Program-made: the position numbers and the translations under genes
Shown: positions 1 to 47,037 of the stretch, one piece after another
How positions within the stretch are numbered: position 1 is the first letter of the stretch
Layout: each line of letters opens with the position of its first letter
NCBI GenBank assembly: GCA_938045815.1
Contig: CALIBI010000059.1
Span: 1-47,037, forward strand
Length of the DNA stretch: 47,037 bases
Origin: an uncultured Sulfolobales archaeon
GTDB taxonomy: Archaea > Thermoproteota > Thermoprotei_A > Sulfolobales > NBVN01
Direction: 5' to 3'
The notes under the pieces: generated by a model
What the model was told of the DNA's origin: nothing
The model's input: the letters and a program-made list of their open reading frames with translations, nothing else
Database searches by the model: none

Positions 1-912
1 GTGCTGGAACACCTTATTAATACACCACTCAGCGTAGAGATTCTTAAGACCTAGGAAGTACAGAATTCTTCTTATTAAGTCTGGTTTAAGTCCGGCTCCA
101 GCAGCTCTTGGATGACCTCCTCCACCCATCGAGAAAGCTACTTCCCTCACATCAATAGATCTAGACCTCAAACTAATAGAGCCTCTACGACATATAACAG
201 CTATGTCGGCTCCATACCTAGACATCAGCAGATTCGCGATATACGAGGTTAGGTGTTCTTCCTGATCTTTTAAATAGTAAACTATTTTGATATTACCGCA
301 TTCTCTTATCTTCGCTTTCTTTAAGGCTTTACCGTAGATCTTCAGTTCCGTAGTAACAGCTTTCTCAACAGCTTCACTTATCTCAGAATCTATAGTACCG
401 TCAAAACTAGCTAACTTCCTAAGAGTTTTTTCTTTCCAGGAAGCTCCTCCCGCACAACCTACGTATCTTGATAGAAAGTTTCCTCTCCAGTCATTCATTA
501 ACCACAAATCAATAGAGCAGGTCGCTTTAACCAGTTCTTCAGAGTTCTCAACCTCAAGATACTTACTGACTACTCCAGCACTACAGGTTGTTCTGTCTAC
601 GTAGAGTGCTACTCCCATTTCAGTAAGTTCTGTAATCCATGATTCCTCCCAGACATGATGATCAAACCAGAATACCTCACCACCAGAGCTCAAGATCCTC
701 TTGATACTCTCCTTAATTTTGTTGAGAGAAGAGTTATTAACGCCTAAGTCTGTTATGTAGACTACGCTACCGTTAGGTATTCCAGCAAGTCTCGTGTGGA
801 GGTGGTGCGGCTGAGTAAAGTATATCTTGTCTATGTTACCATACTTACGCAGAATTAACGCTCCAGAAGCAACTCCATCAAGATCTGTGTGTGTTATTAG
901 TATTCTCCGCAT
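1..912 (-). CDS. DHH-family phosphoesterase, 3' end truncated by window edge
   Basis: Minus-strand frame open from ATG at 912 to the window edge, not in the ORF track. N-term MRRILITHTDLDGVASGALIL (D-x-D), then EVFWFDHHVWEES (DHH motif) and a GGGGHPRAAG glycine-rich C-terminal motif typical of DHHA1. Confidence 0.85.
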   Translation of the reverse strand, partial: MRRILITHTDLDGVASGALILRKYGNIDKIYFTQPHHLHTRLAGIPNGSVVYITDLGVNNSSLNKIKESIKRILSSGGEVFWFDHHVWEESWITELTEMGVALYVDRTTCSAGVVSKYLEVENSEELVKATCSIDLWLMNDWRGNFLSRYVGCAGGASWKEKTLRKLASFDGTIDSEISEAVEKAVTTELKIYGKALKKAKIRECGNIKIVYYLKDQEEHLTSYIANLLMSRYGADIAVICRRGSISLRSRSIDVREVAFSMGGGGHPRAAGAGLKPDLIRRILYFLGLKNLYAEWCINKVFQH

Positions 913-969
913 CTCGTGTTACCTTAAGATATGTTTTCACTGGTTATAAGCCTACTTCACTACTAACTA

Positions 970-2178
970 TTAACCAGTAGCTCTAGAAGCTATATACTCG
1001 ATAGTTCTCTTAATTACTTCTCTTATTTGTTGAGGTAGTTTAGGTTCCTCGATATTGAGGAAACCTTTAATTATTGCTGTGCGTGCTTCTTCTTCAGAGA
1101 ATCCTTTACTTAGTAGGTAATTAATTAAGTCCTCACTTATCTTGCCTATGGCTGCTTCGTGAGTTAAGATAGCTTCAGGATTCGAGGAACTTATTTCAGG
1201 TAATGACTCTATCGTAGCGTTATCGTCGTCTATTAGGCCTAAACACTCTATGTGTCCTCTGGAAGGACCGGCACGACCTTCTATTCTTGACCTAGCGTAA
1301 ATGAGTGATGACCCCCTACCTAAGTTCCTTGAGAGAATCTCGCCAGCAGAGTCTCTACCTTCTAGTACTATGGCTGAACCCACGTCATAGACCCCCCTAC
1401 TCTCACCAACTACTATAGAGTTTAGAGTAGCTCTAGCATTCTCGCCTAGGTAGACTTTCGGGTAGGTTTGTAATGACTCTACAGGCGAGTAAATAACGTA
1501 GTAACTCACGTACTCCCCACCCTCCCCCACCCTAACAACTGTTCGAGGCCTCACAACCATGTCAGGAGCCCAAGCATGTATCATGGTGTAAGTTAACTTA
1601 CTTTTCCTCCCTACGTAGTACTCTGAGATACCTACGTGTAGGGAGCCTATAGGCTGGTCAGGAACCCCGCAACCAGTAATTAGGTTTAGTTCAGCACCAT
1701 CATCAACTATTACTATATTGTGTAGTAGTTGAGCATACCCCCTCCTCGTTATGAAGAGGCATGTGTATATAGGGTCCTTAATTTTAGTGCCTGGCGGTAC
1801 GTATATGAAAAACCCTAACTCGTTACTGTAGAGGCTTGCCGCTGCAGTATACTTGTCTGTATCAGGTCTCACCAACCTCCACGAGTACTCTTTAACCCAG
1901 TCAAGCTTCTTTAATGCTTCACTAGTTGGTAAGACTACCGCACCACGTTCAGCAAGCTTCTCACGCATAGATCTTGAGAGAATAGACTCATTAACTTGGA
2001 GATAATCAGCTTTTCTTAAGAGATCCTTACCAAAACCTAACCTGCTTGAGATCCTATTAACTTCTTTCTCCTCGATACGTTCTCTTTCAGCAGGCCCCAA
2101 ATTAAATCGGCTTAATTCAACGTCGGGACCGTAAGGTGAGGGCTTGCTAAGCGCTTTTAGAAGTGCTTCACGATCCAT
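970..2178 (-). CDS. sufB: Fe-S cluster assembly protein, SufB/SufD family
   Basis: 402 aa; SufB/D-like beta-helix core (GRAGPSRGHIECLGLIDDDNATIESLPE, LTHEAAIGKISEDLINYLLSKGFSEEEA); adjacent to SufC. Confidence 0.88.
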   Translation of the reverse strand: MDREALLKALSKPSPYGPDVELSRFNLGPAERERIEEKEVNRISSRLGFGKDLLRKADYLQVNESILSRSMREKLAERGAVVLPTSEALKKLDWVKEYSWRLVRPDTDKYTAAASLYSNELGFFIYVPPGTKIKDPIYTCLFITRRGYAQLLHNIVIVDDGAELNLITGCGVPDQPIGSLHVGISEYYVGRKSKLTYTMIHAWAPDMVVRPRTVVRVGEGGEYVSYYVIYSPVESLQTYPKVYLGENARATLNSIVVGESRGVYDVGSAIVLEGRDSAGEILSRNLGRGSSLIYARSRIEGRAGPSRGHIECLGLIDDDNATIESLPEISSSNPEAILTHEAAIGKISEDLINYLLSKGFSEEEARTAIIKGFLNIEEPKLPQQIREVIKRTIEYIASRATG

Positions 2179-2187
2179 TAAATCACC

Positions 2188-2928
2188 TCACACTCTAACG
2201 AACTGTGATAAAGCTCCTGAAAAACCATACTTCTCTATGTAGGGTATTACCTCGTCATAGAGTCCCGAATACATGATTGTCCCGCCATAAAGTACGTGAA
2301 CAACCGTGATGTGTTCCCGTAAGAGCTTAAGCATGTGTGGAGAGTGAGTAACCAACACTATCGAGGTACCCCTGTTTAAAACCACCTTCAGAGCCTCAGA
2401 CATCTTGTTGAGTGATTCTATATCTACACCACTATCAGGCTCGTCAAGCAAAGCTATCTTAGGTTTAGTAAGTAGAGTCAAGAAAGTCTCAAGTCTTTTC
2501 TTCTCCCCACCACTCATCTTATCAAACAAGTATCTGGTAAAGAGATCCTTAACTTCTAAAATCTCAGAAAGAACTTCCGCGTAACTACCCTCCACCTTAA
2601 ATCTCTTCATAAGCTCCTCAACAAACCTCCCAGTCGTTAAACCCTTAATTGTTGGTGGTAGTTGGTAAGCTACTACTATCCCTCTCTTAGCCTTAACGTA
2701 AGGTGGTTCTAGAGTAATATTAGAACCCTCAAAAGTAATACTGCCTTTAATCACTTCATAAGGCTTAAGACCCATTATCGCGTTGAGGAGAGAAGTCTTG
2801 CCAGAACCGTTAGGCCCTATCACTACGTGTAGTTCCCTAGACTTAATATCCATGTTTATGTTTGTGAGTATTCTCCTCCCACTAACCGCTACGTCAACCT
2901 CCCTTACCTCAAGCACCCAATCACCCAA
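2188..2928 (-). CDS. sufC: Fe-S cluster assembly ATPase SufC
   Basis: ABC ATPase with Walker A GPNGSGKTSLL, signature MSGGEKKR, Walker B IALLDEPDSGVD (SufC-type). Confidence 0.93.
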   Translation of the reverse strand: MGDWVLEVREVDVAVSGRRILTNINMDIKSRELHVVIGPNGSGKTSLLNAIMGLKPYEVIKGSITFEGSNITLEPPYVKAKRGIVVAYQLPPTIKGLTTGRFVEELMKRFKVEGSYAEVLSEILEVKDLFTRYLFDKMSGGEKKRLETFLTLLTKPKIALLDEPDSGVDIESLNKMSEALKVVLNRGTSIVLVTHSPHMLKLLREHITVVHVLYGGTIMYSGLYDEVIPYIEKYGFSGALSQFVRV

Positions 2929-3022
2929 ATAAAATATATCGTATGCTTTAGTATTAATTTGCGAGTAAGACGATCCTCGAAACAGCTTCTAGCAACTTGA
3001 TTTTTAAATATCGCTTTAAGAA

Positions 3023-4090
3023 ATGCTTCAATGGGGGACTATGTTAATAGTTTATGACTCAAGACATAGGTTACATGCAGATCCTCAGTATAAGCATCCT
3101 GAGAACCCTTCTAGAGCTCTCAGGGTTATTGAAGCGTTAGTTAAGTCTGAGTTCTCTACTCAATTAAGTTTCGTTGGTGTTCGAGAGCCTGAGGAGGAAG
3201 TTTTAGTTCTGGTGCATGATGCTGATTACGTTGAGTACGTGAAAAGAGAATCATCTAAAGGCTTCCACTACATAGATCCTGACACGTACGTGAACGAACA
3301 CACGTACACTATATCAGCGTCATACATGACTACCACCTACTACACAGCACTTGAGTCACTTGAGAGTAAAAGACCTGTCTTAGTTGTTCCCAGACCTGGA
3401 GGACATCATGCTGGTAGGTCCGGCAGGGCTTTAGGGGCCCCAACACTTGGTTTCTGTATCTTTAACTACGCAGCCATAGCTTCAGTAGCTCTCCTAAAGA
3501 AAGTAAAGAAGGTATTAATGATTGATTTCGATGCTCATCACGGTAACGGAACTCAAGATATTTTCTGGGAGGACGGGCGTGTAGTTCATATAGACATTCA
3601 TCAAGAAGGTATTTACCCAGGAACAGGTGATGTAGTAGATGTTGGGAGTAATGCCGGGGAAGGCAAAATCATTAATATACCTCTGTCTGCGGGAGCAGGG
3701 GATGAGACCTACGTGTGGGTTCTTGAAGAAGTCGTGAAGAAGGTAGCGAATACTTTCAAGCCAGATGCTGTTGTAGTCTCAGCAGGTTTTGACGCACACA
3801 TAAACGACCCGTTAACCTCGCTAGCAGCAACTAAAATTACTTACAGGAATTTTGGCGCGTATTTCGGTGAGTTACTAGCTAGGAACGAGGTAGTAAGTTT
3901 AGTGTCCGTAATTGAGGGAGGTTACGGGGAAGGACTAGTTTCTGGGCTACTAAACTACGTGAACGGAATCTTAACACGTAGTAAGCACCCTAATGATGTT
4001 AAGGCAAGTCCTGCAGGGATTAGGAAAAGAGTTAGAGATCTCCTGAAAACAAACCTAAGTAAGTATTGGGGGATAGAAGCTCGGGTCTGA
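3023..4090 (+). CDS. Histone deacetylase / acetoin utilization (AcuC)-like amidohydrolase
   Basis: PRPGGHHAGRSGRALGAPTLGFCIFNYAAIA, IDFDAHHGNGTQDIFW, VSAGFDAHINDP motifs of the HDAC superfamily. Confidence 0.92.
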   Translation: MLQWGTMLIVYDSRHRLHADPQYKHPENPSRALRVIEALVKSEFSTQLSFVGVREPEEEVLVLVHDADYVEYVKRESSKGFHYIDPDTYVNEHTYTISASYMTTTYYTALESLESKRPVLVVPRPGGHHAGRSGRALGAPTLGFCIFNYAAIASVALLKKVKKVLMIDFDAHHGNGTQDIFWEDGRVVHIDIHQEGIYPGTGDVVDVGSNAGEGKIINIPLSAGAGDETYVWVLEEVVKKVANTFKPDAVVVSAGFDAHINDPLTSLAATKITYRNFGAYFGELLARNEVVSLVSVIEGGYGEGLVSGLLNYVNGILTRSKHPNDVKASPAGIRKRVRDLLKTNLSKYWGIEARV

Positions 4091-4159
4091 TAATAGAGAA
4101 GTCTTATTTTGCTTTAGCTGTAAGTCTTTAGTAGTTAGTAATGTTGAGGTGTCTGATGG

Positions 4160-4492
4160 TTGTCGAAGCCTTTGATTAGGCTTAAGAGGAAGTTAACTAC
4201 GGAGAACTTATGGATTTATGTAATTGCTTCCTTAATGGTCAAACCAACTTACGCGTACAATGTGCGGAAACTCATTAACGAGTTCTTCGGTTTTAGCCCC
4301 ACGACCATAACTCTCTACTCAGTAATATACAGGCTTAAGAAGAATGGCTTAATTAAGGAAGATTTAGTAGCTGGTGAGAGAGTTTATAAACCTACTGAAG
4401 AAGGCGTTAAAGAACTGGAGGAAGCTATATCCTATATGGAGCATATGATTAAGCGTCTTAAGGAAATCACGTATTCTACGCAGAAATCTTGA
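4160..4492 (+). CDS. PadR-like winged-helix transcriptional regulator
   Basis: 110 aa winged-helix pattern: TTITLYSVIYRLKKNGLIKEDLVAGERVYKPTEEGVKELEEA. Confidence 0.7.
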   Translation: MSKPLIRLKRKLTTENLWIYVIASLMVKPTYAYNVRKLINEFFGFSPTTITLYSVIYRLKKNGLIKEDLVAGERVYKPTEEGVKELEEAISYMEHMIKRLKEITYSTQKS

Positions 4493-4544
4493 GAACTATC
4501 GAGAATTAAACCTTCATTTAAGATATGGTTTTTAGGCTGATAAG

Positions 4545-5087
4545 ATGCGGTACGGTATAGGTCTGGATCTAGCAGCTAAGCAAGACAGATGTTCAGGCAT
4601 AGCGTCAATTGATTCATTCAGTAGGGAAGTCGTGGGTGTGAAATGCTTAAAAACAGATAATGAAATAATTAGTTTCGCCTCTAACTCAAGACCTTCAGTT
4701 ATAGCTATCGACGCGCCATTAACTAGTGAGCCCGTGATGAGGGAAGTAGATAAGCTAATGATAAAGCTCGGCTTAAGAGTCTTCCCACCTAGCTTTAAAT
4801 GGATGAAGCAACTCACTCTAAGAGGCTACGAACTGATGAACAAACTCAATAGCTTAGGCTTCACAGTAATTGAGACGCATCCTAGGAGTGTCTTAAAACA
4901 CGCTGGCGTTAATAATTTCAGAGAACTTTTCGGCCTCATAGGCGTGAAATTAGGTAACCTACAAGAATTAAATAAGCACGTCGAAGACGCTCTGATAGCT
5001 TCCGCGGTTGCATTCTGCTACATAACCGGCTGCGTGAGCAAGGTAAGCTCTCACGACGGGATTATCTACCTGGTAGAGAAGAAGTGA
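4545..5087 (+). CDS. DUF429 family protein (RNase H-fold-like)
   Basis: GIGLDLAAKQDRCSGIA..., AIDAPLT, ETHPRSVL, HVEDALIASAVAFCY pattern of DUF429. Confidence 0.75.
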   Translation: MRYGIGLDLAAKQDRCSGIASIDSFSREVVGVKCLKTDNEIISFASNSRPSVIAIDAPLTSEPVMREVDKLMIKLGLRVFPPSFKWMKQLTLRGYELMNKLNSLGFTVIETHPRSVLKHAGVNNFRELFGLIGVKLGNLQELNKHVEDALIASAVAFCYITGCVSKVSSHDGIIYLVEKK

Positions 5088-5105
5088 GAAGACTTGGCTC
5101 GAGAC

Positions 5106-6536
5106 TTAAATCTCTGTTTCTGAGGGTAAGTAGGATATCTGTATCCCTTGAAATCTCCTAGCCCACCATCTCAGGTACTCCTGGATAGATCTCCTCTCCT
5201 CAGTGCTGATCATGAATTTCTTCTTTGCCCACTCAATCTCTTCGTTCCTCACGACCCCGTCGCCTTTACTAGCAGCAAGCCTTAAAAAAGCGTCTAGTTC
5301 CGCGAGGGAAAACCACCTACTTAATTCTACGATTCTGTCTACTACAGAGTCTTCAGCAAATTTTATCGAGTATCTTCTGGCGTTGTTCAGGATAGCTTTC
5401 CTCCTCATCTCCTTGTCAGGATAACCTAAAACTATCGTGGTATCTATTCTGCCGGGTCTTAGGAGCGCTGGATCTATTAAGTCCGGGTTGTTGGCTGTGA
5501 GTATAGTGAACGGTCTATCAGGCTTTTGCAGATGGTACAGGATTGTTGAGATCTCGCTTACGTGTGCTTCATGTATCGTGTACTTCCTGGAAGATATGAA
5601 CTCCGCATCATCTATTACTAAAGCAACTTTATTTCTCTGCTTGAATATCTGCTGAAATATAGCGTTAAGAGCTTTCTCAGTAGCTCCGTACCACATAGAC
5701 CTGTAGTTCTGGGGTCTTAACTCTATTATGTTGAGGTTGAGCGCCGAAGCTAGGGCTTCAGCTAACACCGTCTTGCCAACACCTGGAGGTCCCGTTACGA
5801 AGGCCCCCTTAGCTGAGAAGGTAAGACCCTTAAATATGGGGTTAATCAAGACTATCCTTATTTCTTCTATTAACTTGTGGGGTAAATCACTTAAACTCCA
5901 TGAAGGCTTTCTTATGGGTATTCTTATATCTCTATACTCATTCCCATCGCTCACAATAACTCGAAGCTCATTATACTCGACAGGCCTCAAACTAATTACT
6001 GAGATCGGCTGAAGTACCTCGTAAGGAGTTATGTCTATTTTCTGCCTCCTCAAATCTTCTACGAGTCTCACCCAGCAACCATTCACTACGTCCATGATTT
6101 TACTCCTAATCTTTTCATCCTCCTCATCAGGAGACACTAAAATCACGACAGGTCTTAACCCCTCTATCTCCTTACCCTCAGTGAAAGTAACTGAAGCTGC
6201 AAGTAGTTCAGCTTTCTTGAAACCACTTAAGACTAACCCTAATATTCCGTAATGCTTCTTCATAGAAACTACCTTAGAGAATACGTTGAGTGAGAGCGGC
6301 ACTAACGCGAAGGAAATATCGCTCTCCTTAACCGGTAACCTCAACCTAATCTTGAGGTAATAAGCAAAATCTAGATTATTAAGATTTTCCAGGTAATTGT
6401 AATACTTGCTGAGCGTTGCTAGAAGCCTGTAAGATATGTAGGAGTCTTTATACGGAACATACGATACGAAGAGATTCTTAACGTCCCTGTAGAGATTACT
6501 CCAAAGTATTTTAGCGTCTCTAAGCTTCCTCGACAT
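5106..6536 (-). CDS. AAA-family ATPase (Cdc48-like module)
   Basis: Walker A GPPGVGKTVLAEALA, Walker B VALVIDDAEF, second region of homology LRPGRIDTTIVLGYPD; unfamiliar N-terminal ~200 aa. Confidence 0.88.
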   Translation of the reverse strand: MSRKLRDAKILWSNLYRDVKNLFVSYVPYKDSYISYRLLATLSKYYNYLENLNNLDFAYYLKIRLRLPVKESDISFALVPLSLNVFSKVVSMKKHYGILGLVLSGFKKAELLAASVTFTEGKEIEGLRPVVILVSPDEEDEKIRSKIMDVVNGCWVRLVEDLRRQKIDITPYEVLQPISVISLRPVEYNELRVIVSDGNEYRDIRIPIRKPSWSLSDLPHKLIEEIRIVLINPIFKGLTFSAKGAFVTGPPGVGKTVLAEALASALNLNIIELRPQNYRSMWYGATEKALNAIFQQIFKQRNKVALVIDDAEFISSRKYTIHEAHVSEISTILYHLQKPDRPFTILTANNPDLIDPALLRPGRIDTTIVLGYPDKEMRRKAILNNARRYSIKFAEDSVVDRIVELSRWFSLAELDAFLRLAASKGDGVVRNEEIEWAKKKFMISTEERRSIQEYLRWWARRFQGIQISYLPSETEI

Positions 6537-6698
6537 CTCTAACCCAATGTAGGATACTTAATCAGCACATATAAACATATATGCCCTCACTCTGAAGAGC
6601 TAAGCTTATTTTCTTTATTGCGGAGTTCCAGCTTGAGGATCTTTGAGTCACCCTCACTTAATTAGGTACTTTACGATATGATTTAGGGGATTAGGGGA

Positions 6699-7943
6699 GT
6701 GTTAAGAGTAGCTGTAGTGCCTGTTGGTGGTGAGGCTGTCAGGTTAAGGCCTCTCACCATAGAAACTTCGAAAAGCATGGTGAGATTTCTTAATAAGCCT
6801 CTCCTAGAACTCGCGTTACTTAGGTTAGCTAAGTCAGGTATTAAGGAGATCTATCTAGGTGTTAGAGGCTACTACAACTACAGAGACCTGTTCGATTACT
6901 TCAGGGAAGGCTACTGGTTTAAGGAGAGGTATGGTCTCAAGGAAGACTTAAGAATTCGGTATATGCCGAGATACGATACTTCAGGTAATGCTGATGCTGT
7001 GAGGATGGTTATGGAGTACTACGAAATAAAAGAACCTGTTGCGGTGATTCAGGGCGATAACTTGTTTGACCTAGACGTCCAGGAAGTTTTCAGAGATCAT
7101 GTGAGGAAGAAAGCATTCATGACTATAGCGCTTAAGGAAGTTGATGATGTTAGAGGGTTCGGGGTTGCTGAGGTAGGTGACGAACTAAGAATAAAGAGAT
7201 TCGTTGAGAAGCCGAGACCGGAGGAAGCCCCAAGTAAGTTAGTTAATACGGGGATCTACGTCATTAACGCCGAGATAGTTGAGTTCTTTAGTGAAGGTGA
7301 GGGCAGGAAACTGCTTGAAGAGGGTAGGATGGATTTCGGGAATGACGTAATACCTGAGCTGATAAGGTTAGGTTTTCCTGTCTACGGGTACTTAGTAAGT
7401 GGTTACTGGTTTGATGTAGGGACTCCTGAGAGGTATTTGAAGGCTATGATATACCTACTCTATAGCTTGAGAGCCGAGGATCTTGAAGCTAAGGAGATTT
7501 ATGATGGTGTTTTAGGGATGGGTAAGTCTAAGATGTCCATAAACCTGCACGAGACTATACGTGAGAGAATCCTTAAAAATGACCTCGTCTTCGTGGGTAG
7601 GGCGTTGATAGGGAGGCACGTATCTATAGGTAGCAGGTGCTTTATAGAAGATTCAACAATAGATAACTATGTTGTCGTGGGGAATAGGTGCGAGATAGTT
7701 AGGTCAGCTATTATGGATAGGGTTAGGATGGGAGATAGAGTCAGGGTAGTTGATTCAATTATTGGGAGGCACGCACTCATAGGCAGTAACTCCATCATAA
7801 TAAATAGCGTTATAGGAGATAATTCCGTCGTAGGAGATAACGTCAGGTTAGTTAACGTGAGGGTATGGCCGCACGAGCAAGTATCAAGCAACGCATCAAT
7901 AGAAAACTACGTTGTTAAGCCGCACTACGTGCAGCAGTACTGA
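6699..7943 (+). CDS. Sugar-phosphate nucleotidyltransferase with C-terminal left-handed beta-helix (hexapeptide) repeats
   Basis: N-term VVPVGGEAVRLRPLTIETSKSMVRFLNKPLLE; C-term hexapeptide-like repeats (VVVGNRCEIV..., IGSNSIIINSVIGDNSVVGDNVRL). Confidence 0.9.
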   Translation: MLRVAVVPVGGEAVRLRPLTIETSKSMVRFLNKPLLELALLRLAKSGIKEIYLGVRGYYNYRDLFDYFREGYWFKERYGLKEDLRIRYMPRYDTSGNADAVRMVMEYYEIKEPVAVIQGDNLFDLDVQEVFRDHVRKKAFMTIALKEVDDVRGFGVAEVGDELRIKRFVEKPRPEEAPSKLVNTGIYVINAEIVEFFSEGEGRKLLEEGRMDFGNDVIPELIRLGFPVYGYLVSGYWFDVGTPERYLKAMIYLLYSLRAEDLEAKEIYDGVLGMGKSKMSINLHETIRERILKNDLVFVGRALIGRHVSIGSRCFIEDSTIDNYVVVGNRCEIVRSAIMDRVRMGDRVRVVDSIIGRHALIGSNSIIINSVIGDNSVVGDNVRLVNVRVWPHEQVSSNASIENYVVKPHYVQQY

Positions 7944-7955
7944 GGGGGGTCTTCT

Positions 7956-9530
7956 CTGATAGTCGCGCCATCGCAAATAAGGAGAGTATGGATTGTTACT
8001 TTCGAGTATGCTGGCGTTAAGAAGATCGGTGGCTTAGGTGAGGCAGTTAAGAACATATCAGTAGCTTTAGGTAATCTTGGTTACGAAGTATACGTGATAA
8101 TGCCTTCACACGGGGTTGATCTAGGTCAGCCTATAGAGGGTCTTGTTTGTAGTGGGGTGCGTATAGGGGAGGATCGCTGGTCCTACCCCTACAAGATAGG
8201 GTTTAATTCATTAGACATCAACGATAAAGTTAAGTTAATACTGGTTAGAGGTGTTGATTCCAGAACGTCCGCGGTCTTGGAAGATCCTTATGTTTACGGT
8301 AGGGTTGAAGAGAAAGCTTGCTTGCTTTGCAGGGCTCTAGTATGCTTGGCTGAGTATCTGGGCTTCCCAGACATTATTCACAGTAATGATTGGCACTCCG
8401 CGTTAGCTGCTGTAACGCTCAAGATATATGCTGAACGTAAGGGTCTAGCACTCCCGTACTTACACCAGATACACTTACCAGGTTCTCCTAGGTTTTCATG
8501 GCATTACGTATCGCCTGAGTGGTGTGGTGTACCTATCGAGGCACACCGTGTTTGGAGGGTTTGTTGTCATCGTTTTGAGAGTACGTATGATTTATGGAGG
8601 TCTGTTGACGGTAACTTAGAAGCGTTTGCTGTTACGGAAGCTGACGCTGTCGCTACGGTCAGTCGCGGCATGATTGATGACTTACTAGGTAAGTACGGTG
8701 ACTGGATTCGGGAGAAGATTTGCTTCATACATAACTCGACGGACTGGAGCCTGAAGGAAGTAGTTGACTACGCATCAAGTAGGTACGGAGAACTCGATAG
8801 AGCTAAATTGAGGTGGGTTTTAGTTAGGGAGTTACTCAGCAAGTATGGCGCTACAGGTAGGTTGACTGAGGGTGACGCACTAGTACTTAGTACTGGACGC
8901 TTAACACCGCAGAAGGGCTTCGAATACCTCCTCAGAAGTTTTAGGAGGGTGCCGGAAGGACTGAGACTAGTTATTCTCGGGATCCCAGTAGGTGATCTAG
9001 GGTATGAGGAATACGTACGTCAGCTAGTGCAAGACTTAAACGGGAAGGCAGTCTTAATTACAGAAAAAATAGACCAGCGTACGTATAAGCTACTACATTA
9101 CGTGGCTAACACTTTCGTTGTTCCATCAATTTACGAGCCTTTCGGGATAGTAGCTGTTGAAGCAATGGCTGTCGGCACACCAGTAGTAGCAAGCAATGTG
9201 GGAGGGCTAAGCGAGATAATTGAGGATCTGAGACTCAGGAATGATGGTTGCGGTTTCAAGGTTCAGCCAGGAAATGAGTTGGAGCTGAGTGAAGCAATAC
9301 AGAACTTATCATACTTAACACTAATTAGTGAGACGGGTAAGGGCGTCGAGTACGTAACGTACGAGAGTCTGAAACAACTAGTTCGCGAAAATCGGTCGTT
9401 AGGAAATATAGTAAGAGAAAACTGTGTTAAACGTGTTGAGCAGAACTACAGGATACGTAATACTGCCGAGCAAACGATCAGGTGCTACGAGCTGAGTAGG
9501 AGGATGGCATACTTCAGAGCAATAACCTAA
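7956..9530 (+). CDS. glgA: Glycogen/starch synthase, GT5-like (ADP/UDP-glucose-dependent)
   Basis: ORF track starts at 8094 (GTG), but the same frame is open back to the TGA at 7941-7943 and encodes ...WIVTFEYAGVKKIGGLGEAVKNISVALGNLGYEVYVIMPSHG, including the K-x-GGL motif. C-term YEPFGIVAVEAMAVGTPVVASNVGGLSEI. Start placed tentatively at CTG 7956. Confidence 0.85.
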   Translation: MIVAPSQIRRVWIVTFEYAGVKKIGGLGEAVKNISVALGNLGYEVYVIMPSHGVDLGQPIEGLVCSGVRIGEDRWSYPYKIGFNSLDINDKVKLILVRGVDSRTSAVLEDPYVYGRVEEKACLLCRALVCLAEYLGFPDIIHSNDWHSALAAVTLKIYAERKGLALPYLHQIHLPGSPRFSWHYVSPEWCGVPIEAHRVWRVCCHRFESTYDLWRSVDGNLEAFAVTEADAVATVSRGMIDDLLGKYGDWIREKICFIHNSTDWSLKEVVDYASSRYGELDRAKLRWVLVRELLSKYGATGRLTEGDALVLSTGRLTPQKGFEYLLRSFRRVPEGLRLVILGIPVGDLGYEEYVRQLVQDLNGKAVLITEKIDQRTYKLLHYVANTFVVPSIYEPFGIVAVEAMAVGTPVVASNVGGLSEIIEDLRLRNDGCGFKVQPGNELELSEAIQNLSYLTLISETGKGVEYVTYESLKQLVRENRSLGNIVRENCVKRVEQNYRIRNTAEQTIRCYELSRRMAYFRAIT

Positions 9531-10231
9531 AACGATTGTTGTGACGCTAGTATGTAGATTGATACCGCAATCATGGTGAGAGAACCTATTATCTTAACTA
9601 TCCTCTGCTTACTCATCAATACCTCACTAACTTTCTTAATTCTGGAAAAACCTACGAAAAATAGCAGTATTAGTATTAGAGGAGTCTCGAAGACCGCCAC
9701 GTATAGTACGGATAATAGTAACCAAGTTAAGAAGCCGTATTCCGTCATGATAATATTGAACAATATGTAGAGGCCTGCACTACAGGGAAGTAATGTGAAA
9801 GAAGCTATAAACCCCAGCATCACTGTTGGTAGTATTTCAGGTCTTGAGATCTTATAGAGCTTCAAGGTGTTGATTATTCTACAAGGCATGTTATCTTCCC
9901 TACATACAAACAATTGATTACTGACTTCCTTATTCTTAAGACTGTGAGCTAGTGTTATTAGGCCATAAGATAGTGTAGCAAGACCTAACAACCACCTAGG
10001 TAACCCCCCAGCTAGAAATCTCAGCAAAGCACCGAAAACTAAGTATCCGAGAAACGTTGATGATATGAATGCGAGACCTACCCTAACTGCGTGCTTAACA
10101 CTAATTAAAGAAGCAGAAATCAGTATGGTCACGAATAAAGCGAATATACACGGATCAACAGAGTCTATTAAAGCCCAGTAAACAAGCATGAAAACCAAGC
10201 TAGGAAACTCTAACAAGGTACTCCCCCACAT
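9527..10231 (-). CDS. CcdA/DsbD-type thiol-redox transmembrane protein
   Basis: Multi-TM protein with DSVDPCIFALFVTILISA and TLLPCSAGLYILFNIIM: paired intramembrane Cys motifs characteristic of CcdA/DsbD. Confidence 0.8.
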   Translation of the reverse strand: MWGSTLLEFPSLVFMLVYWALIDSVDPCIFALFVTILISASLISVKHAVRVGLAFISSTFLGYLVFGALLRFLAGGLPRWLLGLATLSYGLITLAHSLKNKEVSNQLFVCREDNMPCRIINTLKLYKISRPEILPTVMLGFIASFTLLPCSAGLYILFNIIMTEYGFLTWLLLSVLYVAVFETPLILILLFFVGFSRIKKVSEVLMSKQRIVKIIGSLTMIAVSIYILASQQSF

Positions 10232-10329
10232 ATACTCAATAAACCGCTAACGTAAATCATTCTTACAGCCACCATAATTAATAACACAACACGTTTTTAA
10301 TTTCAGCAGAGAAACTAAAGAATGTTGAG

Positions 10330-10464
10330 TCAGTCTTTAGATGCAGTACAGTATTTCATGCACGAATTTAAACATAATTCAAGCTCCTCATCTTCTTTCA
10401 ATCCACAAAACTCAGTACAGAAATCTTCACATATCATTATCAAGGAGGAACTCAAACTACTCAC
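10330..10464 (-). CDS. Small cysteine-rich protein with two CX3CX3C motifs (44 aa); not in ORF track
   Basis: GTG-initiated: MSSLSSSLIMICEDFCTEFCGLKEDEELELCLNSCMKYCTASKD*. TATA-like GCTTATATAAAG at 10495-10506 lies ~30 bp upstream on the same strand. Confidence 0.6.
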   Translation of the reverse strand: MSSLSSSLIMICEDFCTEFCGLKEDEELELCLNSCMKYCTASKD

Positions 10465-10618
10465 ACCCACCACATAAAAATAATTAAATAGAAGGCTTAT
10501 ATAAAGTTTTAACTAGTATCTGAACGAGAGTCTATAGAACTTTACGACTCTAATACTAGTTACTACTAATAAAATTTAAATTCTTAAGAATCGCTATTAA
10601 TTAGGTGACTTCAAAACA

Positions 10619-10960
10619 ATGGGAACAACCAGCGAGCAAGATGAAGTTACTTGGGGGATTATAGCTTGGATAATACCTCTAGTAAGTGCTATATTAGCTC
10701 TAGTTTTAAGACCAGGATATAAATACGTTAGGTATTGGGCTTACCTAAACCTATCATTCTTTATAGTGATTGTTATTGGTGGTATCATAGCATTCATATT
10801 AGGTATTATACCCCTTATTGGCTGGATTATAAGCACCCTTATATGGATTGCTCTGCTTGTCTTGTGGATCATAGGGATAGTTAAGTCAGCTAGTAGGGTC
10901 TACTGGAAACCACCAATCATATATGACGTAGCTAGAGCTTTAGGTATTGAGAAAGTCTAG
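10619..10960 (+). CDS. Small membrane protein, DUF4870-like
   Basis: 113 aa with about three TM segments (WGIIAWIIPLVSAILALVL, FFIVIVIGGIIAFILGIIPLIGWI, LIWIALLVLWIIGIVKSA). Confidence 0.6.
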   Translation: MGTTSEQDEVTWGIIAWIIPLVSAILALVLRPGYKYVRYWAYLNLSFFIVIVIGGIIAFILGIIPLIGWIISTLIWIALLVLWIIGIVKSASRVYWKPPIIYDVARALGIEKV

Positions 10961-11053
10961 TAAGCTTAGTCTTTTTGCGAGAAATAATAATGAGAGCATA
11001 ATCTTAGTTTGATTGTTTTTATAGTTTCGCGTTACTAGAATCGTGGTGTTAGT

Positions 11054-11284
11054 ATGAGTGAGTTAGGAGGTAAAGAAAGAGAATTAGTAGTTAGGAATAT
11101 TGATCAGGTATGGTTCGAGTATGATAGGCAGACAGACATCCTCTACATAAACTTTGGTTACGATATCGAGGAAGCTGATGAAGCCTTACTAACAGAAAAT
11201 AATGTGGTTGTGAGGATTAAGGAAGGGAAGATAGTTTCTCTAACTGTATTTGATTTCATGAAGAAAATAGGTCTCGAAGTATGA
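11054..11284 (+). CDS. DUF2283 family protein
   Basis: 76 aa; VWFEYDRQTDILYINFG...VVVRIKEGKIVSLTVFDF is the DUF2283 pattern. Confidence 0.7.
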   Translation: MSELGGKERELVVRNIDQVWFEYDRQTDILYINFGYDIEEADEALLTENNVVVRIKEGKIVSLTVFDFMKKIGLEV

Positions 11285-12963
11285 GTGTGTCGTCACTACT
11301 TAAAGACATTAAGTCTGACGCAAGAACTTACGAACTAATAGAATTAGTTACTAGGTTGTCTTCTTATCACAGGATACAAGGCTCGCGTGAGTTAATAGAA
11401 GCGAGCGACTTCATAAGAGCTTCTCTGGAGGAATCAGGTAATGACGTAAGCGTTAATGTTTTTAACTACGCGAACCCCCCTAAGTGGTTAAGTCCTTTGG
11501 TTGGTTGGGACTTAATCGATGGTGAAGTACGCATCACGTACCCAGAAAAAGGAGTGCTTTCTTCCGTTAGGAAAGCCTTCACAGCTGTAGCTGCTCACTC
11601 ACCGCCGGGTGAGTTCTCCGGTAGAGTTAGTTATGCTGAGAGTGAGGACCTAATACCCGACGGTGTTGAGGTGTTATTAACTAGCAACAGGAGCTTAGAT
11701 ATGTACTTCAAAGCTGTTGAGAAGGGAGCTAAGGCTATCTTAATGTACAAGAGAGACGCGCCGCCGAGAGGCATCCCGTACATAGGGCTTTTCCCCACAC
11801 CTGATGAGGCCTACAAGATGAGGGCTCCAGTACTGTGTATTCCTAGAGGAAGTGCAGAAAAAATAAAAACCCTACTTAGTAGGGGCGAGAAAGTAGTTGT
11901 TGAGGGCTTCGTTAAGTCAGTATATAGTGATCCAAGAGAATTTAGGGTCGTTACGGCAGAGTTCGGTGATAGTGAGACGGAAATACACATAACAGCACAT
12001 TACTGCCACCCTAAAGGAACAGTCAATGACAACGTTAGTGGTGCTGCAACACTACTATACGTAGCTAGATTACTCAGCAGACAACTCACTAAAACGACAT
12101 ATCGTTTGCAAGGTGTTAAGGTCAGATTTGTTTGGGTGCCTGAGCATTACGGGTCGCTAGCTATAGTTAAAAAACTACTTGAGGAGAACATCAAGATTTG
12201 GGGGGTACTTAACCTAGACATGATTGGAGAGAAGCAAAAATTAACGAACTCAGTACTGAATTTCATACGCTCACCAGTGTTGCTCCTAAACACGTTTGAA
12301 GCACACGCTTTCAAGAACTTCTCTGTAAGCTTAGGTGCTGGTTGGGGATTAACTACCTCGAACACTAGAAAATCACCACTAAGATTTGAGTTGAAGCCTT
12401 ATGAAGCCGGGAGCGATCACGACGCTTACGTTGTTTTCGGGATACCAGCGTTCTCACTAACTAACTGGCCCGACAAATTCTATCACACAAACCTGGATTC
12501 TATCGATAAGTTTAGCCCCGTCAACTCTCTAAGAATCGCGATTACAGCACTCAGAACAGCGTTAACTTTCAAACCTGATGAGTCCAGGACAAATCATTAC
12601 GTAAGCTTTGCTAGAGAATCAGAGTATTTTAGTCTCCCGGCATCCTTATATGAAATACGTCAAAACCTGTACGAGAAACGAGGAACCTGCAAGGTCGCGA
12701 GAGAGTTAGCCGGTTATCCATCTCCTCAATACCTCCTTAGAACTATTAAGGAACCTGAAATTCGTGATGAGGTAAAGAAGTTTCTCAGTAGAGCCTCATG
12801 GACTGTGACAGCCTACGTCATAGCGATTCTCTACTCTTCTTGCGGGTTCAGCGTAAGTGACCTAAGAAAGTCTCTAGTTGCTGAGTTAGGGATTAGAATT
12901 GATGAGAAAGATTTCAACACAATAATGAAGTCTATAGAACTATTGAGAGGCACCTTCACGTAG
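11281..12963 (+). CDS. M28-like / DUF4910 aminopeptidase-type protein
   Basis: 560 aa; ITAHYCHPKGTVNDNVSGAATLLYVARLL, VRFVWVPEHYGSLA, GSDHDAYVVFGIPAFSLTNWPDKFYHTNLDSIDKF (zinc peptidase motifs). Confidence 0.83.
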   Translation: MSVSSLLKDIKSDARTYELIELVTRLSSYHRIQGSRELIEASDFIRASLEESGNDVSVNVFNYANPPKWLSPLVGWDLIDGEVRITYPEKGVLSSVRKAFTAVAAHSPPGEFSGRVSYAESEDLIPDGVEVLLTSNRSLDMYFKAVEKGAKAILMYKRDAPPRGIPYIGLFPTPDEAYKMRAPVLCIPRGSAEKIKTLLSRGEKVVVEGFVKSVYSDPREFRVVTAEFGDSETEIHITAHYCHPKGTVNDNVSGAATLLYVARLLSRQLTKTTYRLQGVKVRFVWVPEHYGSLAIVKKLLEENIKIWGVLNLDMIGEKQKLTNSVLNFIRSPVLLLNTFEAHAFKNFSVSLGAGWGLTTSNTRKSPLRFELKPYEAGSDHDAYVVFGIPAFSLTNWPDKFYHTNLDSIDKFSPVNSLRIAITALRTALTFKPDESRTNHYVSFARESEYFSLPASLYEIRQNLYEKRGTCKVARELAGYPSPQYLLRTIKEPEIRDEVKKFLSRASWTVTAYVIAILYSSCGFSVSDLRKSLVAELGIRIDEKDFNTIMKSIELLRGTFT

Positions 12964-13514
12964 TGATCTCTATGCTGCTGGTTTACTACGGTAAGGGCAA
13001 GGGCAAGACTACGGCAGCGTTAGGCACGGTGTTACGAGCTCTGGGGAGGGGTTGGAGAGTGTTGTTAGTTCAGTTTATGAAGAGCGGCTCGAGCGGTGAA
13101 ACACACTTCCTGAAGAGCTTGCCACAAACATACAGAAAAAGAATCTACGTTATTAGTGTGGGTGTGGAGGAATTCATTAATCCGGAAGACTTAAGCAATT
13201 ACGCGGCCTCGGTAACTATGGCTCTAATATACGGCTTCTTCAAAGAAGTTTATCCGTCCTTAATGCGCGGATTACGTCCTAAGTTGGTTGTTTTCGATGA
13301 GTTAGGTATAGCATCACATATAGGACTGATTGAGGAGGGTCTCGTGCTCAGTATCCTGAGAAGATTCGTGGGTAATCCTGAAAAACACGCCATAATTACG
13401 GGAAGATACGTGCCGAAGACTGTGAGAGATGTTGCGGATTTAGTCACTGAAGTGAGGGAAGTCAAGCATTACTATAAAAAAGGCTTTGCTAACATTGAAG
13501 GCTTAGACGTCTAG
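12963..13514 (+). CDS. cobO: Cob(I)yrinic acid a,c-diamide adenosyltransferase, CobA/CobO/BtuR type
   Basis: LLVYYGKGKGKTTAALGTVLRALGRGWRVLLVQFMKS P-loop; VVFDELGIASHIGLI; IITGRYVPKTVRDVADLVTEVREVKH. Confidence 0.92.
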   Translation: MISMLLVYYGKGKGKTTAALGTVLRALGRGWRVLLVQFMKSGSSGETHFLKSLPQTYRKRIYVISVGVEEFINPEDLSNYAASVTMALIYGFFKEVYPSLMRGLRPKLVVFDELGIASHIGLIEEGLVLSILRRFVGNPEKHAIITGRYVPKTVRDVADLVTEVREVKHYYKKGFANIEGLDV

Positions 13515-13524
13515 TTACGATCCA

Positions 13525-15609
13525 TTAAGGTACCAACAACTCATAGAGGTTATATCTAATCACGTAGTACGCGAAAACCAGAGATACTATGCTCATTAAT
13601 TTTATCAGTATGTTTATTGAGGGTCCTGCCGCGTCTTTCATAGGATCGCCGACAGTGTCCCCTATTACGGCGGCTTTATGAGCCTCACTACCCTTACCTC
13701 CGTGATGTCCTGCCTCAATATACTTCTTCGCGTTGTCCCACGTATTCCCTACGTTCCCCTGGAAAAGCCCGAGCAATAACCCAGAAATAGTTGCTGCAAG
13801 CAGCATGCCCGCAAGACCGTGAGGTCCTATAACGAAACCCACGATTAGTGGAGTCATTATAGCTACTATTCCAGGAAGTATTAGTCTCTTTATAGCGTAG
13901 GAAGTCACTATAGCTACTGCTTTACCGTAGTCGGGCTTCTCCTTGAATTCTAGTATTCCTGGTTTCTCTTTGAATTGTCTCCTGATTTCTTCTATTAGAA
14001 CAAACGCTGAATCACTTACTGCCAGTATCACTATTGAGGTGAAGAGAGCAGGCATTACTACCCCTACGAATAACCCTGAGATTAGTCTGGCGTCCAGCAC
14101 TGTTAATGATTGAAATAGGCTACCTAAATCCGCGCCAGTATAGTACTGGAGTATTGACGCGTAAGCTCCTATGAAGGCAAGTGCTGTGAGAGCTGCTGAA
14201 CCTATCGCGAAACCCTTACTAACAGACTTCATGGTATTTCCTGCTGCATCTAGCTTATCGGTTATGCTTCTTACCTCCTCTCCTAAACCAGCCTGCTCAG
14301 CTATCCCGGCGGCGTTATCAGTTATAGGTCCGTATGCATCAGCACTCACTACAACCCCTGTTAGAGATAACATGCCGACAGCGGAGAGTGCCACACCATA
14401 TATGCCTAACCAGAACTCTCGAGTAGGTAGCCACAAAACCAAGAAAGCCGTCAAAGAAGCAATAGATATCATTACTGCGGGTATGAAAGCACTCAAGAAA
14501 CCGTACGAGAAACCCGTCAAGATGGTGAGAGCAGGTCCTGCTTCAGACATTCTAGCAACCTTCTTCACCGGTGAGTACCTAGCGTTAGTGAAGTAATCGC
14601 TAGTTAGTCCTATCGCCACTCCCGCTATCAAACCAGCAATTATTACAACCCATATTCTAATACCTAACTCACCACTAATCAGCTGATTAATTCCAAATAA
14701 TGACATAAGAGCTATTAGAATGGAAGCCACTATAGTAGCTAGAGTTAACGGCTTTGACGGGTCCCCGCCCTCCCTCGTACGCACAACAAAGGAGGATAGT
14801 ATTGATGCCACGATACCCGTGGCAGCTACGAGAAGCGGGACTAGAGCAAAGCTACTCCAAGAAAGACCAAAACCTCTCAGCTGCGTGGATGCTATAACCA
14901 TGGTGGAGATTATGGCTCCGACATAAGACTCGAAAAGATCAGCACCCATCCCAGCCACGTCACCAACATTATCACCAACATTATCTGCTATTACTCCAGG
15001 GTTTCTAGGGTCGTCCTCAGGAATCCCTACCTCAACCTTACCTACTAGATCAGAACCTATGTCAGCAGCTTTAGTGTATATTCCTCCACCGACTCTAGCA
15101 AACAAAGCTACTGAGGAAGCCCCGAAACTATAGCCAATTATATCATTTATGGCTTCAGGAGTCTCGCCGTAAACAATGTATTGAATAACGATTAACAATA
15201 ATCCCACACCAACAGTCATTAAACCCATAACTAAACCGCCATTAAACGCTAGCCTGAGAGCTTTGTTAAGACCCTTCTCCTTAGCAACGTTAGTTGTTCG
15301 TACATTAGCATTCACAGCTATCTTCATGCCGACGAAACCTGCAGTTACTGAAGAGAGTGCACCCAACACGTAGCTAGCCGCCATCCTATACCATCCGAGA
15401 AGCGTTAGAAGAACGACTATTACGGCAGCAATACCGAAGATAACTGTGTATTGTTTCTTGAGATAAGCGCTAGCCCCCTCTTTTATGTATTCATGAATCT
15501 CCACCATCTTACCTGATCCTGCTGGCTCTTTAATGATCTTATAAGAGGTTAGCAAAGCATAAACGATCGCTATCGCCGAAATACCCAAGATCGCAAGCTC
15601 AGCATGCAC
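13525..15609 (-). CDS. hppA: Membrane-bound ion-translocating pyrophosphatase
   Basis: [58 protein letters not shown] track extends to 15798; GTG at 15609 ([15 protein letters not shown]) is the more likely start. Confidence 0.96.
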
Positions 15610-15725
15610 GTCACACACCCGGAATACTACACATAAGTTAATGCTTAAAAGCTTTATTTTGTTTAATAAGTGAGGTCTATAGACTCCAGATAATTGGTGG
15701 TGGCTACTGAGGTGATGAGGAAGCA

Positions 15726-16727
15726 TTGAGTACCCAGTATATGTCCATATACACGAGGGTAGGGCTTGACGAGATCCTAGCGACGGCCGTACTCTCAACA
15801 GCTTTGGTTAATAAGGGAATTAAAGCGTACGTGGAGTTCGTCCCTCAAATAGTTAAGAACCCTCTTAAAATAACTAGAAGCTACGTTGTCGGAGTAACAC
15901 CCTCCTCAAACATAGGTATATATAGCTCGATAGGCTTCCACCTAATCCCAGAAAAAAGATTAGGTGTTGTTACCAAATACGATGACGCCGGAAAAAGCGA
16001 GATCTTAATGAGTCTCTCTGAGACATACACTCTAACTGAGGTAGCGTTAGAGTATGTTCAGACACTAAACGCCTCAATAGATCCTCCGGAACAACTAATT
16101 AAGGACATCATACACGTCACTACCGGAAGACCTACTGAAGCCAGCAAGGTAGGTAAGGCTCTAGTCAAGGCTATCAAAATAGGTTGTAGTTCGCCAGACT
16201 TTTTGAGTAATCTCTACGCATACTTCCTGCAAGTACTACGAACTAAATCATACAAGTTAAGTCCCGAGATAGAGGAGAGAGCAGCAAGATATGACGAAGC
16301 TTTAAGACTAATAGATGAATTACTGAAGACTGACAACCTATTAAATTACGGTCCCTTGAGAGTAGCTGTTATATCACGTAGCTTTGAGAAACCATTAATC
16401 CGAGATAATTACAAGTTACTGAAGCCTCTAGTTAATGAGTTACTGATCAAGTTATGTAAAGAAGACGGGATCGGGATGGTAGTTCTTGAGACAGACTTAG
16501 GGCATACCCTAAAGATATGTTTAGGTTCTAGAAGAATTAGTTTCGTTAACATAATATCTTCTCTTCCTAAAGAACTCTCTGACGAGCTTAATGTAACGCT
16601 GAAAGGCAACCACGTATTAATCAAGTTTAAAGACCCTTCTAAGAGTTCCCTAGACGCTGTCTTGAGCATAGCTGACTCCATAGCGACGGGTTTAACTCCT
16701 TTATTGTCTTCAACATCTAAGACGTAG
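15726..16727 (+). CDS. DHH-like protein lacking the catalytic DHH motifs; possible Cdc45/RecJ-dbh-like protein
   Basis: N-term MSTQYMSIYTRVGLDEILATAVLSTALVNKGIKAYVEFV resembles the first DHH strand-helix, but no D-x-D or DHH is present. Confidence 0.4.
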   Translation: MSTQYMSIYTRVGLDEILATAVLSTALVNKGIKAYVEFVPQIVKNPLKITRSYVVGVTPSSNIGIYSSIGFHLIPEKRLGVVTKYDDAGKSEILMSLSETYTLTEVALEYVQTLNASIDPPEQLIKDIIHVTTGRPTEASKVGKALVKAIKIGCSSPDFLSNLYAYFLQVLRTKSYKLSPEIEERAARYDEALRLIDELLKTDNLLNYGPLRVAVISRSFEKPLIRDNYKLLKPLVNELLIKLCKEDGIGMVVLETDLGHTLKICLGSRRISFVNIISSLPKELSDELNVTLKGNHVLIKFKDPSKSSLDAVLSIADSIATGLTPLLSSTSKT

Positions 16728-17695
16728 TGATTATTAAAATGAAGGCAGTAGTTACTGGTGGAGCGGGCTTCATAGGCTCGCACGTAACTGAGTACCTGGT
16801 CCTAAACGATTTTGAGGTAGTGGTTATAGATAACCTGAGTTCCGGTAGTCTGGAAAACATTAACCACATAATTAAGAATGGGAGGGTCAAGCTCTTAATT
16901 AAGGATTTAAAGATCTTCGATAGCGAGTTAAGGAATGCTTTCAGTGAGGCAGACACAGTATATCATTTCGCAGCTAACCCTGAAGTAAGAGTCTCGATAA
17001 CAGAACCGCGCACACATTTCGAGGAAAACGTGTTAGTAACTTTTAATGTTCTCGAGGGTTGCAGATTAAGTGACGTTAAGGAGGTAGTTTTCGCAAGTTC
17101 CTCAACGGTGTATGGTGATGCTCAAGTTTTCCCTACGCCGGAAGATCACCCAACTAGACCTATATCAATTTACGGTGTTTCTAAACTAATGTCTGAGAAC
17201 CTGCTTGCCGGCTACAGCGATATTTACGGCATGAAAGCACTAACTCTTAGATTCGCTAACATAGTAGGTCCCAGGCAAACACACGGCGTTATAGTAGACT
17301 TCATCAACAAATTAAGAAAAAATCCTAGAAAACTTGAAATCCTAGGTGACGGAACACAGAAAAAGTCTTATCTCCACGTGGGAGACTTAATAGACGGGAT
17401 GCGTGTAGCGTTAGATTACTTAAGGAGATCAAGCACTAGATATGAGGTATACAACGTAGGCAATACTGACTGGATAACAGTTAAGGAAATAGCTGACTTG
17501 GTTGTCGAAGAAATGGGTCTCAACAACGTAGAGTACGTGTTCAAACCAGCAACACATGATGGTAGGGGGTGGTTAGGAGACGTTAAATTCATGTTACTTG
17601 ATGTTAGAAGGCTAATGAGCTTGGGGTGGAGACCCAAACTTTCCTCAAAAGAAGCTCTGAGAGAAGCTATCAGGTGGATTAAGGAGAAGTCCTGA
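16727..17695 (+). CDS. NAD-dependent epimerase/dehydratase, UDP-glucose 4-epimerase-like (SDR)
   Basis: VTGGAGFIGSHVTEYL; SSSTVYGD; YGVSKLMSENLL; RFANIVGPRQTHGVI. Confidence 0.92.
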   Translation: MIIKMKAVVTGGAGFIGSHVTEYLVLNDFEVVVIDNLSSGSLENINHIIKNGRVKLLIKDLKIFDSELRNAFSEADTVYHFAANPEVRVSITEPRTHFEENVLVTFNVLEGCRLSDVKEVVFASSSTVYGDAQVFPTPEDHPTRPISIYGVSKLMSENLLAGYSDIYGMKALTLRFANIVGPRQTHGVIVDFINKLRKNPRKLEILGDGTQKKSYLHVGDLIDGMRVALDYLRRSSTRYEVYNVGNTDWITVKEIADLVVEEMGLNNVEYVFKPATHDGRGWLGDVKFMLLDVRRLMSLGWRPKLSSKEALREAIRWIKEKS

Positions 17696-17717
17696 AAATC
17701 TATGTTGCTCTTGCTGC

Positions 17718-19934
17718 TTAGAAAGGAGATATGAAGTCTTCAGGTCTCGGGGGCTCCGGCTTCAGACCTTTCCTCTGTCTTATCTTAGTAACGATATCCA
17801 ACAACAGAGACTCCGGTACTGGTGCCCACCTACTGAATTCAGTGCCCCAGAAAGCCCTGCCAGCGGTCGCTGACCTCAGCTCATTAGCTAAGTCTAGCGA
17901 CTCAGCTACAGGTATCTCAGCTATAACTCTAACAGCGTTACTACTTAACGTAATCACGTCAAGAACTTTACCTCTCTTCCTAGTTATGACCGAGATAGCT
18001 GAACTCATTAAGTCTACCGGTACCCTAATATCTATCTTCTGTATCGGCTCCAGGAGTGTTGGTCTAGATAACAACATTCCAGCATATATCGGGTTCCTGA
18101 CAGCCGGGAATATCTGTGCTGGACCTCTGTGTGCTGGGTCTTCATGAACTACCGCATCATGAAGAATAACCTTCACTCCTCTGACTCTCTCCATGCAGAG
18201 AGGACCCTCACCCATCGCTAATCTGAAGCCCTGAATAATAGTGTCTCTGATTTCTCTCAGATACTGGACACCAGTAGTTTTATCAACGAATACGTTTATA
18301 CCTTCGTCTATAGCCCAGATTCTCTTCGCTTCATCATAGTCCCAACCAGCCTGGTCTCTTAAGATCCTGGCTACCTCTCTAGGATCCATGTTCTCTGTTA
18401 TAGCTCCCTGCTGAATAAGCGAGATTGTTTCATCATTAAGTGGTTCAACACTTATGTAGAGCTTGTTGTGTTTGTTGGGAGACTTACCTTCAAGAACCTG
18501 AGAAGAACCTCTTATAGTTTCCCTATACACGATTATTGGGGGTGTCGTGTCTACTTCTATCCCGTAATTCTCTTTAAGTAATGTGAGAGTTATTTCTAGA
18601 TGTAGGGGGCCCATACCAGCTATCAAGTACTCCCCTGTTTCCTCGTTTATCTTGACTATCAAGTTAGGATCTTCTATAGCCATCTTCCTTAAAGAATCTA
18701 TGAGTTTTGTTAAGTCTTGAGTTTTCTTAGGCTCTATCGCCATAGTGACGACGGGCTCAGTAACATATCTTAGCCTCTCGAATGGCGCGGCCATATCTTT
18801 AAATGCTGTAGTTACTGCTGTTTCTCCCGCTCTAGCTCTCTCAAGACCTAAAACAGCACCGATATTCCCTGCAACAACTTGATCTACCTGCTCTCTGAAA
18901 GGCCCCATATATAGCGATACCTGAAGAATTTTTTGCGGTGTTCTTGAGTTGACTAGCCAGACCTCTTCACCAGACCTGAGAGTACCTGACATTACTCTCC
19001 CAGTAGCCACGAACCCAGCATGAGGATCTAGCCTCATGTCGTTAATCATGTATACTAGCGGTCCGTTAGGATCTGCTTCCAGCATAGCTCTCCCGAGTTC
19101 TGTGTTTATGTCACCCTTCCATATCTTAGGTATCCTGTACTTCTGTGCTACTCTCGGATTAGGAACATTAGTAATCACGGACTCTAACAAAGTTTCGTGT
19201 AGTGGGGCTATTTTCTGGAACTCCTCGACAGCCTCCCTACCCTTCTCATAAGCTTTAATCAACTCCATTATGTTGGTTCCCTTCTTCTGGGCATGCGGTA
19301 CTGTCAAACCTATCTTATCTTTTGCTGAACCAAATATTACCTGACCCTTCGCAGCATCTAAGACCCACTTATCCCTAAACTCCGGGTCAGCATTCTCTAT
19401 TATTAACCTATTAACTTCTTTTATGATGTCTACAAACCTTTTCTGGATCTCCTGTGGTGAGAGCTTAAGTTCTTTTATTAATCTGTCTATCTTATTTATG
19501 AATAAGAGTGGCCTTACTCTCTCCTCTAGAGATTGCCTGAGCACTGTTTCTGTTTGAGTCATTACTCCCTCGACTGCATCAACCACAACTATCGCGCCAT
19601 CAAGAACACGCAAAGACCTAGTAACCTTGCCTGAGAAATCTACGTGTCCTGGAGTATCAATCAAATTTATGACGTATCCTCTACCACCTAACTCGTGGTA
19701 TAGGCTAATGTTAGCGGCCTTTACCGTAACACCTCTTTTTTGTTCTACGTCAAGATAATCTAGAGCTAGAGCCTCACCAGCAACCTTAGCAGAGATTATG
19801 CCTGCCGCAGCTAACAGGACGTCAGACGTTGTGGTTTTGCCGTGGTCTACGTGCGCAATTATACCTATGTTTCTCACGTGCTCCAAATCACTCATTATCT
19901 TCTGGATCTGCTCTACAGTCTTGTACCTAGGCAT
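17718..19934 (-). CDS. fusA: Translation elongation factor EF-2
   Basis: GTPase motifs [23 protein letters not shown]-term [52 protein letters not shown] start (19934) is preferred over the track's 20024. Confidence 0.97.
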
Positions 19935-20023
19935 ACCTACTACCCACAAAAGTAATTTTAAGAAAGTTATAAGCTTAAGTTTCTCTGATTCCTTAAGTAA
20001 GTACTTCAGAGACGGGTCATCCA

Positions 20024-20725
20024 CTACCTCTTACCAATAAACTTATCTAACGAAGTTCCTGTAGTGTTCTGAGACCCCTCCTCAACTATCTTCTTGAATA
20101 GCTTCGCTTTATCCTCACTCATACCATCAACTCTCACGAGTTCCGTCACTTGAGCATTAATTACTGCTTTCAAGCTACCGAATTTGTGAAGCAGCCTCTC
20201 TGCCAACGTGGGTCCTATCTTAGGGAAGGAAGAAAGCACGTAGATCTGCCAAGCTCTCAAATCACTTGTTTTAGGCTTCTTATTCTTCCTGTAAGTAGGT
20301 AAGGAAACAGGAGCTTTTCTGCTGACTTTCTGTGTTTTCTCGGCGATATACTTAATGAGTTCAGCAGTATGTCTAGAGTTCCTTGTGTAAAGTACGGGGA
20401 TATTGAAAGACAGCACAGCACTAACTAAGGCAGCCTCAATAGACCTAGGATTCTCCGTGTACTTATCAACGTCTAGTAAATCACCCTCTACAAGCAAGAC
20501 TGCTTTAAATCCTACAAGACTCTTCAGTCTCTTCAACTGATCGAAAAACCTACCCTCATAAACAGACTTAATTAAGTCATCTAACCTCTTCCTCTCCAAA
20601 ACAATTAAGTCATTAATAATGTAATCACCTACATCTAATGCCTTAAAAATGACTGAAACCCCCATACTCGATAAATAGTAAGGAACCTCAGAAGATCTCT
20701 CACGCTCGTCAACGTGAACCCTCAT
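20024..20725 (-). CDS. XPF/ERCC4-type 3'-flap nuclease with C-terminal HhH
   Basis: [68 protein letters not shown] (ERKxxxD motif) plus Hh[26 protein letters not shown]. Confidence 0.93.
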
Positions 20726-20970
20726 CCCACAACCAACTCCAGATAGTATTCCGTAAACTATTCTTAAATCTACGAACCCTCTACAACATATCAACTTAAG
20801 GGGTTGTTTGTTCTAGATCTCGCGTGGACTCTTGTGTTGTTAGCTAGAACGTAGTTCACGCGTGGGGGTCCGCGTGAGTTTGAACTCTCTGTTATGGTGT
20901 GGTTTGAGTTTTCTATTCACTCTCATGAACTCAAGAAAAGAATCAAGACTGAAAATAACCCAGATGCTTC

Positions 20971-22032
20971 TCAGAAGCATTTGTTAACCCACCTACCTTC
21001 TTCCAAGACATTAACTCTCAAACCTAGCTTAGCAAAGAATTGCCTCACTAACCTCATTACTTCACTAGCATCTACTTCGTAACTCAAGGAAAGTCCTGCC
21101 GCTCCGCTATGACCCCCACCCGAACCCTTAAGCTCCTCAGCCAAGTACGTGATCAAGTCAGACGCTATCGGGATCTTCAAATTACTTATTATTTTCTGAG
21201 AAGCCCTGACGTAAATTCTTGTTTCGTTAGATCTGGGTGAGATAGCTATGGCTACGTCAGCTCCCGACGTAATAAGAGTCTTTAAGACTGAAGCCTCGTG
21301 CGCGCCTACACAGGTCATAGCGAGTATAAAGTCCTTGCTTATCTCGTAAAGTCCTGCTCTCGAAATCCCTTTGAGGACAGCTATTCTCTCGCTCCTATCA
21401 ACCTCCGTACTCGTTACTTTGCTGAAAGCTTCTTCAAGACACTCACTACACAACCTCGTTAGATAGTAGAGAGCTCGGAAAGTAGAGGGTTTAGCTAACC
21501 TTAAGTTCTTGGTATCGTATAGTATTCCCGCAATTAAGAGTGTTACTAAACGAGTATCAGGCTTTAGTGAGAGTATCTCCATCATTAAAGTAACTAACTC
21601 GCTAGTAGAACCAGCATTCCTGAAATGAACAGAAACTAGAGCATTCCTAGATAACTCATTAGTTTCGTGATGATCTATAACCACGTAGTCACGACCCCCC
21701 GCAACATCTAGTACGGGTACTTGAGACCTGCTTGAAGCATCAACACATACTATCAGGTCACATGAGCCCGCGGCAGCGACTAAATCCTTCTCAAGACCCA
21801 AACTCTTGACCACCCTGGTAGAGACCCTATTAAGTCCTTCAGGAAAAATAACACTAGTCTTGATGTTGCTGACCAACGACTCAGCAATAAACTTAACCCC
21901 AAAGATAGAAGCTACTGCGTCAGGATCCGCGTCTTTATGAGTGGTAAAGCATATTGCTGAGTACTTTTTGAAGGTGTTTGTTAGCTTATGTGTTAGCTCT
22001 ACTAGTTTCTCCATATCTTCTAAGTAGCTCAT
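20971..22032 (-). CDS. DHH-family phosphoesterase
   Basis: CFTTHKDADPDAVASIFG; DYVVIDHHETNELSR; LKGSGGGHSGAAGLSL. Confidence 0.88.
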   Translation of the reverse strand: MSYLEDMEKLVELTHKLTNTFKKYSAICFTTHKDADPDAVASIFGVKFIAESLVSNIKTSVIFPEGLNRVSTRVVKSLGLEKDLVAAAGSCDLIVCVDASSRSQVPVLDVAGGRDYVVIDHHETNELSRNALVSVHFRNAGSTSELVTLMMEILSLKPDTRLVTLLIAGILYDTKNLRLAKPSTFRALYYLTRLCSECLEEAFSKVTSTEVDRSERIAVLKGISRAGLYEISKDFILAMTCVGAHEASVLKTLITSGADVAIAISPRSNETRIYVRASQKIISNLKIPIASDLITYLAEELKGSGGGHSGAAGLSLSYEVDASEVMRLVRQFFAKLGLRVNVLEEGRWVNKCF

Positions 22033-22315
22033 CCTCAAACAACTCCAAAACATTATCGATTATCTGATCTAATAAGACCTCTACCTCCGGGTTCGGGGTT
22101 TCAGGCCACCTATACTCTAGCTCGATAGTAACGTTAATCTGTCCTGAATCAATGCCTAAAGAAATCACTACCTCATACTCGCCTACACGCCCAGATATAG
22201 AGTTGAGGGACTTGCTTAACTTATCTTCTATTAAAAAAGTTAGTTCTCTGAGGTCTTCCTGAGTTACTCGACTTAAGTCGAGACCTAAGGTTTTCACGTA
22301 ACTCTTACTAACCAC
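21986..22315 (-). CDS. DUF3194 family protein
   Basis: 109 aa next to prefoldin beta (known archaeal neighbourhood); LTFLIEDKLSKSLNSISGRVGEYEVVISLG... pattern. Confidence 0.6.
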   Translation of the reverse strand: MVSKSYVKTLGLDLSRVTQEDLRELTFLIEDKLSKSLNSISGRVGEYEVVISLGIDSGQINVTIELEYRWPETPNPEVEVLLDQIIDNVLELFEDELLRRYGETSRANT

Positions 22316-22673
22316 TCTTTCCCTCGCCCGGTACTATCCTATACTTCTCCAGTTCCTTCTTCACCGCTTCAAACTGCTTCCTCAGTGATTCCTCAATCCG
22401 CTCAAAACTCTGTAGTCTTACCTCAAGCTCCTCTTTCTTTTCTTGAAGCTCCTTTATGGTTGAATCTCTATCAACTCTCACAAACACGAAGCCCGTGTTC
22501 TTGTATACGGCTGTATCTGGTGAGACACTCTGAAGTATGTTTAAAGCTCTCTCAACATCTTTCAACTCTGAAGAAATCACGGTTTTCTGCGTTATCACTG
22601 ATGCTAGCTGAGACTCTATCTGCTGGTACTTAATGATTATTTGCTCGAGTTCAGGCGGTATTTTCTGAGCCAT
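22308..22673 (-). CDS. pfdB: Prefoldin subunit beta
   Basis: KIPPELEQIIIKYQQIESQLASVITQKTVISSELKDVERALNILQSVSPDTAVYKNTGFVFVRVD. Confidence 0.92.
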   Translation of the reverse strand: MAQKIPPELEQIIIKYQQIESQLASVITQKTVISSELKDVERALNILQSVSPDTAVYKNTGFVFVRVDRDSTIKELQEKKEELEVRLQSFERIEESLRKQFEAVKKELEKYRIVPGEGKSG

Positions 22674-22777
22674 GCCATCGCCTCACATAGATAACGCCAC
22701 ACACCTTATAAAACTTCACTAGAATAAACAACTAACGTGCTTAGGTTGTTTACTGAATCTTCGTGGTTTTGATTCGT

Positions 22778-23041
22778 TTAAGTGAGGTTCCTTAAAACCT
22801 CTATAACCATGCTAACTAGTCTGAGAGAGTTTGAGAGAGGCGGTATTAACGATCTCGGCTCAGAACCTCTAAAAACTAGCTTTAGAGTACATTCCTCACG
22901 AGAAACATCAAACGAGACGCCCCTTAACTTAAGACTGCTTTCAGGTGTTAAGGATCTTAACAAAGCTTCAGTAAGTAGGCAGTCTTCCAGCTCGAGCAAC
23001 ACCTCAACAAGAACCTCACTCACTCCAGAATCGCTGAACAC
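22778..23041 (-). CDS. pcc1: KEOPS complex subunit Pcc1
   Basis: 87 aa, LTEALLRSLTPES...LKLVFRGSEPRSLIPPLSNSLRLVSMVIEVL: Pcc1-like; conserved location near prefoldin. Confidence 0.7.
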   Translation of the reverse strand: MFSDSGVSEVLVEVLLELEDCLLTEALLRSLTPESSLKLRGVSFDVSREECTLKLVFRGSEPRSLIPPLSNSLRLVSMVIEVLRNLT

Positions 23042-23078
23042 TAGTTACTACACCCGCTTAAGCGTGTTCTCCCATTAT

Positions 23079-23633
23079 TTATGAGGGATAACTATAAATC
23101 CTCGTTATGTTGAAGGCGGGCCCGCAAGCCCTCCCCGTACTAGGGCTGTAGAAAGCTACAGAAACACTATTCTCGTCTCCGGATACTTTAAGTTCTACGA
23201 CTTCAGGAAGCTCAGTAGACTCCTCTATTAGTGTCGGTTTGAAAATCTCTATGAGCACCTCACACACTCTCTGAGGAAATCCTTGAGGAACCCTACTGAA
23301 ATTAAGCACTAGCTTCCTCATATTGTATGGTATCTGATGCTCCCTAATCTCCCTAAGTAGCTTCAGTGAAGACATTAGTACTAGATACTTTCTAGTCAAG
23401 CTTTCAGTACCTCTTGGAACTAAGTACGTGAGTGCTGACGGATTACCTTTCTTTTCTAAAATCATTAGAACACCGTATGAGGAGTAACGCCTAGCTACTG
23501 CAGCAATATCTTCGTAAGTTGCTTTACCTCTATTAAGCTTGATTGAGTTAGGAATTACCTTAGTTAAGTCATTAACGAAGCTTCTGGTTCTTCTTGAAGG
23601 CTCCCTGGAAGTAGTTATTAATAAACTACTCAT
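23079..23633 (-). CDS. Brix-domain rRNA biogenesis protein (archaeal Imp4-like)
   Basis: MSSLLITTSREPSRRTRSFVNDLTKVIPNSIKLNRGKATYEDIAAVARRYSSYGVLMI. Confidence 0.85.
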   Translation of the reverse strand: MSSLLITTSREPSRRTRSFVNDLTKVIPNSIKLNRGKATYEDIAAVARRYSSYGVLMILEKKGNPSALTYLVPRGTESLTRKYLVLMSSLKLLREIREHQIPYNMRKLVLNFSRVPQGFPQRVCEVLIEIFKPTLIEESTELPEVVELKVSGDENSVSVAFYSPSTGRACGPAFNITRIYSYPS

Positions 23634-23646
23634 ACAAGAGCTTCAC

Positions 23647-23910
23647 TCACTCTTGAACTTTCGGAGTACCTACCTCCGTAGTAGGGGTGTACGCGCCTCC
23701 AGCAAAAATAGTTTCGCATTTAGGACATTGCCAGACCCCTACAGATAACCTCTTCATGGCTACTTTAGCCCTGCAGAAAGGACATATGACGTCAGAGTAT
23801 CTCTTCTCCATTATTTCCTTCCACTTCTTCCTGAGTGAAGAACCGTACCTTGCCCCGAACCTTCCGGCGATGCCGGTGACTTTCAGCCTACCCATCAGCT
23901 CCACCCTCAC
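23647..23910 (-). CDS. rpl37ae: 50S ribosomal protein eL43 (L37Ae)
   Basis: TGIAGRFGARYGSSLRKKWKEIMEKRYSDVICPFCRAKVAMKRLSVGVWQCPKCETIFAGGAYTP (CX2C...CX2C). Confidence 0.96.
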   Translation of the reverse strand: MRVELMGRLKVTGIAGRFGARYGSSLRKKWKEIMEKRYSDVICPFCRAKVAMKRLSVGVWQCPKCETIFAGGAYTPTTEVGTPKVQE

Positions 23911-23929
23911 ACAAAACTATTTGAAGATT

Positions 23930-24841
23930 TTAAGCATTACTGCTGTTTCTGGAAGACCCTCCCTCCTCAACAGATGAGACTTCCGCGGATTCCGTACTTG
24001 CTGCTTCAAGCGTCTTAAGAAACTCAGTAACTTTTGACAGCAACTCACTACCTTTTCTTAGAGCTAGCTCAATAGCTTTCTCGACTTCCTGAAGTGTTAA
24101 GTACCCGTCACCAGATTTCTGCAACCCAGCTATAGCTCCATCCTCACCAACCCCCACAACCAGCTTGGCAGTTACTACCTTCTCCTCCTCTATCGTTGGG
24201 TCAACTATTAATGAATCACTCAATTTCCCCACAGTCACTGTGAGTGCTTTCCTAACCACAGGTAACGAGCCTGCGTGAGACGACTTATCTATCTGTATTG
24301 ACTCATTCTCCGTGACTGTATACTTAGGAATTTTAGTTGTTAGTAGAGCAGCTAAAGTAGCTATGGCTGAGGCATCTATTAAGTTTCCTCCATGATCTAG
24401 CACGTAAATGTCTATCCAGATAACCCAGACTCTCCTCCCAGGCACTATAACTAGCTTACTAACATCTATAACGCCATACTCTCTTAGAACTCTGTCAATC
24501 ACTCTAGCTAACTCGATAGCGTTTTCGTCAGGAGGTCCCGGCTCAAAAGCTGGTGAAGCTGTAGGGACAAACTCAGCTGAAACCACTAAAACACCTTCTT
24601 CCGGGGTGTCAGGGTACGGTGAACCGAGCTCTAATTTCACACCAACTAATACCTGCGTATCACCGAGCTTCACTAACGCGGAACCGTCTGCTTTAGGTAG
24701 GTAGTTAGTAATTATCTTTAGTTCCCTAAAGTCTTCTAAACCTCTCCCATCAGCTCTCACGCCCTTCTTAATAAGGGTTGAGAGAGTCTCTGCTTTAAGT
24801 CTAGGTATTATTGAATCTGGTGATGTAGGTGTTACAGACAT
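23930..24841 (-). CDS. rrp42: Exosome complex subunit Rrp42
   Basis: RADGRGLEDFRELKIITNYLPKADGSALVKLGDTQVLVGVKLELGSPYPDTPEEGVLVVSAEF. Confidence 0.94.
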   Translation of the reverse strand: MSVTPTSPDSIIPRLKAETLSTLIKKGVRADGRGLEDFRELKIITNYLPKADGSALVKLGDTQVLVGVKLELGSPYPDTPEEGVLVVSAEFVPTASPAFEPGPPDENAIELARVIDRVLREYGVIDVSKLVIVPGRRVWVIWIDIYVLDHGGNLIDASAIATLAALLTTKIPKYTVTENESIQIDKSSHAGSLPVVRKALTVTVGKLSDSLIVDPTIEEEKVVTAKLVVGVGEDGAIAGLQKSGDGYLTLQEVEKAIELALRKGSELLSKVTEFLKTLEAASTESAEVSSVEEGGSSRNSSNA

Positions 24842-24842
24842 C

Positions 24843-25568
24843 TCACTCCACCTTAACCAAATACTTGTTACGAAGAGTTTCTTTCTGGAGTCTGTATATT
24901 TCGTTAATCCCTCTAAACGCCATGCTTAGAGCTTGACTAAACTCTTGAGGAGTCAGAACGCCGTTCAACTGGAGTAGCGTGACCATATTGAGTGAGGGTG
25001 CCATAGCTACCGGCATGTCGGCCTCACCATAACTATCTTCAACTTGATCTATGTCTAGAACCAAATACCCGTTAACCTTACCTACAGCGACTGCCGCTAC
25101 AAGGTCTCTCATAGGTATGCCGGCATCCGCTAAAGCCAGTGAAGCCGCGTTGAGAGCTGCTGTCCTGGTACCTCCATCAGCACTAATAACTTCTATGAAG
25201 ATGTCTATTGATGTCCTAGGAAACGCTTCACTCACAACTACGGGCTCTAGAGCTTCTCTAATCACTTTAGAGATCTCTATCTCTCTCCTTGAAGGTGCTG
25301 GATTCTTCCTCTCGTCTGTAGAGAATGGCGCCATATGATATCTACACCTGAGTACGGCTCGATGCGGTAATACCATGTAGCGTTGAGGCGGTTCTCTAGG
25401 ACCGTACACCGCAGCTATAACTCTAGTCTTGCCAAACTCTACGTAAGCTGAGCCACTCGCGTTACTTAGGATACTAACCTCCATCTTAATAGTCCTTAAC
25501 TCATCTAATCTCCTCCCGTCGTGACGTATCCCGTCCTCACTCACTAACCTAGGTTTCTCTCCTCTCAT
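24843..25568 (-). CDS. rrp41: Exosome complex exonuclease subunit Rrp41
   Basis: [47 protein letters not shown]. Confidence 0.95.
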
Positions 25569-26292
25569 TCCCTACCAAACCCCTCCTAACTTTCTCGACT
25601 AGAATAAATTCCTTCACACGATCTGTTAACCCAGATATGTGAGCTTCCACCTCAATCTTCCTGATAGCTCTGACCACTATGTCTTCATACTGCTTATCCT
25701 CACATAGGATAAGCACCCTACCGTTATTGCCGATAACCAACTTACAGTTTGTTTCCGACTCAATTAATGACTGCATTGAGCCCTTCTTACCTATGAGTCT
25801 CGGAACTTTAACAGGGTTTATCTCCGCTAAAGCACCACCAACGACTTTACCAAACTCCTTACCCTTAGTAGAGATTATAGGATTCCTCGTCCTATCAAAA
25901 ACTTCTATCTTACCTACCACCACGTCACCCACGTCTAAGAAATCCTTCAGGTTCTCTTTGGATGGATTAATAGCTCTCCCGAGGTAGTCGACCGCGTACA
26001 GGATTCCCGGGAAAGGCGCTCTTATGTCTAACTCCCAGTTAGTGAGTCCTACATCACTCACTATCCCTACCACAACATCACCTACTCTAGGGTAGTAAGA
26101 ACCCTTAAGAGGTATTACCTTAAGACTCTTCTCCTGAGTATTAAGTTCTAGTAAACCAACCACAGAAGAATAATAAGAATTCCCTACCCTGTAAGCAGTC
26201 GTTGGTGTTAAGATTCTGTAGTCTCCTTCAGCTAACTTATCTCCAGGCGCTACTAAAACTCTTTCTACCTTCTGCTCAGTCTGAGTACTCAT
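25549..26292 (-). CDS. rrp4: Exosome RNA-binding subunit Rrp4
   Basis: [39 protein letters not shown]1 and KH regions ([32 protein letters not shown]). Confidence 0.94.
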
Positions 26293-26293
26293 T

Positions 26294-26989
26294 CTAAATC
26301 ACCTTAACACTAAGCTCTACGTCACCTCTAGTTACCCTATTTACGGAATCTATCACGTCATTCTGCATCCCGGCCGGTATTTCTATCTCCATATATAGTG
26401 AGCCATCACTCAACCACTTCTCAGTCTTAACATCACCTAGCCTCCTCAACTCGCTGTACGCTCTGCCGGCAGTTGCTGGCGGTACTTTAATAGTTATTAG
26501 AGCTTTAGCCACCTTTATTGGGAGAACCTTAGTTAATTCTTTGATTATTCTGGAAGCCTGCTCCTCCACAGTCTTGTAGAGGTCTATCGAGATTCTTGCC
26601 TCCTCCATAGCCTTCTCTATGCGTTGAGGCGGGATAGGAAGCTTAGTTTTAGGATCTATGACTGACTTACTAATATAATTTACTATTAGTCTCTTCTTCT
26701 GTTCTAGCAGCTTCCTCCTTTGCTCAGTAGTTAGTTGTAGTTCCCCTTTCTTTATTATTGTGTCAGCGATTACCATCACGTCCGTTGTACCGAAGTTTTT
26801 CTGAAGTTCTTGCGGGGACGCTTTATCCCCCTTCCTAACGTCTTTATACACTATATCTCCTATTAAGACCTCACTCACGTCTTTTAGCTCTCCTTCCCTG
26901 TATTTGAGGGCTTTGTCAGGGTCTACTAGTATTTCAAACCTGGAACCACTTTTCTCTAGTCTAGCTATCACGTACTCTTTACTACTCAC
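26294..26989 (-). CDS. Ribosome assembly factor SBDS/Sdo1
   Basis: VIARLEKSGSRFEILVDPDKALKYREGELKDVSEVLIGDIVYKDVRKGDKASPQELQKNFGTTD. Confidence 0.95.
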   Translation of the reverse strand: MSSKEYVIARLEKSGSRFEILVDPDKALKYREGELKDVSEVLIGDIVYKDVRKGDKASPQELQKNFGTTDVMVIADTIIKKGELQLTTEQRRKLLEQKKRLIVNYISKSVIDPKTKLPIPPQRIEKAMEEARISIDLYKTVEEQASRIIKELTKVLPIKVAKALITIKVPPATAGRAYSELRRLGDVKTEKWLSDGSLYMEIEIPAGMQNDVIDSVNRVTRGDVELSVKVI

Positions 26990-27717
26990 CTACCAACACC
27001 TGTTTTACGTATGAAGTCAGCAGTCTCTTCGTAGGTTAGCTTCCTGAAGATTCCTTCTTCAAGGGTAACTACACCAACCTCAACTAAGTCTGGAGAGAGG
27101 CCTTCCTCAGTAGAAGCTCTAAGAGCTTTTAAAGCTAGCTCGATAGCGTCTTCTTTCTTCAGTTTCCTGTCGTAGTTTTTCTCTAGGTACTCCATAGCGG
27201 GCTGTTCTCCGGACCCGACAGCCAGAGCTAAGTAAGCAAAATAGTACCCGTTTATTTCGGTCTTAAAAACATGAATACCTTTCTTGTCCCTACCAACAAA
27301 AATTAACGAAACCCCGAAAGGCCTGACACCAGCGTGCTGAGTATAGAGTTGCTTCACGTCACAAACAGACTTAACTACGTACTCTATGTCAGCAGGCTCA
27401 TCATACACGAACCTGTAATTGAGTGCTTCTCTCCTAGCATAATCTATTAGGATCCTGCCGTCAGCAGCTAAACCTGCGAAAGAAGCACCCATGTGTGAGT
27501 CAACCAAGAATATTTTGTTTATGGAATTCAGGTCTATAAGAGTTGATATTCTCCTCTTCTCAGCTACTAAGACGCCGACCTCCTCAGTCCTAAGAGCTAC
27601 TGTAGTCCAACCCTTCCTAACATTCTCAGCAGCATACTCAACCTGGTAAAGCTTACCGTCAGGTGAGAACACCGTTATCGCTCTATCATAGCCGAGAGCT
27701 GGCGGTCCGAAAGCCAT
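26986..27717 (-). CDS. psmA: Proteasome subunit alpha
   Basis: GYDRAITVFSPDGKLYQVEYAAENVRKGWTTVALR. Confidence 0.97.
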   Translation of the reverse strand: MAFGPPALGYDRAITVFSPDGKLYQVEYAAENVRKGWTTVALRTEEVGVLVAEKRRISTLIDLNSINKIFLVDSHMGASFAGLAADGRILIDYARREALNYRFVYDEPADIEYVVKSVCDVKQLYTQHAGVRPFGVSLIFVGRDKKGIHVFKTEINGYYFAYLALAVGSGEQPAMEYLEKNYDRKLKKEDAIELALKALRASTEEGLSPDLVEVGVVTLEEGIFRKLTYEETADFIRKTGVGR

Positions 27718-27885
27718 TTCCTAACCCCTTAACACTTAATTACGTGAAATAATATAAACCTTGACTTAACCAGCAAAAGACACACGAAAACAAGCAATAG
27801 GGACTCTTAGAGAAATCCAATCTACCTCTACTGACTGAATCTTAAGAGGTCTAGAATGGTGGGGGGACGGGTCTGCTGAGGGCGA

Positions 27886-27924
27886 TATGAGCCCCGCGGG
27901 CTAACCTGGCTACCCCACCCCGCT
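27886..27924 (-). tRNA. 5' half of initiator tRNA-Met(CAU), positions 1-37; candidate split (trans-spliced) tRNA
   Basis: Minus-strand AGCGGGG-TG-GGGT-AGCCAGGTTA-GCCC-G-CGGGG-CTCATA: acceptor 5' strand with A1, full D-arm, anticodon 5' strand with the GGG of initiators, U33, CAU, A37. No anticodon 3' strand or T-arm follows. TATA-like CTTAAAAA (27961-27968) lies ~25 bp upstream of the leader. Confidence 0.75.
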
Positions 27925-27963
27925 ACTCTGTCCCCCCATCCATTATTAGTGTTTGTGAGGTTT

Positions 27964-28962
27964 TTAAGTATTGGTTAATTTCTTGATGAGAGACCTAACT
28001 ACCCCCCACTCAGGACTTGCTTCAGGACCCACACCGTACATTTTTGACGCCGCAACCTCAAGATCTAGTTCTGTAGGTATGCCTAGCTTCTTAGATATGC
28101 TCCATGCCTCAGCTAATGATGTAGTTTCCGATATAGCTTGAGCTAACTTGTTTATTTTCATTAGACTCTCGCTCTTAAGAAGAAAGGTAGTAAGGGTTAA
28201 GGCATTTACTTCCATAGTTCTGTTACCCCCTCTTATCTTCCTACTTCCTACGAAGCCCTTAAGTGCTAGGTAGGGTGCTCTACTAGCTTCTGTCTTAACA
28301 CGATCTATTAAATCCTCGTAGAAGCTCGCGTGATGTGACCAAAGACCTATAACACCTACGTATCCTCCAACACTAATCACTTTGCTTATTTTCTGTAGAA
28401 CAAAGTCTTGAGTAAGCTCACCATCAGCTCCTAATGCGGTCACCCCGACGAATCCTCCGACCTTAGCCGTAGCTGCTAGAGTTATTGAGTCTGTTAGAGG
28501 AGACCACAAGTTGTCTTCCCAGCCTTCAGCAAGAATATCACCACCAACATCTAGGTCAATCAGTACATTCTCCCCGTTCCTCACTAACTCCTTAAAACAC
28601 TCGTAAACCCCGCTAACACTCTTCTCAAGAGTTACTGCAGGGATCTCTCTCCTAAGTTTCTCAGCTACATAAGCTGTGTGAGGCTTGAAAGAGTACTCAC
28701 CACGCACCACGTAAGTGTCTCCGCTAACCCAAACACACCTGCTTAACCTAGCATTCCTAACACTAGCTACAGGTATTGGTCCGGGGTAAGGATCCACAAC
28801 CCACCTCTCCCATAAAACTCCTAGGGGAGAACATTCACGAACACCCACGATCTCCTCAAGAACCTTACAGAAAATAAAAGCAGATATTACGTCTCCCCCA
28901 CCACCAGCCCCCACAACCACCACACTTTCGGCCTCACGTAGCTTAGTAACGTAGTTATCCAA
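27964..28962 (-). CDS. DUF1152 family protein
   Basis: ESVVVVGAGGGGDVISAFIFCKVLEE...; 332 aa; DUF1152 pattern. Confidence 0.82.
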   Translation of the reverse strand: MDNYVTKLREAESVVVVGAGGGGDVISAFIFCKVLEEIVGVRECSPLGVLWERWVVDPYPGPIPVASVRNARLSRCVWVSGDTYVVRGEYSFKPHTAYVAEKLRREIPAVTLEKSVSGVYECFKELVRNGENVLIDLDVGGDILAEGWEDNLWSPLTDSITLAATAKVGGFVGVTALGADGELTQDFVLQKISKVISVGGYVGVIGLWSHHASFYEDLIDRVKTEASRAPYLALKGFVGSRKIRGGNRTMEVNALTLTTFLLKSESLMKINKLAQAISETTSLAEAWSISKKLGIPTELDLEVAASKMYGVGPEASPEWGVVRSLIKKLTNT

Positions 28963-29158
28963 TCATCATCCCAAGTTGATATATGCTGAAATTAAAAACA
29001 TTCTTAAATTCAGTAGCACCTCCCTCCTACACTGAAGGTAGGAGATACGACATCAAATATCGAGCCCAGTGTTAAATTCTCTAGTACGATTTTATTTCGG
29101 GTTAGGTTGTTTGTGTGGTGAGTAGGAACTGGGGGGATGCAGCAGGACTATTAATGTT

Positions 29159-29800
29159 TTGGTTGTTAGAGCTTCGGATGTGGCTAAGTTGTTGAGTAAG
29201 CCGCCGGAGGGTGATGAAGCGTCAGCAAAGTTTGGTAAGATTTTTGAGGAGGAGTACGCTCTAGCCAACCATATTTACGAGCGGACTTGGTACGTGCACG
29301 TACCTAAGTGGTTTGTTAGGAAGGTCGCGGCTAGATTGATGGCTGAGGGTATTTATAGGCGGGACTTAGTTCTCAAGGCTTACAGAGCTTACGCGGCACT
29401 CCTTAACGCCGGCGTAATCGGTAAGAAACCTAAAACTGTGTTCAGGAATTTAACCGATAATTTGTTTATAGCTGCTCAGCCAGACCTCTATGACGAATCC
29501 ACCGAGACATACTATGAGTTCAAGCTTTACCCAATAAACGATTACGCTAGAAAGCAAGCTGAAGTATTTGCTTGGGTTCTAGAAAAACCTGTAGTGCTTG
29601 TAGGTCTTAAAGAAGACCCGGGAGGCAGCGTGAGTGTGGAGAAAGAAGTTGTTGCTCCCCCTAAAGACTTAAGAATAAACGTGAGCGAATTAAAGAAAAT
29701 CGCGGTGGCAGAGGAATTCTGCGTTGACCTCACAGTTACGGGAGGAACTACGCTAGGTATTTCTGACATGAGGGTTACGGCACGTACGAGGAGTGAATGA
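29159..29800 (+). CDS. Putative PD-(D/E)XK nuclease-fold protein
   Basis: LFIAAQPDLYDESTETYYEFKLYPINDYARKQAEVFAWVL: PD...E-x-K followed by a Q-rich helix, as in RecB/Cas4-like folds. Confidence 0.6.
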   Translation: MVVRASDVAKLLSKPPEGDEASAKFGKIFEEEYALANHIYERTWYVHVPKWFVRKVAARLMAEGIYRRDLVLKAYRAYAALLNAGVIGKKPKTVFRNLTDNLFIAAQPDLYDESTETYYEFKLYPINDYARKQAEVFAWVLEKPVVLVGLKEDPGGSVSVEKEVVAPPKDLRINVSELKKIAVAEEFCVDLTVTGGTTLGISDMRVTARTRSE

Positions 29801-30018
29801 ATCACGTAGTCTTAGTAAATTAGTGCTGAGTCACGAGTTTCCGGCAACGTGATCTGCAGATAACCTATGTGTTTGAGTCATTGGTATCATACGAGAGACC
29901 TAAGTATTACGTTGTTCCCTAATAATACATTACATAAAATACCTAGAAACCCCCCACGTTTTATTTGTGCCCATAATTAAAACTTACTTAAGGATGAGTT
30001 ATTATTACGGGGCCCTAC

Positions 30019-30528
30019 TTGTCGGAATCTCTGCTTAAGGATCTTGAGTCTTCTGAGGATCTTTTGAGTAATTTAGATGAGTTCGTGGTAGAGGATTTTA
30101 CGTTAATTTTATCGACCTTCCTGGTCGTGAAGCGTCTAGGGTACGAAGACATAGCTCAAGACATTATTCCTTTAGTTAAGTCAGGGGTTGGTGAGCTGGT
30201 GGTTAGGTTGAGTACCAACATGTATATTAATAACTTAGCTAGCGAGCTTGGAAAACATGCGAGGAAGTTATGGGAGGTGGACTATAGTGATTCTGAGATA
30301 GCTGATATACTTAGTGAGGCTATGAGCATGAGAAAGAAGGTGGATTTAGGGATTGCGAGTAAGGAGGAAGCTCGCGAATTACTTCTTAGATTTCTTAACC
30401 TAATAAGATTAAACCCTCAAGAAACGGAGGTAATTGCTAGCATACTCAAGGATCCTGAGCCTCCACTAGTTCTTCAATTAATAGCTACGGCTTTAGTCGT
30501 TTGTGTGGGTGGTTTAGGTGGGTCTTAA
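30019..30528 (+). CDS. Hypothetical alpha-helical protein
   Basis: 169 aa ORF overlapping the following ORF by 11 nt; no family recognised. Confidence 0.6.
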   Translation: MSESLLKDLESSEDLLSNLDEFVVEDFTLILSTFLVVKRLGYEDIAQDIIPLVKSGVGELVVRLSTNMYINNLASELGKHARKLWEVDYSDSEIADILSEAMSMRKKVDLGIASKEEARELLLRFLNLIRLNPQETEVIASILKDPEPPLVLQLIATALVVCVGGLGGS

Positions 30529-30841
30529 TACTTCTAAGCTAGACTCTCTATCAGAACGCCTTATCGATTTCTTAGCTAGGAGAGCCTCAAATAAGAGTAT
30601 AAACGCTGATAAGTTAAGAGTTGTAGCTGGCTCGTCGATAGCTAAGATATCCCTCGAAGCTATAGAAACTGTAGCTAGGGGGATTTCCAGGCTTGAGGGC
30701 GCGTCACTCTACTGCAATATTTGTGGGAAAGGACCCTTTACTAAGAAAGGAATGTACCTACACCTAACTAGACTTCACAAATATGAGCTCAAAAACATGC
30801 TGATTCACGAGCTTAGAGAAAAAATACTGAAAAATTACTAA
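30518..30841 (+). CDS. Small C2H2 zinc-finger protein
   Basis: YCNICGKGPFTKKGMYLHLTRLHKYEL: CX2CX12HX4H with conserved hydrophobics. Confidence 0.75.
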   Translation: MGLNTSKLDSLSERLIDFLARRASNKSINADKLRVVAGSSIAKISLEAIETVARGISRLEGASLYCNICGKGPFTKKGMYLHLTRLHKYELKNMLIHELREKILKNY

Positions 30842-30937
30842 CCTATTAAATTCCTTAATCACGTGGAAACCTCTAACACAGAGCAATGCTTGTTTCACGA
30901 CTACATACCTACTTATGGTTCTCAGCGACTATGAGAC

Positions 30938-30995
30938 ATTAATCAGACAGCCGCCACAACCTCATCAATCAGGGTTGAAGTCCTCATCACTAAGC
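30938..30995 (-). ncRNA. C/D-box sRNA (2'-O-methylation guide)
   Basis: Minus strand: C GTGATGA (30984-30990), 11-nt guide GGACTTCAACC, D' CTGA (30969-30972), C' TGATGA (30962-30967), 15-nt guide GGTTGTGGCGGCTGT, D CTGA (30943-30946). TATA-like TATTTAATG at ~31013-31021. Confidence 0.78.
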
Positions 30996-31013
30996 CTTAG
31001 TTTGTTACGTGCA

Positions 31014-31382
31014 TTAAATACTTTTCTTGACGAAGAAGTCAAGACTAACCTTCTTCTCTGTTTTGGTCTCACTGTAAGTTATAAGTGCATTCTTCAACCT
31101 ATTAAGGAATTCTCTCCAGCTGATCTTCTCCTCCACTGCCCACTCAATTATTAAGTCTGAGTTTTTGCTGATTATGCTCAGGAATTCTCTCCAATCAATA
31201 CCTAACTTCTTTAATTCCTTGTTCCAAGAACTCCATATATACTGAGGCAACTTATTATACACTAACACTCCCCTACTCTTCCCCCTAACTTTATCGCTCC
31301 CTAAAACAGCGTTGAGCTCCTTAATCATTTGCTTAAGTTCTTTCGGTTCTTCAGGTTCTGATAAACTCAAATCAACCCCCAA
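31014..31382 (-). CDS. Hypothetical protein with duplicated WREFL motif
   Basis: 122 aa; IDWREFLSII and ISWREFLNRL; AGGAATTCTCTCCA recurs in the DNA. Confidence 0.5.
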   Translation of the reverse strand: MGVDLSLSEPEEPKELKQMIKELNAVLGSDKVRGKSRGVLVYNKLPQYIWSSWNKELKKLGIDWREFLSIISKNSDLIIEWAVEEKISWREFLNRLKNALITYSETKTEKKVSLDFFVKKSI

Positions 31383-31952
31383 CTAGAATAAGGGTTAAAA
31401 AATAATAAGAATAAAGTTGTTGAAGCCGGGGCTGAGCTGATAGTATAAGAAGATACTAATAACTACGAAACCCGAATTCCTCCTAGTGTTTAGACGTGAT
31501 TATATCTACGTGTTAGTATTGTTCGGATTATGGGGGCTTGGTGTGTGAAAATAAATTAACTTACCTTAACGCGATCATAGGGTTTAGTGATTGAATCACG
31601 ACTAGTTTCTTAGTGGTTTAGTAGCGAATTCACTACTAAACTCTACTCAGGCGTTCTAGTCAAACCTAACTTAAAACCTTCCTTGATGAGTTAACGAACC
31701 TCTCAGTTAAGACTGATTGTATTATTGCTTTCCGCTCGGAACCGATAGCTGATTGATGTGGACTTCACGTTGCGTCACTCACGGATTCGCGGCACGCCTC
31801 ATTAATTTTGGTATGAGATGCTGCGTGTTTTTTGTTTGCAAGAGACGATGCCAAAGAACTGGAAATCTCTTATAATGGGATGGGGAGCTTAAACCTGAGA
31901 AAATATTTTGGTAAAAAATATTAAATAATGATTGAGGCTTTAGTTCATGGTC

Positions 31953-33146
31953 TCATGATCTTAACTTATATCCTAGGAACTTACTTATCAGTACTGTGCA
32001 GGCATTATCTCCTGAAACGTTAATAGCTGTTCTTATAGCGTCCGCTAGAGGATCTATCACTAACATTATGCCGACTCCCTCGAGAGGTAGTCCCATCACA
32101 GCTAGCACGTAAGCAAGCATTATGGTGCCGCCACCAGGTATTGCTGCAGTAGCTATAGAGCCTACTAAGGCAGCGAAGATCAGTAATCCGTAATGGAAGG
32201 GTGTTAAGCCGATATTGAATAACTGAGCAACGAATATAGCACTCATCACCTGATATAACGCGGTTCCGTCCATATTAACCGTAGCACCTATCGGTAAAGT
32301 GACCCCGAAAACTTCGTCTGAAACACCCATCCTCCTAGCGGCCTCCATATTAGCTGGTAGTGTGGCTGCTGAAGACCTTGTTGTGAAAGCTATCAAGAAC
32401 GGGTATGTTTGAGCTTTGAAATACTTGATTGGGGCAAGCCCACCTAACCACACGATGATGGAGTATACTAGGAGGAAGTGCAGCAAAGTGAATAAGTATT
32501 GTCCTCCCAGGAACTTAGCGTAAGCGCCCAGCATTTGAGGACCGTACTTAATCATTAACCAGGCAGCATACATGAATACTGCTACCGGCGCGTAATACAT
32601 TATGAGCCTGACGAAGCTCACCATCGTTTTAGAACCTAGCGAGAGTATGTTAGCTATCTTCCTACCCTCATCACCTAAGAACGTGACAGAAAGTCCTAGA
32701 ATTATAGCGAAGATTATCATGGTCATCGCACCACCAACTACTAAGAGATCACTGAAGTCTGGCTTGAAGAACGAGAGCAGAATATCAATACCTGACGGAG
32801 GTGTTGGTGGTGGTTGCTGTGATGTGAGGTTTAAGCCGACACCAGGCGCTATCGTAGTTGCCGCGATTATGCCCCATACAGAAGCTATTATGGTGGTGAT
32901 TATGTACAAGAATAACATCAAAGCAAGTATCTTGCCAAGTTTTCTAGCATTAGCTATAGACGCGGTGGCAGCCGCTATAGTGAAGAATATAAGTGGTGGT
33001 ATAACTATCCTAATCAACCTAACGAAGATATCACCGAAAGCCTTAAACCAATCAGCTACAGGCCCCTTAACTTCAGGAGGAGCTGACGCGCTTATGATCC
33101 AGCCGATTATTATGCCTAAAACGAACCCTAAAGCTATGAAGAGCAA
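31953..33146 (-). CDS. Dicarboxylate/amino acid:cation symporter (DAACS/GltP-like)
   Basis: AFTTRSSAATLPANMEAARRMGVSDEVFGVTLPIGATVNMDGTALYQ; AIPGGGTIMLAYVL; IDPLADAIRTAINVSGDNACTVLISK. Confidence 0.95.
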   Translation of the reverse strand: MLFIALGFVLGIIIGWIISASAPPEVKGPVADWFKAFGDIFVRLIRIVIPPLIFFTIAAATASIANARKLGKILALMLFLYIITTIIASVWGIIAATTIAPGVGLNLTSQQPPPTPPSGIDILLSFFKPDFSDLLVVGGAMTMIIFAIILGLSVTFLGDEGRKIANILSLGSKTMVSFVRLIMYYAPVAVFMYAAWLMIKYGPQMLGAYAKFLGGQYLFTLLHFLLVYSIIVWLGGLAPIKYFKAQTYPFLIAFTTRSSAATLPANMEAARRMGVSDEVFGVTLPIGATVNMDGTALYQVMSAIFVAQLFNIGLTPFHYGLLIFAALVGSIATAAIPGGGTIMLAYVLAVMGLPLEGVGIMLVIDPLADAIRTAINVSGDNACTVLISKFLGYKLRS

Positions 33147-33343
33147 GAACCTATAACCAGCACCTACTTTAGATGCCGTGTTAAATTCACCAATATACTG
33201 ATTATTAAGAAGTATTTATACTTAATACTCAACAACATTAGTGACGCAATTCACTAGTAGTGCACTACCACCAATACATATTCATAAAAGTACGATAATT
33301 ACTAGCTTATTATTCCCTACCACATAATCTACTTAGATGAGAA

Positions 33344-34066
33344 GTGAGCGGGTCTTTAGGTAGAGGTAGGAAAGTACATAGAGATGTAGGTAAAGCATAC
33401 GTTATTAAGATATTAAATATAATGAGGCATTACTACAGCTTGAGAGACATAGAAAAAATGCTTGACTTACCAGCACAGACTATATGGAAATACGTGAACT
33501 TGGTTGCAGTGCCTGAGGAGAAGACTGTAGCTAAGATAATTAATAAGGTGAGTGAGTTAAGATTAATTGACAGATTAATAGAGAATTCCATGAGAGAATT
33601 CAAGGAAAACCCCGTTTCTGTTCTGAGTAAGCCTGGCTTTCTCAAACTATTTTCTTACGTTACTGAAGACTTTGTAGGTAGTGCTAAGATAGACTTGATA
33701 ATACCTATGTCAACGAACGCGATCATTTTAGGTAGTTACGTAGCTACTGATTTACCAGGACTTATCTGTCCATTCACGGAAAACCCACCACACGATAGGA
33801 AGGGGTATGTTATCGCATATTATAACAGTAATAATGAGGCAAGCTTCATAGCTCTACCGAAGAGTTGCTTGAGAGAGAAAACAACCGCTTTACTTGTTGA
33901 CATCCTGCTTGAGGAACCAAGTAAGTTAGAGAGTGTTGTGGGAGTTTTAAGTAGGAACAGAATCCACGTGTATGGGGTTGTGGCGATTGATTCTCCTGAT
34001 AATGTGCTGGATCTAGCTAGGAATATGGGGCTTAAGGTAATGACTTTAAGACGCTGGCACTATTAA
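33344..34066 (+). CDS. HTH transcriptional regulator with degenerate PRTase-like domain (GfcR-type architecture)
   Basis: YSLRDIEKMLDLPAQTIWKYVNLVAVPEEKTVAKI (HTH), then DLIIPMSTNAIILGSYVATDLPGL ... TTALLVDILLEEPSKLESVVGVL, PRTase-like with an eroded PRPP loop. Confidence 0.6.
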   Translation: MSGSLGRGRKVHRDVGKAYVIKILNIMRHYYSLRDIEKMLDLPAQTIWKYVNLVAVPEEKTVAKIINKVSELRLIDRLIENSMREFKENPVSVLSKPGFLKLFSYVTEDFVGSAKIDLIIPMSTNAIILGSYVATDLPGLICPFTENPPHDRKGYVIAYYNSNNEASFIALPKSCLREKTTALLVDILLEEPSKLESVVGVLSRNRIHVYGVVAIDSPDNVLDLARNMGLKVMTLRRWHY

Positions 34067-34453
34067 AGTCTCCTCGATTTTCTGAGACCTGTCAGCGTAA
34101 GCTAACCTGTACTTCGATGGTTTTAGGTAAGCTATTATGAGTTCTATACCTTTTAAAGGATCGCTTTGCTCACCGCACGTATAAACATCAACTGTGGCGT
34201 ACCGGTACTCGACCCACGTATGAACCGCTATATGTGATTCCTCAACTAATGCTATGACTGAGACCCCTCCCTTCCTACCACCAAAACTCCAAGACTTAAC
34301 CTCCACTAACTTCATGTTAGATTCCTCAGCAGCTCTCACAACCACGTTCCTGAGTTCTTCCTCATTCGTGGCGGCTCCCACGTCTATGTCGTAGAGATTG
34401 GCGTAGTAGTGTTTCCCAACTATGAAGTCTTTGTTTTCACTCACTTGAGTCAC
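34046..34453 (-). CDS. speD: S-adenosylmethionine decarboxylase-family proenzyme (AdoMetDC or crenarchaeal arginine decarboxylase)
   Basis: ALVEESHIAVHTWVEYRYATVDVYTCGE with ES-H autocleavage site; 135 aa. Confidence 0.9.
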   Translation of the reverse strand: MTQVSENKDFIVGKHYYANLYDIDVGAATNEEELRNVVVRAAEESNMKLVEVKSWSFGGRKGGVSVIALVEESHIAVHTWVEYRYATVDVYTCGEQSDPLKGIELIIAYLKPSKYRLAYADRSQKIEETLIVPAS

Positions 34454-35484
34454 CTCCTCACCCCCTCAAATAACCATGTGAGATCCGCCTTGTATGACCT
34501 CCTGACTCCCCCGTCAATAAGAGCGTGAGTTATTATGGGTAGCGCTATGGTTGCGTCCACGTAAACTACTCTCTTCCTAGCTTTAGGGGAAACCTTACCC
34601 CAACTAATAGCTTCTTCGAGTGTAGCACCACTTAAGCCACCCCACTGAGGCGCGTCTGTAGTGAACTGAACCACGTACTCCAATGACTTGTAGTAGTCGG
34701 GATGTCCCTCCTCCTCAGCTATCAAGGTTTGAGCTACCGTAACTAAGTTGACGTAGTCTTTAGGAACGCCGCCACCAACATATATTGCAGCAAGCTTGTT
34801 TGAGCGTCTCCCAACCTCTACTATCTGGTAGAAATCTTTCACCATATCTAAAACTATCTTATGGCCTCTACGGTACGGTAGTAGAGTCGCCATGCCGTAC
34901 CCGCTATCAACTAGTGCAGGAGAGAATACTGGCACGCCAGACCTGTAAGCCGCTGCCACTATCGAGTCTATTCCGCGTTTGTTGAGGAATTCCCCAAATA
35001 AGTGTAGGAATTCAGCTGTTGAGTAGATAGACCCGCTAGGAAGACTCTCAACAAACTCTCTAATGAGTCCCTCCATCTCCCTGTACTCAAGTTCGCTAGC
35101 TACCGTGTCGTAGAATCTGTCGAGCTTGTGTTTGAGTAGTTCGTTATCGTCTACACATGGGTACGTCTTCAAGTATTTGAAACCCATCGCTTCAAAAATG
35201 TCTTCACTTATTATAGCACCCGTAGATACTACTACATCCACATACCTGTTCTCAACCAACCACTTAATGATTTTCCACATTCCTGCAGTACTCATAGAGC
35301 CTGCTAAACCGAGAAATATTGTTACGTCGCTGTCGCTGAACATATCGATGAGTGCTTGATACGCTTCTCCCAGAGCCCTACCCTGAAAAGCCGTGTCACT
35401 CATTCTTAGTAAGAGCTCGTGAAGACCTCTGCGACCTACTTCAAGACTCTTTACTTCCCCCATCGTGAACGGGTACTCCACCAT
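34450..35484 (-). CDS. dys: Deoxyhypusine synthase
   Basis: IFLGLAGSMSTAGMWKIIKWLVENRYVDVVVSTGAIISEDIFEAMG; AIYVGGGVPKDYVNLV; YVVQFTTDAPQWGGLSGATLEEAISWGK. Confidence 0.96.
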   Translation of the reverse strand: MVEYPFTMGEVKSLEVGRRGLHELLLRMSDTAFQGRALGEAYQALIDMFSDSDVTIFLGLAGSMSTAGMWKIIKWLVENRYVDVVVSTGAIISEDIFEAMGFKYLKTYPCVDDNELLKHKLDRFYDTVASELEYREMEGLIREFVESLPSGSIYSTAEFLHLFGEFLNKRGIDSIVAAAYRSGVPVFSPALVDSGYGMATLLPYRRGHKIVLDMVKDFYQIVEVGRRSNKLAAIYVGGGVPKDYVNLVTVAQTLIAEEEGHPDYYKSLEYVVQFTTDAPQWGGLSGATLEEAISWGKVSPKARKRVVYVDATIALPIITHALIDGGVRRSYKADLTWLFEGVRR

Positions 35485-35703
35485 TTTATTCCTGACCGAG
35501 AATATCGGAACAGAAAAACCTAATTAAGCTTTAGTAAGTCTATATAAGACAACAAAATCTTCAGCTAGCTTCTTAACTGTGTTTATTCATGAAGTCACAA
35601 AAAATCTTACGCAAGCACATAAAGTATTAAAATCCTAGAAACAAATATTTAGTACCTCATGATGGACAGCAGTCAGCTGGTTCCCTACCATCAATCACGA
35701 ACC

Positions 35704-37023
35704 TCACTTCCTCGTGACTAATTCTGTATTTCTAGCCAGAAAATCTTCAAAATCACTAACGAACTTGTCTACCTCTTCTAACGTATGAGCTGCTGAGAGG
35801 AATAAGTGTGGTTTTGTTGGTGTTAAGAAGAAAGTGTTTCTCTCTATCATGTGTTTAAATAAGAGCTCACATGCTCTCAAGTTCTTGGTTCTCTCGCTTG
35901 TTAGGGGGTCTCTAGGCACTTCTTCAGTGAAGTGAATTCCTATCATTGATCCAAGGCCGGTGATGTGGCACTGCGCGTGAGTTCTCTCAATAGAATCTTT
36001 CAAACCCTTAATCAGTCTTCTCCCCAAGCCGTGAAGTTTCTCGTAAAATAATTCTCCTTTACTAAGAAGCTCGGAAATCAGTACGTAGCCCGCCCTCATT
36101 GTTAGAGGATTACCAACGAATGTTCCTCCATGAAAAACTCTCTCATCAAATCTAGGCCTAGCTACTTGATCCAAGAGTTCTAAATATTCAGAAGAGCCTA
36201 CCACGGCTCCAGCGCCAGCAAAGTATTGTCCTCCAACAGCCTTACCAGCAGTTATTATGTCTGGTCTTACGTTATAGTAGTGTTGAGCTCCCTTATAGAA
36301 CCTAAACCCTGTTATGACTTCATCAAATATTAGGACGAAACCTTCATCATCGGCTAATTCTCTGAGTCCTTTAAGAAACTCTCTCTCGGCCGGAATACAC
36401 CCGGCCGCACCCATCAAGGGTTCAACTATGACTGCTGCTAAATCTTCTTTCCTCACTATGTTCCTCACACCATCTAAGTCGTTATAAGGAAGTATGACTG
36501 TCTGATCCGTGTTGATGTATCGCATATCGAGGGAGGATGGACGATCATATGGGTAACTCGCAGCTACGTGTAGTTCTGGGTAGCCACCGTGCCACCCCCC
36601 AATAAACTTACCTATTTTTGTTTTCTTGGTGTATGCTCTAGCTAGCCTAATAGCATACATGTTGGCCTCAGTGCCTGAGTTGGTTGGTCTGACCATGTCT
36701 AGATCGAACCACTGAGTAACTGCCTTAGCCCACTTGACTTCCCACTCATTACATAACCCGAAGTGAGTTCCTAGGGATAGTTGTTCTCTTGCAGCCTCAA
36801 GTATGGGTTCATACCCGAAGCCCGTAATTACTGTTCCGTGACTCATCCAGTAATCAACGTACTCGTTACCGTCAACATCCCACACTCTAGATCCTTTTGC
36901 TTTAGCGATATATATTGGGTGCGGTGCAAAATACCTTAAAGCGTACGAAACTCCTCCTGGGAGATATTTTCGTGCTTCCTCATAGAATTCCTTAGATTTT
37001 TTCAGGTCTTCCCAGCGTACCAA
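35704..37023 (-). CDS. Class-III PLP aminotransferase / glutamate-1-semialdehyde aminomutase-like
   Basis: NSGTEANMYAIRLARAYT; LIFDEVITGFRFYKGAQHYYNVRPDIITAGKAVGGQ. Confidence 0.9.
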   Translation of the reverse strand: MVRWEDLKKSKEFYEEARKYLPGGVSYALRYFAPHPIYIAKAKGSRVWDVDGNEYVDYWMSHGTVITGFGYEPILEAAREQLSLGTHFGLCNEWEVKWAKAVTQWFDLDMVRPTNSGTEANMYAIRLARAYTKKTKIGKFIGGWHGGYPELHVAASYPYDRPSSLDMRYINTDQTVILPYNDLDGVRNIVRKEDLAAVIVEPLMGAAGCIPAEREFLKGLRELADDEGFVLIFDEVITGFRFYKGAQHYYNVRPDIITAGKAVGGQYFAGAGAVVGSSEYLELLDQVARPRFDERVFHGGTFVGNPLTMRAGYVLISELLSKGELFYEKLHGLGRRLIKGLKDSIERTHAQCHITGLGSMIGIHFTEEVPRDPLTSERTKNLRACELLFKHMIERNTFFLTPTKPHLFLSAAHTLEEVDKFVSDFEDFLARNTELVTRK

Positions 37024-38039
37024 CCATAATCACCTAGGAAAACCGAAGGAAGTATGATGTCTTTCATTGTTAGGAGGCCTGGAGGTGCTTGAAGAACTCT
37101 AGGTATTACGTTAACAACCATTGAAGCAGTAGCGATGTCGCCAGGAGTCCCTGTTTCACACCTCCAACGCGTTGTTGGGTTTCCTTCTATGAGTACTTCA
37201 TCGTAGTCCTCCCTACCCACAGATGCTAGCAGGTCTAGCCTAACGAATTCTCTACCGTTAACGTAACCAACACCCCACCCGTGAATTCCTGAAACTCTAC
37301 CTGGTTCGATTTTGAAGTACTGAGTCTCCATAGGTTTCTCAGCTATTATCGGTTCCTGCCCTTCCTCAACACTATCTATGCTTACCCCAAGAATACATCC
37401 TAAGAGCATTATAGACTCCGCATACCCTACATGAGCAGTTATTTCTCCTGCAGACATTTTAAGCATGAACTCCTCCGGCGTTAAGGAGATACCGTATTTC
37501 TTCTGGAATGAGTACCTCCTCTTAGAAGCATCTAAAGACCTAACTACGTGTATTCTGTACACTTCAGCAGAAACAGAAGTCAGGAACGCTGGTAGCGCGT
37601 CAAACACGAATCCCGGGTTAACACCCGTACCAATAACCCTAACACTATTCTTTCTAGCTAACTCATCGATTAGTAGGGAGAGTTCAGGGTACCTGTACCA
37701 AGGATAAGCTAAGGTTTCAGAAGTAGACACCACGTTAGCTCCTGCTGACACAGCCCTAACTATTTGAGGGTATATGCGGTCTAGGTAAGTGCCGGTAGAT
37801 ATGATTACTACGTCAGGCTTGACAGACTTCAGGTAATTCCAGGATATTGAGTCATGAATTACCTTAACACCTAAGCTCCTCCCCAACCCAGCCACAACAC
37901 CTAAGTCTTCACCAACCTTAGAAGGATCTACGTCTATCCCACCAATCAACTCAACACCTTTCCTAGAACTAAGAAGCTTAACTATGAGAGATCCTATAGG
38001 TCCTACACCATAAACAACTATTTTCAGTCCTTCAGACAT
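37002..38039 (-). CDS. Dihydrodipicolinate-reductase-like / 2,4-diaminopentanoate dehydrogenase-like oxidoreductase
   Basis: IVVYGVGPIGSLIVKLLSSRKGVELIGGIDVDPSKVGEDLG; VIGTGVNPGFVFDALP; TAHVGYAESIMLL. Confidence 0.75.
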   Translation of the reverse strand: MSEGLKIVVYGVGPIGSLIVKLLSSRKGVELIGGIDVDPSKVGEDLGVVAGLGRSLGVKVIHDSISWNYLKSVKPDVVIISTGTYLDRIYPQIVRAVSAGANVVSTSETLAYPWYRYPELSLLIDELARKNSVRVIGTGVNPGFVFDALPAFLTSVSAEVYRIHVVRSLDASKRRYSFQKKYGISLTPEEFMLKMSAGEITAHVGYAESIMLLGCILGVSIDSVEEGQEPIIAEKPMETQYFKIEPGRVSGIHGWGVGYVNGREFVRLDLLASVGREDYDEVLIEGNPTTRWRCETGTPGDIATASMVVNVIPRVLQAPPGLLTMKDIILPSVFLGDYGWYAGKT

Positions 38040-38136
38040 TTAAACACACCAATGAATACACTCAAGATCTCAATATAAGTATCTAAGGTATTAAGATTTA
38101 TAGTCTATTGCGACGATATTTATCTTAGGAGATACC

Positions 38137-38643
38137 ATGAGTAAAGAACTACGTGTTATAGTTATAGCGTTATTAGTCATTGTGGTGTCCCTATCTTTGA
38201 TGCCTTTCGTGATAAGAGCTGTTTTCGGCAAGTATAACCCATACTATACTTTCAGAGACTCTATAATGGCTAGCCTCCTAGCCTTAGTGTGGGTAGGTAT
38301 AATCACATTATTGGTTGCTATGATGCGAATCCACAAATACGCGAGTGGGGAGGACGCGACCTTAAAAAAGATACTAGACAGCCTAACAGGAATTCAGGAA
38401 AAACTGAAAACTTTGGAAGAGAAGGAAGTAAGAGAAACAACACAGGAAAAACTAGGTGGGATCTTTACAGAGTTAGACAAGGCACTTAGAGATAATGCGG
38501 TAATTCTTAAGTGCCCACAACACCCGGACTCCAAAGTAACTATATTATCTGACGGTTCACTGTGGTGTATGGCAGGACACTATGCCTGGTTGAGTGAGAG
38601 CTTGAGACAAATTCTTTCAGAAGCATTACGAACAAAAACATAG
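38137..38643 (+). CDS. Membrane-anchored coiled-coil protein with C-terminal Cys/His metal-binding-like motif
   Basis: Two N-terminal TM segments, helical stretch, then LKCPQHPDSKVTILSDGSLWCMAGHYAW. Confidence 0.6.
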   Translation: MSKELRVIVIALLVIVVSLSLMPFVIRAVFGKYNPYYTFRDSIMASLLALVWVGIITLLVAMMRIHKYASGEDATLKKILDSLTGIQEKLKTLEEKEVRETTQEKLGGIFTELDKALRDNAVILKCPQHPDSKVTILSDGSLWCMAGHYAWLSESLRQILSEALRTKT

Positions 38644-38747
38644 TTTTTATATAGGAAGCAACCACACCAAGTAAACAAATTCTAATGATCTTACTACTAC
38701 CCCTAACGTAGAAGAACAAATATAAGCTCTGATAAATTATTTAGTCT

Positions 38748-39053
38748 GGCGTGGGTAGGGCTAGGAGGGTCGCCGCCTCCTCTGGCCGAAGGCGTAAAGC
38801 GGAGCCAGTAACCCTCTATGATGTAGGAAGTCTTAACAACCACCCTGGGGTTTGCGATGAAGCCCGCCCCGTGGGGTCGGCGGTGGCGGAGTACTCCTCG
38901 GAGGGGGAGTGCTAACCGCCTTTGCGGGGGGAACCGGCCAGGCCCGGAAGGGAGCAACCTAACTCCCGACGCCGACGTTCACGGGTCACCGGGTGGAGGA
39001 CGGCCTCAGGAGCTGGTTGTTGAGGTCTTCCACATCGTAGAGGGGGCCACGCC
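38748..39053 (+). ncRNA. Archaeal SRP (7S) RNA
   Basis: Helix 8 signature GGCCAGGCCCGGAAGGGAGCAACC; termini pair (GGCGTGG 38748-38754 / CCACGCC 39047-39053); TATA AAATATAAG ~26 bp upstream; ~306 nt GC-rich island. Confidence 0.93.
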
Positions 39054-39081
39054 ATATAAGAGCGTTTTAGTTTTTGATTAG

Positions 39082-39831
39082 GTGTTTGGTTTGGAGTGTA
39101 CTCACTTACTGAGTTATCCCGAGCTGAGTGAGGACTTGATTAGTAGGAGACTTAATAAGTTGAGGTTTTTAGGGTTTAGGAATTGCGTTGATTTGGGTGA
39201 TTACGAGTTATGGGGGTTTAAGGTTTTGGGGAAGGGTCATTCATCAGTTGTTTTAGCTGCTGAATTCACGAATTTGGGGTACGTAGCAGTGAAGGTTCTG
39301 AGAACAGACTCGAAAAGAGACTCACTATTAAGTGAGTGTGATTTAATGAGGAAAGCTTTTCCTGTGGCTCCTAAGGTCTACTACTGTGATAACGAGCTCA
39401 TAGTTATGGAATTAATTAGAGGGGTTAAGTTAGGTGACGTGACTTCCAGCATAACTTCATGTGATGATCTCATTAAACTGTATCTTAAGATATTGGCTGC
39501 TGTACGCTACCTAGACTTGAAGAACGTGACTCATAAGGAGCTGAACATACTGAAGAAGCACGTAATAATAGATGAGGAAGGCAAGATCAGAATAATTGAT
39601 TTTGAGTCCGGATTTACTGGATTCACGTGTAATTTATGCAGAGCTTTCTCAGCTCTCATCTTGAGGGATCGCAGAATAATAGAGTGCTGTGATTTAAAGC
39701 AAACCCAGAAGGACCTACTCCTAAAACTACTGAGTTCTTATAAGAAAACAAACTCTGACGAGTCCTTCGCGACGTTAGTTAAGACTATACTGAACTTATG
39801 TGGAGATAGTTTGTGCGAATGCGTAGGTTAG
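39082..39831 (+). CDS. Predicted Ser/Thr protein kinase-like protein
   Basis: VLGKGHSSVVLAAEFTNLGYVAVKVLR (GxG, VAIK-like Lys), THKELNILKKHVIIDEEGKIRIIDFESG (catalytic loop and DFE). Confidence 0.8.
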   Translation: MFGLECTHLLSYPELSEDLISRRLNKLRFLGFRNCVDLGDYELWGFKVLGKGHSSVVLAAEFTNLGYVAVKVLRTDSKRDSLLSECDLMRKAFPVAPKVYYCDNELIVMELIRGVKLGDVTSSITSCDDLIKLYLKILAAVRYLDLKNVTHKELNILKKHVIIDEEGKIRIIDFESGFTGFTCNLCRAFSALILRDRRIIECCDLKQTQKDLLLKLLSSYKKTNSDESFATLVKTILNLCGDSLCECVG

Positions 39832-40546
39832 TACCTACGAAACCTCTCTCAAGATAACGATTTAAGTCGTTAATCCTCATCTTTCTTAAAGCGTCCTTAA
39901 ATCTTATTAATTCCATTAAGTCTTCCTCAGTAAACGGACCTGACCTCACTATAATCAAGTAACAGTCTCTTGAGACAACCCCCCCGCCAATCCCTCTATA
40001 CATTAGGGTGTTACTCAACGACCTTACGTCATGCGGTGATAATAAGCAGTTGCCGGGGTGCGTGTGTAAACTGAAGAGAACCCTACTCATAGGTAGGGCT
40101 ATTCTGTTTTCCTCACCCTCAATTAAGTATCCCTTACCGTTGCTTAAGACGACCAGTAAGTACTCTATACCTGAATGGATGGTAGTGTACGTGTACGGGG
40201 TCATCAACTCTATAGACTTAACCAAGACATGATTAGTTATCTTGTTGAGTAAGGAATACAGCTCTTCACCTCTCCCGCACACCTCACTACTGTACCTGTA
40301 CTCAATTACTACGTTATCTTCTCTCCCTTCTTCTAGACTAACTAATTTGCTAGGTATCTTAGTTATTTTCTCGCAGCAATACTCTACGACGGGAGTTCCA
40401 GCACCGTAATCTATCCTTACTTTCGGATTTAAGCACTCATAATCCTCAACTAATTCGTAGAGAGCTCCCTCCACGTAGTAAAACATAGCTATTAAGGAAG
40501 TCCATTTCTCGCTAATTTCCACGAACTGCTTACTCAAGTCGAGCAC
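39785..40546 (-). CDS. JAMM/MPN-like metalloprotease-fold protein
   Basis: LFSLHTHPGNCLLSPHDVRSLS: JAMM-like HxHP...SxxD. GTG at 40546 is probably the true start (overlaps the upstream stop), not 40633. Confidence 0.7.
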   Translation of the reverse strand: MLDLSKQFVEISEKWTSLIAMFYYVEGALYELVEDYECLNPKVRIDYGAGTPVVEYCCEKITKIPSKLVSLEEGREDNVVIEYRYSSEVCGRGEELYSLLNKITNHVLVKSIELMTPYTYTTIHSGIEYLLVVLSNGKGYLIEGEENRIALPMSRVLFSLHTHPGNCLLSPHDVRSLSNTLMYRGIGGGVVSRDCYLIIVRSGPFTEEDLMELIRFKDALRKMRINDLNRYLERGFVGTNLRIRTNYLHISSV

Positions 40547-40547
40547 C

Positions 40548-40937
40548 TTAGTACCTAAATAAATACATTTGCTGGCTAACGTATGGGTCGTGTTTCGAGA
40601 GCTTCTCAAACAACCTACTAAATACTCCCTCAACCACGCTTAAGTCTCTTGAGAGATACCCGTTAAGGATTAAGTTAGCCGTGACTAAGTCTGAGTAGAG
40701 TTCCTTATCTATTATTCCTTCATCTAGAGCTATTGAGGCTAGGTTAGTGAGGTCTAGTTCAGGTAGGTAGTAACCCCTAAGAAGCATAACGTAGCTTCTC
40801 AGGAGAGAAACTAACGCGTTCCTCAAATCACTAGCTTTGCCCTCTTTCCTGTACTTAACGTAAGAATCTACAGCCTCCTTAACTAAACGCAACGCCTCAG
40901 AATAGCAGGAAGTAGACGTCAAGGCAGCCTCACTCAA
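40548..40937 (-). CDS. Hypothetical alpha-helical protein
   Basis: 129 aa; overlaps SIS gene start and abuts JAMM gene start (operon-like). Confidence 0.6.
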
Positions 40938-41529
40938 TGTTTGCGTGTCTAGACCTTAGGTCTTCCTCCGTCTTACCAAGCCTAGCCATCAACTCAGCAG
41001 TGACTGCGTCTAGCATAACTAACGCAGCAACCTCGAATAGAGTTCCTAAAGGCGCTAAAGGCTCGTAAATACCCATTAACTGCCTAACGTTGTAGTCGTC
41101 CTCACCACTGATTTTCGTTCTGCCAGGAACCCTAACAACTATGTCTGAGAGTCTCCCGAGAGGTGAGTCTGGGTATGAGGTCACGCTTACTACGATAGCT
41201 CCTAAATTCTTAGCTACTTCAGCCGCCGTAACGACTAATTTCGTCCTACCAGAACCAGAGATAGCTATCAACATGTCTCCCGGGTTTAGCGGGGGGTTTA
41301 TTGTTTCACCAAACACGTAGACGTTGTAACCTAAGTGTGATAACCTCATGGCGAAGGCTCTGCCAACAAGACCTGACCTACCAGCACCTAAAACTAAGAT
41401 CTTCCTAGAGTCGTAGTATATGCTTACCAGTTTTTTAATAAATTTCTCAATCTCCTCGTAAGAAAGCTCGTTAAACGAGTAACTCAGGAACTTCGAGATA
41501 CTCATAAAAGCCTCCTTGAATACCTGCAA
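40930..41529 (-). CDS. hxlB: SIS-domain isomerase, 6-phospho-3-hexuloisomerase-like
   Basis: [60 protein letters not shown]. Confidence 0.88.
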
Positions 41530-41587
41530 CTACTCCCTTACACATATCTTGTTGTCGAGGTATAAAAGGTTATATTTTATGGAGTGA

Positions 41588-41656
41588 GTTTTATCGTGAT
41601 GATGAAGGAGGTGAACTCAGAGTAGGTGACGAGCGGCTAAAGAACTGACAAAATCT
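41588..41656 (+). ncRNA. Candidate C/D-box sRNA
   Basis: GTGATGATGA (C, 41596-41605), degenerate D' (CAGA), C' TGACGA, guide then D CTGA (41645-41648); flanking TTTTA.../...AAAATCTCC can pair; TATA TATAAAAGG at 41561-41569 places the TSS near 41588. Confidence 0.55.
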
Positions 41657-41769
41657 CCTTAAACACGAAGACTCACTAACTTCGTTAATCAGTATTGATT
41701 AACCTAACTGAAGCATTATATATGTCTTACTAAGCTATTATTAGAGTCTAGTTACTTAGGGAGTAGAGC

Positions 41770-42465
41770 ATGAGTACTCAGCAACCACTTACTTGGCTCT
41801 CGTTAATGCGTAAGATACTTACTAGTGAGGGTAAGTGCATTGACCGTGAGTCAGTAATTAGGTACTCTGAGACGCTGGACTTAGCTAGTCTTGACGGGGT
41901 TTACACAGGTATAGCGGGGGAGCTGTGTTTCAAGTCTTTATTACCTCTAGCTCTTAAGGCTCTTGAGGAAGGGGCTGATCTCTACGAGGTCTCGAGTCTC
42001 CTGAGCTGGAAAGACTTCGAAGAACTCGTTTCTGAGTACTTGAGGCTCTCAGGTTACGAGAGTATTCAAAACTTAAGAACTAGACTAAAAAGATACGAGT
42101 ATGATGTCTTGGCGGTAGATCCCGTGTCGAGGATTGGGTTGATTATTGACTGCAAGCACTGGTCCCCTGGATACAGTAAGAAAGGAAAACTCAAGCATGT
42201 GGTCAGCGAACATAAGCAAAAGTGTTTGTACTTAGTTAATCAGTGTCAACAAATCAAGAACGAGTATAGGATAATCAGCAAAGCTAAGTGGTTTGTTCCC
42301 GTCATAGTCACGCTAACAGAGGTTTTGAAGGGTAGCTTAGAAGGTGTTTTAGTAGTTCCTATAAGAACTTTCAGAGATTTTCTAGTCAACCTGGAATTCT
42401 ACGTGGATTTAATGAAGACTAAAGAACACCAGCTAATGATTGCTAATGAATGCTATGCTCTGTGA
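41770..42465 (+). CDS. Mrr/PD-(D/E)XK restriction endonuclease-like protein
   Basis: WKDFEELVSEYLRLSGYESIQNLRTRLKRYEYDVLAVDPVSRIGLIIDCKHW: E...D...DCK nuclease motif. Confidence 0.75.
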   Translation: MSTQQPLTWLSLMRKILTSEGKCIDRESVIRYSETLDLASLDGVYTGIAGELCFKSLLPLALKALEEGADLYEVSSLLSWKDFEELVSEYLRLSGYESIQNLRTRLKRYEYDVLAVDPVSRIGLIIDCKHWSPGYSKKGKLKHVVSEHKQKCLYLVNQCQQIKNEYRIISKAKWFVPVIVTLTEVLKGSLEGVLVVPIRTFRDFLVNLEFYVDLMKTKEHQLMIANECYAL

Positions 42466-42476
42466 GTACTCTAAAG

Positions 42477-42746
42477 TCACTCAGGCTCGTACGGAGTCTC
42501 TATCGTAGTGTTTGTTGGAGTTGGTGTGGTTGTTGGTGTTGTGGTTGGTGTGATTGTGGGTGTTGGTGTAGTTGTTGGGGTCGTTGTAGGACTCGTTGTG
42601 GGGGTGGTATTAGTTGGGGTTCTCGAGGCTCTCTCCGTATAGTATCCGTAGAAGCCTAAAGCTAGTGAAACAGCGATTAATAATGCGAATACTAGTAAAC
42701 CACTCAACATCTTCTGTTTAGCGGTGCGAGCACTCCCTATTTTCAT
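42477..42746 (-). CDS. Small membrane-anchored Thr/Pro-rich protein
   Basis: N-terminal TM (MLSGLLVFALLIAVSLALGFYGYY) then TPTNTTPTTSPTTTPTTTPTPTITPTTTPTTTPTPTNTTIETPYEPE. Confidence 0.7.
   Translation of the reverse strand: MKIGSARTAKQKMLSGLLVFALLIAVSLALGFYGYYTERASRTPTNTTPTTSPTTTPTTTPTPTITPTTTPTTTPTPTNTTIETPYEPE
42500..42630. repeat. Low-complexity G/T-rich (plus strand) tandem degenerate repeat encoding the Thr/Pro region
   Basis: gttggtgtggttgttggtgttgtggttggtgtgattgtgggtgttggtgtagttgttgg... Confidence 0.8.
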
Positions 42747-42825
42747 ACTCTTCGCCTAACTTATTAGTAGAGTAGGCTATTAAAAACTATATTTTGTCTT
42801 CAAGTATTGTTATTAGGTCATATGC

Positions 42826-43989
42826 ATGAGTGACGCGTATGTTTACCTGCTGGGACTGATCTTAGCTGAGACGCTCTTATTTATTTTAGTCAAGACTCAG
42901 AGAAGCTTACGTGATAGGCTGGAGAAACATAGGGTTAATGTCAGTTTCTTAACGATCTTGGTAGATATAGGTACTGCGTCGAAACTACGCAGACTCACAC
43001 CACCTGAGAGTAGACCCCTGAAGAATGCTGTCTTTATTGCTGGTGTGTTAAATATGGCTTTGATGATAGCTTACCTATACCTGACGCTAATTAATGCTGT
43101 TGAGGGCTTGTTCAGAGCTGTCTCGGCTGGTGAGGTCCCAGTATCGCCTTTCGTTCCAGTAATCCCGGGCATCACTATAAGTCTGGAGATGCTTATCCCT
43201 CTAGCCTTATCGATAGGTATAGCTATGGTTGTCCACGAACTCATGCATGCTTTAGTAGCTTTATTAGAGAGAGTAGAGATCGAGTCGTGGGGTATCGGCT
43301 TATTCGTTATTTTCCCGGTAGCGTATGTTAAGCTCTCTGAGAATTCCTTTAACGAAGCACCTAGAAAGTCTAGGGCATCAATACTTAGCGCGGGCATACT
43401 AGGTAATTCGCTAATCGCGTTACTTGCTCTAGGACTCATAAGTCTGTTCTCAGCTCAAGTGAGCTTAGTTCCAGTAATAATAGATCTGGACAGGAGCGAT
43501 CCCGAGTTACCGGCACTTCAAGCCAACATTTCCACACCATCCATAATACTTGAGGTGAATGGTTCAAGAATAAAGAACTTAGGAGAATTCACTTCCCTCT
43601 TAAGAGGCTTAATTAATCAGAGCGTAGTTCTCGTCCTGAAAACGCAGAGGTGTGTTAGGGAAGGTTACAGGGTCGTAGAAACCGGGGTTGTAGAGACTTA
43701 CGAAATACGTAAGCCCGCGGGATCCAGGTTAGGAGTATACTTGAGTGAGTTAGTAGCGCCTGAGACACCAGCATACGTTATTGAGGCTCTCCTCTACACT
43801 AACTGGGTCTTCATAGTTAATCTCTCTCTAGCGATAATTAACGCGGCACCAATCTTCGTAAGTGATGGGGGGAGAATAATTACGGAAATCCTGAGTAGGT
43901 ATGACAGGAAGCTCAACTACGTTATTCAGGGGATAACCTCAATTACTGTAGCGATTTTATTGGTGATAGGACTCATTAATTACATATGA
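42826..43989 (+). CDS. M50 site-2-protease-like intramembrane metalloprotease with PDZ-like insert
   Basis: IAMVVHELMHALVALLERVEIESWGIGLFVIFPVAYVKL (HExxH); second site INAAPIFVSDGGRI. Confidence 0.9.
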   Translation: MSDAYVYLLGLILAETLLFILVKTQRSLRDRLEKHRVNVSFLTILVDIGTASKLRRLTPPESRPLKNAVFIAGVLNMALMIAYLYLTLINAVEGLFRAVSAGEVPVSPFVPVIPGITISLEMLIPLALSIGIAMVVHELMHALVALLERVEIESWGIGLFVIFPVAYVKLSENSFNEAPRKSRASILSAGILGNSLIALLALGLISLFSAQVSLVPVIIDLDRSDPELPALQANISTPSIILEVNGSRIKNLGEFTSLLRGLINQSVVLVLKTQRCVREGYRVVETGVVETYEIRKPAGSRLGVYLSELVAPETPAYVIEALLYTNWVFIVNLSLAIINAAPIFVSDGGRIITEILSRYDRKLNYVIQGITSITVAILLVIGLINYI

Positions 43990-44118
43990 ACTAACAATCG
44001 GATTCGTTTTTATACTAGCTTATATTAGCTGACTCACCCACGCAAAAATCTAGAGTTCAGCGTAGCTGATTCAGGTTTATATTCTTTAGGTGTGTGCTCA
44101 TTCAGTTAAAACACGGGA

Positions 44119-44133
44119 CTTAATATATAAAAA
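44119..44133 (+). promoter_or_regulatory. TATA box of gdhA
   Basis: cttaatatataaaaag ~20 bp upstream of ATG 44145, consistent with a leaderless or short-leader transcript. Confidence 0.6.
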
Positions 44134-44144
44134 GGTTTCAATAT

Positions 44145-45431
44145 ATGATAACTTGTGGTGATATAGTGTCGTATCTGGAGTGGATGTTAAGGGTTTTAAG
44201 AAACTCGGTTGAGTTAGCTGGGTTGCCTCAGGAAGTCTATGACTATTTAAGCAAACCTGATAGGGTTTTGATGGTTAAGATACCTGTTAGGATGGATGAC
44301 GGGAGATTAGTAGTTTTTGAGGGTTATAGGGTCCAGCATAATAATGCTTTAGGTCCTTATAAGGGTGGTATTAGGTATCATCCTGAAGTCACTCTAGACA
44401 CTGACATGGCGCTAGCTTTAGGCATGACTCTAAAGAATTCCTTGGCAGGAATACCGTACGGTGGTGGGAAAGGCGCTGTCAAGTGTGACCCTAAGAAAAT
44501 GAGTATGAGAGAGCTGGAGCAGCTTAGCAGAGGATACGCGAGAGCTATAGCTCCCATAATAGGTCCTGAAATCGACATACCAGCACCGGACGTCAACACT
44601 AATCCCCAAATAATGGCTTGGATGGTTGATGAGTATAGTAAGCTGAAAGGCTATAACGTGCCTGGAGTATTCACGGCTAAACCACCAGAGCTGTGGGGTA
44701 ATCCAGTAAGAATATACTCAACAGGTTTTGGCACCGTAGTAGCTGCTAAAGCCGCGGCTGAGAGGTGGTTAGGCGGTCTCGATGGTAAGGTAGTATCAAT
44801 CCACGGATTCGGTAACGTGGGTCAGTACGCGGCTTACTGGGCAAGCAAATACGGTGCCAAGATAGTTGCTGTGAGCGACACTTCAGGAACAGTGTACGAC
44901 CCTAACGGTCTAGACGTTGAGCTAGCTATGAAAATTAAGAACGAGACTGGCAAGGTAGTTAACTATCCTAAGGGAGAGAAGATAAGCGACCCTGATGCGT
45001 CACTCTACGTGGACGCCGACATACTAATACCTTCAGCGATTGAGAACGTCATAACTGAAGCAAACGCTAACAAAGTTAAAGCTAAACTAATTGTTGAGGG
45101 CGCTAACGGACCTACGACTCCCGAAGCTGAGAAAATACTCTACAGCAAGAAAGACTTCATAGCTGCAGTACCTGATATCTTAGCCAACGCTGGAGGAGTT
45201 ATAATGTCTTACCTAGAATGGGTTGAGAACCTCCAGTGGTACTTCTGGGACGAGGAGGAAACTAGAACCAGGTTAGCATCAATAATGGAGAAGAACTTCA
45301 AGAGAACTGCTGACAGGTGGGAGAGACTAAAAGACGAGAGAAAAGACAGAACAGTAACGATGCGTGACGCTGCTTTCGTCCTAGCTGTCGAGAGAGTCCA
45401 CAAAGCAATGAAGTTACGTGGCTGGTTATAA
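44145..45431 (+). CDS. gdhA: Glutamate dehydrogenase
   Basis: [57 protein letters not shown]. Confidence 0.97.
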
Positions 45432-45542
45432 GCTAATAAGGACTTAGTTTTTCTTCAGTAAAACCTTTAAATCTCTTCAGATCATGAACAAACATATTAA
45501 GCTTATTTACTGAGACCTGAACTTATTCTTGGTGATGCTTGC

Positions 45543-46643
45543 GTGCTTAGTAAGCTCGCTAGACTAATAACGGAATACTGTACTAGTGTTAAGTCGGGAG
45601 ATGAGGTACTAATAAACTCGACTCACGAGGCGTACGCTCTCGTACGTGAGTTATGGAGGGAAGTTGTTAGGAGGGGTGGTTACCCTAGGTGGAGTATTAA
45701 TGACGAGGTACTGAACGAGATATTCTATAAATACTCTGCTGAAGAACTACTGAGGTATTATTCCAAGATAGATGAGTTCATTGCTGAGAACGTGGATGTT
45801 AGGATATCGGTGTTGTCATCAACGCATTCAAAATACTTAGTAAGTGTAGATCCTGAGAGACTTAAGTTGAGAGCTCAAGCTACGCGTAAGTTAAGCGAGA
45901 TATTCATGAAGAGAGACTCTGAAGGTACGTTGAGGTGGGTCGTTACCGCATACCCCACCAGAGCTATGGCTCAGGAAGCCGGTATGTCGCCTCTCGAGTA
46001 CGAGGAATTCGTTTTCAAGTCACTAAAGCTTTATGAGGACGACCCAGTCAGTGCTTGGATTAATCAAGCAAACACTCAACAAAAAATAGCGGATGTTCTC
46101 GGGAAGGTTTCTGAGCTGAGGATAGTGAGTCAAGATACAGACCTACTACTCAGAGTTGATGGGAGGGTCTGGATAAACGATGATGGGAAAAACAACATGC
46201 CTGGCGGGGAAGTCTTCACAGGACCTCACGAAGACTCTGCGGAGGGAGTCGTGAAATTCGATTTCCCGGCAGTGTGGAGGGGGGTTGAGGTGAGGAACGT
46301 TAAGCTAGTCTTCAGTAAGGGTGTGGTGGTGGAGGCTGACGCTGAAGTAGGTAGTGAGTTTCTTAAGAAGATGCTTGAGACTGACGAGGGAGCTAGAAGA
46401 ATTGGTGAGTTAGCTTTCGGGCTTAACTACGACATAACCAGATACACCAAGGAGATCTTGTTCGATGAGAAGATCGGGGGGACTATCCACCTAGCTTTAG
46501 GTGCTTCATACATTAAGACTGGAGGAACTAACAAATCCTCAATTCATTGGGATCTCATAAAAGATATGAGGAAGGGGAAGGTTTTCGCAGACGGAGAACT
46601 CATTTACGAGAACGGTAAGTTCATAATGGAGGTACTTAAATGA
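45543..46643 (+). CDS. M29-family (thermophilic) metallo-aminopeptidase
   Basis: MPGGEVFTGPHEDSAEGVVKFDFPA; ELAFGLNYDITRYTKEILFDEKIGGTIHLALG. Confidence 0.93.
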   Translation: MLSKLARLITEYCTSVKSGDEVLINSTHEAYALVRELWREVVRRGGYPRWSINDEVLNEIFYKYSAEELLRYYSKIDEFIAENVDVRISVLSSTHSKYLVSVDPERLKLRAQATRKLSEIFMKRDSEGTLRWVVTAYPTRAMAQEAGMSPLEYEEFVFKSLKLYEDDPVSAWINQANTQQKIADVLGKVSELRIVSQDTDLLLRVDGRVWINDDGKNNMPGGEVFTGPHEDSAEGVVKFDFPAVWRGVEVRNVKLVFSKGVVVEADAEVGSEFLKKMLETDEGARRIGELAFGLNYDITRYTKEILFDEKIGGTIHLALGASYIKTGGTNKSSIHWDLIKDMRKGKVFADGELIYENGKFIMEVLK

Positions 46644-47037
46644 CTGTGAAAATAGGTGTAGTAGATACTACTTTCGCGAGAGTTGATATGGGGTCTATCG
46701 CTGAAAAAACTTTGAAAGACTTACTACCAAGTGTTGTGGTAGTTAGGTATACCGTGCCCGGAATTAAGGACATACCGGTGGCTGTTAAGAAATTAATTGA
46801 GGAAGAGAAATGTGACGGAGCCATAACTCTAGGATGGGTGGGACCGACACTAACCGATAAACTCTCTTACGTAGTATCTAGTTTTGCTCTCCAGCTAGTC
46901 CAGCTAACAACTAATAAACACGTAATAGACGTGACAGTACATGAGGATGAAGCAGCAACACAGCAAGAACTACTTAAGATAGCTATTGATAGAACAGTCA
47001 AGCATTGCAAGAACCTAGTCACACTAATAACTTCAGG
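46640..47037 (+). CDS. ribC: Archaeal riboflavin synthase, 3' end truncated by window edge
   Basis: ATG 46640 overlaps the upstream TGA; MTVKIGVVDTTFARVDMG...DGAITLGWVGPTLTDKLSY...VTVHEDEA. Confidence 0.9.
   Translation, partial: MTVKIGVVDTTFARVDMGSIAEKTLKDLLPSVVVVRYTVPGIKDIPVAVKKLIEEEKCDGAITLGWVGPTLTDKLSYVVSSFALQLVQLTTNKHVIDVTVHEDEAATQQELLKIAIDRTVKHCKNLVTLITS

What the first reader, a model, noticed from the sequence alone, without database searches (positions are those of the whole stretch)
27857..27941. Candidate split (trans-spliced) initiator tRNA-Met: lone 5' half ending at position 37
Seen: minus-strand 27924-27886 reads AGCGGGGTGGGGTAGCCAGGTTAGCCCGCGGGGCTCATA. It fits tRNA numbering 1-37: 7-nt acceptor strand with A1; U8/G9; a 4-bp D stem with 10-nt loop containing GG; CGGGG anticodon stem 5' strand; and C32-U33-CAU-A37. 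A1 and the G29-G31 run are archaeal initiator hallmarks. The sequence then switches to a GC-rich trailer UCGCCCUCAGCAGACCCGUCCCCCCACC. No anticodon 3' strand, T-arm or CCCCGCT acceptor strand follows before psmA, and I saw none elsewhere in the window. Established: archaeal split tRNAs are usually cut at 37/38, with GC-rich complementary flanks forming a bulge-helix-bulge; cases include Nanoarchaeum, Caldivirga and several Desulfurococcales. Permuted tRNA-iMet is known in Thermofilum. Inference: the 3' half is at another locus, with leader ~GGGGGGACGGGUCUGCUGAGGGCG followed by ...CCCCG-variable-T-arm-CCCCGCU.
Basis: partly seen in the sequence, partly recalled or inferred. Interest (0 to 1): 0.92.

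Follow-up and report, generated by a model that had tools for sequence, protein, structure and literature searches.

The report
Split initiator tRNA gene in archaeon
In this heat-loving archaeon the tRNA that starts every protein is encoded as two separate half-genes far apart in the genome, and its relatives show step by step how an intact or intron-containing gene became two pieces.

Summary
Minus-strand 27924-27886 is exactly nucleotides 1-37 of an archaeal initiator tRNA. The predicted 3' half exists in the same draft genome on another contig (C15:1661-1699), preceded by GGGUCUGCUGAGGG, a perfect 14-bp complement of the 5' half's trailer. Joined at 37/38, the halves give a perfect tRNA-iMet(CAU), identical to the intact gene of the relative Zestosphaera tikiterensis. 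The genome has 46 other complete tRNAs, including elongator Met and Ile2(CAU), but no intact iMet. It also encodes two splicing-endonuclease proteins, RtcB and RNase P RNA.

All five genomes of the genus are split at 37/38. In two, the halves stand in tandem 147-242 nt apart; in three, including this one, they lie on different contigs. The 5' half stays beside DUF1152 and the 3' half beside an AP-endonuclease-like gene, so the chromosome broke between them. Across the order I found 18 half pairs with complementary flanks in three families, some with halves on opposite strands.

Split iMet is known from Nanoarchaeum, so this is a new member of a known kind. What is new to me is a genus-scale series from tandem to dispersed halves. 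No RNA data were available.

The parts
27886..27924 (-). 5' half of tRNA-iMet(CAU), positions 1-37 (A1 to A37)
   Evidence: conserved in G012, G068, G043, G158
27925..27941 (-). predicted 5' leader GGATGGGGGGACAGAGT; about 10 nt longer than the leaders of typical tRNA genes here (box A near -43 rather than -30 to -35)
   Evidence: transcription start inferred
27858..27885 (-). 3' trailer of the 5' half (TCGCCCTCAGCAGACCCGTCCCCCCACC)
27869..27883 (-). trans-pairing strand GCCCTCAGCAGACCC, complementary to the leader of the 3' half at G000:C15:1638-1652
27930..27938 (-). clamp strand TGGGGGGAC in the leader, complementary to 27860-27868
27860..27868 (-). clamp strand GTCCCCCCA at the end of the trailer
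27959..27968 (-). predicted box A (CTTAAAAACC) of the 5' half, overlapping the stop codon of DUF1152; conserved in all five genus members
27964..28962 (-). DUF1152 gene, the conserved upstream neighbour of the iMet locus
26986..27717 (-). psmA (proteasome alpha), downstream neighbour here; divergent from DUF1152 in most relatives

Best explanation
This is a true split initiator tRNA gene. The 5' half (window, minus 27924-27886) and the 3' half (contig C15:1661-1699) are transcribed from separate promoters. The 5' half's trailer and the 3' half's leader anneal over 14-17 bp, which brings the acceptor, D, anticodon and T arms together in trans. The splicing endonuclease cuts between 37 and 38 at a relaxed bulge-helix-bulge, RtcB joins the halves, and RNase P removes the 5' leader. 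The product is the cell's only tRNA-iMet. The split most likely arose late: a 37/38 intron became a spacer holding a promoter for the 3' half, giving tandem halves as in two sister species. A rearrangement between the halves then scattered them, each keeping its old neighbour. Shown by sequence: both halves, complementarity, conservation, synteny, absence of an intact copy, presence of the enzymes. Inferred: two transcripts, cleavage, ligation, and the direction of evolution.
For: 3' half in the same genome with a 14-bp perfect complement; both halves 100% of the spliced iMet, which is identical to the intact gene of G087/Z. tikiterensis. Complementarity reached by 0 of 1000 shuffles in all five genus members, with a compensatory C-G to U-A change between G000 and G012/G068 and a different but still matching helix in G043/G158. 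Cofolding gives a complete cloverleaf in trans. TATA-like box A upstream of each half in all five. 46 other tRNAs, no intact iMet. Two PF01974 proteins, RNase P RNA and RtcB. Synteny breakpoint between the halves. Last six bases of the 3' leader, UGUGAG, equal the 3' end of the 37/38 cis-introns of genus g4.
Against: No RNA data. The genome is a draft of 72 contigs at 98% completeness, so the halves are at least about 21 kb apart but the exact distance is unknown. A strict bulge-helix-bulge has one U-U mismatch in its central helix and evaluates at -70.3 kcal/mol, while the predicted minimum (-83.6) pairs the junction almost continuously and leaves only A38 bulged. Functional-looking cis-introns of g4 share that ambiguity.
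Confidence: 0.94

Rival explanations
1. The 5' half is a fragment or integration scar left by a mobile element that used tRNA-iMet as its attachment site, with a complete gene elsewhere.
For: tRNA genes are common integration sites (PMC3218864).
Against: No complete iMet in the genome; the half is conserved with its promoter and complementary flank in five species; a matching 3' half exists.
Confidence: 0.02
2. The halves are one gene with a very long cis intron, and their separation is a binning or assembly artefact.
For: In G043 and G158 the halves are tandem, same strand, 242 and 147 nt apart, so a read-through transcript could be spliced in cis there.
Against: In G000, G012 and G068 the halves lie on different contigs, at least about 21, 22 and 37 kb apart by contig ends, in three separate assemblies, each half with its own predicted promoter. 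In relatives G144 and G105 the halves are on opposite strands, so cis splicing is impossible there.
Confidence: 0.03
3. A permuted tRNA like Thermofilum iMet, with the 3' part just upstream on the same transcript.
For: Permuted iMet is known in Thermofilum pendens (PMC3218864).
Against: The 3' part is not upstream of the 5' half, is on another contig, and the break is at 37/38, not 59/60.
Confidence: 0.01

Closest known systems
Split tRNA-iMet(CAU) of Nanoarchaeum equitans (PMC3218864 Table 1)
   Same: Same tRNA, same ligation site 37/38, halves far apart, complementary flanks.
   Different: Here a crenarchaeal lineage, with RNase P RNA present and a long 5' leader on the 5' half; halves retain recognisable ancestral neighbours, and congeners show the tandem stage. 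Nanoarchaeum lacks RNase P (PMC3491384 abstract).
Split tRNA-Asp of Aeropyrum pernix and Thermosphaera aggregans (PMC3218864)
   Same: 37/38 split, 14-bp GC-rich stem in A. pernix, adjacent halves with separate promoters as in G043/G158; proposed intron-to-split intermediate.
   Different: Other isotype; the known cases show adjacent halves only, not the dispersed stage within the same genus.
Split tRNA-Lys of Staphylothermus (PMC3218864)
   Same: Split at 30/31, as in relatives G144, G105 and G154 here.
   Different: Other isotype; the window's gene is split at 37/38.
Caldiarchaeum tRNA-Thr locus heterogeneity (PMC3293823)
   Same: Intron gain and scattering of a tRNA fragment proposed as recent.
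   Different: There a mobile element was proposed as agent; here the halves stay beside their old host genes, and I did not search the breakpoint for an element.

Membership tests
Archaeal split (trans-spliced) tRNA | A lone 5' half with tRNA-like structure ending at an intron position | tested here: met
Archaeal split (trans-spliced) tRNA | A separate 3' half that completes the cloverleaf | tested here: met
Archaeal split (trans-spliced) tRNA | GC-rich complementary trailer and leader | tested here: met
   0 of 1000 shuffles
Archaeal split (trans-spliced) tRNA | Bulge-helix-bulge at the junction | tested here: inconclusive
   A relaxed motif can be drawn in all five genus members (G000, G012 and G068 with a U-U mismatch), but in G000 the energy minimum is an almost continuous helix
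Archaeal split (trans-spliced) tRNA | Own promoter for each half | tested here: met
   Conserved TATA-like boxes upstream of both halves; prediction only
Archaeal split (trans-spliced) tRNA | No intact gene for this isotype | tested here: met
   within a draft of 98% completeness
Archaeal split (trans-spliced) tRNA | Splicing endonuclease of the two-protein type, and RtcB ligase | tested here: met
   (two PF01974 proteins; assembly type inferred)
Archaeal split (trans-spliced) tRNA | Spliced mature tRNA present in the cell | not testable with these tools
   needs RNA-seq or RT-PCR
Permuted tRNA (Thermofilum type) | 3' part upstream of 5' part in one transcript, junction at 59/60 | tested here: not met
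Cis-spliced intron-containing tRNA | Both exons in order on one transcript | tested here: not met
   different contigs in G000, G012, G068

The most novel reading that the evidence does not exclude
The iMet gene of this archaeal order is a recurrent breakage hotspot. It gains introns at several sites, splits repeatedly and independently in at least three families, scatters by rearrangement between the halves, and can return to an uninterrupted gene (Z. tikiterensis). Assembly may use two handshakes: the anticodon-side helix plus a leader:trailer clamp that runs in trans in some lineages and inside the 5' half in this genus.
Probability: 0.5. Interest if true: 0.8.

Novelty: new member of a known kind. 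Interest (0 to 1): 0.7.

Why it matters
Whether split tRNAs are relics of early evolution or recent breakages of intact genes is debated; a 2015 review (PMC4390854) favoured early split tRNAs because it saw no obvious route to a new disruption later. Here one essential tRNA, at one syntenic locus, appears as uninterrupted, cis-intron, tandem-split and dispersed-split forms among relatives. The order of events can therefore be reconstructed, and the late route is directly testable.

Tried and rejected
Rfam near the locus: nothing above threshold. The low-scoring tRNA hit at C42 is tRNA-Trp with a long intron, not another half. The equal coordinates 27886 in G012:C50 and in the window are coincidence: the G012 5' half is on C11. 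Integration scar, cis intron and permutation were considered and rejected. A shared inversion linking this species to Z. tikiterensis was considered. It is rejected as a single event because the breakpoints differ (between the halves here, after the whole tRNA there), and two congeners keep the ancestral order. A 3' half remnant between the Endo and DUF1152 genes of Z. tikiterensis was looked for and not seen.

Full report
Observation. It sits between a DUF1152 gene and psmA. ARAGORN sees no tRNA in the window.

The missing half. A loose tRNA search of the window's own genome (72 contigs, 1.52 Mb, 98% complete) gave 45 hits over the cut-off and two weak ones. One weak hit, at C15:1616-1696, contains the missing half: leader GGGTCTGCTGAGGGTCGTGTGAG, then ACCCCGAGGTCGGTGGTTCAAATCCACCCCCCGCTACCA. 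BLAST of the joined tRNA finds the two halves at 100% each and no full copy.

No intact gene. I read all 46 other tRNA genes. They include elongator tRNA-Met (C15:20209-20298) and tRNA-Ile2 with CAU and a noncanonical intron (C29:32398-32495). Every other isotype is represented; only iMet lacks an intact gene. The own genome also has two splicing-endonuclease proteins, RNase P RNA and RtcB.

Pairing. The trailer and the 3' leader form 14 perfect pairs, 17 with G-U pairs counted, which none of 1000 shuffles reached. In G012 and G068 a C-G pair is replaced by U-A on both sides. G043 and G158 have a different but still matching helix. Cofolding gives acceptor, D, anticodon and T arms in trans. 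The junction can be drawn as a relaxed bulge-helix-bulge cutting at UA^U and AG^A, but the computed minimum closes the junction almost completely. I therefore mark that element inconclusive. The 3' end UGUGAG of the leader is identical in the seven cis-introns of genus g4, which links the split to a 37/38 intron.

Conservation and synteny. All five genomes of the genus have both halves. In G043 and G158 the order is psmA< DUF1152> 5'half> 3'half> Endo (AP_endonuc_2-like), with halves 242 and 147 nt apart and a TATA-like box before each. In G000, G012 and G068 the 5' half is still just after DUF1152 and the 3' half still just before Endo, but the two blocks lie on different contigs, at least about 21, 22 and 37 kb apart by contig ends. 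The break is between the halves. Z. tikiterensis (G087, sister to the genus with support 100) has one uninterrupted iMet at the same locus, in an in-place inversion. It is the only uninterrupted iMet I saw in this family, so a loss of the interruption there is the simpler reading, though not proven.

Wider pattern. I found 18 half pairs with complementary flanks, in three families of the order. Relatives G144 and G105 are split at 30/31 with halves on opposite strands, which excludes cis splicing. Others carry cis-introns at 30/31, 37/38, near 39/40 and in the T-loop. In G154 the T-loop intron holds a broken ORF matching LAGLIDADG_3 (E = 2.3e-8, above the Pfam cut-off); in G033 the match is weak (E = 0.025).

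Leader:trailer clamp. In many relatives the leader pairs with the region just after CCA, with varying partners (GGAGGG:CCCTCC, GGGAGG:CCTCCC, GGGGGG:CCCCCC, GGCGGGG:CCCCGCC). In the window's genus the CCCCCC strand sits at the end of the 5' half's own trailer, so the clamp is within the 5' half. Single cases are weak against shuffles because the strands are so G/C-biased; the covariation is what supports it. One reading (inference) is that the 5' half locus is the old gene with its 3' exon removed.

Literature. Split iMet at 37/38 is known in N. equitans; split Asp and Lys in Desulfurococcales; permuted iMet in Thermofilum (PMC3218864). My searches found no report of split iMet in this order, but subscription papers and databases such as GtRNAdb were not covered.

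Verdict. A split tRNA-iMet, strongly supported by sequence and untested at the RNA level: a new member of a known kind, with an unusually clear evolutionary series.

Noticed in passing
L167:3370-4080 (G154) and L177:1880-2680 (G033): T-loop intron of iMet carrying a broken LAGLIDADG-like ORF in relatives of other genera; the G154 piece passes the Pfam cut-off. The papers I read describe such homing-endonuclease introns in archaeal rRNA genes, not tRNA genes.
   Followed up: partly
L172 (G144), L173 (G105), L167 (G154): iMet split at 30/31 instead of 37/38; in G144 and G105 the halves are on opposite strands, and G105's 3' half carries further introns.
   Followed up: partly
L074, L181, L182, L183, L191, L194: Split iMet pairs in two other families of the order (f5, f9), with halves from about 180 to 1300 nt apart.
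   Followed up: partly
L179:2723-2800 (G087, Zestosphaera tikiterensis): Uninterrupted iMet at the orthologous locus, sister to the all-split genus: possible reversion.
   Followed up: partly
L051:1367-1444 (G000:C15): tRNA-Arg(CCG) about 200 nt from the 3' half, opposite strand, has two mismatches in its acceptor stem (GGGCCCG against CGGGATC).
   Followed up: no
G000:C70:2264-2336 and C2:13344-13418: Two different tRNA-Val(GAC) genes; the one on the 4-kb contig C70 could be a contaminant contig.
   Followed up: no
window 29159-29800 (+): 213-aa ORF divergent from DUF1152 with no Pfam match.
   Followed up: no
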